A DNA stretch of 48,333 bases from Leptolyngbya sp. FACHB-261 (GTDB taxonomy: Bacteria; Cyanobacteriota; Cyanobacteriia; FACHB-261). A program made the translations under genes and the position numbers. Of this stretch, positions 1 to 48,333 are shown one piece after another; the first letter of the stretch is position 1; each line of letters opens with the position of its first letter. The notes under the pieces were generated by a model, which saw only the letters and a program-made list of their open reading frames with translations, did no database searches and was not told where the DNA came from. Location: positions 1 to 48,333 of the forward strand of contig NZ_JACJPL010000021.1 of assembly GCF_014696065.1 (NCBI RefSeq), in the 5' to 3' direction.

Positions 1-1
1 G

Positions 2-106
2 TGGTTTGTGCTGAAGAATTGGATGCGACAGCGATTGGATGAGTTTGAGAACTTTCGAGATTGTGTGGATGCTGCGTTCAAGCAATGTCCTAACGTATGC
101 GCGTAG
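2..106 (+). mobile_element. IS630-type transposase, C-terminal end (partial)
   Basis: A reading frame enters from the left edge and runs for 34 codons to a TAG stop. It contains LKNWMRQRLDEFENF and ends in CPNVCA. This resembles the extreme C-terminus of IS630/Tc1-type DDE transposases, which end in an 'LKNxxR' helix followed by a short Phe/Asp-rich segment. The catalytic residues lie outside the window, so the state of the element cannot be judged. Its 3' end overlaps an unrelated minus-strand frame by a few bases, suggesting that the element inserted into that frame. The family call rests on a short tail and is moderately confident. Confidence 0.6.
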
Positions 107-383
107 AGCTATAAATCTCGGTGGTAACAAGGCCATCCATAAACATCAGCCGATACTGCTGGCGCAGTTCTTCGACATCGTCGAGTGCCTGTTGAGCGTC
201 CTGCTCGGAGAGTGTGCGTAGTTCTCCCATCGCTTTGTGTGTCGCACGGATCAGTTTTGAGGTATACCGTCCTAATCTAGATAAAGAAATACTCGACGCT
301 TCCCAGAGCCTTTCCGGCGAAGCAGTTTTGCCAAGTTTCGTATTAGATTTAATGCCAATTTGGACATAAGGTAGAAGACCTAA
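90..383 (-). pseudogene. Remnant reading frame truncated by the IS end
   Basis: An open minus-strand frame of 97 codons has no ATG, GTG or TTG near its open end that looks like a genuine start. Its predicted product includes LIRATHKAMGELRTLSEQD and a following acidic helix (about LDDVEELRQQYRLMFMDG), which reads like real helical protein. The last codons run into the 3' end of the IS630-type transposase. The parsimonious reading is a gene cut at its 3' end by the insertion and possibly frameshifted at its 5' end. I do not recognise the family. Confidence 0.35.
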
Positions 384-493
384 TTAGAGAGACTTGACTG
401 TCGACAAGTTCTAGTAGGTACTTCCTGCGATCTAATTGAATTCTAATTAGATAGAAGATCTTTAATTGGAGTTGTACAAACTCCCAAAGCCTG

Positions 494-1384
494 ATGTCAA
501 CCTATCCTTTCATGCAAGTTGATGCCTTTACCGATCGCCCTTTGGGTGGTAATCCCTGCGCTATTGTTTTCGATAGCGATGGCCTAAGCGATGAAACCAT
601 GCAAGCTATCGCTTGTGAGATGAACTTGGCTGAGACTGCGTTTGTTCGGCAGTCACAGGTAGCTAACTTTGGGGTGCGTTACTTCACCCCAGCCGAGGAA
701 ATCCCCTTGGCTGGCCATCCTACCATCGCGACCACTGTTGCCTTGATCAAATCTGGTCGGTTGCAGCTAAGGAGTGAATATACCGCCATCACCCTGGAGT
801 TGAAAGTGGGGCCGATTCAGGTCGAGATCTACTCAACGCCGAACAGCCTGGAGCAGGTTGTGATGACGCAGAAGAAACCAGAATTTCTGGCTGTCTATGA
901 GCCTCTTGATGTCATGCGCTTGTTTAGCCTCTCTGCGGAGGAGAGCTTGCCTGGTGCACCTATTCAAACTGTCAGCACCGGCACACCTCAATTAATGGTG
1001 CCACTCAAGGATCACGCTGCCCTACGCCGAGCCCGACTCAATATCAACGCCTATAATGACTTCCGCGCTGCTGCTGACTTCTTCAGTCCACACTTGTTCT
1101 GCTTGGGTGGAGCTACGCCTGTAGGACAAACCTTCGCACGGCAATTCGGCACGCCTCCAGATTTGCCTGAAGACCCAGTCACCGGCTCTGGCACAGGTTG
1201 CATGGCCGCTTATCTGTGGCGTTATGGCTTAATCGACCAGCCGAAGTTTGTTGCCGAACAGGGGCACTGGATGAACCGACCTGGGCAAGTGAACGTAGAA
1301 GTGATTGGTCTACCGGCAGCCATTGAAACGGTCAAAGTTGGTGGCAGTGCGGTGGTTGTTCTTCAGGGCGAGTTGATGCTCTAG
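494..1384 (+). CDS. PhzF family isomerase/epimerase-like protein
   Basis: The 296-residue length is normal for the PhzF family, which shares the two-lobed diaminopimelate epimerase fold. The N-terminus has the family pattern (VDAFTDRPLGGNPCAIV) and the conserved catalytic-Glu region EMNLAETAF at about residues 43-51. The second lobe carries the phosphate-loop-like DPVTGSGTGCMAAYL at about residues 232-246. Family members isomerise or epimerise small metabolites; apart from phenazine PhzF, few have known substrates, and no phenazine genes are nearby. The ATG start gives the canonical N-terminus, although no strong ribosome-binding site precedes it. It appears to be transcribed alone, from an AT-rich upstream region with several TCTAATTA-like motifs. 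Confidence 0.9.
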   Translation: MSTYPFMQVDAFTDRPLGGNPCAIVFDSDGLSDETMQAIACEMNLAETAFVRQSQVANFGVRYFTPAEEIPLAGHPTIATTVALIKSGRLQLRSEYTAITLELKVGPIQVEIYSTPNSLEQVVMTQKKPEFLAVYEPLDVMRLFSLSAEESLPGAPIQTVSTGTPQLMVPLKDHAALRRARLNINAYNDFRAAADFFSPHLFCLGGATPVGQTFARQFGTPPDLPEDPVTGSGTGCMAAYLWRYGLIDQPKFVAEQGHWMNRPGQVNVEVIGLPAAIETVKVGGSAVVVLQGELML

Positions 1385-1795
1385 GCATCTAATTTCAGCC
1401 CAGCCTGGAACCTCATGATTTGGCTTAAAATATTTTGCAAGTTTCTATGCAAAAAATGGCCAGGAAATCCAGACTTAGTAAAAATCTATAAGCCTCTATT
1501 TCGAGTCGAAAAAGAAGAGGCTCAAGAGAGCAAAGAAAAGCACAATAACGATGGGATCCATAAACTTTTTCCTTCGTGTTTCTCTTTCTTCATGGGCAGC
1601 AGAAGAGCAGCCGGATAAATAGCTCGGTCGAGCGCCGATCAAGAGTTCAATGCTTACCCGAACTGAGGCGAAATGAGGGAAACAGACCATGAGGGAAATA
1701 CGACCGTCAGGAGGGTGAAAGCCGCTCTGCTTCTAGCTTCCAAGTCGCTCAGAACGAGCGATAATAGATCTAGCGAGAGCAGAAAGCAGGGCTTT
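1385..1795. other. Intergenic region, no supported gene
   Basis: About 410 bases between the PhzF-like gene and the RemA-like gene. Short frames exist on both strands, but their translations are compositionally odd and have no ribosome-binding sites. The sequence GAAAGCAGGGCTTT just before 1796 may provide a weak ribosome-binding site for the RemA-like gene. Nothing else is evident. Confidence 0.5.
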
Positions 1796-2152
1796 ATGAA
1801 AATCCAATCCTCAGTGTTAGTCCATCTTGGATTTGGTAAGTATGTGCGCTCCGATCAAGTCACAGCAGTTGTACCGATTGAAGAGGAACGTGGACCGGGT
1901 CGGCGTACTTTTGTGCACCTCGACGGTCAGGTAGATCCGATTATTGCTTCGCGTGCTGAAGACACCATTGTGCGTGACTTGGTTCAAGAGCCGCGTGAAG
2001 TAATTCAGTCTCGTCAGCAGCAAGAAATTCTGCGCGATTTGCTATCGACATTAGGTGGTGTTAATGGCACAGTGCGTCGGATTAGCCGCGACGAGGGGGG
2101 CCTTGATCTTGACCGCCTAGAGCGGCGTATCCACGAAGTTCTCGAAGACTAA
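1796..2152 (+). CDS. RemA-like (DUF370 family) regulator, extended form
   Basis: The 118-residue product starts MKIQSSVLVHLGFGKYVRSD and continues with AVVPIEE, a recognisable form of the RemA/DUF370 fold (IN(I/L)GFGN-V....IIAIV). In Bacillus, RemA is an oligomeric DNA-binding regulator of biofilm matrix genes; cyanobacterial homologues are widespread but poorly characterised. Unlike the roughly 85-residue Bacillus protein, this one has an acidic, helix-rich extension after about residue 75, including the DLDRLERRIHEVLED end. I chose ATG 1796 because residues upstream of it do not match the family. The stop lies 8 bases before the first possible start of the next gene, so the two may form an operon. 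Confidence 0.75.
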   Translation: MKIQSSVLVHLGFGKYVRSDQVTAVVPIEEERGPGRRTFVHLDGQVDPIIASRAEDTIVRDLVQEPREVIQSRQQQEILRDLLSTLGGVNGTVRRISRDEGGLDLDRLERRIHEVLED

Positions 2153-2160
2153 TTCAGGTA

Positions 2161-3318
2161 ATGGGTCTGACGTATGATTCAGACCCATTGACTACAACCA
2201 GCAAGTGTAAGACCAAGCTAAGCGGAGAGAACGATTTGCAACCTGCAACTATTGGCGCCACAGCTTCAGAGCAGGCAGCTACCAGAACCCGGTTGTGGAT
2301 GCCGGAGCGTGTCCTATTCACCCCAGCTGCCTTAGAAGAGCCCTGGGGCCAGCAGATTCTGAGTCGAGTGCAGGCTCTCAACCTGCCTATCGAGGAGCTG
2401 CCTCGCAATCGCTTAACTGGGTTGCGCGGCGAAGACGAGCGGGCCACTTACGATATTGCCAAGCGCACGCTAGCCGTTGTAAACGCGCCGCCTAGTGCTT
2501 TTAAACTCAGCCCCATTCCCCCATCGGCAGATTGGCAGTTTCATCTGGCCGAAGGGTGCCCAGCCCACTGTCAGTATTGCTATTTAGCCGGTAGCTTGCA
2601 GGGACCACCCGTGATTCGCGCCTTCGCTAACCTGCCACAAATTTTGGCCAACCTAGCAGCTTACGAGCGTTCAGCCACTACGACGTTTGAGGTCAGCTGC
2701 TACACCGATCCTTTGGGCATTGAGCACTTGACGGGTAGTTTGGCAGAGTGCATCCGCTATTTTGGCACCAGGGAAGCTGGGCACCTGCGCTGGGTTTCGA
2801 AGTTTGATGGAGTCAGCGAACTGCTTGACCTGCCCCACAATGGTCATACCCGCTGTCGCATGAGCGTCAACGCAGCTCCCGTCTCAGGCCGGTTTGAAGG
2901 CGGTACGGCTTCGGTTACGGCCCGATTGGGAGCCCTGCGGCAACTTGCCTTACCTCACACTCAAGGTGGTGGCGGCTACCCAGTGGGACTGGTGATTGCG
3001 CCGATCATGCCTGTGGAAGATTGGCCAGAGCACTACAGCCGCTTGTTAGATTCGATCAGCGAAGCGCTTGATTTCGACTGTGACCTGACCTTTGAATTGA
3101 TCTCCCATCGCTTTACACCTGGTTCTAAAGAGGTGCTGTTGAACTGGTATCCGCAAACCAAACTGGACCTGGATGAGGAGAAGCGCAGCACCAAGCGCAA
3201 TAAGTTCGGCGGCATCAAGTATGTCTACGATTCGGAGACGATGGCTCAGCTACGTCGCTTCTTCGAGCAGGAGATCGCCCGTCGTTTTCCTCAAGCGCGC
3301 ATTCTTTATTGGACGTAA
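2161..3318 (+). CDS. Spore photoproduct lyase-like radical SAM protein
   Basis: The radical SAM signature CPAHCQYC (Cys133, Cys137, Cys140; CxxxCxxC spacing) sits in HLAEGCPAHCQYCYLAGSLQ, typical of the SplB family. The C-terminal part contains KFGGIKYVY and ends in a region rich in Arg and aromatic residues, as in SplB-like proteins. SplB repairs the thymine dimer called spore photoproduct using a 4Fe-4S cluster and SAM. Cyanobacteria make no endospores, so here the role may be repair of UV or desiccation damage, which is inference. A TTG at 2236, preceded by GGAGAG with good spacing, is a better-supported start and would remove 25 residues. It follows the RemA-like gene closely, and a strong terminator follows it. 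Confidence 0.85.
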   Translation: MGLTYDSDPLTTTSKCKTKLSGENDLQPATIGATASEQAATRTRLWMPERVLFTPAALEEPWGQQILSRVQALNLPIEELPRNRLTGLRGEDERATYDIAKRTLAVVNAPPSAFKLSPIPPSADWQFHLAEGCPAHCQYCYLAGSLQGPPVIRAFANLPQILANLAAYERSATTTFEVSCYTDPLGIEHLTGSLAECIRYFGTREAGHLRWVSKFDGVSELLDLPHNGHTRCRMSVNAAPVSGRFEGGTASVTARLGALRQLALPHTQGGGGYPVGLVIAPIMPVEDWPEHYSRLLDSISEALDFDCDLTFELISHRFTPGSKEVLLNWYPQTKLDLDEEKRSTKRNKFGGIKYVYDSETMAQLRRFFEQEIARRFPQARILYWT

Positions 3319-3368
3319 GATTGGGCGTAACTTCTCCGACTGGTTTGAATTAACTCTTTAGCTTAAGC

Positions 3369-3408
3369 ATTAAGTCCGAAGCACTTGAGCGCTTCGGACT
3401 TAATTTTT
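3369..3408 (+). terminator. Rho-independent terminator (probably bidirectional)
   Basis: A perfect 14-bp stem, ATTAAGTCCGAAGC with its complement, has an 8-base loop and is followed by a run of T. It lies between the convergent SplB-like gene and the minus-strand NfeD-like gene. A-rich sequence on the other side lets it serve both strands. Confidence 0.85.
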
Positions 3409-3438
3409 GAGATTCAAGACAGGCTAGCCAAAATCAGT

Positions 3439-3726
3439 TCACAAAGAACTGCGCTCGACCAGCAATGTAATCCCACGAATACCAATAACGTCGACTGTCT
3501 GTTCAGGTAGTAGGGTGATGTCTTGTTCGCAGCGGGCAGGCCACCACGAGCCTTGAAACTGCACACGCCCTACTTCACCTGGCCGGATAATTTCATCTAC
3601 TGTGGCTCTCAGCGTCCTGCTACCCGAAGTTGAGTAATTCACAGGCGTTTTCTCGCGATGTTGCTGTTTGGCTTGAGCTCTATTAGACCAGTGAGAAGAT
3701 AGGTTTTCGATAAAGGTGAATTGCAT
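3439..3726 (-). CDS. Short NfeD-like OB-fold protein
   Basis: This 95-residue protein has a C-terminal half (about residues 46-92) with the NfeD OB-fold pattern: PGEVGRVQFQGSWWPARCE followed by a strand ending in VDVIGIRGITLLVE. NfeD proteins partner with membrane proteases or stomatin/flotillin-type proteins, but no such gene adjoins it. It lacks the membrane segments of full-length NfeD and has a basic, Gln-rich N-terminus (about residues 1-40) of unknown role. The start is supported by GGAGGAAG 6 bases upstream of the ATG. Short soluble NfeD-like proteins occur in other cyanobacteria; the specific function is unknown. Confidence 0.75.
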   Translation of the reverse strand: MQFTFIENLSSHWSNRAQAKQQHREKTPVNYSTSGSRTLRATVDEIIRPGEVGRVQFQGSWWPARCEQDITLLPEQTVDVIGIRGITLLVERSSL

Positions 3727-4079
3727 CTACCACTTCCTCCGAATCACGTACTAACCGTTGACAGAGAAAGCGAAAAGGACTGTAATAATATAGAGCAGAG
3801 AGTGCTGAGTATTAACGTCCTGAACCTCTCCAATCTAGGCTGGGCATTACAGAATTAAGATTCGAGTAGAACATTTAAAATCTCCTGGTTGGCTCGTTGC
3901 ATATTCTCAGAATAGGAACTAGATCCGTCATTCTGGAGTTATGCAAGACCAGAAGCTCAATTGGCTCGCTTGAGGGTCCTGTTAACAGCCAAATCCATCA
4001 TCCGATCGGATGAGAAAACAGAGCCAAAATCCAAACTGGTCCCAGGCTCAGGCAAAACGGCAAGTGCCTGCTTTGTAAA
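3727..4079. other. Intergenic region, nothing recognised
   Basis: About 350 bases between the NfeD-like gene and the 3' end of the methyltransferase. It should contain the NfeD-like promoter. I see no open frame with a credible start and no clear terminator. Confidence 0.5.
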
Positions 4080-4883
4080 CTACGCTTTGTAAGCCACAGC
4101 CTCACACCAAGCTTGAGCAAACCAACTATCTCTGTGCTGGCTCCAAGCTCTCAAAGTATTGCCCATCTCCGCACAGGATTGGTGCCGGGAAGAACCTGCA
4201 TTCTCTTTGGAGCGATTTGACTGTTCGTTTGAATCACTAGCCTCGATCTGGAGTGCGAGATATTCTGCAATCAAACTCAAGTTCTCATAGCATTGGTAAG
4301 AGGCTGAAACTTTAATATTGGTAAAACCTGCTTGCCGTAGTAAAGCACCTAGCTGTCTGCCAATATAGGGATCGCCGCCATTACGCTGTTGGATTTGCTT
4401 ATAGTACGCAAGAGCCTCTTCCAATTCGGCACTTGCTGGAGCTAGGAGAAAGCCACCCCAGTCAGGACTGCGCAAGCCCACCACACCACCCGGTTTCAAA
4501 ACTCGGTGCAGTTCTTGTAGAGCTTTGACTGGCTGTTGTAGATGCTCCATGACTGCATGCGAGAAGGCAGCGTCAAAGCAATGGTTAGCAAAGGGAAGCT
4601 CATAAATACTGCTGACCTGAAAGCGAAGATTACTAAGCCCTGAGGCTACACTACGCTCACGCGCAACTTGAATCTGGGATGCTTCTAAATCGACGCCCGT
4701 AACCAATCCTGGCGAAATTAAAGGGGCAAAACCCAGAGTAATGGTGCCAGGTCCACAGCCACAATCTAGCAGGTGAAAACCAGGACGCAGGTAGGCCCTA
4801 AAGAAAGCAGCGTGACTATCAACTGTTCGTTGAGCCATGAAAGTTGTGGCGTTAGCAGAATAGCCTGGGGTGTATTTTTCCAT
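4080..4883 (-). CDS. Class I SAM-dependent methyltransferase
   Basis: The SAM-binding glycine-rich loop is LLDCGCGPGTITLGF (about residues 37-51), followed by an acidic residue in VTGVDLEASQI. Motif IV-like DAAFSHAVMEHLQQP and post-motif HRVLKPGGVVGL complete a typical UbiE/Coq5-like Rossmann methyltransferase of 267 residues. The substrate cannot be read from sequence. The gene is divergent from a TetR-type repressor, and two palindromic elements lie in the shared intergenic space, so it is a likely regulatory target of that repressor. That arrangement would suit modification of a toxic or signalling small molecule. The ATG at 4883 is preceded by AAGGGCC; the family call is firm, the function is not. 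Confidence 0.85.
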   Translation of the reverse strand: MEKYTPGYSANATTFMAQRTVDSHAAFFRAYLRPGFHLLDCGCGPGTITLGFAPLISPGLVTGVDLEASQIQVARERSVASGLSNLRFQVSSIYELPFANHCFDAAFSHAVMEHLQQPVKALQELHRVLKPGGVVGLRSPDWGGFLLAPASAELEEALAYYKQIQQRNGGDPYIGRQLGALLRQAGFTNIKVSASYQCYENLSLIAEYLALQIEASDSNEQSNRSKENAGSSRHQSCAEMGNTLRAWSQHRDSWFAQAWCEAVAYKA

Positions 4884-5026
4884 CTGGCCCTTGTGACTTG
4901 TTTCGTTTGAGCAGTTTTGTCTGGGCGATCTAACTTGAGGCGCTCAGTTTTGAGGGGTTCAGTAAGGCTGAGCATTGCCTGCTTAGCCTTACCTGCGTCT
5001 TGGGTCGGGCGTGCAATAAGCTTTCC

Positions 5027-5042
5027 AACCAACCGGTTGGTT
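5027..5042. promoter_or_regulatory. Perfect 16-bp palindrome, likely TetR operator
   Basis: AACCAACCGGTTGGTT is a perfect inverted repeat in the divergent region between the methyltransferase and the TetR-type regulator. TetR-family operators are usually palindromes of about this size next to the regulator gene. A second, related element lies about 50 bases further on. Confidence 0.65.
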
Positions 5043-5081
5043 ACTAGAGTACAAGCTTTTTAACTGAAGTCAACCCAGAAG

Positions 5082-5097
5082 CCAACCAGTTGGTTGG
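5082..5097. promoter_or_regulatory. Second, imperfect operator-like repeat
   Basis: CCAACCAGTTGGTTGG repeats the same half-sites (CCAAC and GTTGG, also AACC and GGTT) as the palindrome at 5027-5042. It sits immediately upstream of the preferred TetR start at 5150, where binding could repress the regulator's own transcription. Confidence 0.55.
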
Positions 5098-5149
5098 TAA
5101 TCTAAACGCAGACCTCTCTCGTCGCAGTTTTGCTGCCATTTGTTCTGCT

Positions 5150-5788
5150 ATGCCTTATGACGCTGAAGCAACCAAAAGGCGGATCTTCGAGGCGGCAGCT
5201 GCTGAATTTGCTGAACGCGGTATTGCTGGCGCTCGGATTAACCAGATCGCCGAGCGAGCGAGAGCGAACAAGCAGCTGATTTACGCCTATTTCGGTGACA
5301 AAGAGCAACTGTTTGCAGCCGTCTTGCAACAACGACTCGAACAGTTAGCAGAAGCGGTCGTGCTAGATCCAGATCGGGTGCCTGAGTACGTCGGCGAATT
5401 GTTCGATTTCCATGCTGCTAACCCTGACCTCGTTCGGCTGGTTCTGTGGGAGGCGCTGCATTGTGAGCCTGGGCAGGTGCCAAACCAAGCAGGACGAGCC
5501 GAACGTTACCGGGAAACAGTCACAGCTCTGGTCAATAGCCAAAGCGTTGGCAAAATGGACGCAAGCCTTGAGCCTCGCCATACCTTGTTCATGTTGCTCT
5601 CCTTGGCAGGATGGTGGTTTGCAGCACCACAGGTAGCCCACATGATGATCAATGCGGATCCTAGCTCTGCGCCGGTTTTAGCAAATCATAGAGCCCATAT
5701 TGTCGAAGCAGCCCGTCGTCTTGTGGCAAGTACTACTTCCAAAGTGGCACCAGAAGGAGAGGAAACAGAACCTAAGACTTCTACCTGA
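5150..5788 (+). CDS. TetR/AcrR family transcriptional regulator
   Basis: The N-terminal 50 residues form a typical TetR helix-turn-helix: TKRRIFEAAAAEFAERG, then ARINQIAERARANKQLIYAY and FGDKEQLFAAVL. The remainder, about 150 residues, is the variable ligand and dimerisation domain. I prefer ATG 5150 (212 residues), because it puts the first helix at the usual distance from the N-terminus; a TTG at 5090 would overlap the second operator-like repeat. The gene is divergent from a methyltransferase, and palindromes in the spacer suggest autoregulation and control of that enzyme. The ligand is unknown. Confidence 0.88.
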   Translation: MPYDAEATKRRIFEAAAAEFAERGIAGARINQIAERARANKQLIYAYFGDKEQLFAAVLQQRLEQLAEAVVLDPDRVPEYVGELFDFHAANPDLVRLVLWEALHCEPGQVPNQAGRAERYRETVTALVNSQSVGKMDASLEPRHTLFMLLSLAGWWFAAPQVAHMMINADPSSAPVLANHRAHIVEAARRLVASTTSKVAPEGEETEPKTST

Positions 5789-6116
5789 GTAGAACTTTGT
5801 AGCAAGACGTTCTAGCTCAGATCACTTGGCTGATTCTGGCTTGACTGGTTAAGTTAAGCCAGGGTTAAAACAGCAAACTATCCAGCTGACGTACCTCCTG
5901 TGAGAGAAATTGGTTTCGGTAATAAGTTCAGTAAGATTTAGAAATGAGCAGTAGGAAGCTTGTTTTTGCGAACTTAACTGCATTTTGGCAAAATAAATCA
6001 GTCAGAAAGAAGATGCAGAACTTAGTAGGCAAAGAGCTAAGTTAAGAGGGTTGAAGCTGAACAGCCTTGCGAGGAATTTTTCGCGAGGCTTAGGTAAGCG
6101 TAACAGGAGATAGAAG
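5789..6116. other. Intergenic region upstream of stress protein
   Basis: About 330 bases with no credible frame. The last 20 bases contain AACAGGAGATAGAAG, a good ribosome-binding site for the DUF2382 gene at 6117. No clear promoter boxes were identified. Confidence 0.5.
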
Positions 6117-7058
6117 ATGACTGATAACAAAAAACCATTTAATGAGCATGATGCCAATCGCGATCCGCTATCGGGTGAAACGGGTTCTCACCCAGTAGGA
6201 ACTGGAGTTGGTGCTGCTGGTGCTGGTGCTATTGGCGCAGCAGTTGGTGGTATTATAGGCGGTCCTGTTGGCGCTGTAGTCGGTAGTGCGATTGGGGCTG
6301 TAGTTGGCGGCATTGCTGGTAAAGGCGTCGCTGAATCAGTCAACCCAACTGTAGAAGACGAGTACTGGCGCGACAACTATGCAACACGCCCTTACGTTGA
6401 ACAAGGCCATCAGTACGAAGATTATCAGCCTGCTTATCGGACCGGTTACGAAGGGTATAACCGCTATGCCAGCACTGGTAGAAGCTACGATGAAGTAGAA
6501 CCAGAACTGCAAACCGATTACGAAAAGAATCACGGTGGAGCTGGCTTAGGCTGGGATAAAGCCAAGCACGCTGCCAAGGACGCTTGGCACAAAGTTGAGA
6601 ATGCACTCCCCGGTGACAACGATCAGACTGATCGCACTCGGACCACTGCGGTAAATGCAGTCGAGCAAGACGCAGCTGATGTCAAGCTTTACGAGGAGCG
6701 GTTAGTTGCAGATAAGCACCGCGCTAAAACTGGAGAAGTTGCAATCGGTAAGCATGTCGAGACTGAAACTGCCAGAGTTTCAGTGCCGGTTGAAAGAGAG
6801 CGAGTAGTGATCGAACGCGTCAACCCCACTGGCGAAACGGTTGTTGCTCCCGGTACCGTAGATTTCCGGGATGGTGAAGTCGCTCATGTAGAAGTCTACG
6901 AGGAGACTCCAGACATCCACAAGGAAGCTTTCGTCCGTGAAGAAGTGCGGATCAAGAAAGAAGTTGACCGTGACGTTGTCAACGCTGAGGAGCAAATTCG
7001 CCGCGAAGAATTAGACCTGGACAATACAGGTCGTCCGAACATTGACCGTAGAAGTTAA
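6117..7058 (+). CDS. DUF2382 (YsnF/AvaK-type) stress protein with glycine zipper
   Basis: The 313-residue protein has three parts. Residues about 27-72 are a Gly/Ala/Val-rich glycine-zipper segment that can insert in or pack against membranes (GAVVGSAIGAVVGGIAGKG). Residues about 75-175 are hydrophilic, rich in Tyr, Asp, Glu and Gly. Residues about 185-295 match DUF2382: LYEERLVADKHRAKTGEV, VPVERERVVIERVNP and a charged tail. Proteins of this type (AvaK in cyanobacteria, YsnF in Bacillus) accompany general stress or dormant-cell states; the molecular function is unknown. A good Shine-Dalgarno (AGGAGA) supports the start, and a strong terminator follows, so it is probably monocistronic. Confidence 0.85.
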   Translation: MTDNKKPFNEHDANRDPLSGETGSHPVGTGVGAAGAGAIGAAVGGIIGGPVGAVVGSAIGAVVGGIAGKGVAESVNPTVEDEYWRDNYATRPYVEQGHQYEDYQPAYRTGYEGYNRYASTGRSYDEVEPELQTDYEKNHGGAGLGWDKAKHAAKDAWHKVENALPGDNDQTDRTRTTAVNAVEQDAADVKLYEERLVADKHRAKTGEVAIGKHVETETARVSVPVERERVVIERVNPTGETVVAPGTVDFRDGEVAHVEVYEETPDIHKEAFVREEVRIKKEVDRDVVNAEEQIRREELDLDNTGRPNIDRRS

Positions 7059-7152
7059 TTATCGGAGTATTCGCGTCCTCGTGGCTTTGTAGACTGCCAG
7101 AACTCAGGTGATAAACCTGGGGAGCCTTTCTAACTAAGGCCATCAAGGTTAG

Positions 7153-7184
7153 CCCGAGCAGAACTGTGGTTCTGCTCGGGTTTT
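7153..7184 (+). terminator. Rho-independent terminator
   Basis: A 12-bp perfect stem CCCGAGCAGAAC has a TGTG loop and is followed by TTTT. It lies about 95 bases after the DUF2382 stress gene and isolates it from ccmP. Confidence 0.92.
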
Positions 7185-7331
7185 GCGTCTGATTTAGAGC
7201 CAGTTTTACTTTTCGATCCAGGTTCACTAGCCCCTACGACAAGCTCTCTAGACTGTGTCTAAGCTGTCGTCGATCTCAGCACTGACCCTACTGACACAGC
7301 TTTTACCCGTATACTTGGCTAGTTTGTCGAT

Positions 7332-7988
7332 GTGTTGAGCGCGGCCTTGGGTATAGACCTACGGAGTTACGTCTTTCTGGACAGCCTACAGCCCCAGCAT
7401 GCAGCCTACTTGGGAACAGTTGCGCTAGGATTCTTGCCCTTGCCTGGGGATGCCTCGCTATGGATTGAAATATCCCCTGGCATCGAGATTAATCGGATCA
7501 CGGATGTGGCTCTGAAGTCAGCAGATGTGCGTCCAGGTGTGCAAGTTGTTGAACGGCTCTACGGTCTTCTGGAGGTTCACTCCACCAGACAGGGCGAGAC
7601 ACGGGCAGCCGGCAAAGCTATTTTGGCAGCCCTTGGGGTCCGAGCGCATGAATGCCTGAAGCCACGGGTGATTTCCAGCCAGATTATTCGCAATATTGAC
7701 GCTCACCAGACCCAACTGATTAACCGCACTCGGCGTGGGCAAATGCTTCTGGCCGGTCAATCGCTCTACGTACTCGAAGTTGAACCTGCCGCCTACGCAG
7801 CTCTGGCTGCCAACGAGGCCGAAAAAGCTGCCCTGATCAACATCTTGCAGGTTTCAGCTGTGGGTAGCTTCGGGCGGGTTTATTTGGGGGGTGAAGAGCG
7901 AGACATTATGGCGGGCTCCAGTGCGGCACTAGCTGCAATTGAAGGTGTGGCAGGCCGCGAAAATCCGGCTGAAGGCCGCAGAGAATAG
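7332..7988 (+). CDS. ccmP: Carboxysome shell protein CcmP (tandem BMC domain)
   Basis: The 218-residue product contains two fused bacterial-microcompartment domains and matches the CcmP pattern: [20 protein letters not shown] at the start, [13 protein letters not shown], then [20 protein letters not shown] and [18 protein letters not shown]. CcmP forms trimers that stack into a gated pore in the beta-carboxysome shell and is thought to control passage of larger metabolites. The true start may be TTG 7347, which gives an N-terminus beginning MGIDLRSYV as in homologues, rather than GTG 7332. It stands apart from any ccmKLMN genes in this window, as ccmP often does in cyanobacteria. Confidence 0.92.
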
Positions 7989-8054
7989 CGTAATTTCTGA
8001 TTGACTAGATTCGGGATCCGAAGGCCCACGCAGCTCAGCATCGGGAACGCAGTT

Positions 8055-8846
8055 ATGGCAAATCTAGAGCATCTTGCCCTCCTGAGAAAGGGAGCCGTCA
8101 AATGGCTTGAGTGGAGAACCGCTCACCTACAAATAGAGCCGGATTTGAGCGAAGCGAATCTCAGAGAAGCCAACTTGAGAGGGGCGAACTTCCAGGACGT
8201 CAACTTGAGAAGAGCTGACCTCTGCAAAACTAAGCTAATTACGGCTAATCTCAGTCGGGCTGACCTCATTGCTGCCAATCTCTATGAAGCGGAGCTAATT
8301 GATGCTGACCTCAGCTACACCAATCTGATTGGGGCTGTTCTCAGAGGCGCAGATCTGAGAGGTGCGGATTTGAGCTATGCCAATTGTGTCGGCGCTGACT
8401 TGCGAGGTGCAAATTTGCGGGGTGCAGAGCTTAATGAGGCAAATTTAAGAAGGACGGATTTGAGCGAAGCAAACCTTATTGAAGTGAATCTCAGTAACGC
8501 AACTCTGAGCAGCAGCAATCTGCATGAAGCTGAACTGGTTGGAGCCCATCTGTATAAGGTTGATTTGCACAAGGCTAACCTCAGAGAAGCCCATGTAAGC
8601 GGTGTTTATGCCTTTGCTGCCAATCTCAACGAAGCTTGCCTCTACCGGGCAGATCTCAGCTGGGGCAACTTTAGCAAGGCAACTTGCGTCGGTGCTGATT
8701 TTGAAGGGGCAAATTTGCGAGGCGCTAATCTGAGCAAAGCCAATTTGAGTAATGCTAACTTACTGGGCGCTGATTTATTTGGTGCGAACCTCAACCGGGT
8801 TAATCTCCAAGGAGCGACTATGCCCGATGGAATTATTCACTATTAA
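8055..8846 (+). CDS. Pentapeptide-repeat protein
   Basis: From about residue 30 to the end, nearly every fifth position follows A(D/N)LxX, for example DLSEANLREANLRGANF and ADLRGADLSYANCVGADL. About 45 tandem units would fold into a right-handed quadrilateral beta-helix. The N-terminal 30 residues (MANLEHLALLRKGAVKWLEW) form a non-repeat cap common in cyanobacterial members. Such proteins are abundant in cyanobacteria and few have known roles. The ATG at 8055 is preferred over upstream TTG 8001 because the family N-terminus begins there. It lies about 65 bases after ccmP; co-transcription is possible but not shown. Confidence 0.9.
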   Translation: MANLEHLALLRKGAVKWLEWRTAHLQIEPDLSEANLREANLRGANFQDVNLRRADLCKTKLITANLSRADLIAANLYEAELIDADLSYTNLIGAVLRGADLRGADLSYANCVGADLRGANLRGAELNEANLRRTDLSEANLIEVNLSNATLSSSNLHEAELVGAHLYKVDLHKANLREAHVSGVYAFAANLNEACLYRADLSWGNFSKATCVGADFEGANLRGANLSKANLSNANLLGADLFGANLNRVNLQGATMPDGIIHY

Positions 8847-8929
8847 CTGAAATTAGTTCTGGCTTAGTTGGGCCCTGCCTTCTAGATTCAAGATCAATGA
8901 GATTTCAAGACTAACGAAGACTAACGAGA

Positions 8930-8964
8930 TAACGCCTAAAAGCTTCTCAAACTCCTAGGCGTTA
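8930..8964. terminator. Possible terminator hairpin
   Basis: TAACGCCTA and TAGGCGTTA form a 9-bp stem with a 17-base loop between the convergent pentapeptide gene and the CSP41-like gene. There is no strong T run on either side, so it may be weak. Confidence 0.5.
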
Positions 8965-9005
8965 ATTGGATGAAAATTATTCAATGCAAATCAGAAGCTA
9001 GTCTA

Positions 9006-9935
9006 CTATCGGGCTAAAATCTCATCATCTGTGCTGAAATCGATCTCAGCTTTGTGGCGGTCAGACTTCAGGTAGTCATTTTCTAAAAAGTCCTTCAGCC
9101 CGTCGAGCAGCGTGAAAGCTGGACACCAATCGAGTTGAGCCAAGGCTTTATCAACTGAGGTGAAGAAATGCTGTTCCCGGAAAGGGAACGCCTTGCGCTT
9201 ACCAAAGTTGAATTGGCTGGCATCATAGTGAACTAGCTTTAGGCTTTCCGGAGACTTACCTGCCGCTTCCGCACAGAGGCGGGCCATGCCATTAAAGGTC
9301 ACGGCACGAACATCACTGATGTTATAAATCTGGCCGAGCGCTTCCTGACGGCCTAAAACTCGCGCCATCGCCACTGCCAAATCTTGAACATGGCCTAACT
9401 GAGTGAGGTACTGGCCATTGCCTGGAATGGGAACGGGACGATCGCGCAGAATGCGGTCGAAAAACCAGGCTTCTAAATCGTTGTAGTTTTGAGGACCGTA
9501 GATATAAGTCGGGCGAATAGAGGTAAAGGGTAGACCCTCGGCTTTGAGATACGCCTCCGTGTCGTGCTTGCCCTTGTGACGGCTCTTGGGATCTACCGGA
9601 TCGCCTTCCAAATGAGGCATCAGATCAGAAGCCTTATAGACTCCGGCTGAACTCATGTAGACAAAATGCTGCACCCGCCCAGCAAAGAGTTCTGCCAAGG
9701 GTTGAGTATCAGAGAGCTCGCGACCATTGTTGTCGAAGACGGCGTCAAACTGCTCAGCCGCCAATTTGCTTTTGAGCACGTCGGGATCTGTGCGGTCGCC
9801 CAGAATGACCCGTACGCCTTCGGGTGAGGGCTTCTTGCCTCGGTTGAACAGGGTGACTTCATGACCGAGTTTCAGCAACTCTTGCGTCAGATACACACCG
9901 ACGAAACGAGTCCCACCAATGACTAGAACCCGCAT
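9006..9935 (-). CDS. CSP41-like SDR-family protein (atypical NAD-binding epimerase fold)
   Basis: The product begins MRVLVIGGTRFVGVYLTQEL, with a Rossmann glycine motif (GGTRFVG) typical of extended SDR enzymes. The rest resembles the cyanobacterial orthologue of chloroplast CSP41b: YMSSAGVYKASDLMPHLEGD and IRPTYIYGPQNYNDLEAWF. The usual YxxxK active site of epimerases is not evident, as in CSP41 proteins. In chloroplasts these bind and cleave stem-loop RNA and stabilise transcripts; the cyanobacterial role is less clear. I prefer the ATG at 9935 (309 residues) over the GTG at 9962, because the nucleotide-binding strand normally starts at once. Confidence 0.85.
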   Translation of the reverse strand: MRVLVIGGTRFVGVYLTQELLKLGHEVTLFNRGKKPSPEGVRVILGDRTDPDVLKSKLAAEQFDAVFDNNGRELSDTQPLAELFAGRVQHFVYMSSAGVYKASDLMPHLEGDPVDPKSRHKGKHDTEAYLKAEGLPFTSIRPTYIYGPQNYNDLEAWFFDRILRDRPVPIPGNGQYLTQLGHVQDLAVAMARVLGRQEALGQIYNISDVRAVTFNGMARLCAEAAGKSPESLKLVHYDASQFNFGKRKAFPFREQHFFTSVDKALAQLDWCPAFTLLDGLKDFLENDYLKSDRHKAEIDFSTDDEILAR

Positions 9936-10003
9936 AATTTGAGCCCCCACCAACATCCGCACAAGTTTGCGCCTTCAGTCTACCGTGACTTAGTGCTTGT
10001 GGC

Positions 10004-10231
10004 TTAGGCGTCTAAATTGGTGCCCTCTAAACTGGCACGCGCCTTGGCATAGGTGGCCTGCTGCTCCGGCGTGGCCGCCTGCAAACACTCGGCGTGAACC
10101 CGTTCAATGCCCTCCAGATAGTCCTGATTCTGAGACAAAATTGGATTACTGCGAGTGGCTGCAATAAATGCCAATTGCGCCTTTAGCGGTAGCTTACGAA
10201 ATGCTTCTAGGCGTTGTTCTAGTGAAGCCAT
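10004..10231 (-). CDS. Small conserved-looking protein, unknown function
   Basis: The 75-residue product begins MASLEQRLEAFRKLPLKAQL and is predicted all-helical and acidic, with no membrane segment or Cys cluster. Codon use and helical periodicity look like a real gene. The ATG at 10231 is preceded by AAAGAG and is preferred over a start four codons upstream. It lies upstream of and in the same direction as the CSP41-like gene (gap about 70 bases) and is divergent from the SLOG-family gene. I do not recognise a named family. Confidence 0.65.
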   Translation of the reverse strand: MASLEQRLEAFRKLPLKAQLAFIAATRSNPILSQNQDYLEGIERVHAECLQAATPEQQATYAKARASLEGTNLDA

Positions 10232-10365
10232 CTCTTTACCCAATGATTTCGTAATCCTACCAGCATTGCCTAGACCTTACAGGACCTAATGCTTAGCTGA
10301 ACGGAAAGTTGAATACAACTTCCGATTAGTTGGGGATACTGTGTGTATTATGAAGCACTCAAACT

Positions 10366-11151
10366 GTGATGCGGCGCTCAAACAGTCACCCTCCAATGGA
10401 AAAGCCTCTCCAATTAACCTTCGCCAATGGACGAACGGCCTCTGCCATTCAAGTGGATGACTCTGTAGACCTAACTGCAGCATTGCGTAGGATGGGGCTT
10501 CAAGGTCCGCGTCCAGTGCTGGTAGTTGTGGGAGGAGCCAGCCAAATGACAGAAGAGAGCTTGGCACGGCTGCAACAACTGTTTGTTGAAGTGCTAGCGC
10601 CACTGGCTAAAGACCTAGACGCTTTTGTGGTCAACGGAGGTACTGATGCTGGGGTTATGCGCATGATGGGACAGGCTCGAGCGAAAACTGGCGCCCAGTT
10701 TCCACTGATTGGCGTCGCGCCCATTGGCACGATTGCCCTGCCTCACCAGCCTGCATCTGCGAATCAGGCAGAGCGCTTGGAGCCGAACAATACTCACTTT
10801 GTTCTGGTGCCCGGCAACGAGTGGGGAGATGAATCTCCTTGGCAAGCCCGAGTTGCCAGTACCCTTGCCAAAGATGCTCCTTCTGTGACGGTTCTGATCA
10901 ATGGTGGTGCGATCGCTTTAGTTGATGTGCAGGAAAACGTGAAAGAGGGGCGGCCCGTCGTGGTAATTGCGGGCAGTGGTCGCTTAGCCGACGAAATCGC
11001 TGATGCCAGTCTCCATCCGGAAGAGGCGGCACGCCAACCGGTAGCAGCGGTGATTGGCAGCGCTCATCTGACTCTGTTTAACCTATCGGAACCGATTGCT
11101 GAATTAGGCACAATACTGAGACAGCATCTGACCAGAGAGAAACCGGCATGA
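10366..11151 (+). CDS. SLOG-family (TRPM-like, LSDAT) nucleotide-sensor protein
   Basis: This 261-residue soluble protein has the Rossmann-like features of the SLOG superfamily, closest by eye to the prokaryotic 'SLOG in TRPM' group. Strand-loop motifs are VLVVVGGASQM (about 50-60), FVVNGGTDAGVMRMMG (about 87-102), VTVLINGGAIAL (about 175-186) and VVVIAGSGRLADEI (about 199-212). SLOG domains bind nucleotides or nucleotide-derived ligands; in TRPM channels the domain forms the N-terminal cytosolic region. The stop overlaps the start of the next, membrane-effector gene by 4 bases (ATGA), showing translational coupling. An internal ATG at 10396 (MEKPLQL) is an alternative start. The function as a sensor is inferred from family and context. 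Confidence 0.75.
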   Translation: MMRRSNSHPPMEKPLQLTFANGRTASAIQVDDSVDLTAALRRMGLQGPRPVLVVVGGASQMTEESLARLQQLFVEVLAPLAKDLDAFVVNGGTDAGVMRMMGQARAKTGAQFPLIGVAPIGTIALPHQPASANQAERLEPNNTHFVLVPGNEWGDESPWQARVASTLAKDAPSVTVLINGGAIALVDVQENVKEGRPVVVIAGSGRLADEIADASLHPEEAARQPVAAVIGSAHLTLFNLSEPIAELGTILRQHLTREKPA

Positions 11152-12272
11152 AGCCAACCACTGACGCATTAGACACGAGCCAGCGCAGTTTGACCCTGAA
11201 AGCAGCCTGGCGGCGATTCAGTGTCTATGACCGTAGTGCAACTGCGGCCCAAAGGCGCTTTATCCTAATGCGCCAGTCGATTTTGGTCCTAAGTGTTGCG
11301 GCTACAACTTTGGCAGTGCTGCAATCCAAGCTGAAGCCTCTGCAAGACTGTCAGACCCTATCAGTCCTGCAGGTCAACTTACCTTGTGGGGATTGGCTCA
11401 AGTGGGTCAGTGGCACGCTCTGGTGCTTGGTTATTCTGGCCCCGATCGTGACGAGTACTCTGCTAGCAGGAGCAGTCAAGTTCGACCGAGGCATCAACTA
11501 CATTCTGTTACGAGCTAGCGCTGAGGCAGTGAAGCGAGAGATCTTTCGCTATCGTGCTCGGACAACCCTTTATAAAGACCCTGCCGTTAGGGATGCCCAT
11601 CTGGCCCGCGAGATCCAAACCATCGGTGAACGGCTGATGAAAACCCAGGTCAATCAGGCTAGCCTGATGCCCTACGAGGACGTCAAACCTGATCCCAACA
11701 ATAAAGATGACAAATTCTCTGAATTGAATGCTCAGAATTATTTAAATTGGCGATTAATTGATCAACTAACTTGGTACCGAAAAAAAACACGAGTGCTGGA
11801 TACACAATGGCAACGTTTCCAGTGGTTAATTTATGTCCTTGGCGGTATTGGGACCTTTCTCGCTGCGATTAGTCAGGAGATTTGGATCGCTGTCAGTAAT
11901 GCTCTGGTAGGAGCTTTTGCTAGTTTTCTAGAACTTAAGCAAATGGATTCAACCCTGATAGCTTACAATCAGGCCGCCAATAATCTGGAGAATATTCTCT
12001 GCTGGTGGTATGCCCTTTCGCCAGATGCTCAGCAGCAGCCAGAGAACTTTGAGAAGCTCGTTGAGAACACCGAAACGGTGATTCAAGCTGAGGGCAATAG
12101 TTGGGTTCAAGAAATGCGGGATGCCCTAGCGGGTCTCTACAGTGATAAAGACGAGAACCGGAGAGAAGAACCTGCTCCGGATGATGCGGCTCCGCCCCCT
12201 GAGGAAGCTAGCAAAGCTCTTAGCCACTCAACTTCAACTAAAGCGGGCACAAAAGGGGATACAGCTGGCTAG
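11148..12272 (+). CDS. DUF4231/SLATT-type multi-TM effector-like protein
   Basis: The 374-residue membrane protein has two hydrophobic hairpins: TM1 about 44-62 and TM2 about 85-110, then TM3 about 224-243 and TM4 about 245-263. Between them is a helical cytosolic region of about 110 residues, and the protein ends in an acidic, disordered tail (about 315-374, rich in E, P, A, S). Two-TM modules next to SLOG or SMODS proteins are known as SLATT domains, predicted to act as membrane-perturbing or channel-forming effectors; DUF4231 is a related module. The 4-base overlap with the SLOG gene makes a two-gene sensor-effector operon very likely. No experiment is implied; activity and ligand are unknown. 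Confidence 0.72.
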   Translation: MKPTTDALDTSQRSLTLKAAWRRFSVYDRSATAAQRRFILMRQSILVLSVAATTLAVLQSKLKPLQDCQTLSVLQVNLPCGDWLKWVSGTLWCLVILAPIVTSTLLAGAVKFDRGINYILLRASAEAVKREIFRYRARTTLYKDPAVRDAHLAREIQTIGERLMKTQVNQASLMPYEDVKPDPNNKDDKFSELNAQNYLNWRLIDQLTWYRKKTRVLDTQWQRFQWLIYVLGGIGTFLAAISQEIWIAVSNALVGAFASFLELKQMDSTLIAYNQAANNLENILCWWYALSPDAQQQPENFEKLVENTETVIQAEGNSWVQEMRDALAGLYSDKDENRREEPAPDDAAPPPEEASKALSHSTSTKAGTKGDTAG

Positions 12273-12455
12273 GTTTAGTTGCACTAAGTTCTCCTAAGAC
12301 ACACTCTTGCATCAACAGTGCTGCGAGAGCAGGCATTGCTTTATCTACATTCCGTTTGTAGACTAAAGCAGCCTCTGCCAAAAGCAATCTTGCTCTAAAT
12401 CAAGTCGAGTCCATTTAGCTTGTAATTAAGCTAAGCAAGCCAGGAGAATTAGTTC

Positions 12456-13646
12456 GTGCAACCCCTAACTGACAGTGAGTTTGAACCACCCAAGAGGTTG
12501 CTGCAAGATAGCAACCTTCTGATTATTTTTTCAGTTTCGCTGATTGCTATCTTAGGAGTTTCTAGCGTCACCCCGGCTTTTCCCAAGCTGGCTGAAGCCT
12601 TAAGTGTCCCACCAGAAAAGATTGGCTGGTTAGTAACTGTCTTCACTTTTCCTGCGGTTGTTCTAGGACCAGTATTAGGTTTCCTCGCAGACAAATTTGG
12701 CAGAAAGAAAATTCTAACTCCTTCCCTAATATTATTTGGCATCGCTGGGACCGCTTGTGGGTTTGTCCGAGATTTTGACCTCTTGCTGCTGTTACGCTTT
12801 TTGCAAGGCATCGGCGCAGCTTCTTTGCTCTCACTCAACGTGACTTTAATCGGGGACCTCTACAGTGGGGACAGGCGTACAAACGCGCTGGGCTACAATG
12901 CCAGTGTCAGTAGCATTGGCACGGCGAGCTACCCGATCATCGGTGGTGCATTGGCAGTTTTCGGTTGGCACCAACCTTTTCTGCTGCCGATTATGGCAAT
13001 TCCTGTGGCTCTCTTCGTCTGGTTTGGGCTGCACAACACTGAGCCTAAGAACCAACAAAGCTTGTCAGGCTATCTGCGGAGTTCTTGGACGATCTTGAAA
13101 AACCGTCAGATTATTGGTCTGTTTATTGCCAGTGCCGCTAATTTCGTTTTGCTTTATGGCGCTTATGTCACGTATTTGCCACAGCTAATTAAAGAGTCGT
13201 TCCAATCCTCATCTTTTGTGATTGGCTTAATACTCTCTAGTATTTCGGTTTCCATTGCTTTGACCTCGTCTCAATTGGGCAGACTAGCAAAACGGTTTTC
13301 AGCTTCAGGTCTAATCAGAGCCTCCTTCGTATTCTATGGGCTCGCTTTACTCACCATTCCCTTGGTTGAAAATCTCTGGCTGCTGTTGCTTCCTTCAGCT
13401 CTGTTTGGTGTTGGCTTAGGAATCGGTTTTCCCAGTATTCAAACTCTCTTAGCGGAATTGGCACCTAGAGAATATCTGGCCACTGTGATGTCGGTCAATG
13501 GCACCTTTTTCGGTATTGGGCAGACGCTAGGACCGTTGTTGATGGGAGTCGCTTTTAGTTTAGGCGGAATCGATAGTGTGTTTTACACAGGAGTTGGCTT
13601 TGCAATTGTGGTATCAGTTGTGTTCCGCTATTGTACTTGTATGTAG
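12456..13646 (+). CDS. Major facilitator superfamily (MFS) efflux transporter
   Basis: The protein has 396 residues with about 12 predicted membrane helices. Signature motifs of drug:H+ antiporter-type MFS proteins are visible: the loop 2-3 motif GFLADKFGRKKIL (about residues 75-87) and a motif-C-like GIGFPSIQTLLAE region in the second half. The GTG start at 12456 is supported by AGGAGA, 8 bases upstream. The C-terminus ends abruptly with FRYCTCM just after the last helix, shorter than usual, so a slight 3' frameshift or truncation is possible. Substrate unknown. It follows the SLATT gene by about 180 bases, including a region that may carry its own promoter. Confidence 0.85.
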   Translation: MQPLTDSEFEPPKRLLQDSNLLIIFSVSLIAILGVSSVTPAFPKLAEALSVPPEKIGWLVTVFTFPAVVLGPVLGFLADKFGRKKILTPSLILFGIAGTACGFVRDFDLLLLLRFLQGIGAASLLSLNVTLIGDLYSGDRRTNALGYNASVSSIGTASYPIIGGALAVFGWHQPFLLPIMAIPVALFVWFGLHNTEPKNQQSLSGYLRSSWTILKNRQIIGLFIASAANFVLLYGAYVTYLPQLIKESFQSSSFVIGLILSSISVSIALTSSQLGRLAKRFSASGLIRASFVFYGLALLTIPLVENLWLLLLPSALFGVGLGIGFPSIQTLLAELAPREYLATVMSVNGTFFGIGQTLGPLLMGVAFSLGGIDSVFYTGVGFAIVVSVVFRYCTCM

Positions 13647-14017
13647 TGTTCTCGTGGGAACCAGTTTGGTGAGTAAGGCTCAGTCTTGGCAGAGCTTATG
13701 TGCATACTTGTGCCATATTCGTCAAGTACCGAGCGAACAACGCCAAATACTAGCAACTCCTCAACGAGCCTAAATTAAGCTCCGGTAAAGGCGACAGTTA
13801 TTTTGGGAAAGTATCTAGCAGAGCTAGCCTCCTCTCTATTTGGCAGCCCATTCAAAAGCAGAAATTGTCTAAGAAACTTGGACTCATGGGGTGGATCAGC
13901 TCTTTTATAAGCAGGGCTTATAAGGGTCTAATTTGTGCCTGCGAACACAATTTAGCTGCATATTAATCGTTCTTAAGGGGGACGAGCCATGAGATAAATA
14001 GGGGTAACTTTTGGGGG
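13647..14017. other. Intergenic region upstream of Gly-rich protein gene
   Basis: About 370 bases. The first 130 could encode continued MFS sequence in another frame, which fits a possible 3' frameshift, but this was not resolved. Near the end, GGGGGATG gives only a very close purine tract before the ATG at 14018. Confidence 0.4.
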
Positions 14018-14635
14018 ATGAGTTCGTCTAAAGAATCAATGTCGATGAACGCACAGGTTGGTGGCAGCTTATCCAATAAGCTTATTAGCGTTTTAGGAAT
14101 TTTAGGGGCAGGTGTTTTACTTAGCTTTCCTGCTGGTGCAGCAACTAATACTCACTCTACTGTTTCCAACAATTCAGTTGCCAAGGCTGAGCTAATTGCT
14201 CAGGGCCAAGGTGGCGGCTCCAGTGGTTCTTCTGGCGGCGGTGATAGTGGCCTAGGTGGTGCTACGGGTGGCGGTGCTACACCTGGTAGTTCTGGTAGCG
14301 GTACAGGTGGTGCCGGCAGTGGTACAGGTGGCACCGGTGGATTTGGTACAGGTGGTAATACTGGCGGAACCACAGGTGGCACGACGGGTGGTACGACCGG
14401 CGGTGGCTATACCGGTGGCACCACGGGCGGTAGCACTACAGGCGGTACGACCGGCGGCTACACCGGCGGAACCACGGGTGGCACGACGGGCGGTAGCACC
14501 ACAGGTGGTACAACGGGTGGCTATACTGGGGGCACCACAGGCGGTACGACGGGTGGCAGCTATACCGGTGGCAGCACCTCCGGCAGCTCCTATTCAGGCA
14601 GCGGTTCTACTGGAGCGGTTAGAGGTCTCTGGTAA
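14018..14635 (+). CDS. Secreted Gly/Thr-rich low-complexity repeat protein
   Basis: Residues about 18-42 form a signal-peptide-like hydrophobic stretch (LISVLGILGAGVLLSFPAGA) with an AGA-A cleavage context. From about residue 65 to 195 the chain is almost entirely Gly, Thr and Ser with periodic Tyr: units such as TGGTTGG, GGYTGG and GGSTTGG recur. The product would be extended, disordered or beta-rich, and exported. The DNA repeats are imperfect at the third base, so the protein repeat is under selection or diverging. ATG 14039 (MSMNAQ) is an alternative start. A strong terminator follows. Function is unknown; a role in cell surface or sheath structure is plausible but inferred. Confidence 0.75.
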   Translation: MSSSKESMSMNAQVGGSLSNKLISVLGILGAGVLLSFPAGAATNTHSTVSNNSVAKAELIAQGQGGGSSGSSGGGDSGLGGATGGGATPGSSGSGTGGAGSGTGGTGGFGTGGNTGGTTGGTTGGTTGGGYTGGTTGGSTTGGTTGGYTGGTTGGTTGGSTTGGTTGGYTGGTTGGTTGGSYTGGSTSGSSYSGSGSTGAVRGLW

Positions 14636-14670
14636 TCCGACTGAGCTTCTGCGAAAGCATATAAAGCTGC

Positions 14671-14705
14671 AAGAAGGCGAGCCAGAGAGCTCGCCTTCTT
14701 ATTTA
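14671..14705 (+). terminator. Rho-independent terminator
   Basis: AAGAAGGCGAGC and its exact complement form a 12-bp stem with a CAGAGA loop, followed by ATTTAATAG. It lies between the Gly-rich gene and the convergent gene at 14724-14975. Confidence 0.85.
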
Positions 14706-14723
14706 ATAGTTTATTTCTTTCGC

Positions 14724-14975
14724 TCACCTACGCATCTGCAGCTGTTCCAGTAACCTGACCGAGCGTTGATCAGCAATATCAGAGGCTGCAACCAGTAGGC
14801 AACGGCCAGCTTTGAGTTCAATACCGTAGTAATCTGAGCGTTCGCTCTTGTGAACATGCCAGATTCGATGCACGGGGAGGCCGTCATCTAGCCATTCCCA
14901 GCCCGCACTTGAAGCAAAGCGAATGGTGCCCTGCTGACTTTTTAGCAAGGGATTGAACAGTAGAAACAGAGACAT
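14724..14975 (-). CDS. Small protein of unknown function
   Basis: The 83-residue product includes IRFASSAGWEWLDDGLPVHR and YYGIELKAGRCLLVAASDIA, giving mixed beta-strand character and no membrane segment. The ATG at 14975 is preceded by GGAGAACCT at good spacing, which supports a real gene. It lies about 110 bases downstream of ndhN in the same direction and could be co-transcribed with it. I do not recognise a named family. Confidence 0.65.
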   Translation of the reverse strand: MSLFLLFNPLLKSQQGTIRFASSAGWEWLDDGLPVHRIWHVHKSERSDYYGIELKAGRCLLVAASDIADQRSVRLLEQLQMRR

Positions 14976-15085
14976 AGGTTCTCCAAGTTTTTATCGAGAG
15001 GTTAAAAGAAGTTAAAAGAGAGGAAATTGAAAAAAGGATTCTCTTAGAGAATTACTCTAATCTAGCCTGCTGAGGCAGGCGGTCA

Positions 15086-15562
15086 TCAGGGTATTACCTT
15101 ACCAGCCCCATCATCAGCGGAAACCTGCTGCAAGGGACGCCAATGAACTTCCCGTCCTCCACCAACTTCAACCACGATTTTGACGCGGGGTTCACGGCTT
15201 GGTAACAGAGAGAGAAACCGGAGTTCCTGATTAGTTAGTAGGCTGCCATCGTAGAACCAGAGTACAAAACCTTTCCCTTTAGGGGGTAAACGATCCAGGT
15301 GGTACTGAATGATAGGGGGGTGGAAGTAGGTCCGGATCTCCTTCTTACCTAAGTGCGCAGGACGAGCCCCATATACCTGCGTTAGGTATGCTGCCAGATC
15401 ACCAATGCCACGACCACTGATCATGGAAATTGAGTAGCCCGCCCCGCGTAGCCGCCGTTGATAGCGCCCTTCAAAGCCGCCCTCTAGGGGCACATACATG
15501 CCCAAGGCTCCATGCTTCTCTAAATCCTGAATGATCTTGCCGCCCGCCAGAATAAAAGCCAT
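15086..15562 (-). CDS. ndhN: NAD(P)H-quinone oxidoreductase subunit N
   Basis: The product (158 residues from ATG 15562) matches NdhN: an N-terminal IIQDLEKHGALGMYVPLEGG, FEGRYQRRLRGAGY, then GRGIGDLAAYLTQVYGARPA, HLGKKEIRTYF and LPPKGKGFVLWFYDG. NdhN is a peripheral subunit of the cyanobacterial and chloroplast NDH-1 complex, on the cytoplasmic side of the thylakoid membrane. There it supports cyclic electron flow, respiration and CO2 uptake. The central loop before HPPIIQYHL looks a few residues shorter than in some homologues. A TTG three codons upstream is possible. No other ndh genes are in this window; ndhN is normally unlinked. Confidence 0.93.
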   Translation of the reverse strand: MAFILAGGKIIQDLEKHGALGMYVPLEGGFEGRYQRRLRGAGYSISMISGRGIGDLAAYLTQVYGARPAHLGKKEIRTYFHPPIIQYHLDRLPPKGKGFVLWFYDGSLLTNQELRFLSLLPSREPRVKIVVEVGGGREVHWRPLQQVSADDGAGKVIP

Positions 15563-16644
15563 GCTGGTCAACTTGATAGATACAGACCTTCAATCTGTCC
15601 TTCCGTCTCCTATTTAGCTTCTGCTACAAGGATAAGACGGCGATGAAGCCAGCACGTGATGGAAGCTACCTAAGCCCAGAGAATTTACGGTACCTCCTAA
15701 AAGCCACTCCTAAACCTTGGTAAGCGATCTGCTGCGCTTTGGAAGTAGGCAAAAGGCATAAAAAGTAGGTCTTTAGCCAAAAGAATTACTAAGGCCAGAG
15801 AGAAAGTAGGTAAAGGTAGGAAAAAGTAGGTTAAAGGGCTTCTGAATCCACACAGTGTGGTGTGTGCCTACTAGGATGTTTAGTGAATCAGTTCCAGCGA
15901 TAGATGTCTTGAAGTGGGGTGTAGTTAATATGTCTGGGGAAAAGGCTTCAGGACGCAACCTCAGTTTGGTTCCCTTGTACATGCCTAGATAGCCCGTATC
16001 TTACCATCTCAGTCTTAACCAGTTCACTCGAAAGAAGTTTACAAAACCCTTGACAGATGTTAAGACTTGGACAAGCTAGGAACTCTGGGTAGACAGGGAA
16101 CTTGCGCCTTTGCGACAGTCTGCAGTAACGAAGACGTAACCTGAGTTGCGCATTAACGCAATTCGGGGTGCAGTGGGTGCCATGAACTTCGAAGCTACCC
16201 CTCAGTGTTGGTGCCTCTACTGCCTCTTTAAGGTTTGATAAGGGTTCTCCTACTTGTCCGTGCCATGTGAATCAACTAGCTGAGTGGACCTAGTTGATTA
16301 GTCGTTGCCCCAGTTGCTACGTGACAACTTGTCAACAGAGTGAGATTTCTACCTATTCCTCAGCTTTGGGTACCTCAGCTTCGCAACAACATGGTGGAAA
16401 GGAAGCTTTCTAAGCTAGCAATATCGACGTCTATTACTGCATTCCTTGCTGCTGATGGTAGGCAAACAGGGCGGAATCGAGCTTTACTTAGCCCTACCAA
16501 CCCAAGACCCACGGGTGCCAGCCCTTGCTGTACTACCCTTTTAGGAGTATGTACGTTGTTTATGAGTCCGACGTACCATAACTCAGATGATCCTTAGGTT
16601 ATCCATTTTCATCAATACTATTTTTTTGAGTTTTGGCAGACACC
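15563..16644. other. Long non-coding stretch
   Basis: About 1.08 kb without a gene I can support. Features seen are a cluster of AAAGTAGGT-like repeats at about 15745-15835, a TTGACA at 16049 without a convincing -10 box, and a palindromic CACACAGTGTGGTGTG at about 15850. A 69-codon minus-strand frame (15773-15982) starts with a fair-looking N-terminus but has no ribosome-binding site. The right end is the upstream region of the polysaccharide locus and may hold its promoter. Confidence 0.45.
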
Positions 16645-17787
16645 ATGACTTTCTCCTTATCTGAAGCATTACGCGGCTTTGAGCTACGCCAGAGCCACTT
16701 GACGCGACTGTTCCCTGACTATTGCTTGCAGCAACGACAGCAACAGTTGCTCATTAGACTTCAGCCGAGCTTGAATTTCGACCAGTGGCAATCTACCAAT
16801 GCTAGTGAACCTAGCATTGGCGATCCCAATCTTGATGAAGCCAGGGCAAAGCTAACTGCTTATCTCACTCGACAAGCTGAACGTACAGTATCTAGTTGGT
16901 TAACAGGTCTGCCAGTTTCTAAACCCCAACGTCCTTTAAAGCAAAAATTGTGGCAAGGCCTATGTCAGGCTGGCCTGGTTCTGGAATTGCTGATTCGGAT
17001 TCCGGTCTTGTTACTCGAGTTGCTCATAGCTTTCCGGCTTTCACAGCAGGTGCCATTTCAGCATTGGTCACCCGAATCGCGAGCTAAGCTGACACAGCTC
17101 TTGCAATTTCGTCAACTAGTTGAGGATCTAAAGCAGGCCCCCATTAGGGCAGTGCAAATAGATCCAGATTTGGGTAAGGAGAGGCTCAGGCTTTGGGTCG
17201 AGGCAGGTGAGCAGGCCGGTAAGCTGTTGTTTCTGCGTCTTCCTTCCGCTCGTGAGTTACCGCAAAAGCGCAAGCCATTTACTTGGAGATTAAAGCGGCT
17301 GTTGGACTGGCCTGTAGCTCTGGCATTACTGATCTGCCTCAGCCCAATAATGCTTACCCTAGCGTTACTCATCAGGGTTCACTCATCAGGGCCAAGCTTG
17401 GTACGCGAGTGGAGAGTTGGAGCGCGAGGCCAGCTCTTTCGGGTGTTTAAGTTTCGCACTGCGGCAGTGAGTGGTTTAGCCCCGTTGGGTGCTTGGTTAT
17501 GTAAACAAGGCGTTGATAGTCTACCTCAATTGTTGAATGTATTGCGAGGGGAAATGAGCTTGGTGGGTCCACATCCTCGATCACCTGATGAGGTAGCCGA
17601 TATCAAGAGTTCAGCCCGGGCTGTATTTAATGCTCGCCCGGGTCTGATCAGCCCACAACCATCAACTACAGCAGATTTTGAGGCATCTGTTTCTTCGGGC
17701 TGGACCTATATACAGAATTGGTCACTACAGCGGGATCTACGTCTGATGTTGCTAGTAATTCTTAGTTTTCTTGGCGGAAGCAGATAA
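16645..17787 (+). CDS. HepC-like sugar transferase paralogue with damaged active site
   Basis: The C-terminal half has the bacterial sugar-transferase (HepC/WbaP-type) core: a membrane helix (LDWPVALALLICLSPIMLTL), FRVFKFRT, LPQLLNVLRGEMSLVGP. The family's catalytic Asp-Glu dyad lies before LPQL; here it reads Asp-Ser (GVDSLPQL, Ser codon 17518-17520). The segment with DDPRIT between KFRT and the dyad is absent, and the GPRP motif reads GPHP. The N-terminal half (about 200 residues) is divergent, with a hydrophobic stretch at about 110-135. The partner at 18365 has an intact core. This looks like a decayed or repurposed copy. ATG 16645 is preferred over TTG 16633. Confidence 0.8.
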   Translation: MTFSLSEALRGFELRQSHLTRLFPDYCLQQRQQQLLIRLQPSLNFDQWQSTNASEPSIGDPNLDEARAKLTAYLTRQAERTVSSWLTGLPVSKPQRPLKQKLWQGLCQAGLVLELLIRIPVLLLELLIAFRLSQQVPFQHWSPESRAKLTQLLQFRQLVEDLKQAPIRAVQIDPDLGKERLRLWVEAGEQAGKLLFLRLPSARELPQKRKPFTWRLKRLLDWPVALALLICLSPIMLTLALLIRVHSSGPSLVREWRVGARGQLFRVFKFRTAAVSGLAPLGAWLCKQGVDSLPQLLNVLRGEMSLVGPHPRSPDEVADIKSSARAVFNARPGLISPQPSTTADFEASVSSGWTYIQNWSLQRDLRLMLLVILSFLGGSR

Positions 17788-18068
17788 GAATCCCTTTGCT
17801 GATGAAAAGACATGTGACTTTCGATACATCGGGATGTTATGGATCTGTTGCATCGTTCCCCAGCAAAAAGCACCGAGTTTCTTAACCACAAATTAGCCAA
17901 TTACTAAGCTAATCGTCCTGATAATGTCCCTAAGCATTGAATAGATAAGTGGAAAAAGCTACTAGAATGCCCCGTGCTCCTGCGCACTCTAGTTGATCTC
18001 CTAAGTCACTGTTTCAAGCTCGACCCTGTTGATTTCTTAAAGGAATAATGCTGAACACGCTTCCCTCC

Positions 18069-18275
18069 CTAGCTAGTTAGGCTAGTGTTCTCTAGGGGGT
18101 GCTTTCCCCTTAAGTTTTTCAACATCTCAATAAACTTAGGATCAACCACAACCTTGTAGCCTTGCCCCGACTCTTTGCTAATTAAGGTTGTCGTTAATCC
18201 TCCTCCAATCTGTTCAGACAGACGCCGAGAGCGAACTGAACAGGTCCGGATAGCTGATAGGCTAGTTGGTTTAGC
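18069..18275 (-). pseudogene. Unlabelled coding-like fragment, minus strand
   Basis: An open minus-strand frame of 68 codons lies in the gap between the two sugar transferase genes. It has no ATG start, but its translation (about SEQIGGGLTTTLISKESGQG, then YKVVVDPKFIEMLKNLRG) looks like genuine protein rather than antisense noise. The frame is closed upstream by a TAG. It may be the 3' end of a gene whose 5' part was lost or frameshifted. The family is not recognised. Confidence 0.35.
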
Positions 18276-18364
18276 CTATCTAGCTTTCCGGGAGAGATAC
18301 TTATTTAGAAATAGACTGTTCAGTTGAGAGAATTTACTGCTGAAACTCACTCCGGTAGGGCTAG

Positions 18365-19288
18365 ATGAACGCTTCTCAGATCCCAATGCCTCAAGAGAAT
18401 TCTGCTTCCCATCAAGTTCAGGTAGAAGATTCTTGCCCCAATTCCGTTACGTTTGAGCAGCAGCAAGACCGCCTATTCGTAGGCGGATCCACGCAACCTA
18501 GCTCCCAATACTTACTTCTAGAACTCAAATCGCTCGTGAATTGGCTGTATAGATCTTCAGCGCAGCAAATTTACTTAAGCCCAAGTTTGAGTGAGGCTAA
18601 ATTGAAGCTTTGGGCCGATGGTTGTGCCCAGACCAAGAGGCCGGCATTTATTCAGGTTCCTCTTCATTCTGAGTTGCCTCAGAAGCGGAGACCAGTCAGC
18701 TGGTTGTTTAAGCGGTTGATAGATCGCGTTGCTGCTGCGCTGATACTTTTGCTGGTTAGTCCGGTCATGTTGGGTTTGGCCTTGGTGGTTCGAGTTCAGT
18801 CTCCTGGGCCTATTTTCTTTCGGCAGTGGCGGGTAGGTGAGCAGGGCAAGTTATTTCAAGTTCTCAAGTTCCGCACAATGGTCGTGAACGCTGAGCAGTT
18901 GCACCATCAAGTGATGGGTAAACAACAGGGTTTACACAAGCGGGAGGATGATCCCCGCATTACCGCTTCAGGACGGTGGATGCGCAAGTACAGCTTGGAT
19001 GAGTTGCCGCAGTTAATTAATGTGCTGCGAGGGGAAATGAGTTTGGTAGGTCCTCGGCCTTGGGCTTTGTATGATGCAATTCGGATTAGCCCGGAGGGAC
19101 AGAAAAGATTGAATGCGCTGCCGGGTATTACTGGAGCTTGGCAGGTGGAGGCTCGCTCAACGTTGTTGGATTTGGATACGGTGAATCGTTATGACTTGGA
19201 GTATTTAGATGAGTGGTCCCTGTGGCGAGACTTTGAAATTCTACTCATGACAATTCCTAAGGTACTTTCAGGATTTGGAGCCTACTAG
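18365..19288 (+). CDS. HepC-like undecaprenyl-phosphate sugar transferase (intact)
   Basis: The 307-residue product has a short N-terminal region, a membrane helix at about 119-142 (VAAALILLLVSPVMLGLALV), then the full monotopic sugar-1-phosphate transferase core. This comprises FFRQWRVGEQGKLF, VLKFRTM, EDDPRITASGRWMRKYSLDE with the catalytic Asp212-Glu213, LPQLINVLRGEMSLVGPRPW and PGITGAWQVEARS. Such enzymes transfer a sugar phosphate from a UDP-sugar to undecaprenyl phosphate, starting lipid-linked repeat-unit synthesis. The layout is close to cyanobacterial HepC, needed for heterocyst envelope polysaccharide in Nostoc; homologues also occur in species without heterocysts. It is probably the initiating enzyme of this locus. 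Confidence 0.9.
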   Translation: MNASQIPMPQENSASHQVQVEDSCPNSVTFEQQQDRLFVGGSTQPSSQYLLLELKSLVNWLYRSSAQQIYLSPSLSEAKLKLWADGCAQTKRPAFIQVPLHSELPQKRRPVSWLFKRLIDRVAAALILLLVSPVMLGLALVVRVQSPGPIFFRQWRVGEQGKLFQVLKFRTMVVNAEQLHHQVMGKQQGLHKREDDPRITASGRWMRKYSLDELPQLINVLRGEMSLVGPRPWALYDAIRISPEGQKRLNALPGITGAWQVEARSTLLDLDTVNRYDLEYLDEWSLWRDFEILLMTIPKVLSGFGAY

Positions 19289-19486
19289 TTAGATCGTTGA
19301 GAACAATAATTTCTCAAGCTTCCAACTTCTAAACTTATTTCTGTTGAGTGTTATAATCTAGCGAAGCCTATCGATTGCATAGTGGCTAACGAATATCTTA
19401 TGGTAGTCTATTACCCCTCTTTCAATCCTTTTCACGATTGAGCACAAAGGCACTGCTTCTTGGCCCTATTGTTGGAGAAAACCTAA

Positions 19487-20344
19487 ATGTTTGGTGTCAC
19501 TGTAAACCACTTCCATAAGCAAAATTACCCTGCATCAGTTAAGAAGTCTACAGAATTCTCACTAGCACTCCTAAAAAATTGCCCAGAGGTGACCTCAATA
19601 ATTCTGGTGGATGGCTCAACCGAACAAGATTTAGAATTGAAAAATTACTGTGAATCTCTAGGTGTAATTTACAAACATGCTGGGAGGTTAATGTCATTCG
19701 CAGAGGCCTATAATTATGGAGCAAGCTTCTTAAAAGAGGACTGGATTACTACAATGGCATCTGATATTTACGTTTATCCGGACACCTTTTCCAAGTTCAA
19801 AGAGTTCATAGAAAAGCATAAGCACCTAAGTATTGGATGCCTGATTCCATATTTATCGACAAGTGATTTTCCAGTACAACAAACCTCCCAAACAGCTAGA
19901 AGGCACAACTGTTATGCTTCTGTAATGACCTTTAATCTGAACATATTTCCAAAGCATGTATTCAAAAGTATTGGAGGTTTGTCCACAAAATACACTGGTA
20001 ACTTCAATGACATCAAGGCAAGTTTAGAGTTGCAGAGGCTAGGCCTGGAGATTTTTCTTGTAGATGTATATGTACAGCATTATGGGAGTTTGACGCTCCG
20101 CCATGGCAGTAATGCCAGCAGTAGTCAACATGACAAAGAAAGATTTTACCTAGAGCATCCTGAGCTTACGTGTGAAGGCGGACTTTGGAATTTAAGACTT
20201 GACTATTTTTTCCGCAGCCCTATTATTAAATATATATATCGTCTTTCTAGTAATATTCGAAATCGAAATGTTAGGGAGAGATTGATAGGACTTGGAGGGT
20301 GGGTGTATAGATTTGTTCCTAGGCTTCAGCGAATTGATTCTTAG
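19487..20344 (+). CDS. GT-A-like (family 2-type) glycosyltransferase
   Basis: The 285-residue product begins MFGVTVNHFHKQNY and shows the GT-A pattern: SIILVDGSTEQDLELKN (about residues 37-53), a SFAEAYNYGASFLKEDW helix-turn, and MASDIYVYPDTF with an acidic SD metal-binding motif (about residues 90-101). The second half has the acceptor-binding region with conserved His, Gly and Asp residues. It is likely to add a sugar to the lipid-linked repeat unit; donor and acceptor are unknown. GGAG lies upstream of the ATG. Sequence around here is AT-richer than the flanking sugar transferase genes, suggesting acquisition. Confidence 0.75.
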   Translation: MFGVTVNHFHKQNYPASVKKSTEFSLALLKNCPEVTSIILVDGSTEQDLELKNYCESLGVIYKHAGRLMSFAEAYNYGASFLKEDWITTMASDIYVYPDTFSKFKEFIEKHKHLSIGCLIPYLSTSDFPVQQTSQTARRHNCYASVMTFNLNIFPKHVFKSIGGLSTKYTGNFNDIKASLELQRLGLEIFLVDVYVQHYGSLTLRHGSNASSSQHDKERFYLEHPELTCEGGLWNLRLDYFFRSPIIKYIYRLSSNIRNRNVRERLIGLGGWVYRFVPRLQRIDS

Positions 20345-20375
20345 ACGTTTAGCCTTGACAAAAAAACAACTGAGG

Positions 20376-20406
20376 TAGCATCAGCTCTAGTGCAGAGCTG
20401 ATGCTA
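20376..20406 (+). terminator. Hairpin, possible terminator or attenuator
   Basis: TAGCATCAGCTCT and its exact complement form a 13-bp stem with a 5-base loop just after the glycosyltransferase gene. It has only a weak T tract on the plus strand, so read-through into the flippase is possible. Confidence 0.6.
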
Positions 20407-20509
20407 TAGTGTCGTAAATTCCATTTTCCGTGTAGACCCATTGAGAGAAAATTCAGGTGTTCAGAACTAGCCTTAATTGTTCATTAACAAGCAGGCTTCT
20501 AGATAAGTC

Positions 20510-20626
20510 ATGAGCAAAATGCCTATAAAGATCTCAGCTTGGGTTAAAAAGAAGGCTGTTAAAATTACCTCTTGGCCGAATAAAGTTGACACTGCTGTTC
20601 TTTATATTGAGGTAAGAAATGAGTAG
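20510..20626 (+). CDS. 38-residue leader-like ORF overlapping wzx
   Basis: A short frame beginning MSKMPIKISAWVKKKAVKIT ends 8 bases inside the flippase gene, so the two are positioned for translational coupling. The peptide is strongly basic in its first half. It could be a leader peptide, the remnant of a longer gene, or chance. There is no clear ribosome-binding site. I keep it as a candidate only. Confidence 0.25.
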   Translation: MSKMPIKISAWVKKKAVKITSWPNKVDTAVLYIEVRNE

Positions 20627-22190
20627 TTTTCTCACTAAAGCTGTTAAAAATTCTACATGGACAGGAATTGGATCACTTGGTACCGCGATTCTAGGTTTTC
20701 TATTCGCAGGTACCACTATCCGCTGGTTGGGAGAGGCAGAGGCAGGGTTTGCCATTGCTATTAGCACCATTGCTGGAATTAACAATACTTTTAGTGGCTT
20801 AGGTTTAGGTGCTGCTGCTACTCGAGTTATCAGTAGAGCTTATGCTGAAAACGATACCGAAACGATAAAAAAAGTGACTGGCGTTTGTTTCTCAGTATCA
20901 CTTGCTTTTGGTCTTTTAGGGTTTCTTTTATTTACTGGAGGTGCCTCAGCCATCGTGGGTTGGGCAAAGTATGAGGGCGATCCTACCAAAGGGCAATGGT
21001 ATTGCATCTTAGCTGGTTTATTCTTTCTCTTTAGTCAAATCTCAAACTACTTCATCATTTTACTGACCTCTATACAACGCTTTGATTGGGAGGCCAAGCT
21101 TGTTCTTGCTTTTAATTTAGCGAATGGGCTGGGTGGACTCATCTTACTCAGAATGTTTCCCAGTATTCTTACAATCGGCTTCACCTTAACCACAGTGTCT
21201 GCTATTCAAGCGTTGTCAGGGGGGCTGATCGTTGCGAAGTTATTTGGTTTTTATTCATTACCCTCTTGGCACAAGGCAACATTTTTAGAGCTTTGGTCTT
21301 TTGGACGCTGGATGTATTTAACTCAAATCATGGGTTCGCTGGCGAATGGACTAGACAAAGTTTTTCTAGTCTCCTTATTTGGTAGTGCCTCTTTGCCCTT
21401 TTATACCTTTGCTCAGAGAATCTATCAGACTGTTCATACTACGCTGGTGAGCCAAGCGAAATACTTGTTCCCCATGCTTGCAGCACAGGGAAAAGAGATT
21501 GATATAGTTGCTGAGAGAACCGAGGAGCGCTTGTGTTGGTTCATTAGCTTAATCGCTAGCCTTATCTACTCGGGGCTAATTATTGCTGGACCAGCTCTAA
21601 TGACCGTTATTGTTAACATCCAGTTTGCTAGAAATGCTGCATTCCAACTGTTTATTTTCTCTTGCGTTGGCTACATTCAAGCTTATTCAATCGTGCCATT
21701 CTTCTTTGGTTTAAGCAAAGGTGACGCAAAGGGAAATTGGATATACCAAACTATCACCGGGGTTGGAATTCTTCCTCTTATAATCCTGTCGTCTCTTGTA
21801 CTTGGCTTTAAGTATGCGGTCCTTGGAAATTTAATGATCTTAGTAGGGGTTATTTATCTTGCTCGACGTGGCAAAGCCAAAGTAGATTGGCAAACTTTCA
21901 TGTTCCAGTTAGTCAGTCCTCTGTATTCATCCCTGCTGATAATGGGTCTAGCATGTGTAATACATCTTGTTCTAACTCTTCAGAACGCCACTGTTATTAC
22001 ACAGTTTGTGGCAATGGGGGCTTTTTATCTGCTGGTACTATTCTCAATTGCCCGTCTCGAACAGAAGTATCTAGGTGGAAGACATCGATTAGAAACGCTT
22101 GGGCGTGCTCTATCCTTGATTCTATCCAAGTTAGGACTCCCCAGCGAGTTTTTCTTGCGTATACTTGGCATTCCAGTTTTAAGTAAGTAG
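20619..22190 (+). CDS. Wzx-type polysaccharide flippase
   Basis: A 523-residue hydrophobic protein with about 12-14 predicted transmembrane helices, of the MATE/MOP-superfamily flippase type. It opens with MSSFLTKAVKNSTWTGIG and a Gly/Ala-rich first helix (GTAILGFLFAGTTI). Internal signatures include FAQRIYQTVHTTLVSQAKYL, typical of oligosaccharide flippases. It would move undecaprenyl-linked repeat units from the cytoplasmic to the periplasmic face for polymerisation. A GAGG purine tract precedes the ATG. The gene ends 15 bases before the next start. Confidence 0.88.
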   Translation: MSSFLTKAVKNSTWTGIGSLGTAILGFLFAGTTIRWLGEAEAGFAIAISTIAGINNTFSGLGLGAAATRVISRAYAENDTETIKKVTGVCFSVSLAFGLLGFLLFTGGASAIVGWAKYEGDPTKGQWYCILAGLFFLFSQISNYFIILLTSIQRFDWEAKLVLAFNLANGLGGLILLRMFPSILTIGFTLTTVSAIQALSGGLIVAKLFGFYSLPSWHKATFLELWSFGRWMYLTQIMGSLANGLDKVFLVSLFGSASLPFYTFAQRIYQTVHTTLVSQAKYLFPMLAAQGKEIDIVAERTEERLCWFISLIASLIYSGLIIAGPALMTVIVNIQFARNAAFQLFIFSCVGYIQAYSIVPFFFGLSKGDAKGNWIYQTITGVGILPLIILSSLVLGFKYAVLGNLMILVGVIYLARRGKAKVDWQTFMFQLVSPLYSSLLIMGLACVIHLVLTLQNATVITQFVAMGAFYLLVLFSIARLEQKYLGGRHRLETLGRALSLILSKLGLPSEFFLRILGIPVLSK

Positions 22191-22205
22191 GAGTTATAGC
22201 AACCA

Positions 22206-23399
22206 TTGAAGACTATCGCGCTTATTGACACTGCCTGGACTGGTCACCATCCAACCTATTTCAAGCTTTTTACTAAGACTCTATTGGAATTGGGGCATCA
22301 GGTTATGGCTTTCTGTCCTGAGCCTGATCAATTAAGAGAGCAGATCAGTCAGAATTGTCCAATTTTGAGCGAGCGACTTCATGCATTTAAGATCTGTGAA
22401 CCACAGCTCAGCCAATTTCCAATTCCGAAACTACGTGCAACACTCACTACGCTGGCACGGTGGCGTTCTGCCTCAGCTAGCCTTAGCAAGGCTATTGCAA
22501 CAGTTGGAACTTCTCCTGACCTAGTCTTCTTCTGTTGGATTGATCATTATCTAGGAGCCTATCTGTTGAAATATTGGGTGGACAAAGTTTTCCCTTACCA
22601 ATGGTCTGGGCTGTACTTCCATCCAACTTATTTAAGATTAGAACAAGAGCGTATACCCAAGAATTCTGCTCTTAAGTCTTCCTCCTGTTCAACTGTCGCG
22701 ATCCTTGACGAGGGAGTTACCGAAAAACTAAAGGATGTTATGGGAGGAAAACCTGTCATAACGTTCCCTGACTTTACAGATGAATCCTCTCCTGATCTTG
22801 ACTTTCCAGTTGTAGGGGAAATTCAGCGAAAAGCTAATGGAAGAACAATAGTCAGCCTACTGGGATCTCTGCAAAAACGAAAGGGCTTTTTAACCCTTCT
22901 AGAAATTGCTCAGAGATCAACGGAACGAGATTGGTTCTTCGTCTTCGCTGGCTATCTAAATGAAAATACCTTCTCTCCACAGGAGTTAGCCAGGATACAA
23001 GATTTTGTTGAAACAACACCATCAAACTGCCTTTTTCATTTTGAACGAATTCCTGATGAACCCCAGTTCAATGCTTTAGTTGATGTATGCGATATTTTAT
23101 GGGTTGTGTACGATAATTTTCCTCATAGCAGCAATATGCTTGCCAAAGCAGCCGTTTTTCAAAAACCTGTGCTTGCAAGTAACACTTTCTGTATTGGTGA
23201 GAGGGTTCGCCAATTTCAACTAGGCTTAGGGATTGATGAGGGGGATGTAGATCAAGGTATAAAAGCTCTAGCTCAGTTATGTGGTTTGAGTCACAAAGGC
23301 AGCTCGTCAGAACTACAATTTGGCTTTGAAAGCTACAAATGCTTACACTCGACTAAACAACTTAAGATAGCGTTTAAGGCTGTTCTAGATTTAATCTGA
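22206..23399 (+). CDS. GT4-like glycosyltransferase
   Basis: The 397-residue product starts at a TTG preceded by GGAG; the N-terminus IALIDTAWTGHHPTYFKLF is the donor-lobe entry typical of GT-B enzymes. The C-terminal domain has IVSLLGSLQKRKGFLTLLEI (about residues 215-234, cf. the GxxxxxKG motif of GT4) and NMLAKAAVFQKPVLASN near the usual sugar-nucleotide-binding site. The usual E-x7-E pair is not clear. It lies within a run of closely spaced plus-strand genes. Donor and linkage unknown; the GT-B fold is reasonably sure. Confidence 0.72.
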   Translation: MKTIALIDTAWTGHHPTYFKLFTKTLLELGHQVMAFCPEPDQLREQISQNCPILSERLHAFKICEPQLSQFPIPKLRATLTTLARWRSASASLSKAIATVGTSPDLVFFCWIDHYLGAYLLKYWVDKVFPYQWSGLYFHPTYLRLEQERIPKNSALKSSSCSTVAILDEGVTEKLKDVMGGKPVITFPDFTDESSPDLDFPVVGEIQRKANGRTIVSLLGSLQKRKGFLTLLEIAQRSTERDWFFVFAGYLNENTFSPQELARIQDFVETTPSNCLFHFERIPDEPQFNALVDVCDILWVVYDNFPHSSNMLAKAAVFQKPVLASNTFCIGERVRQFQLGLGIDEGDVDQGIKALAQLCGLSHKGSSSELQFGFESYKCLHSTKQLKIAFKAVLDLI

Positions 23400-23452
23400 A
23401 CTTTCTAAAGAGATTAGCCCTATTGCATTACCGACATTTAGAGACTGAGGCT

Positions 23453-24769
23453 ATGGTGACATCAATCAAAACAACGACTAAACCGGCTACGTACTACATT
23501 CTATTAATCATTGCTTTTATTGGTTTTTACGGGAGCCTACTAATTATTTTTGCTCGAGATACTACCCTGGCTCGTGGAGGGGTACTTCCTTTAAGTAATG
23601 CGCTGACTTATATGGCCCTGCTCCTTCCAGTAGGTTGCGCTTTTTATGTAGATCCTATGTTTCGTTCCTGGCTTACGAGCCCGTGGGGGATTTGCTATAT
23701 CCTAGCCATGATTTATTACGCTATTTTAGGCATCCTTCAAGAATTTGATGCTCTTTTTTTTGCATCGGATTTGTACCTGGTTATAGCACTGCTTACAGGT
23801 ATGGCGCTGTTTAGATTGGCCATGAGGTTGCCAAATCCTGAATTTCATTTTTCTGTTCCCGCTCTAGTTTCTACGTTTATCTTGCACTATGCATATTTAT
23901 ATGCAGTTCCTGTAAGTGAGGTATTTGAGTCAGCCAGGCTGCTTACTCAGAACAATATTGGTTATGTTTATTCTGCCGTTTTACTGCCTCTAACTGGCCT
24001 CGGACTAGGTACATTAGCACGAAAAAACTTAGTTTGGTTTGGAGTGTTTTTGCTATCTATTGTGATACATGTTTACAACGGCGTGTTGGTGGGTTCAACT
24101 CGGTCAATTGCACTGAGCTTAGCTACAGTTCTTCTATTCTCTACAGTAGGTGCTTTGTATAAAATTCACCAAGGGGTAATTACTAAAGCTAAGTCTGTAT
24201 ATGGAAAATCTATCATCTTAGCAGTTATTTGCTCCTTAGGAATATTGCTAGCTATCCTGAGCGGTAATCTTTTCGCGACTTCTAGCACCATTGCTGCGAG
24301 GCAAAATGATGACACAGGAGCCCTTCGGATTATTGAAAAGGATTCGGCGTTTGCTGAGTTGAGTGACTTTCAATATTATTTCGGAGGTGGGTTGGGCCAT
24401 ACCTTTCAATCAACTCAAGGGTATGAAAGCTCTGCTCTTCATATCAGCATCTACACTTTCTGGCTAAAATTCGGTGGTATCGTTTTCTGGCCCATTGCTA
24501 TTTTCCTGTACATAGTTATGCCGCTCACATTCTTTATAGCTTGGTTGAAACCTGATTATTTTGACTCAAAACTGCGCAGTGCAATTTTGGTAGTTCTTCC
24601 AGGCTTATTCGGCTGGGTTTTCTTGCTTTCTATCTCCGGTGGATATTCGGAACATTCATTTTTAGGTGCCGGCTTCTCTCTAGGAGTATTCCTGCACGTG
24701 AAGCAACAAGGCCTTTACCCCTTATTGCCAACTTCACGAATTAAAACTTTTGAGAACAGCGCTCAATAA
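23453..24769 (+). CDS. Wzy-like O-antigen/EPS polymerase
   Basis: The product has about 438 residues and about 10-12 transmembrane helices, plus a large periplasmic loop at about 290-345 of the encoded protein (RQNDDTGALRIIEKDSAFAE and FQYYFGGGLGHTFQ). This layout is typical of Wzy polymerases, which join lipid-linked repeat units. Sequence identity among Wzy proteins is very low, so the assignment rests on topology and on its place next to Wzx and several glycosyltransferases. ATG 23453 (MVTSIKTTTKP) is chosen rather than an upstream TTG at 23423. Confidence 0.75.
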   Translation: MVTSIKTTTKPATYYILLIIAFIGFYGSLLIIFARDTTLARGGVLPLSNALTYMALLLPVGCAFYVDPMFRSWLTSPWGICYILAMIYYAILGILQEFDALFFASDLYLVIALLTGMALFRLAMRLPNPEFHFSVPALVSTFILHYAYLYAVPVSEVFESARLLTQNNIGYVYSAVLLPLTGLGLGTLARKNLVWFGVFLLSIVIHVYNGVLVGSTRSIALSLATVLLFSTVGALYKIHQGVITKAKSVYGKSIILAVICSLGILLAILSGNLFATSSTIAARQNDDTGALRIIEKDSAFAELSDFQYYFGGGLGHTFQSTQGYESSALHISIYTFWLKFGGIVFWPIAIFLYIVMPLTFFIAWLKPDYFDSKLRSAILVVLPGLFGWVFLLSISGGYSEHSFLGAGFSLGVFLHVKQQGLYPLLPTSRIKTFENSAQ

Positions 24770-24787
24770 AACGCGAGGCGATTAGCG

Positions 24788-25711
24788 ATGATTCATAGAC
24801 AGTTAAGAACCCCAGTTGTATTTTTGATTTTCAATCGGGCCGACACAACAGAGAAAGTATTCGAGGCTATCCGCCAAGCAGCACCGCCTATGCTCTTAGT
24901 GGTTGCTGATGGTCCTCGTCAAGATCGTTTAGGTGAAGCAGAAAGATGTGCTGTTACTCGTGCCATCATTGACCGCGTCGACTGGGATTGTAAAGTCTTA
25001 ACTAACTACTCTGATATTAATCTGGGTTGCAGGAAACGTGTTTCTAGTGGATTGGCTTGGGCATTTGAAATCGTTGATGAGGCAATCATCCTTGAAGATG
25101 ACTGCTTACCACATCCTACATTTTTTCAATTCTGCGATGAACTGCTTGAGCGCTATCGGTACGATCAGAGAGTAATGTCTATTGCTGGCACAAACTTTCA
25201 CTTTGGCAATAGAAAAACCGAATACAGTTATTATCTGTCTCTCTACCATGATTGCTGGGGATGGGCAACATGGAAAAGGGCATGGCAATACTATGATGCT
25301 GATATGAAGCTTTGGCCAGAAATGCTACGGAGCAACTTCCTGATCAATAAGCTCCGTAGCTCACGAGCGGCTAAGTATTGGTTTGAGAAGTTTCAGCTAG
25401 CATATCAAAATCGTGTAGATAGTTGGTTTTATCGTTGGCTGCTCTCCTGTTGGCTGCAAAGTGGTCTTAGTGTTGTTCCTAGTGTAAATATGGTTTCTAA
25501 CATCGGCTTTGGTTCAGAAGCGACTCACACCGTTGGTGGTGTAAGCCCTTTTGCAAATATGCAAACAGAAGCGATCAATTTTCCCCTAGAGCACCCATCC
25601 TTCATCTTACAGAATGTTGAAGCTGATAACTTTACTCAAAGCTCTAGATTTTACGCTGAGCGACCAGGTTTTTTAGCGCGTTTAAAAACGAAAGTAAAAA
25701 AGATATTTTAG
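24788..25711 (+). CDS. GT-A glycosyltransferase, HlpA/GNT-I-like
   Basis: The 307-residue product begins with PVVFLIFNRADTTEKVFEAI and has an acidic DxD-type motif ILEDDCLPHPTFFQF (about residues 100-114), then the conserved SLYHDCWGWATWKRAWQYY (about 156-174). These features mark a family often annotated hemolytic-protein HlpA-like or nucleotide-diphospho-sugar transferase, found in many surface polysaccharide loci. Donor and acceptor are unknown. A GAGG tract precedes the ATG. It lies between the polymerase and two acyltransferase genes. Confidence 0.78.
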   Translation: MIHRQLRTPVVFLIFNRADTTEKVFEAIRQAAPPMLLVVADGPRQDRLGEAERCAVTRAIIDRVDWDCKVLTNYSDINLGCRKRVSSGLAWAFEIVDEAIILEDDCLPHPTFFQFCDELLERYRYDQRVMSIAGTNFHFGNRKTEYSYYLSLYHDCWGWATWKRAWQYYDADMKLWPEMLRSNFLINKLRSSRAAKYWFEKFQLAYQNRVDSWFYRWLLSCWLQSGLSVVPSVNMVSNIGFGSEATHTVGGVSPFANMQTEAINFPLEHPSFILQNVEADNFTQSSRFYAERPGFLARLKTKVKKIF

Positions 25712-25749
25712 AGTAGAAAACAAAGCGGTAGTAATATTGGGTTACAAGT

Positions 25750-26532
25750 ATGCAAAAAGCATTAGAGAGGTTTGTTCTTGCTTGCAGAAATCCCTTGACT
25801 GAATACGTCCACTTTCTCATAAACTGGTGGCGTAATCACATCAAAGTCTCTGGCCTTTATCAGGGATATTTCACTTTTATTTCTAGCTCTAAAATTGCTG
25901 GCAGCGTGAGGATTTGCGATCATGCAAAGCTATTTAGATGCGAGATTGGAACTTTTACTTACATTGGAAACAATACACATATGTATGAGACTACTATTGG
26001 TAAATTTTGTTCTATAGGACCGAATTGCCAATTCGGTTTAGGGATGCATCCTTCGCGAGAATTTGTCTCGAGCCATCCAATCTTCTTCTCAACAGGGAAA
26101 CAGGTAGGCATAACATTTGCAGACAGGAACTACTTTGAAGAGAAAAAGCCTATTGAAGTAGGAAACGATGTTTGGATCGGTGCTAATGTTACAGTTTTGG
26201 ACGGTGTGACTATTGCAGATGGTGCAATTATTGCTGCAGGTGCAGTAGTAACGAAAGATGTTCCTCCCTATGCAATTTACGGTGGTATTCCAGCTAAGCT
26301 AATTCGCCACAAATTCGAGCAAGAACAAATAGAGTTCTTATTGAATTTCAAGTGGTGGAATCAGGATGAAAAGTGGTTGAAAGATAGGTTTAAAGACTTT
26401 CATAATATAGACGAATTCATTCGGCTTCATAAACCTTGCAGTAGCTTCGAAGTGGAAAGTAAAGACAAACTGTTTCTAGAACCTAAACAGAAAAGTTGTT
26501 CAGCAGCAAGTGAGGAATCTCAAGATTGTTAA
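25750..26532 (+). CDS. CatB-related O-acyltransferase (left-handed beta-helix)
   Basis: The middle of this 260-residue protein has imperfect hexapeptide repeats (TIGKFCSIGPNCQFG; IEVGNDVWIGANVTVLDG; ADGAIIAAGAVVTKDVPPYA) forming a left-handed parallel beta-helix. A conserved His lies in GMHPSREFVSSHP, near the position of the catalytic His of CatB/xenobiotic acetyltransferases. The C-terminal GGIPAKLIRHKFEQEQIEFL is typical. It probably transfers an acetyl or other acyl group to a sugar of the polysaccharide; the substrate is inferred only from neighbours. It is followed by a second acyltransferase of the same class. Confidence 0.85.
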   Translation: MQKALERFVLACRNPLTEYVHFLINWWRNHIKVSGLYQGYFTFISSSKIAGSVRICDHAKLFRCEIGTFTYIGNNTHMYETTIGKFCSIGPNCQFGLGMHPSREFVSSHPIFFSTGKQVGITFADRNYFEEKKPIEVGNDVWIGANVTVLDGVTIADGAIIAAGAVVTKDVPPYAIYGGIPAKLIRHKFEQEQIEFLLNFKWWNQDEKWLKDRFKDFHNIDEFIRLHKPCSSFEVESKDKLFLEPKQKSCSAASEESQDC

Positions 26533-26587
26533 CAGGGATCAGTGATTTTGCTAATCAAGAAATTTGGATGCGCTAACGTAAGGTTTT

Positions 26588-27199
26588 ATGAGTGTACAAA
26601 GACTGATTGCAACATTACTTAGAGAACCTGGCGTTTACATTAAACGCTGGTTTAGGTGCCATCTAGTTCAGTATAAAAACCCAGGACTAACAATTGGATT
26701 TCCTATTGCTTGGCTTTACGATGATCTCAGCGGCATAGAAATTGGTTCTCAAGTTGTTATAGAAGCGTTCTCTGATATTGTTGTCCTGACTAAATCACCT
26801 TATAGCAAAGTACCAGGCCGTCTAGTTATCCAGGACCGCGTGCTTATTGGTTCACATTCCAACATTCGGGCCGCAGGAGGAGAAATCTCTATTGGCCGCA
26901 ACTCTATTTTGGGCCAACAGGTATCATTAATTGCCTCAAATCACAGGATATCTAATGAACAATCCTATCAAGATTTAGAATGGGATGAAATCAAAACAGG
27001 TGTTTTTATAGATGAGAATGTATGGCTCGGAGCAAGAGTGACAATTTTACCTGGGTGTTCTATCGGTAAAAACTCAGTAATTGGAGCAGGTAGCGTGGTC
27101 ACAAAAAATGTGCCTGCCAATGAAGTGTGGGCTGGAATTCCTGCAAAAAAACTTAGAGACGTATCTAGTGGAATTAGATTAACTGCAGATAAGGCTTAG
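26588..27199 (+). CDS. Hexapeptide-repeat acyltransferase
   Basis: The 203-residue product shows hexapeptide repeats (RVLIGSHSNIRAAGGEISIG; NVWLGARVTILPGCSIG; NSVIGAGSVVTKNVPANEVW) and ends with AGIPAKKLRDV, as in WcaF/NodL-type sugar O-acetyltransferases. The candidate catalytic His is in LIASNHRISNEQ. It differs in sequence and size from the adjacent CatB-like enzyme, so the two may modify different positions or sugars. AAGG precedes the ATG. Spacing suggests transcription with the genes on both sides. Confidence 0.83.
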   Translation: MSVQRLIATLLREPGVYIKRWFRCHLVQYKNPGLTIGFPIAWLYDDLSGIEIGSQVVIEAFSDIVVLTKSPYSKVPGRLVIQDRVLIGSHSNIRAAGGEISIGRNSILGQQVSLIASNHRISNEQSYQDLEWDEIKTGVFIDENVWLGARVTILPGCSIGKNSVIGAGSVVTKNVPANEVWAGIPAKKLRDVSSGIRLTADKA

Positions 27200-27275
27200 T
27201 TGATGTTGAGCGTTGCTCTCACAGATATCTCAAGTGACACAGAATGTTCTTTTCCAAACAGATTTGGAGGTGGAA

Positions 27276-28349
27276 ATGCAAAACCGGCCAATGATTGACA
27301 TTATATTGCCAAATCTAAACAAGGCAAGATTTATCAAAGATTGTATTTCTTCGCTTAAAGAACAAACTTTTAGCGACTGGCGTTGTGTCGTTATTGATGG
27401 GTTCTCTGATGACGGCTCTTGGGAAATTATTCAAGAGTCAGCTTTGCAAGATAAGCGATTCGAGCTACATCAACTGCCTAAGTCCGGCCTATATAATAGC
27501 TGGAATTTTGGTTTGTCTAAGGTCAGTAGCCCCTACTTTTGTATTCTAACCAGCGATGATGTCTGGGAAAAAGATTGGTTAGAAACTGCCATTCAAAGTC
27601 TTGATGAGCATGAAAGCGCAATATGTGCTGCTGCTCGAACTCGGATTCTTTACGAAGACTCTCAGCCAGGCGGCATATTGTCAAATAATCTAATCGGGGA
27701 GCGTTTCTTCATGACTGATAGTACCTCTCCACAACTTAGATGTGGCGTTACTGATAGCGTGGCTCAATACTTTCTTGGTTCCATATATGCCAGTGTTCAT
27801 TCTGTCGTTCTCAGAAGCAGTATTTTAGAAACAGGTGGACGATTTGCTGAAGATCTTGGAAATGCGGCTGACCAAGATTGGTTTATGAAGATTGGTCTTC
27901 ATGGTGATGTTGTTTATCACCCTGGAATAGAAGCAATGTGGAGAGTTTATAAAGGTCAAGCTACAGAACTAAAGGAGCAAGAGCAAAAAGGAAAAGCAAT
28001 TCGGGAGATTCACAGCCGCAATCGGCAGTTGATTGCAGCAAAGCTAGGAGGGTTTGGCAAGGAATTTATAGCCATTGCAGAAGAATACGACAAGCGTTTA
28101 CTAGAGTATCATTTTGATAGGCCTAATTTCACCAATCTCTTTCTTCAGCCATTAACAGAGTTTCCAAAACTTCTGAGAATCTTCTCTGAAAGCCCAAAAG
28201 CATTAATTACAGATTTCTTATGTAAGCTATCGGGTAAGAGCTACTTCCTAGAAGGTAGCTTAGCCGTAGCACGTCTAGCTCATGAATCTATGGAGCGCTC
28301 ATCCAACTACCTTCAATCTCAAGATCCTGATATTTGCTCAGCCTCATAA
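27276..28349 (+). CDS. Family 2 glycosyltransferase
   Basis: I choose ATG 27276 because GGAGG lies 5 bases upstream and the N-terminus MQNRPMIDIILPNLNKARF starts directly with the first GT-A strand. CVVIDGFSDDGSWEII (about residues 32-47) and the CILTSDDVWEKDW DxD region (about 85-100) are clear family 2 features. An acceptor-side region with LRSSILETGGRFAEDLGNAA follows. It is 357 residues long with a helical C-terminal tail. It probably adds one sugar of the repeat unit. It ends 10 bases before the next GT4 gene starts. Confidence 0.85.
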   Translation: MQNRPMIDIILPNLNKARFIKDCISSLKEQTFSDWRCVVIDGFSDDGSWEIIQESALQDKRFELHQLPKSGLYNSWNFGLSKVSSPYFCILTSDDVWEKDWLETAIQSLDEHESAICAAARTRILYEDSQPGGILSNNLIGERFFMTDSTSPQLRCGVTDSVAQYFLGSIYASVHSVVLRSSILETGGRFAEDLGNAADQDWFMKIGLHGDVVYHPGIEAMWRVYKGQATELKEQEQKGKAIREIHSRNRQLIAAKLGGFGKEFIAIAEEYDKRLLEYHFDRPNFTNLFLQPLTEFPKLLRIFSESPKALITDFLCKLSGKSYFLEGSLAVARLAHESMERSSNYLQSQDPDICSAS

Positions 28350-28359
28350 AGCTATTCTT

Positions 28360-29586
28360 ATGAATCCTCTGAATATTATTGTTGTTAACGATCACCTACA
28401 TGTTGCTGGTGGTTCAGATCAGATTGCGCTCTCCAGTGCAATAGCCTTAGCGGATAGAGGATATCAGGTAACAATTTTTTCTGCTGTTGGTCCAGCTATC
28501 CCTGAATTGCTTCATCGAGAGAATCTCAGCTTAATCTGTTCTGAACAGCTTCCTATCCTAAAGGATTCTGACAGATTACGAGCTTCTGTCCAAGGGATTT
28601 GGAATGCTAAACCAGCTAAAATGCTGGCTGACTTACTACAGACTCTCAGTCCTCATGAAACGGTTATTCATGTCCATTCTTGGACTAAAGCCCTCTCTTC
28701 GAGTGTAGTTAGTGTTGCACTTAAGAAAAAATTTAGAGTAGTCTTTACCTTGCATGACTATTTTATTGCCTGTCCAACTGGCTCTTTCTTCAACCATCCT
28801 AAACAAACCATTTGCAACTTAAGCCCAATGGGAGTGGCTTGTTTGAAAGAAAATTGTGATTCACGTAGTTATTCACATAAAGCATGGCGGCTAGGTCGGC
28901 AATTTGTTCAAGCCGAATTTGGTCTAATCCCCAAAGATGTAAAAAACTTCATTGCCATTTCCAACTATAGCCGCTCAGTCATAGAGCCCTATTTACCTAA
29001 AGATGCTGTAATTCACTTAGTTGATAATCCTATTGCAATTGCTCAAGGTGCTCCCGTCAGCGTTCGGAAGAATAATCACTTTGTCTTTGTTGGGCGATTG
29101 GCCAAAGAAAAAGGCCCCAATCTGTTTGCTGAGGCAGCTCAAGAGCTTGGCTGCAAAGCTCTCTTTGTTGGAGATGGAGAGTGCCGTCAGCAGATCTCTC
29201 AAATTAACCCAACTGCTGAAATTACTGGCTGGGTATCTCAAAGTGAAGTGGCTGGTTATTTAAAACAAGCAAGGGCATTAATCTTTCCGTCTCTCTGGCA
29301 CGAGACTCAAGGATTAGTCGTCGCTGAAGCAGCTGCAATGGGAGTGCCAGCCATTGTTCCTAATACCTGTGCAGCTAGAGATTTTGTAGTTGATGGGATC
29401 ACAGGATTTTGGTTCAAAGGTGGCGATTCAGAGGACTTGAGGCAGAAGATAGCTCAGCTCAACGATCCAGAACTTGCCCACAAAATGGGACTAGCTGCTC
29501 ATGAACGTTATTGGTCAAACCCCGCAACTATTGAGCGGCACGTGGAGCAATTAGAGAAAGTTTATGCCAACATCCTCATCTCTTAG
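28360..29586 (+). CDS. Family 4 glycosyltransferase
   Basis: ATG 28360 is preferred because MNPLNIIVVNDHLHVAGGSD opens the GT-B donor lobe directly; the frame extends upstream only into the previous gene. In the C-terminal domain, FVFVGRLAKEKGPNLFAEAA and GWVSQSEVAGYLKQARALIF match the GT4 nucleotide-binding pattern, followed by ETQGLVVAEAAAMGVPAIV, which contains the E-x7-E pair. A His in the VFTLHDYFIACPTGSF loop also fits this family. Retaining enzymes of this family use NDP-sugars; the donor is not predictable. Confidence 0.86.
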   Translation: MNPLNIIVVNDHLHVAGGSDQIALSSAIALADRGYQVTIFSAVGPAIPELLHRENLSLICSEQLPILKDSDRLRASVQGIWNAKPAKMLADLLQTLSPHETVIHVHSWTKALSSSVVSVALKKKFRVVFTLHDYFIACPTGSFFNHPKQTICNLSPMGVACLKENCDSRSYSHKAWRLGRQFVQAEFGLIPKDVKNFIAISNYSRSVIEPYLPKDAVIHLVDNPIAIAQGAPVSVRKNNHFVFVGRLAKEKGPNLFAEAAQELGCKALFVGDGECRQQISQINPTAEITGWVSQSEVAGYLKQARALIFPSLWHETQGLVVAEAAAMGVPAIVPNTCAARDFVVDGITGFWFKGGDSEDLRQKIAQLNDPELAHKMGLAAHERYWSNPATIERHVEQLEKVYANILIS

Positions 29587-29628
29587 TAAAGCGCTCGAAA
29601 AAGGCTAACCATCATTAAGATTCTACAA

Positions 29629-30807
29629 ATGCACGTTTGTCATTTAGTTCAAAATTGTGCTGGAGGTGCTCCTCGCATCGCAGACTTTCTAGTTACAGCT
29701 CAATCTAAGGCAGGGTATCAAGTATCTGTCATCATTTTACGAGAGCGTAATCCAGAGTGGAATATATTTAAGGATGCGAACAGCGTAGATGTTCTCAATA
29801 TTGAAACTACTAATTTAAAGCTTCTAGGATCCAATCTAGCAGGACAAGTTTATTCCGAAGCCCTAAGAACTATCAAGTTGAAAGACGCTCTCCTTAAGTT
29901 AAAGCCAGACATTATTGTCGCCCACACTACCAATGTTGCCCGCACACTATACATGGCTTCATTAATTCCTGGCATGCCAAGAATTCCCTATATTGCTTAT
30001 ATACATTCCGACTTGGAGTCTGAAGTCCGAGCAAATCTAAAACTGAATTGGGGCCCGCTAGTGAAGTTGGCTCTTCAATTTAGTATACGAGCACTGAGCC
30101 AAGCCGCTGGGTTGGTGTTTGTCTGCCATTCCTTGCAAAAGAGATTGACTCAACTAGGCTTGGTTCACCGAAACTCCATTGTGGCCTATAATCCGTTTGC
30201 TCCAAGTGCTCCTCAAGTGGGCTCTGAAACCCCTCTTCATCCTGTGGCTGAAGGCTGGCTGCAGGATCTAGAACGAGTAACCTTCGTTTCAGCTGCTCGC
30301 TTCGATCCTCAGAAAGACCACAAAACTCTCCTAAAGGCCTTTGCCCAAGTTATTCAGACATACCCTAATGCTCGGCTGATCCTTCTAGGTGACGGACCAC
30401 TTTTTGAGCAATCTAAAGATCTCGCTAACACGCTGAATCTTCAAGAAGAGGTTCTCTTTGCGGGACATGTTTCTAATGCTAGAGATTATTTCAGGCGCTG
30501 TAGGGCTCTCGTCCTGTGCTCCCATTGGGAGGGTTTACCCCTTGTTCTGGTAGAGGCCATTTCTAGTGGAGTAACTTTTATTGCCAGTGATTGCCCTACA
30601 GGTCCGCGTGAGATTTCCGAGATTTTTGAGTGTGGCACCTTATTTCCGCCAGGAGATTCCAAGGCACTTGCTGCGGCATTTAAGGATCACCTCAAATCAA
30701 GTACGCCTGTAGCTCTCAACGCAGAGCAGATTGATTTATTTGCTCCCCAAACCTGTGTGAATAAGCTGGATAGCTTGCTCACATCTGTACTAGAAATGAC
30801 TTGTTAA
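29629..30807 (+). CDS. Family 4 glycosyltransferase
   Basis: The 392-residue product begins MHVCHLVQNCAGGAPRIADF. GT4 signatures are VSAARFDPQKDHKTLLKAFA (about residues 223-242), LILLGDGPLFEQS and CSHWEGLPLVLVEAISSGV with the E-x7-E catalytic pair. The IHSD and CHSLQKRL motifs of the N-terminal domain also fit the family. It lies about 40 bases after the preceding GT4 gene and is the last gene before a 500-base gap. It probably belongs to the same repeat-unit assembly pathway. Confidence 0.85.
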   Translation: MHVCHLVQNCAGGAPRIADFLVTAQSKAGYQVSVIILRERNPEWNIFKDANSVDVLNIETTNLKLLGSNLAGQVYSEALRTIKLKDALLKLKPDIIVAHTTNVARTLYMASLIPGMPRIPYIAYIHSDLESEVRANLKLNWGPLVKLALQFSIRALSQAAGLVFVCHSLQKRLTQLGLVHRNSIVAYNPFAPSAPQVGSETPLHPVAEGWLQDLERVTFVSAARFDPQKDHKTLLKAFAQVIQTYPNARLILLGDGPLFEQSKDLANTLNLQEEVLFAGHVSNARDYFRRCRALVLCSHWEGLPLVLVEAISSGVTFIASDCPTGPREISEIFECGTLFPPGDSKALAAAFKDHLKSSTPVALNAEQIDLFAPQTCVNKLDSLLTSVLEMTC

Positions 30808-31304
30808 ACAAAGTCTTTATACTTGAGGTTCAAGATTGCTCTGATCCCTACCAACGATTAACAGAAGGTCTACTATATCTATCCTTAGCTATCTAAAAAG
30901 TTACACTTCTGTAAACCCAAGCTCTTTTCATGATTTTTCTGACGTTATTGAGATTTCAGCTGCCATGCAAATCTCCGCGTGTTTAGTTTGGGTAGAAAAA
31001 TTTCCCAAATACATAGATTCTTGTTAATCCTGTGAGTATCTGAATTGTTTTCAGGCCAACTTGAATTACAATATGATTGACAATGTTTGATTGGATCTGT
31101 CTGAATCTCGAACTTTAGTTGTCGACAGGGCTCTGCACTACTGCGTAACGAAAAACCTTTACGCTAGCTTTCATACCTTGAGAAACCTAGCGTAAAGCTC
31201 CTTCCTTTCAAGTTTAAGTGCCTTTCTCCAGGGAATGAATGTAGGCCAGATAGGGTGCGCTATCTAACGCCGATTACCTTCTAGGCTCAGGAGAGTCGAC
31301 TAAC
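30808..31304. other. Intergenic region with hairpin
   Basis: About 500 bases without a supported gene. A perfect 11-bp stem CTTTACGCTAG (31157-31167) and CTAGCGTAAAG (31187-31197) has a 19-base loop but no T tail, so it may be regulatory rather than a terminator. The AT-rich left part and the spacing suggest that a separate promoter for the next transcription unit (31305 onward) lies here. CAGGAGAG precedes the ATG at 31305. Confidence 0.5.
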
Positions 31305-32489
31305 ATGAAGATTGCTCAAATTATTGAAGCCACCGGCGGTGGCACAGGACGGCATGTCTTAGACATAGTAGATGGGCTGCATGCCAGAGGCGGTCATGAG
31401 TTGCATCTGCTACACTCTCTTAATAATGCTGATGCGACTTATCGAAATCGATTACAACAACCTCGTCCGTGGTTGCATACAAACGAGGTTGATATGAAAC
31501 ATCCGATCTCGCCTGTAGCAGACGCAGTGGCAGCTTTAAAGCTAGCAGATTATCTCCGGAAAAAAGGACCGTTTGACGCGGTTCACCTCCACAGCTCGAA
31601 GGCAGCAGCAGTGGGTGGCCTAGCTGCTCGTCTTGCGGGTGTACCCCAAATCGTGTTTACCCCAAACGCATTTGTCTCAATGGGTAAGTCGGGTTACAAG
31701 AAAGCTGCGTTTCAGAAAGTTGAAGGTATTTGTGCTCGCCTATCCCACCGAGTTATTGCAGTATCTCCTGAGGAAAGAAACTACGCTATCTTTAATGGCG
31801 TTGCCTCAGCACAACAGGTAATTTTGATCCCAAACTGTATACAACCTCCTGATATCACGCTAGATCGTGAAGACAGAGCACGTCTCAGAGCAGAGTGGGG
31901 TATTGGCGAAAATACACGAGTGATTGGCAGTATCGGGCGTTTCATCCTTCAAAAGGATCCTGCTTTGTTCATTGAGACGATTGCTCGTCGAGCAATTCGC
32001 TACACTGCCCAAGAAGAAATGTACATAATGGGTGGAACAGGGGATTTAGAAGACGAGGTGAAGAGCTTAATAGCCAGACGAGGGCTTGAGGGCAGGGTCA
32101 AATTGATTGGCTTTCGCACCGATATGGATGCAGTTCTTAGTAGTTTGGACATTTTTGTGCTGCACTCTCGATATGAAGGTATGCCATTGACGATTTTAGA
32201 AGCGATGGGCCATGCTCTTCCTGTGGTTTCGACTGACGTTCCTGGCGTCTCTGAACCCTTAGAGGAAGGTGGAATTGTAGTTGAGATTGGAAATCCAATT
32301 GCATTAGATCATGCTCTTGATAGGCTGGCTGATGCTGATGTACGCAAAACGATGGGGGAACTCAATCGCGCTCGGGTCAAAGCCAGGTACTCTATATCTT
32401 TCATGATTGATTGCCTACTAAAGGTGTATGCGGGAACTCAACTTGAGAGTCCTCAAAGAAAAGCTGTGGCCCTCGAAACAATTCCGTAG
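31305..32489 (+). CDS. Family 4 glycosyltransferase
   Basis: The 394-residue product begins MKIAQIIEATGGGTGRHVLD, a common opening in GT4 enzymes of EPS loci. It carries HLHSSKAAAVGGLAARLAG, the nucleotide-binding GSIGRFILQKDPALFIETIA (about residues 208-227) and the catalytic region HSRYEGMPLTILEAMGHALP (E-x7-E). It is preceded by a good Shine-Dalgarno and a 500-base gap, and followed by a terminator, so it may be a separately regulated member of the locus. Confidence 0.87.
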   Translation: MKIAQIIEATGGGTGRHVLDIVDGLHARGGHELHLLHSLNNADATYRNRLQQPRPWLHTNEVDMKHPISPVADAVAALKLADYLRKKGPFDAVHLHSSKAAAVGGLAARLAGVPQIVFTPNAFVSMGKSGYKKAAFQKVEGICARLSHRVIAVSPEERNYAIFNGVASAQQVILIPNCIQPPDITLDREDRARLRAEWGIGENTRVIGSIGRFILQKDPALFIETIARRAIRYTAQEEMYIMGGTGDLEDEVKSLIARRGLEGRVKLIGFRTDMDAVLSSLDIFVLHSRYEGMPLTILEAMGHALPVVSTDVPGVSEPLEEGGIVVEIGNPIALDHALDRLADADVRKTMGELNRARVKARYSISFMIDCLLKVYAGTQLESPQRKAVALETIP

Positions 32490-32513
32490 CTATATTCAGA
32501 GCAACGATCGGCC

Positions 32514-32565
32514 AAGACCAAGCTAGGCTACAAAAAGCCCGTCAGTTTAGCTTGGTCTTGTTTCA
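32514..32565 (+). terminator. Rho-independent terminator
   Basis: AAGACCAAGCTA and its exact complement pair across a 22-base loop, followed by GTTTC. It ends the glycosyltransferase transcript 25 bases after its stop and separates it from the Wzc-like gene. Confidence 0.7.
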
Positions 32566-32619
32566 CCACTATCTGTCGCCTGTTGTTCAGAGTGATAACC
32601 AATACTCAGGAGTTGAGCA

Positions 32620-34845
32620 GTGTCCGAGATGAATTTGGGCGGCAACCGAGCAGCTACATTGGCTGAGCCAAGCTCAGTCAATATCAAGCAACTATTCACC
32701 ATCCTGCTGCGCAGACGCTTCTGGGTATTAGGAACTTTTAGCGGCATTTTCCTTCTCGCAACTTTACTGACCATGACTGCGAGACCTAAATACCAAAGTT
32801 CTATGCAATTGTTAATACAATCTAATCTTTATCGAGATCAACAACCGGGACAGCGGGAAGGCAGCCAATTTACTGATTCTACTCTTCAGGTGGACTATAC
32901 TGCTCAGCTTAATCTACTACAGAGCTCTAAATTGATCAAACGGGCTGTGGAGATACTCGAACCTGATTATCCTGATATTACCGTCGCGGAGATCAAATCT
33001 TCTTTTGTTCTGACACAGCTACAAAGTAGGCTTGGAACTAGTATTGTGCCCAGTCAGATCTTCGATGCTACCTATATTGCTGAAGACCCTGTTAAAGCAG
33101 AGAAAGTTTTGCATGCCCTACAGAAGGTTTATCTAGACTACAACTTAGAACAACAAAACCTCCGCCTAGTCAAAGGGCTCTCGTTTATCAATCAGCAGTT
33201 GCCAAGAGTAACAGTAGATGTTACGCGGTCTGAGAGAGATTTAGAGGAGTTTCGAAAAAGGCAAGGATTGATTGACCCAAACCAACAATCGCAAATTTTA
33301 ACTGCATCTCTTAGTAATATTCAAGAGCAACGTGAGACAATTCGTGCTCAATATGAGGGAACTTTTGCCCGCTACAAATCACTACAGCAACAGCTGAACC
33401 GTTCATCTCAGACAGCTTTGCTTTCCACTCGCCTCAGCCAGTCTGGGCTCTATCAATCTTTGCTCGGAGAGATTCAGAAGACCGATTTGCTGCTAGCAGA
33501 GCAACGTTTGCGTTTCAGCGACAGCCATCCCACCGTCCAAAAGCTACAGAATCAACGACGGAGCCAAATAGCACTTCTCCAACAAGAGGCAAGTCGGGTT
33601 CTAGGAGCAGAGCCCACTGAACTGAACGGTATGGCTGATCGCTTACTCTCAGAAGGGCGATTCGGCAGTACGGATCAGAACTTGGCTAACGGACTCATAG
33701 AAGCACAAACGGCTCTATCAGATTTGAGAGCTCGTGATCTAAGTTTTGCTCAGCGAGAGCAGCAAATTCGTTCAGAGCTCAGTAGGCTACCTAGCCTGTT
33801 AGCAGATTATGATCGTCTGCAGCCAGAGGTGCAATCCAAGCGTAAAACCCTTGACAAGCTTTTAGAGGCCCAGCAGGACTTAGCCCTGCAAATTGCGCAG
33901 GGTGGATTTGATTGGCAGGTTGTTGAAGAGCCAGAGATTGGGGCACCGATTGGTCGGGGCCCTCTGCTACCCCTATTTGCAGGAACAGTCATAGGACTAG
34001 CACTAGGAATTGCCGCTGCCCTCATCCGGGATATGGCTGACGACTCTATTCATAGCTCAGATGAATTGAAGCAATTGTCTTCATTGCCTGTGTTGGGGAT
34101 GGCCCCACTTGCCACAGATCTGTCAGCTAACCCTTTGGAAAAGGCTTTACCCGCCAGTAGAAGCCAGAGCTTAGCTGACTCTGCAAACAACGTGGTTCAG
34201 TGGCAGCCTTTCCGAGAGGCAATAGATTTGATTTATCAAAATGTTGAACTGTTAGGCTTAAATGCTTCTTCACCACTAAAATCCTTAGTTGTCACCTCAG
34301 CTCTAGCGGGTGAGGGCAAATCAACAATAGCCCTAGGTTTAGCAATTAGCGCTACTCGAACACACCGCCGAGTATTGTTAATTGATGCGGATCTGCGTCG
34401 TCCGAGCCTGCACAAGCTGCTCAATCTGCCGAATGAGCAAGGGTTGAGTAATCTACTGATCAGTGGTTCCAATGCTTTCCCCATCAATAACGGTATTAAG
34501 CCATCGGGAACGCACCTGGACATTTTGACCTCTGGGCCAACCCCAGTGGACCCAGCAAAGTTGTTAAGTTCTCAATGCATGACAGAGCTGATGGCGTCGC
34601 TAGAGGAGATGTATGACTTAGTAATCCTGGATGCTCCCCCCGTTTTGGGAATGGTAGATGCTATTCTAGCGGCAAAGTGCTGCAAAGGCACAATATTAGT
34701 GGGACGCGTCGGTCAAGTAACGCGAACAGAGCTAACCCAAACTATAACGACGTTAAGCAAACTGAACGTTATTGGCATTGTGGCTAACGGAGCCAATCAC
34801 TTCACCAAAGATCTCTTAGAGGACAACCAGTCCTTAGTTGAGTGA
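32620..34845 (+). CDS. Wzc-like chain-length/BY-kinase-type protein without Tyr tail
   Basis: The 741-residue product has an N-terminal Wzz-type region with two membrane helices (about residues 31-52 and 450-465) framing a long periplasmic coiled coil. A cytosolic BY-kinase-type ATPase domain starts at about residue 560. Walker A is SALAGEGKSTIALGLA, Walker A' is VLLIDADLRRPSLHKLL, and Walker B is VILDAPPVLG. Canonical Wzc tyrosine kinases end in a Tyr cluster; this one ends in DLLEDNQSLVE with no Tyr, so autophosphorylation on a tail is not expected. It probably controls chain length and export of the polysaccharide. GTG 32620 or ATG 32629 is the start. Confidence 0.88.
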   Translation: MSEMNLGGNRAATLAEPSSVNIKQLFTILLRRRFWVLGTFSGIFLLATLLTMTARPKYQSSMQLLIQSNLYRDQQPGQREGSQFTDSTLQVDYTAQLNLLQSSKLIKRAVEILEPDYPDITVAEIKSSFVLTQLQSRLGTSIVPSQIFDATYIAEDPVKAEKVLHALQKVYLDYNLEQQNLRLVKGLSFINQQLPRVTVDVTRSERDLEEFRKRQGLIDPNQQSQILTASLSNIQEQRETIRAQYEGTFARYKSLQQQLNRSSQTALLSTRLSQSGLYQSLLGEIQKTDLLLAEQRLRFSDSHPTVQKLQNQRRSQIALLQQEASRVLGAEPTELNGMADRLLSEGRFGSTDQNLANGLIEAQTALSDLRARDLSFAQREQQIRSELSRLPSLLADYDRLQPEVQSKRKTLDKLLEAQQDLALQIAQGGFDWQVVEEPEIGAPIGRGPLLPLFAGTVIGLALGIAAALIRDMADDSIHSSDELKQLSSLPVLGMAPLATDLSANPLEKALPASRSQSLADSANNVVQWQPFREAIDLIYQNVELLGLNASSPLKSLVVTSALAGEGKSTIALGLAISATRTHRRVLLIDADLRRPSLHKLLNLPNEQGLSNLLISGSNAFPINNGIKPSGTHLDILTSGPTPVDPAKLLSSQCMTELMASLEEMYDLVILDAPPVLGMVDAILAAKCCKGTILVGRVGQVTRTELTQTITTLSKLNVIGIVANGANHFTKDLLEDNQSLVE

Positions 34846-34988
34846 CATAGCTAAAGAAAGTGGCTAGTCAAGTGCCTGTAGATTAAAAGAGGTTCAGAAG
34901 ATAATTTGAGCAGATGAATGGTTTTTCAGCTTTTGATGGATAAAAGCAAGAATAGTATTCGCCTGACAAAGGCGGCAGGGTTAGCCAA

Positions 34989-35879
34989 ATGAACCAAAAT
35001 TTGTTCCGTGATAGCTTAAGAACGACCCATAGCCGTATTGTTGCTTTCGGTCTCCTTGTAGGTTTATTTTATTTGCCTGTCTGGGTAGTGAGTCTGCTAC
35101 AGCAGATTGTTAGAGGCTCCTCTGGCTCTGTACTAACGATTGCAGCTACTTGCTTGGCGGGTCGAGAACTACAGAAAATTTATGCTCAGCTCTCTCCCTC
35201 AGTTACTTCTGAGCGGGAGCGATTGTTAGGCCACGCTTTAATTCTAGGCGGGGTATTCATTTTTCCGTTCTGTCGCTTCGCCCTTTGGCCACAAGCTCTT
35301 GTTTGGCTAATGATCATGACAGGCATTGCTCTAAGCTCTTGGGGAAAAAGCTTTTTTGAGAAGAATACATTTTTGACTGCTCTCATTGTGCTCAGTGTGT
35401 ATCCAGATCCTCGTAGCCTTGCTCAAGGACTATGGAATACATTAACTCCTCCTCTTATGTTGGAGAAGCTTATGGCATGGCTTACTGGTTTAGCTCTGCA
35501 AGCTATTGGTCAACCAGCTACAGTAGATGGTGTCTACATCATTTTGTCCTCAGGTAGTGTCGAGGTTGCTTGGGGCTGTAATGGTTTTGGCATGGCCTGC
35601 TCAATGGCAGGATCTGGTTTACTTCTAGGCCTATTCTTTAAGCAGAAGTGGAGCCAGACCGTGAGCTTAATGGCTGCAGGCATTGTCCTAGCTCTAGTCC
35701 TTAATGTTCCCCGCATTATGGTGATGACCTTGGCTGCCGTCTACTGGGGAGAAGAGTCCTTCAAGTTCTGGCATGGACCTTGGGGCGGGCAAATTTTCTC
35801 AAGCATTCTATTCACTCTCTACTACTATCTAGTGATTAAAAGGCTCTTGTCTCAACCTTCCTTAAAGTCTCAAGCCTGA
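34989..35879 (+). CDS. Cyanoexosortase
   Basis: A membrane protein of 296 residues with about 7-8 helices. The exosortase active-site triad is visible: Cys in VEVAWGCNGFGMACSMAG (about residues 196-213), Arg in LNVPRIMVMTL (about 243), and His in FWHGPWGGQIFSS (about 260). Exosortases are thought to cleave and sort proteins bearing a PEP-CTERM-type tail, as sortases do, usually in bacteria that make extracellular polysaccharide. The adjacent downstream gene encodes a protein with a PTPA-CTERM tail, its probable substrate. The exact cyanoexosortase subtype was not assigned. Confidence 0.88.
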   Translation: MNQNLFRDSLRTTHSRIVAFGLLVGLFYLPVWVVSLLQQIVRGSSGSVLTIAATCLAGRELQKIYAQLSPSVTSERERLLGHALILGGVFIFPFCRFALWPQALVWLMIMTGIALSSWGKSFFEKNTFLTALIVLSVYPDPRSLAQGLWNTLTPPLMLEKLMAWLTGLALQAIGQPATVDGVYIILSSGSVEVAWGCNGFGMACSMAGSGLLLGLFFKQKWSQTVSLMAAGIVLALVLNVPRIMVMTLAAVYWGEESFKFWHGPWGGQIFSSILFTLYYYLVIKRLLSQPSLKSQA

Positions 35880-36450
35880 CATAAAAATTATTAATAGGCA
35901 GCGAAACTCCACTACTGAATTTCTTGCTAGGGTAAAGGGTTTTGAGTGGTTAGCGGCTGCTCTCGGAGTCTATCACCCAGTATCATTCTCCTCATTTGCT
36001 GAGTCTCTTGGCACTCTAACCACTAGTAATTGTTAGATAAACCACTGTTTGTTGTTTGCTACTTGAAATGGACAAATTTAGAACAGTAGTAATAGCAGAG
36101 CTATGCAGGCGCTAGATATCGTGGAGAGGATACAGGGCAACAACTAAAAGGCAAACTCCTCAAGTTAGGTTTTGGAAACCATATGACCATTTCTGCTCAA
36201 GGTAACACAGACCTATTTCTAACTTAGTGAGTTTAAAGAGCTCATGAACTTTTGAGCGGCAGCTTTTGTCACAACTCGATGTGTGTAATGATCACTAACA
36301 AAGGTAGGCATAGCATTGACGCGCCTGCTTAGACAGCTATGGGTGCATAAGAGCAGTTGATGCCTGGTCAGATTTTGTAATGTACCAACATTCTCTATGG
36401 CCAGCACCAACTGTTTTGAACTAGACGAGCACTCTAAATAGGTTCTAACC
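35880..36450. other. Intergenic region between exosortase and its likely substrate
   Basis: About 570 bases. Cyanoexosortase genes are often followed by a small associated gene, but no convincing frame is present. A plus-strand frame near 36090-36230 (including GKLLKLGFGNHM) has no start, and a minus-strand frame at 36219-36488 is compositionally odd. It may hold the promoter of the PTPA-CTERM gene. Confidence 0.45.
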
Positions 36451-36873
36451 ATGAAACTCAAAACCATTTGCATGAGCACTATGCTCACTGCTGTGATGAT
36501 TGCAGGGACAACTTTGAGCCGCCAAGAAGCAGCTCAGGCATCGCCACTGGTAATGAATCCGCCAGTAGTGCTAGGCGCTACTCAGAACGATAGTATCTGG
36601 GCTAACCTCTTGAATCTTTTTGGCCTGAGCGATCCTTTCAATGGTCAAACGACCACTAATGGGAACGGGGACAAAGCTGCTAGAGACAAGAAAGGCACGA
36701 CAGGAACGGTGGATATCAATGGTTCAGCTGAGAAGCCAGATATCCAAGTCAAGAACCTCACGCCGAACCCAAAGCCGGTTCCTACCCCTGCGCTACTGCC
36801 AGGTCTTATTGGCTTAGGCGTAGTTGCAATGCGCAAGCGCAGAGCTGAGGAGGCAGCAGCTAGTCAGCAATAG
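36451..36873 (+). CDS. PTPA-CTERM tailed secreted protein, probable exosortase substrate
   Basis: The 140-residue product has a signal peptide (MKLKTICMSTMLTAVMIAGT, likely cleaved near residues 26-31), a low-complexity middle rich in Asn, Gly, Lys and Thr, and a tripartite C-terminal tail. The tail has PTPA at residues 111-114, a hydrophobic helix LLPGLIGLGVVAM (115-127) and an RKRR cluster (128-131). This matches the PTPA-CTERM variant of PEP-CTERM sorting signals. It lies just downstream of a cyanoexosortase, as expected for its substrate. After the cluster there are nine extra residues (AEEAAASQQ), longer than many tails. Confidence 0.82.
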   Translation: MKLKTICMSTMLTAVMIAGTTLSRQEAAQASPLVMNPPVVLGATQNDSIWANLLNLFGLSDPFNGQTTTNGNGDKAARDKKGTTGTVDINGSAEKPDIQVKNLTPNPKPVPTPALLPGLIGLGVVAMRKRRAEEAAASQQ

Positions 36874-37124
36874 CTCTATCGATAACACTACCTACCTGAA
36901 TTGATAGACAGGGTGAATTATTGGGTGCAGGTTGTGTACTCAATAACTCACCTTTTTTTGAGTCTCTTGCTTGGTATATCTCCTCTGCAACGTTTAGTTT
37001 CTCAATGTTTGAGATGTAGAGTCCATTCTTATCAAGATTAGTGCTTAAAAAGCTTACGAATTTCAAAAGCAAGAGATCCTAATCCTGAAATAGCTAGAAA
37101 GCCCTGAATACTAAGCTGATGCTT

Positions 37125-37193
37125 GTTGAAGCTGCAAGATGAAGAGAACAAGGCCTCTATCGCTCTACCCGCTTTAGATCTTGTAGCTTCAAC
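37125..37193 (+). promoter_or_regulatory. Large hairpin in the gmd leader
   Basis: GTTGAAGCTGCAAGAT (37125-37140) pairs with ATCTTGTAGCTTCAAC (37178-37193) over 16 positions with one G-U pair. The 37-base loop is largely unstructured. It lies about 50 bases before gmd. The rest of the gap 36874-37240 shows no gene. It could be a leader structure or a weak terminator of the preceding unit; T-tail support is poor. Confidence 0.45.
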
Positions 37194-37240
37194 ACCCCGT
37201 AGCTCTAAAAAGCCACAAAAAGATATTCCATAGGAGATAC

Positions 37241-38305
37241 ATGACTGAAGTTAAACGCGCGCTGATCACAGGTATTACGGGTCAGGATGGCTCTTATCTT
37301 GCTGAATTATTACTCGGCAAAGGTTATGAGGTCCACGGCATCATCCGCCGTACCTCCACCTTCAACACTGACCGCATTGATCCCATCTATCAAGATCCTC
37401 ACACCGACGATGCCCGTTTATTTCTGCACTACGGTGACCTCACCGACGGCACCACACTGCGCCGTGTTCTAGAAGAAGTTAAGCCCGTTGAAATCTTCAA
37501 CCTGGGTGCCCAATCCCATGTCCGGGTCAGCTTCGACTCCCCCGAATACACCGTTGACGCAGTTGGCATGGGAACCCTTCGCCTTCTCGAAGCGGTTCGT
37601 GACTATCAACAGCGCACTGGCATCCAGGTTCGGTTCTATCAAGCAGGTTCTTCTGAAATGTTTGGCTTAGTCCAAGCAGTTCCCCAGAGTGAAACCACTC
37701 CCTTCTATCCTCGTAGCCCCTATGCCTGCGCCAAAGTTTATGCACACTGGCAAACCATCAACTACCGAGAATCCTACGGGTTGTTCGCTTGCAACGGCAT
37801 CCTATTCAACCACGAAGGTCCCCGGCGCGGTGAAACATTTGTGACCCGCAAAGTTACTCGGGCGCTCGCTCGTATCATGGCCGGTCAGCAGGACAAACTC
37901 TATCTAGGCAACCTTGACGCCAAACGCGACTGGGGCTACGCCAAAGACTATGTTCAAGCCATGTGGTCAATGTTGCAGCAAGAGGAAGCGGATGATTATG
38001 TGATCGCGACTGGCGAGACCCATTCTATTCGTGAGTTTTTAGACGTAGCCTTTGGGCTAGTCAATCTGGACTGGCATCAATATGTAGAAATTGACCCTCG
38101 CTACTTCCGGCCCGCCGAGGTGGAGTTGCTCTTGGGCGACTCTACTAAAGCCAGAACCAAACTGAACTGGCAGCCCTCGGTCACCTTTGCACAACTAGTC
38201 GAGATCATGGTGAACGCCGATCTGCAAGCCTTAGGTCTGCCCCCTGCCACTTCTTCTAGCGAATCAACCGATGTCGCCTTTATCCGTCAGGCTATTGCGA
38301 TTTGA
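37241..38305 (+). CDS. gmd: GDP-mannose 4,6-dehydratase
   Basis: The extended SDR enzyme (354 residues) has the glycine motif [17 protein letters not shown] (about residues 9-25), [17 protein letters not shown] and the catalytic YACAK motif in [20 protein letters not shown], with Ser/Thr in [29 protein letters not shown] is diagnostic for Gmd. It converts GDP-D-mannose to GDP-4-keto-6-deoxy-D-mannose, the first step to GDP-L-fucose. It is followed by fcl with a gap of only 37 bases, giving a two-gene operon that supplies fucose to the polysaccharide. TAGGAGA precedes the ATG. Confidence 0.95.
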
Positions 38306-38342
38306 GCCACCCACTCACTTTTGACCTTTACCCTTGACCACT

Positions 38343-39296
38343 ATGAGTTCAGGTACCCTGGCGCAAAAGCGCATTCTTGTCACGGGCGGATCTGGTTTCC
38401 TGGGGCGGCATGTCGTTGCCGCTCTAGCAGCCCTTGGCGCTGACCCTAACAAAATCACTGTCCCCCGCTCCAAAGACTTCGATCTCCGGCAGATGGAGGT
38501 TTGCCAGCAGCTTAGCCAGCATCAAGATGTCATCGTGCACTTAGCTGCCCATGTTGGTGGGATCGGCCTCAATCGTCAAAAACCCGCCGAACTGTTCTAT
38601 GACAACTTGATGATGGGCACCCAGCTCATTCACGCTGCTCATCAAGCGGAAGTCGAGAAGTTCGTCTGTGTCGGCACGATCTGTGCCTACCCTAAATTTG
38701 TCTCTGTTCCTTTTCAGGAAGATGACCTCTGGGCTGGTTATCCTGAGGAAACTAACGCGCCCTATGGCATCGCCAAAAAAGCGCTGCTGGTTCAATTGCA
38801 AGCCTATCGCCAGCAGTATGGTTTTAACGGGGTTTACCTCCTGCCTGTCAATCTTTACGGTCCTTGGGATAACTTTGATCCCAACAGTTCTCATGTCATT
38901 CCTGCCTTGATTCGTAAGATCTATGAGGCCCAGCAACAGGGGCTCAAGCAACTCCCAGTTTGGGGTGATGGCAGCCCAACCCGCGAATTTCTCTACGTTG
39001 AAGATGCTGCTCGCGGCATTGCTCTGGCCGCACTCAACTACAACCAATCCGAGCCAGTTAATCTAGGTACAGGCAGCGAAATCTCAATCCGAGATTTAGT
39101 GAATTCGATTAGTGAGCTAATGGGCTTTGAAGGTGAGATTGCCTGGGAAATCAACCAACCCAACGGTCAGCCTCGGCGTTGCCTTGACACCCGCCGAGCC
39201 AAGGAATTCTTTGGCTTCTCTGCCGAAGTCAGCCTGCAAGAAGGGTTAGAGCGAACCATCGATTGGTACCGCCAACATGCAACTCCGTTGAAATAG
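38343..39296 (+). CDS. fcl: GDP-L-fucose synthase
   Basis: The 317-residue enzyme has the SDR motif [18 protein letters not shown], the catalytic YGIAK motif in [16 protein letters not shown] and [15 protein letters not shown], characteristic of GDP-4-keto-6-deoxy-mannose 3,5-epimerase-4-reductase. It uses the product of gmd and NADPH to make GDP-L-fucose. ATG 38343 is preferred; a TTG lies three codons upstream. A strong terminator about 90 bases downstream closes the operon, and with it the polysaccharide locus. Confidence 0.94.
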
Positions 39297-39387
39297 ATCA
39301 CGGAGTTTAAGTGGGGTCTTCAAGCTAGGGCCGCGCTTCCTCAGTGGCCCTTCTCCTAGCAGAATGGCTAACTCTTTAGCCTCTCAG

Positions 39388-39430
39388 CCTCTACCCGAAG
39401 GAGCTCGGCCCTTCGGGTAGAGGTTATTAT
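39388..39430 (+). terminator. Rho-independent terminator
   Basis: CCTCTACCCGAAG pairs exactly with CTTCGGGTAGAGG across a 10-base loop, followed by TTATTATTCTT. It ends the gmd-fcl operon. Confidence 0.92.
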
Positions 39431-39458
39431 TCTTGGTGACCTAGCCTAGATTCAACCT

Positions 39459-39765
39459 CACAAGGTAGCTAGTAGGTATCACTGAACAGCGAGCAAGGGT
39501 TACCAGGTAGCCGTTAAGCCCTACTCAGTCCTTGATAAATTTGACGGTGCAGGGGATAAGAGCCACGAGGTTGCTCCTAAGCTCTACTTGCTAACCAGTA
39601 AGCGCTAATAGCTGTGCCGTCACGACCCCACCAGGCAGACTGCAAGCGCTACGTGGCAGTCACTCAGGGTTACTAGGTGAGGTAAGAGCTACGAGGTAGC
39701 CATTCAGCGTTACTGGGCAACCGGCAAGGACTATGAGCCCGTCGTTCAGACTCATCTAGAAACCC
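39459..39765. repeat. Degenerate 42-base repeat tract, coding-like in short pieces
   Basis: About seven imperfect units of roughly 42 bases, centred on TACGAGGTAGCC-like sequence, lie in the gap downstream of fcl. Read in the best frame, pieces translate to YQVAVKPY, HEVAPKLYLLTSKR, YVAVTQGY and YEVAIQRYWATGKD, a 14-residue motif of the form YEVAx3Yx(A/T)TGKx. Stops (TAA, TAG, TGA) and frame offsets interrupt it, so no full ORF survives. It is either a decayed repeat-protein gene or a non-coding repeat. Confidence 0.55.
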
Positions 39766-39939
39766 GTAGCTGTCACCCCCTAAAACTCCCCAAAAACCGC
39801 CAAAATAACTCCAGCAAAAACACCGATAAAAATCAGCAAAATCGCGAAAGCAACTACAAACTTCCAGAGTTTTGCTGAGCCTGCTGAAACGAGAGCTTCA
39901 TTATGCTGGGTAGTATAGTTTTGCTGGATAGAGAATTTT

Positions 39940-40308
39940 ATGTCACGTCAGAAACGCACCTCCAAAGTCCTCGAAAGAGCTGAGCGTCGGGCCTCTGGTC
40001 TCGTCACTATTGGGACCAACTTAGACCTGGGTAACGCGCTTACCCTAAGCTCTTTTCGTGACCTCATTGAACAGATGCGCGCTAAGCAAGAAGCCTACAA
40101 CTCCACCCTGTCTCTCATCGACTCTACCTATGTCGAAATGATGGATTTAGAGAAAACCTTGGGCGATTGGACTGAGAAAATGCTGTATGGCGTCGCCTGC
40201 AAATATGGCAAAGATAGCCGCGAATACGAGATGGCCGGTGGTGTACGCAAGAGCGTTCAGCTCAAGCGACGGTCCACGAGCAGAATTAAGTCCGGAACAG
40301 TAACCTAG
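39940..40308 (+). CDS. Hypothetical protein of 122 residues
   Basis: The product is basic and mostly helical: an Arg/Lys-rich start (MSRQKRTSKVLERAERRASG), then SSFRDLIEQMRAKQEAYNST and ACKYGKDSREYEMAGGVRKS, ending in a basic tail. The central part (about residues 35-75) looks like a coiled coil. I do not know a named family. Codon use is normal, supporting expression. It follows the degenerate repeat tract and ends about 50 bases before a terminator shared with the GH2 gene on the other strand. It resembles a small nucleic-acid-binding or structural protein, which is inference. Confidence 0.6.
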   Translation: MSRQKRTSKVLERAERRASGLVTIGTNLDLGNALTLSSFRDLIEQMRAKQEAYNSTLSLIDSTYVEMMDLEKTLGDWTEKMLYGVACKYGKDSREYEMAGGVRKSVQLKRRSTSRIKSGTVT

Positions 40309-40357
40309 GTAAGTCTAGAATCAGCCAACCTTTTGCGAAAGTTGCTAAGCACCTCGG

Positions 40358-40437
40358 AGCTAAAGTCTAGAGCTACACAAGCCAAGCTTGTAAAAATGGG
40401 CTTGGCTTGTGTAGATACATTAGCTTTAACTTTAGCT
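40358..40437. terminator. Large bidirectional terminator hairpin
   Basis: An inner perfect 15-bp stem, CTACACAAGCCAAGC (40373-40387) with GCTTGGCTTGTGTAG (40400-40414), is enclosed by a 9-bp outer stem, AGCTAAAGT (40358-40366) with ACTTTAGCT (40429-40437). It separates the convergent 122-residue gene and GH2 gene. There is no strong T run, so it relies on structure. Confidence 0.75.
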
Positions 40438-40455
40438 AGACTTCGAGGTCAGACT

Positions 40456-42312
40456 TTAAGGTGAGGTTGGCGGTGGTTCATGGGGAACGGAGTAAAGGCG
40501 ATCGGTTTTAGGCCAGGGCTCAGTGACAAAGCCAGTGCAGACGTCATGGCTAACGCCGGGATGGGTTGCAGCGGCGATGACTTCTAAGGGTAATTTTGGA
40601 ACCCGATCGGCATAGAGAAGTCCATTCGCTTCCTGAAAGGTATCAGTGAACTGGGTATAGCAGAAGCCGCTAAAGATTTCTAGTTCGTTGACCACCTTCA
40701 GCAGGTCGGTGTACCGCAATTCTAATTCCGAGAGATTGGAACTGCGAACATAACCCCAGGCTCGATCGCCCTCCAGATTTTTCTCAGGGGTATAAGCAAT
40801 ACCACCAAACTCAGTCAGCATGATCGGCTGGCCTTGATGGGGATAGTTATCAAGGGTCAACACCCGTCCACCGGGACGCTGGCGCTCGAATAAATCCGCA
40901 AGCTTCATCTCCCCGTAACGCTTAAACAGCCGGGTTGGATTATTGTCGTAATCGTGAATCGCCAGAATGTCTGTGTTGGTGCTCTCCCAACCGTCGTTAC
41001 CAATCACTGGACGGTCTGGGTCCAGAGTTTTGGTCAGATGATAGACGGCTTGAACATAGTTTTGGTGGGCAGTTGCTTCGGTTAGATTGGGCACGCCCCA
41101 AGATTCATTAAAGGGCACCCAAGCCACAATGCAGGGATGGCTCTGGTCGCGCTGGATAACCTCAGTCCACTCGTGGATTAGGCGCTCAACAGCTTTGGGC
41201 GTAAAGCGGTAGGCGCTGGGCATCTCCTCCCAAACCATTAAGCCCATCACATCAGCCCAGTACAAAAATCGAGGATCCTCAATTTTTTGGTGCTTACGCA
41301 CACCGTTGAATCCCATACACTTGATCAGCCTGATATCGTGCTTTAACGCCTCGTCTGAAGGCGGGGTCATCAGCGTGTCGGGCCAATAGCCTTGGTCCAA
41401 CACCAGGCGCAAATAGTAGGGCCGCCCATTGAGCATAAAGCGGTCACGCTGGATCGAGACGCAGCGCATGGCGGTGTAGGACCTGACAATGTTGAGCAGT
41501 TTGTCCCCTGACCACAGTTGGAGTTCAGCATCAATGAGGGTCGGTTTCTCAGGGCTCCACAGCAATTCGTTGCGGTAGTCATCAATGCCAGGATCAGACA
41601 GGGCGATGCGGCGATGCACTTCCTGGTTGAGCACCTGGTAAGTATCGTTAGCCAGCAACTTACCTTCAACGCTCAATTTCACATTGAGTTGCAAGTTGTC
41701 CTGTGGGTTTCCAGCCACAAACGCCTCAAAGCCAATCTCCCAACGCTCGAAGTGTGGTGTCCAGGTTAAGTGGTGAATGTAAGTAGGAGGAACGCGCTCT
41801 GCCCAGACTGTTTGCCAGATGCCAGTAGTGCGAGGATACCAGAGGCTATGGGACTTCAGTTGCCAGTCCTGCTTACCTCGTGGTTTTGCCAAATCGCAAG
41901 GGTCATCCTCAGCCCAAACCGTGACCCGCTGCGGTCTGTCTGGATGCAGAACACTGGTAATGTCCAATGTGAACGGGGTATGGCCCCCCTCATGGTCTGC
42001 TAGCAATTGGCCATTGACCCAGACTCGTGCCCGATAGTCTACCGCTCCAAAATGGAGCAGCACGCGGCCTTCTCCCTGAGGCGCCTCGAATTCGCGCTCA
42101 TACCAGCAGTTGGGGTGAAAGCCAAGATCGCCGATGCCGCTACGCACAGATTCTGGTGCGAACGGAACTTCAATGGTGTGAGTCCAAGTCGTAATATCCT
42201 TGGGTTGGCTGAATCGTCCCTCGTCGTCGAAGGCAAATTTCCAAGGTCCATTCAGGCAAATCCAATTAGGACGTTGCAACTGAGGACGCGGATAGGTCAT
42301 GTCAGGCAGCAT
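40456..42312 (-). CDS. Glycoside hydrolase family 2 protein
   Basis: The 619-residue enzyme has the GH2 order: a jelly-roll sugar-binding domain (about 15-190, with WKFAFDDEGRFSQPKDITTW and VWVNGQLLADHEGGHTPF), an immunoglobulin-like domain (about 190-290) and a TIM barrel (about 290-600). The acid/base is Glu404 in VPFNESWG and the nucleophile is Glu502 in MLTEFGGIAY. GH2 includes beta-galactosidases, glucuronidases and mannosidases; specificity is not determined. ATG 42312 is preferred, with AGGAG 9 bases upstream; a second ATG lies at 42300. No signal peptide is visible, so it probably acts on oligosaccharides in the cytoplasm. Confidence 0.9.
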   Translation of the reverse strand: MLPDMTYPRPQLQRPNWICLNGPWKFAFDDEGRFSQPKDITTWTHTIEVPFAPESVRSGIGDLGFHPNCWYEREFEAPQGEGRVLLHFGAVDYRARVWVNGQLLADHEGGHTPFTLDITSVLHPDRPQRVTVWAEDDPCDLAKPRGKQDWQLKSHSLWYPRTTGIWQTVWAERVPPTYIHHLTWTPHFERWEIGFEAFVAGNPQDNLQLNVKLSVEGKLLANDTYQVLNQEVHRRIALSDPGIDDYRNELLWSPEKPTLIDAELQLWSGDKLLNIVRSYTAMRCVSIQRDRFMLNGRPYYLRLVLDQGYWPDTLMTPPSDEALKHDIRLIKCMGFNGVRKHQKIEDPRFLYWADVMGLMVWEEMPSAYRFTPKAVERLIHEWTEVIQRDQSHPCIVAWVPFNESWGVPNLTEATAHQNYVQAVYHLTKTLDPDRPVIGNDGWESTNTDILAIHDYDNNPTRLFKRYGEMKLADLFERQRPGGRVLTLDNYPHQGQPIMLTEFGGIAYTPEKNLEGDRAWGYVRSSNLSELELRYTDLLKVVNELEIFSGFCYTQFTDTFQEANGLLYADRVPKLPLEVIAAATHPGVSHDVCTGFVTEPWPKTDRLYSVPHEPPPTSP

Positions 42313-42351
42313 CAACGAAGGCTCCTGTAAGGCTCCCTAAACAAACTTTGG

Positions 42352-43374
42352 TCAATGCCTGCTTTTGGTCAGATCATTTTTGGTCAAGCCATGCCGTGTT
42401 TGGTGCCACTGCCAGGCGTGAGCCAGAATGGTTTCTAGATCTGCATACTCAGGCTGCCAACCCAGCAAACGTTGGGCCTTCCCACTGCTGCCGACCAGCA
42501 TGGGCGGATCACCGGGGCGGCGCTCAGCCAAGGTGGCAGGAATCGGTGCGCCGGTGACGGCACGGGCCACTGCAATCACTTCTTGGACCGAGAAACCCAA
42601 GCCGTTGCCTAGGTTAAACACCTCGGTACTGCCGCCCTTGAGTAGGTACTCCAGTCCCTGCACATGAGCTTGGGCCAGATCGGTAACGTGAATATAGTCC
42701 CGCACGCAGGTGCCGTCGCGGGTAGCGTAATCATCGCCAAAGACAGCTATGCTTTCCCGTTGTCCTAAGGCTGTCATTAGCACTAGGGGAATCAAGTGGG
42801 TTTCTGGCTCGTGATCTTCACCCAGGCGGCCCTGTGGGTCGGCTCCTGCTGCATTGAAGTAGCGAAAACGAACCGAGCGCAGGCCATAAGCTCGGTCAAA
42901 ATCGCTGAGGATTTGCTCCACCATCAGCTTACTTCTGCCGTAAGGGCTAATGGGATTTTGTGGGTGATCTTCAGGGATGGGAATTTGCTCTGGCTCGCCG
43001 TAGATAGCGCAGGTTGAGGAGAAAACAAAATTTTTGATTCCAGCCTGAACCATCGCCTCCAAAAGAGTCAATGTACCTACCACATTGTTGCGATAGTATT
43101 TGCTCGGCTGCGTCACTGATTCACCCACGAAGGTGTAGGCAGCAAAATGCATCACAGCAGCGAAATTGCGGCTTTGAAAAAGCTGATCTAGTAGTGCTCG
43201 ATCGCCAGTATCCCCTTGGACAAGCTCCACTTTGAGCACAGTCTCGACTAAGTCGCGATGACCATACACCAAGTTGTCTAGGATGACGACCTCATAACCT
43301 GCATTCTGCAAAGCCAAAACAGCGTGAGAGCCAATGTAGCCCGCACCGCCTGTCACCAAAATAGAATTTGCCAT
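42352..43374 (-). CDS. galE: UDP-glucose 4-epimerase
   Basis: The 340-residue SDR enzyme has ILVTGGAGYIGSHAVLAL, FSSTCAIYG and the catalytic YGRSK motif in NPISPYGRSKLMVEQIL, with RYFNAAGADPQGRLGEDH, typical of GalE. It interconverts UDP-glucose and UDP-galactose and so can supply galactose to surface polysaccharides. Met 43374 is chosen because MANSILVTGGAGYIGSH is the standard N-terminus; the frame runs 18 codons further. It lies about 40 bases upstream of the GH2 gene in the same direction, so the two probably form an operon. Confidence 0.93.
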   Translation of the reverse strand: MANSILVTGGAGYIGSHAVLALQNAGYEVVILDNLVYGHRDLVETVLKVELVQGDTGDRALLDQLFQSRNFAAVMHFAAYTFVGESVTQPSKYYRNNVVGTLTLLEAMVQAGIKNFVFSSTCAIYGEPEQIPIPEDHPQNPISPYGRSKLMVEQILSDFDRAYGLRSVRFRYFNAAGADPQGRLGEDHEPETHLIPLVLMTALGQRESIAVFGDDYATRDGTCVRDYIHVTDLAQAHVQGLEYLLKGGSTEVFNLGNGLGFSVQEVIAVARAVTGAPIPATLAERRPGDPPMLVGSSGKAQRLLGWQPEYADLETILAHAWQWHQTRHGLTKNDLTKSRH

Positions 43375-43831
43375 CGCCGACTGAAGCCCCCTAATGGCTC
43401 GGCAAGAAGATTGCACCGAGTCCCCCACCTATACTTCCCTTAAGAGGGAAACTCATTGGCGAAATTCAACAGAGCAGCGCCGAACCTTTGCTACGTAGCA
43501 AGAGGCTATCCGGTTTCTGAACGATTTTGTATCTATCGAATGAATGAATGACTCTATCTTGTGTTGTTTGTAACAGGCATCTCGGAAGTCAATCTACCAA
43601 GAGAACGATGGATCTGCTGGGGCAAAAGTATTTCATGGGGGCTGAACTGGCAATCCTGCTCGTTAAGTTGTGTAGACCAAGAATGTTTGAGGTTTAATAA
43701 ATTCCCAGCTCAAATTTGTCCAGCTGAAAGCTGGGAATCAAATCAAAGCTTAACAAAGCTTTTAAACTTAATTTTTAGCAAAGCAACTAGCAAAATTTTT
43801 AGGACCATCGTCTCGTCCGAGTCTCTAACCC
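43375..43831. other. Intergenic region with hairpin
   Basis: About 460 bases upstream of galE. ATTCCCAGCT (43701-43710) and AGCTGGGAAT (43729-43738) form a 10-bp stem with an 18-base loop. Several AAAGCTT motifs follow. No gene is supported; a frame at 43561-43890 lacks a coding-like translation. The galE promoter presumably lies near 43380-43520. Confidence 0.45.
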
Positions 43832-44023
43832 ATGCTAGAAATCACCTTAGTCACGACAACAGCTCAAGCTGCCCAAGCTACTGGGATTGATCAGACTTTT
43901 GCCGAGTTGTATCGAATGCTCGAAGAACTTGAGCAACAGGTCAAACAGTGTAGTCTAAGCAATTCTGCTCAGCTGAGTTCAAAATTGCATTCAGTCGCGG
44001 CAGAAGCTAGACAAGAGCCATAA
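43832..44023 (+). CDS. Possible small protein, unknown
   Basis: A 63-residue frame starts MLEITLVTTTAQAAQATGID, with a helical Glu/Gln-rich middle (FAELYRMLEELEQQVKQC) that could form a short coiled coil. There is no Shine-Dalgarno, and the gene is isolated. Amino-acid composition is plausible for a real protein. I mark it as a candidate only. Confidence 0.35.
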   Translation: MLEITLVTTTAQAAQATGIDQTFAELYRMLEELEQQVKQCSLSNSAQLSSKLHSVAAEARQEP

Positions 44024-44144
44024 GCAGAAAAGCTCCCTGCTAGGCCCAGCCTCGCCTCTACCATGGCACTCATAATCTTGGCCCGATAAGACCTCACCAT
44101 CATCAATTTCGGTCTTTGAGTGAGTTGTCAATCCTCTGGCACGA

Positions 44145-44807
44145 TCATTTCTGCACACCAATCATTTTCTTGCCAGTTGTCTGGGCCAGCAGTTGGCAAT
44201 ATCTTGCTGCGGTTGAGGGTATGGCTCCATCAAATAGATCTGATGCTTGGCTTAAGTCTGTCTTAGTTCCGGCTGAACTTTCCTGGATCAAGGACAGGTA
44301 GTCGATGTAACCACTACGGCAATTGACTCTGAGCTTCTTATAACCCCTAACTCCATCTTCGTAGGAGTTCAGCAGTCGAAACTCATATCCCTCCTCGCCT
44401 AGTTGGGTTACGGAGGTAATGTCGAGGTACTCCTGCCATCCTGGTGAGCCCGATTTCTTGCCGTATCTGGTGATGAATCGCCACTCTTGGCTCTGTTGTT
44501 GCGCGTAGGCAAGATTGCGCTCATACTCGCCCACCTTTTTCTGCGCTATGGCATGGTGAGCACTGGCTTGCGGCACAGCCCGCATTAATCTAACTGCCTC
44601 CTGCCACTGACGCGCAACTGCGTGCCACTCTCCTTTAGAAGTTGCAGATTGAGTTTCCTGAGCAGCCTGCATGGCTTGACTCACCGCTTTGGGAAAGGGA
44701 TCAATCTGCGATGGGACGGAGTGAGATGAGACTGACGCTGGAGTCGAAGTAGAGCAGCTTGTAATCAGGGTTAGAGAGGCAAGTGCTCCAACCAAGTAGC
44801 GGCTCAT
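44145..44807 (-). CDS. Lipoprotein of unknown function
   Basis: From ATG 44807 the 220-residue product begins MSRYLVGALASLTLITSC, a type II signal peptide with lipobox LITSC (lipidated Cys at residue 18). A linker rich in Ser, Pro and Thr follows. A helical segment at about 45-105 (AMQAAQETQSATSKGEWHAV) precedes a globular domain containing WRFITRYGKKSGSPGWQEYL. It should be anchored in the plasma or outer membrane. I do not recognise a named family. It lies about 125 bases from another lipoprotein gene on the same strand. Confidence 0.72.
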   Translation of the reverse strand: MSRYLVGALASLTLITSCSTSTPASVSSHSVPSQIDPFPKAVSQAMQAAQETQSATSKGEWHAVARQWQEAVRLMRAVPQASAHHAIAQKKVGEYERNLAYAQQQSQEWRFITRYGKKSGSPGWQEYLDITSVTQLGEEGYEFRLLNSYEDGVRGYKKLRVNCRSGYIDYLSLIQESSAGTKTDLSQASDLFDGAIPSTAARYCQLLAQTTGKKMIGVQK

Positions 44808-44931
44808 TAGACTAGGTATTTTTTCTGCATCTTTGCACATAGGGCTTGGGCAAAGTCAGAGGGGGCATTTCTAGAGTTCCCATCACAACATTGCCAGCAA
44901 CGCACTTAAAGTTTCTTTAGATTTTTTCCTT

Positions 44932-45630
44932 TTATTCACTTACAAAAGAAAACGAGTCCACTATCTTTTGAAAGGCTCCCTGGTAGATAGCATCATTGTC
45001 ACCATAGTTAGTTTTTGCAAGAGCAATAACGATGATGTTAGAACCAGCGAGGTTAGAAAAAACAACCTGCTCATCCTCGTATAGGCCAGTAGACTGAAAG
45101 GAAATTGCAGGTTGCCCTGCAACTGTCGTGCCCTTGAACTCGCGGGGACTCGCGAACTGATTACTTTGCTCGACCCAGCTCTGTAATGGCAATTGCTGAG
45201 CATTGCTGTGTACAGTTATGTTTACATTGGCTGGATATTCTGTTCCTCCCTCGTATGCCCCAGAGCGAATTTTTTGAGCGTGCTTATGGGTCCAGATTTC
45301 AACTGCGGATAGCAAGGAGGTTTTGGAATTAGGAGGCACATCTGTGGTGTCGTCCACCACTACATCTTGGCTAGGGTAGCTGAACTGGAAGCCAAAACGA
45401 GGGCTCCGGTACTCGGCTTGCCCCTGGATAGTAGGTTCTGGGGTAGACAAGACAGATGGAGAGGGGGATGCCTCTACAGCTAGGCTAGAGTTTGTTGGAG
45501 AAGAACTCGCTAGGGGTGGTGATTCAGCCTGACAAGCGACGCCTGTCACTGCGATCAAACCTAGTGCTACTGAGTAGTTAGCCCAGCTCCTCAAATACTT
45601 GCAGCGAGTGATAATAGCTCTTCTCCTCAA
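44932..45630 (-). CDS. Lipoprotein of unknown function
   Basis: The protein has 232 residues with an N-terminal hydrophobic stretch and lipobox VTGVAC (about residues 28-33), then a Ser/Pro/Thr-rich linker to about residue 72. The folded part contains YRSPRFGFQFSYPSQDVVVD and ends with IYQGAFQKIVDSFSF. The longest frame starts with TTG and no ATG is available; an internal TTG or ATT with the AGGAGA inside could be the real start. The C-terminal pattern (FGFQFSYP...FQKIVDSFSF) resembles PsbP/Mog1-like domains in broad outline, without clear homology. Confidence 0.65.
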   Translation of the reverse strand: MRRRAIITRCKYLRSWANYSVALGLIAVTGVACQAESPPLASSSPTNSSLAVEASPSPSVLSTPEPTIQGQAEYRSPRFGFQFSYPSQDVVVDDTTDVPPNSKTSLLSAVEIWTHKHAQKIRSGAYEGGTEYPANVNITVHSNAQQLPLQSWVEQSNQFASPREFKGTTVAGQPAISFQSTGLYEDEQVVFSNLAGSNIIVIALAKTNYGDNDAIYQGAFQKIVDSFSFVSE

Positions 45631-46025
45631 CTTGGCTAGATGACTGCAGTCTCAACCGAATTCAACCCTTGAATGCTTAGAATTAAGCACCGACCTAGAT
45701 CGGGAAGTAATCTAGGTTAAGGCAGTTCGAAGCGAGCCTACCGCTCAAACTACTAGGATAGACGAGCACTCGTTGGTGTTGTTCCCGAGTTATGACCATC
45801 TAGGGGCTCAGTCATTAGCAAGCCGTGAGTATCTTCTAAGTAAACACATTGACTGCAACGGATTGCAAACAGATGCTTCAATCAACAGTTGGCTTTCAAC
45901 TGGGCGAAAAAGAGTACAGGAGGTGGAGTTGAGTTTTTTCTTGCCGCCGTCATTACCACGGTGAGAGCAGTGACCTTCTAACTCAATGCAAACACAGAGC
46001 CTTTTGCCTAGCTACTAAGCTGAGT
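45631..46025. other. Intergenic region
   Basis: About 395 bases between a lipoprotein gene and the Mo-dependent-nitrogenase-family gene. A 63-codon plus-strand frame (45773-45964) has no ribosome-binding site and an unconvincing composition. No clear hairpin terminator was seen. Confidence 0.4.
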
Positions 46026-46349
46026 TCAGCAATAACAACGAATGTCTTCATCACACTTGTCTGCAAGATAGCAGAGTGCTCGGAAGCGTAAGCTCACGAC
46101 TTCTTCGTAAAGTGGATTCAACTTGCAGAGCGGAGGGATGTGACCAACCTTGCGGTTGAGCAGATAAAGCTCCCGCTCGAAGGGGCACTGCGTAGGAATG
46201 GCTCGACAGAGTAAATGGGCCATTGAAGCATTTTGGATTTCCAAACCGTTTAACCATTGACGGGCTGGCTGTAGCCAATCAAATCGTCTAGTTCTAGTCT
46301 CTGCGTGAGCGTTCTTGATCTGCTGTTTGTCCCCTGTTAACTCCAACAT
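46026..46349 (-). CDS. Mo-dependent nitrogenase C-terminal family protein
   Basis: The 107-residue product contains LQPARQWLNGLEIQNASMAH, LLCRAIPTQCPFERELYLL and VGHIPPLCKLNPLYEEVVSL, then RFRALCYLADKCDEDIRCYC. This is the pattern of the small cyanobacterial Mo-dependent nitrogenase C-terminal family. The Cys residues (about eight, some in CxC and PLC contexts) are conserved in that family and may bind metal. Despite its name the family is common in cyanobacteria that do not fix nitrogen, and the role is unknown. The ATG at 46349 is preceded by GGAGATTGAA, which supports this start over one 17 codons upstream. Confidence 0.82.
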   Translation of the reverse strand: MLELTGDKQQIKNAHAETRTRRFDWLQPARQWLNGLEIQNASMAHLLCRAIPTQCPFERELYLLNRKVGHIPPLCKLNPLYEEVVSLRFRALCYLADKCDEDIRCYC

Positions 46350-46580
46350 TTCAATCTCCAAACAACCTCTATGCAGTAGTCTATCTATAAACCACCGCAA
46401 TGTCAGTAAGCCTCAAATATAAGTTGTTTTTATGATATATAATTTCTGCTTAACTCTCACGCGTTCACGAGGGTATGCATCCCTAGCCGCTCGTGGTGCT
46501 TGTTTCCTGCTTCCGTTAGAAAATGACCTTCAAGTGGAGAACAACAAAAACAGAGATTCTGTGACTGTGAAACCCAAATC

Positions 46581-46877
46581 ATGATTCTAGAAGTTGCCAT
46601 CCTTGATGTTAGACCTAATATGACTGCTGAATTTGAGGAGGCTTTCTCAACAGCTGCCACTATTATCAGTTCCAGCCCAGGTTACATCTCGCATGAACTT
46701 CAACGGTGCCTGGAAACTACAAATCGTTATATCTTGTTAGTGCGCTGGCAGACTTTAGAAGCTCATACTGTTGGGTTTCGAAAGTCGTCGGCATATCAGG
46801 AGTGGCGCCGGTTGCTACATCACTTCTACGAGCCATTCCCAACCGTGGAGCACTATGAGATTGTTTCGCTAAAATGA
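46581..46877 (+). CDS. Antibiotic biosynthesis monooxygenase (ABM)-fold protein
   Basis: The 98-residue product is an ABM-fold ferredoxin-like beta-alpha-beta protein: MILEVAILDVRPNMTAEFEE, FSTAATIISSSPGYISHELQ and ILLVRWQTLEAHTVGFRKS, then YQEWRRLLHHFYEPFPTVEH. Members include heme-degrading and quinol monooxygenases, which are dimers; no obvious cofactor-binding site can be read here. It is probably a stand-alone gene, with a GNAT acetyltransferase 62 bases downstream in the same direction. Confidence 0.8.
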   Translation: MILEVAILDVRPNMTAEFEEAFSTAATIISSSPGYISHELQRCLETTNRYILLVRWQTLEAHTVGFRKSSAYQEWRRLLHHFYEPFPTVEHYEIVSLK

Positions 46878-46938
46878 ACTGCTTTGTGAGGCTAAGATAA
46901 TCAATCGGAAAAGTAATTAATTAGAAAAACCAAAAAAC

Positions 46939-47532
46939 ATGACAGTGTTTGTGGAAACGGAGCGTTTGCTCCTACGTCAGTTTACAGTTGATGATGTAGA
47001 TCATCTATTTGAGCTAGATAGCGATCCTGATGTTATCCGCTTCACTCCTAATGCCGGGCAGTTGCCAGACCGCGTAGCTATCCAGACTCAAGTTCTTCCT
47101 AAATTTCTGGCCTATTACAAGAAATATGAAGGTTACGGGGTTTGGGCCGCAGTCGAAAAATCAAGTCAGCAATTTATCGGCTGGTTTTTCTTAAGACCTG
47201 CAATAGATGCACCTTACTTTGACCCTACATTAGCGAATCCTAGTGATACTGAGTTGGGGTATCGCTTGCGAAAGACCGCTTGGGGGAAAGGTTATGCAAC
47301 AGAGGGAGTTCAATCGCTTCTTCTTAAAGGGTTCTCCGAGTTTGAGATGCAGCGTGTTGCTGCAGTTGCCTTATCTGCAAATCTAGCTTCCCTACGAGTT
47401 CTAGAGAAAGTCGGCTTGAAACTTCAGGCAAGACTGTTTTACGAAGCATTGGGCCAGGAGGTCATGGTGTATGCCCTGGCTAAGGACGAGTTCAGTTTAG
47501 GAAGTGGCTCTACGGCCGTCAAACCCCTATAA
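46939..47532 (+). CDS. GNAT family N-acetyltransferase (RimJ/RimL-type)
   Basis: The 197-residue product begins MTVFVETERLLLRQFTVDDV, a standard RimJ/RimL opening. The acetyl-CoA-binding motif A is visible as ELGYRLRKTAWGKGYATEG (about residues 112-130), followed by ANLASLRVLEKVGLK (about 153-167). Related enzymes acetylate ribosomal proteins or small amines; the substrate is unknown. It may be co-transcribed with the upstream ABM-fold gene. Confidence 0.88.
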   Translation: MTVFVETERLLLRQFTVDDVDHLFELDSDPDVIRFTPNAGQLPDRVAIQTQVLPKFLAYYKKYEGYGVWAAVEKSSQQFIGWFFLRPAIDAPYFDPTLANPSDTELGYRLRKTAWGKGYATEGVQSLLLKGFSEFEMQRVAAVALSANLASLRVLEKVGLKLQARLFYEALGQEVMVYALAKDEFSLGSGSTAVKPL

Positions 47533-47720
47533 GTGCAGACTCTTGCACCGTCACCCAGGGCACAGGCAGAGGGCGCAGACACTAGCAACATCAGCTCAAG
47601 GCCTTTGCACTACCACTAGCTTTCAAACTAGCCGCCTGAACGTCATGAAGTCGCTCTCAAAAGCATGGCTTCTATAGATCTGTATAGAGCAGCCTTGGCT
47701 CGTACAGGCTTGGCCTGCAC

Positions 47721-47740
47721 TGTTACTTTACTGTTACTTT
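47721..47740 (+). promoter_or_regulatory. HLR1-like direct repeat upstream of psaA
   Basis: TGTTACTTT occurs at 47721-47729 and again at 47732-47740. High-light regulatory element HLR1 (RpaB box) is a pair of 8-base (G/T)TTACA(T/A)(T/A) repeats two bases apart. Here the sixth base differs and the spacing is three, so the match is partial. It lies about 500 bases upstream of the psaA start, further than usual. Confidence 0.3.
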
Positions 47741-48080
47741 TCGCTACTGGTTCCCCTTACTTCACCTGCTTGATTGCCTCATTTCATCAGCAGTAGGAGA
47801 GTTGGTGCGAAGAGCTAGTACTGAAGAGCTGGCTCTTCAGTACCAATGCGGGCTCAAGACACGACTCTAATAGCTATCTCTGTCACTTCAATCTTTCATA
47901 TATCTAAGGGAATAGGCTCTATAAATTTGCTTTGTGACCATCAACACGAAGCTTTCAACCCCAATTTATACCTATGTAAATGGGCACAGATTCAAGTACG
48001 AAGGCCGCTACTTGTACATTTGCTAAAAATAATTAACTGGTGGTTTTCAAGCTTGAAAACTTCGCCTAGACTTACTTCTC

Positions 48081-48203
48081 AAAGCAATCCACCGAAACGT
48101 AGCTGTCTTCTTTAAAATCGGCTCTTACCTGAGAGCTTGAAGACCTGTGTGCTTCACCGCAGGCTCAAGTTCTCACATCTCAGTCTGTGAGGTGGATTGC
48201 TTT
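48081..48203 (+). ncRNA. Structured leader RNA upstream of psaA
   Basis: AAAGCAATCCACC (48081-48093) pairs perfectly over 13 bp with GGTGGATTGCTTT (48191-48203), enclosing about 97 bases. Inside are three smaller hairpins: GTCTTC/GAAGAC (48105-48110 with 48139-48144) with a nested GCTCT/AGAGC, CCTG/CAGG (48144-48147 with 48160-48163) containing GTG/CAC, and CTCACA/TGTGAG (48172-48177 with 48186-48191). The structure ends about 30 bases before the psaA ATG, leaving the Shine-Dalgarno (GAGGAGAG at 48221-48228) free. A structured 'psaA RNA' motif is known from cyanobacterial comparative genomics; whether this is that motif was not verified. Confidence 0.6.
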
Positions 48204-48233
48204 TGATTCGCTGTCTCAACGAGGAGAGTCTCG

Positions 48234-48333
48234 ATGACAATCAGTCCTCAGGAGCGGGAGGCGAAGGTCAGAGTAGTCGTCGATAACGACCCGGTCCCCA
48301 CATCATTCGACAAGTGGGCCAAACCAGGACACT
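48234..48333 (+). CDS. psaA: Photosystem I P700 apoprotein A1, N-terminus (partial)
   Basis: The first 33 codons, cut by the window edge, read [20 protein letters not shown] followed by [13 protein letters not shown]. This is the near-invariant N-terminus of PsaA, one of the two core subunits binding P700 and the electron carriers of photosystem I. GAGGAGAG lies 5 bases upstream of the ATG. psaB normally follows it in an operon, outside this window. This gene fixes the identity of the organism as an oxygenic cyanobacterium. Confidence 0.97.

Follow-up and report, generated by a model that had tools for sequence, protein, structure and literature searches.

Gene content of the locus

The window, by which we mean the whole 48,333-nucleotide stretch of DNA analysed here, is the entire contig C21 of a 36-contig, 6.95 Mb assembly. 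On its forward strand, a gene for cyanoexosortase C (CrtC; 34989..35879, +), a multi-helix membrane protein of 296 aa, is followed after an intergenic gap of 571 bp (35880..36450, +) by the gene of a short PTPA-CTERM protein of 140 aa (36451..36873, +). Upstream of crtC lies a Wzc-like chain-length/tyrosine autokinase (BY-kinase/Wzc; 32620..34845, +), which matches TIGR01007 above its cut-off, and downstream of the pair are Gmd (GDP-mannose 4,6-dehydratase) and a GDP-fucose-synthase-like epimerase (gmd/fcl; 37241..39296, +; Pfam PF16363 and PF01370). Flanked by the Wzc-type kinase and gmd/fcl, the crtC/PTPA pair sits in a Wzx/Wzc-type polysaccharide locus, and the Wzc and GDP-fucose neighbours named in an earlier note on this DNA are confirmed by these matches. 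The 571-bp gap holds no gene or trace of HpsJ-like-C, and a promoter and terminator scan of it stayed at or below shuffle expectation.

The earlier note had described an intact exosortase with a Cys, Arg, His triad and had proposed to assign its subtype with TIGRFAM-type models. Among NCBIfam models it matches cyanoexosortase C (NF033464) best, full-length at 376.3 bits (E 9.6e-113) with a curated cut-off of 225 bits, compared to 51 bits for the sister model CrtA and 46 bits for CrtB; Pfam PF09721 (Exosortase_EpsH) matches as well (E 1.9e-31). The ORF is complete, with the catalytic cysteine C197 in the motif WGCNG (codon 35577-35579, +), the catalytic arginine R242 in NVPR (codon 35712-35714, +) and the catalytic histidine H262 in FWHGPWG (codon 35772-35774, +). 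These three residues, together with G199, N239 and G266, are invariant in an alignment of 35 CrtC homologues, and the window CrtC carries all three motifs of the EpsH family, C-x-G, N-x-x-R and H-x-x-x-G (PMC1569441). AlphaFold2, run with the 35 homologues, returned a confident multi-helix model (mean pLDDT 92.2); solved structures, searched by sequence and by fold, include no relative.

The ORF of the 140-aa protein is also intact. It begins with a predicted signal peptide read from the sequence (residues 1-30, ending in ...RQEAAQA; MKLKTICMSTMLTAVMIAGTTLSRQEAAQA; 36451..36540, +), continues with a low-complexity linker rich in N, T, G, P and K (36541..36777, +) and closes with a PTPA-CTERM sorting tail of 26 residues (VPTPALLPGLIGLGVVAMRKRRAEEA; 36778..36855, +). 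The tail matches NF033465 at 52.3 bits (E 4.6e-14) in a protein scan, over residues 110-135 of 140, with a curated cut-off of 29 bits, and in a whole-genome search it is the top PTPA match of the genome (54.6 bits). NF033465 matches are centred on the tail in the genomes of 59 relatives. The predicted mature chain is about 82 aa, and the composition of the protein is 12% N, 10% each of T, G and P, and 8% K. The protein had been read before as small and secreted, with a PTPA motif and an RKRR cluster, and as short, low in complexity and rich in Asn, Lys and Thr; both descriptions hold, the RKRR being present, and Gly and Pro can be added to the list.

Exosortases and PTPA-type tails elsewhere in the genome

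The genome encodes three exosortases: one CrtB (contig C31) and two CrtCs (C21 and C18). The CrtB gene shares a hormogonium-polysaccharide-type locus with genes for HpsJ and a cyanoexosortase B-associated protein. The C18 CrtC scores 379 bits compared to 376 for the window CrtC, to which it is 52% identical, and it stands in a separate EPS locus (L018:7570-9964) with the order PTPA protein (220 aa), HpsJ-like-C (NF050019, 260 bits), crtC. The earlier note had held that a better-matching exosortase elsewhere would speak against the pairing. The C18 CrtC is an equally good match and lies beside a PTPA protein of its own, so that this objection applies by half.

A genome-wide search for more PTPA-CTERM proteins, also proposed beforehand, found up to five others besides the window protein, and the genome as a whole has four PTPA-type tails over the cut-off plus two weaker ones. 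For example, contig C27 carries at about 53-54.5 kb (L019:6485-8516) three paralogous genes in tandem, whose secreted products end in PAPA/PAPG/PVPG-type tails; of these, the first alone passes the PTPA-CTERM cut-off. At about 795 kb the same contig encodes a 506-aa protein that is over the cut-off when the genome is searched and reaches 26.6 bits, compared to the required 29, in the protein scan. This secreted protein (L020:6518-8038) is glycoside-hydrolase-like by eye and has a borderline PTPA tail (IPAPALLPGLIGL); a protein resembling it, but with no tail to be seen, is encoded in the vicinity of the C18 CrtC locus (L018:17066-18001).

Instead of one enzyme with one target, the window genome thus has two CrtCs and four tails over the cut-off plus two weaker. 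Both CrtCs are good matches with a PTPA neighbour, and therefore either could process the window protein; given the additional CrtC and the other PTPA-type proteins, up to five in number, the window pair is not exclusive. The labels given earlier to the locus, namely a cyanoexosortase with a PTPA protein in an EPS setting, are all three right, but a private pairing is not proven in view of the second CrtC and the further PTPA tails.

Co-occurrence of CrtC and the PTPA tag

Across 292 cyanobacterial genomes, an even draw from the phylum, CrtC is found over its cut-off in 4 and PTPA-CTERM over its cut-off in the identical 4 (2.5e-7 by chance, with the window genome left out). Likewise, PTPA-like tails are present in all seven genomes with CrtC over the cut-off among the 59 relatives. 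Because of this co-occurrence in both sets, the CrtC enzyme and the PTPA tag belong together. Both partners already have names in NCBIfam, and its consecutive models NF033464/NF033465 already point to the pairing. Proximity was assessed as well: six PTPA-type genes in 6.95 Mb would leave about 0.25% of genes with such a gene within 1 kb, and each of the two CrtC genes of the window genome has one within about 0.85 kb, a nearness that is not due to chance. A literature search found no report on any PTPA-CTERM protein or on a cyanoexosortase C substrate, and in the literature naming cyanoexosortases we found none that treats CrtC.

Departure from the usual module

Among 42 CrtC loci from named genomes, the order PTPA, HpsJ-like-C, crtC is recurrent, and HpsJ-like-C is present at most CrtC loci other than the window locus. 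The window contig has no gene or trace of HpsJ-like-C (NF050019); genome-wide, the search matched C18 and, weakly, C31, C26 and C28, with C18 the sole match over the cut-off. Taking HpsJ-like-C beside crtC as the mark of the canonical module, the window locus falls outside it. In addition to this missing gene, crtC precedes the substrate gene and the substrate is short: 140 aa compared to a median of about 212 aa for 57 other PTPA-type proteins. Other crtC genes without HpsJ-like-C (L055, L059, L064, L076, L084) have no CTERM protein that we could find nearby; in the L055 genome, HpsJ-like-C and a PTPA gene are found together, away from crtC.

Reduced CrtC pairs in Nostocaceae

CrtC exceeds its cut-off in 16 out of 218 Nostocaceae genomes, PTPA-CTERM in only 6. 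The canonical module is present in 2 of the 16, both from one genus that groups with Nodularia. The other 14 have a stripped-down form in which one short CTERM protein adjoins crtC. HpsJ-like-C exceeds its cut-off genome-wide in both canonical genomes and in none of the 14 reduced ones.

Four of the reduced genomes (including HT-58-2 and Tolypothrix campylonemoides) encode exactly one PTPA-CTERM protein each. It is a mini protein of 80-99 aa whose gene immediately precedes crtC and whose mature chain is predicted at about 30-40 residues. Haft and colleagues speak of a dedicated system where a sorting enzyme has one target only (PMC3237569), and these four genomes fit that definition. They match rhombosortase/GlyGly-CTERM (PMC3237569) in having one enzyme with a single adjacent target, although the enzyme family is unrelated and the window genome has more than one possible target. 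As a separate observation, the four shortest PTPA minis (L056, L058, L135, L138) contain two Cys in the mature chain of about 30-40 residues, which is unusual because PEP-CTERM-type proteins are Cys-poor (PMC1569441).

The remaining ten genomes have no PTPA match over the cut-off, and in each of them crtC adjoins the gene of a short CTERM protein. In these recoded minis, a signal peptide is followed by a linker rich in N, S and T, and the tail has the form VP[V/A]P[V/L/I]LIPGL...RKHRQ (PVPx/PAPV-LIPGL); among those scanned as proteins, no tail exceeded 21 bits with NF033465, below the cut-off of 29. Linker repeats bring one of the minis to 202 aa. The PVPx tails explain why these ten Nostocaceae genomes have CrtC without a PTPA-CTERM match above the NF033465 cut-off, and the ten are likely to be dedicated as well. 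The recoded minis (L130-L134, L136, L137, L139-L141) also share a conserved SLEIQWxLGFIPWP-like motif.

The CrtCs of these ten genomes form one clade (100/100) on a long branch. In all ten, the residue beside the catalytic Arg is changed from P241 to A or V (N-x-P-R to N-x-A/V-R), whereas Pro is found in 46 of the 46 other CrtCs with a residue at this position; a second change, G254 to D, occurs in 10/10 and in none but these. Enzyme and tag appear to have changed together, which is suggestive of a bearing on specificity; since this is a single evolutionary event, the co-change is suggestive and not statistical proof. This natural swap of CrtC and tail offers a direct test of specificity residues. 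The combination of CrtC and mini protein recurs in some relatives as a stand-alone pair, and its altered tag escapes the current NCBI model.

Surroundings differ too. With the EPS proteins of the window, C18 and C31 as queries, EPS-type genes were found near 0 of 9 Nostocaceae mini loci (those flanked by 5 kb or more on each side) compared to 20 of 26 other CrtC loci, by a screen conservative enough that flippase-like and GT2-like genes 7-10 kb off in HT-58-2 went uncounted. The association with EPS genes claimed for the window pair thus stands for that locus and is not a constant of the mini arrangement.

The short partners also bear on whether the window locus is simply degenerating after duplication, with its mini protein a remnant of a larger PTPA protein. 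The missing HpsJ-like-C, the 571-bp gap and the short, low-complexity body would all fit such decay. Nonetheless both ORFs and the CrtC motifs are intact, the window tail is the best PTPA match of its genome at 54.6 bits, and short partners adjoining crtC are conserved in 14 other genomes, so that we regard decay as improbable.

Origin of the window pair

Next to the Nostocaceae minis, the window protein is similar in the signal-peptide region and has a body without detectable homology. An HMM of the mini family scores the window protein at 24.9 bits, and none of 57 other PTPA-type proteins scores above 8.9 bits; the match spans residues 1-31 of the window protein only, which is the signal-peptide region. 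The linker (36541..36777) has no detectable homologue and is missed by a body-only HMM of the Nostocaceae minis.

In a tree of CrtC, the window, C18 and 14 Nostocaceae sequences are grouped weakly (81/40), path lengths place the C18 CrtC closest to the window CrtC, and in the best tree this canonical CrtC falls inside the group of window and minis (95/91). Neither the window and minis as one clade (p-AU 0.38) nor the window and C18 as sisters (p-AU 0.30) is rejected. Because the tree rejects neither grouping and the signal-peptide region alone matches the minis, two origins are allowed for the window pair: an old kinship with the dedicated pairs, or a local duplication whose product arrived at the same form.

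If the window and Nostocaceae pairs descend from one dedicated mini system, the window pair would have been drawn into the EPS locus later. Such common ancestry accords with the similar signal-peptide region, with the comparable length (140 aa compared to mostly 80-142 aa), with the N-rich linker of the window protein, with the absence of HpsJ-like-C at the window locus and with the p-AU of 0.38 for the joint clade. It is harder to reconcile with the position of the C18 CrtC inside the group in the best tree (95/91), with bodies that cannot be aligned and with the unlike gene order, in which the window substrate is downstream of crtC and the minis are upstream. We hold this origin to be possible, somewhat short of an even chance.

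The tree equally touches the question of whether the window CrtC is dedicated at all. Both CrtCs could be interchangeable and serve all PTPA-type proteins from a shared pool, the window pair being a plain duplicate that lost its HpsJ partner. The short path and 52% identity between the two enzymes point this way, as do the near-identical tails of the PTPA proteins (PTPALLPGLIGLG compared to PAPALLPGLVGLG) and the p-AU of 0.30 for window and C18 as sisters. However, HpsJ-like-C is missing from the window locus, and the substrate there is an unrelated one of its own, whose signal peptide is nearer to the dedicated Nostocaceae minis than that of any of the 57 other PTPA-type proteins. To a shared pool we give somewhat less than even credence.

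Proposed function

We consider it quite likely that the window encodes a reduced cyanoexosortase C/PTPA-CTERM sorting pair whose substrate is a mini protein, and this is probably a dedicated, reduced variant of a known system. The adjacent genes, the scores far over the cut-offs and the co-occurrence across genomes agree with cyanoexosortase C/PTPA-CTERM as modelled by NF033464/NF033465 and NF050019, from which the window pair differs by the lack of HpsJ-like-C at the locus, by the order crtC then substrate and by the 140-aa substrate. More tentatively, CrtC may have diverged into two forms, one that works with HpsJ-like-C on many targets and one, dedicated, that lost HpsJ-like-C and serves one mini protein. 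One branch of the latter would have been recoded from PTPA to PVPx with the change beside the catalytic Arg, and the window would carry a dedicated-type pair in an EPS locus, beside a multi-target system elsewhere in the genome.

The sorting steps proposed here are modelled on exosortases (PMC1569441) and on CrtB in Nostoc (PMC12188702). The 140-aa protein would be exported by Sec and lose its signal peptide; it would then stay anchored in the inner membrane by its PTPA tail, the RKRR cluster facing the cytoplasm. Cys197 of CrtC, aided by Arg242 and His262, would then cut at or near PTPA and the tail would be removed, presumably by the window CrtC and not by the C18 CrtC. The low-complexity chain of about 80 residues might thereby be freed, or be passed to a putative acceptor bound for the cell surface or matrix.

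Since the pair sits within a Wzx/Wzc-type polysaccharide locus, a role at the cell-polysaccharide interface seems most likely. A part as linker or matrix component would suit the predicted mature chain, which has about 82 residues and is rich in N, T, G, P and K, and we infer that it may be retained with, or linked to, the polysaccharide. Cyanoexosortase B/PEP-CTERM of Nostoc punctiforme, which belongs to the same superfamily with an inferred mechanism alike, is tied to polysaccharide adhesion: deletion of CrtB in Nostoc depleted PEP-CTERM proteins from the exoproteome and weakened adhesion to polysaccharide (PMC12188702). There, CrtB is the sole exosortase for about 35 PEP-CTERM proteins (PMC12188702); in the window genome, a CrtB is encoded on C31 besides the CrtCs. 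With PEP-CTERM/EpsH (PMC1569441), the window pair shares a tripartite tail, the Cys-Arg-His motifs, the linkage to EPS, targets of the N/S/T-rich kind and a large gap before the target gene, but it has PTPA instead of PEP and a single linked mini target. One enzyme with one target of 30-80 mature residues is close to the simplest setting for following tail cleavage and the partner of the new C-terminus.

Other features of the window

A scan of the whole window with Rfam and one of the neighbouring small genes with PADLOC gave no match. At 10366-12272, a SLOG (LSDAT_prok) protein lies beside SLATT_1/DUF4231, an arrangement without a PADLOC match that recalls nucleotide-signal effector pairs. 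Finally, the 122-aa protein encoded at 39940-40308, which belongs to no known family, has a homologue in no compared locus other than L107, where it is found about 0.7 kb from the crtC of one relative (L107:286-750).
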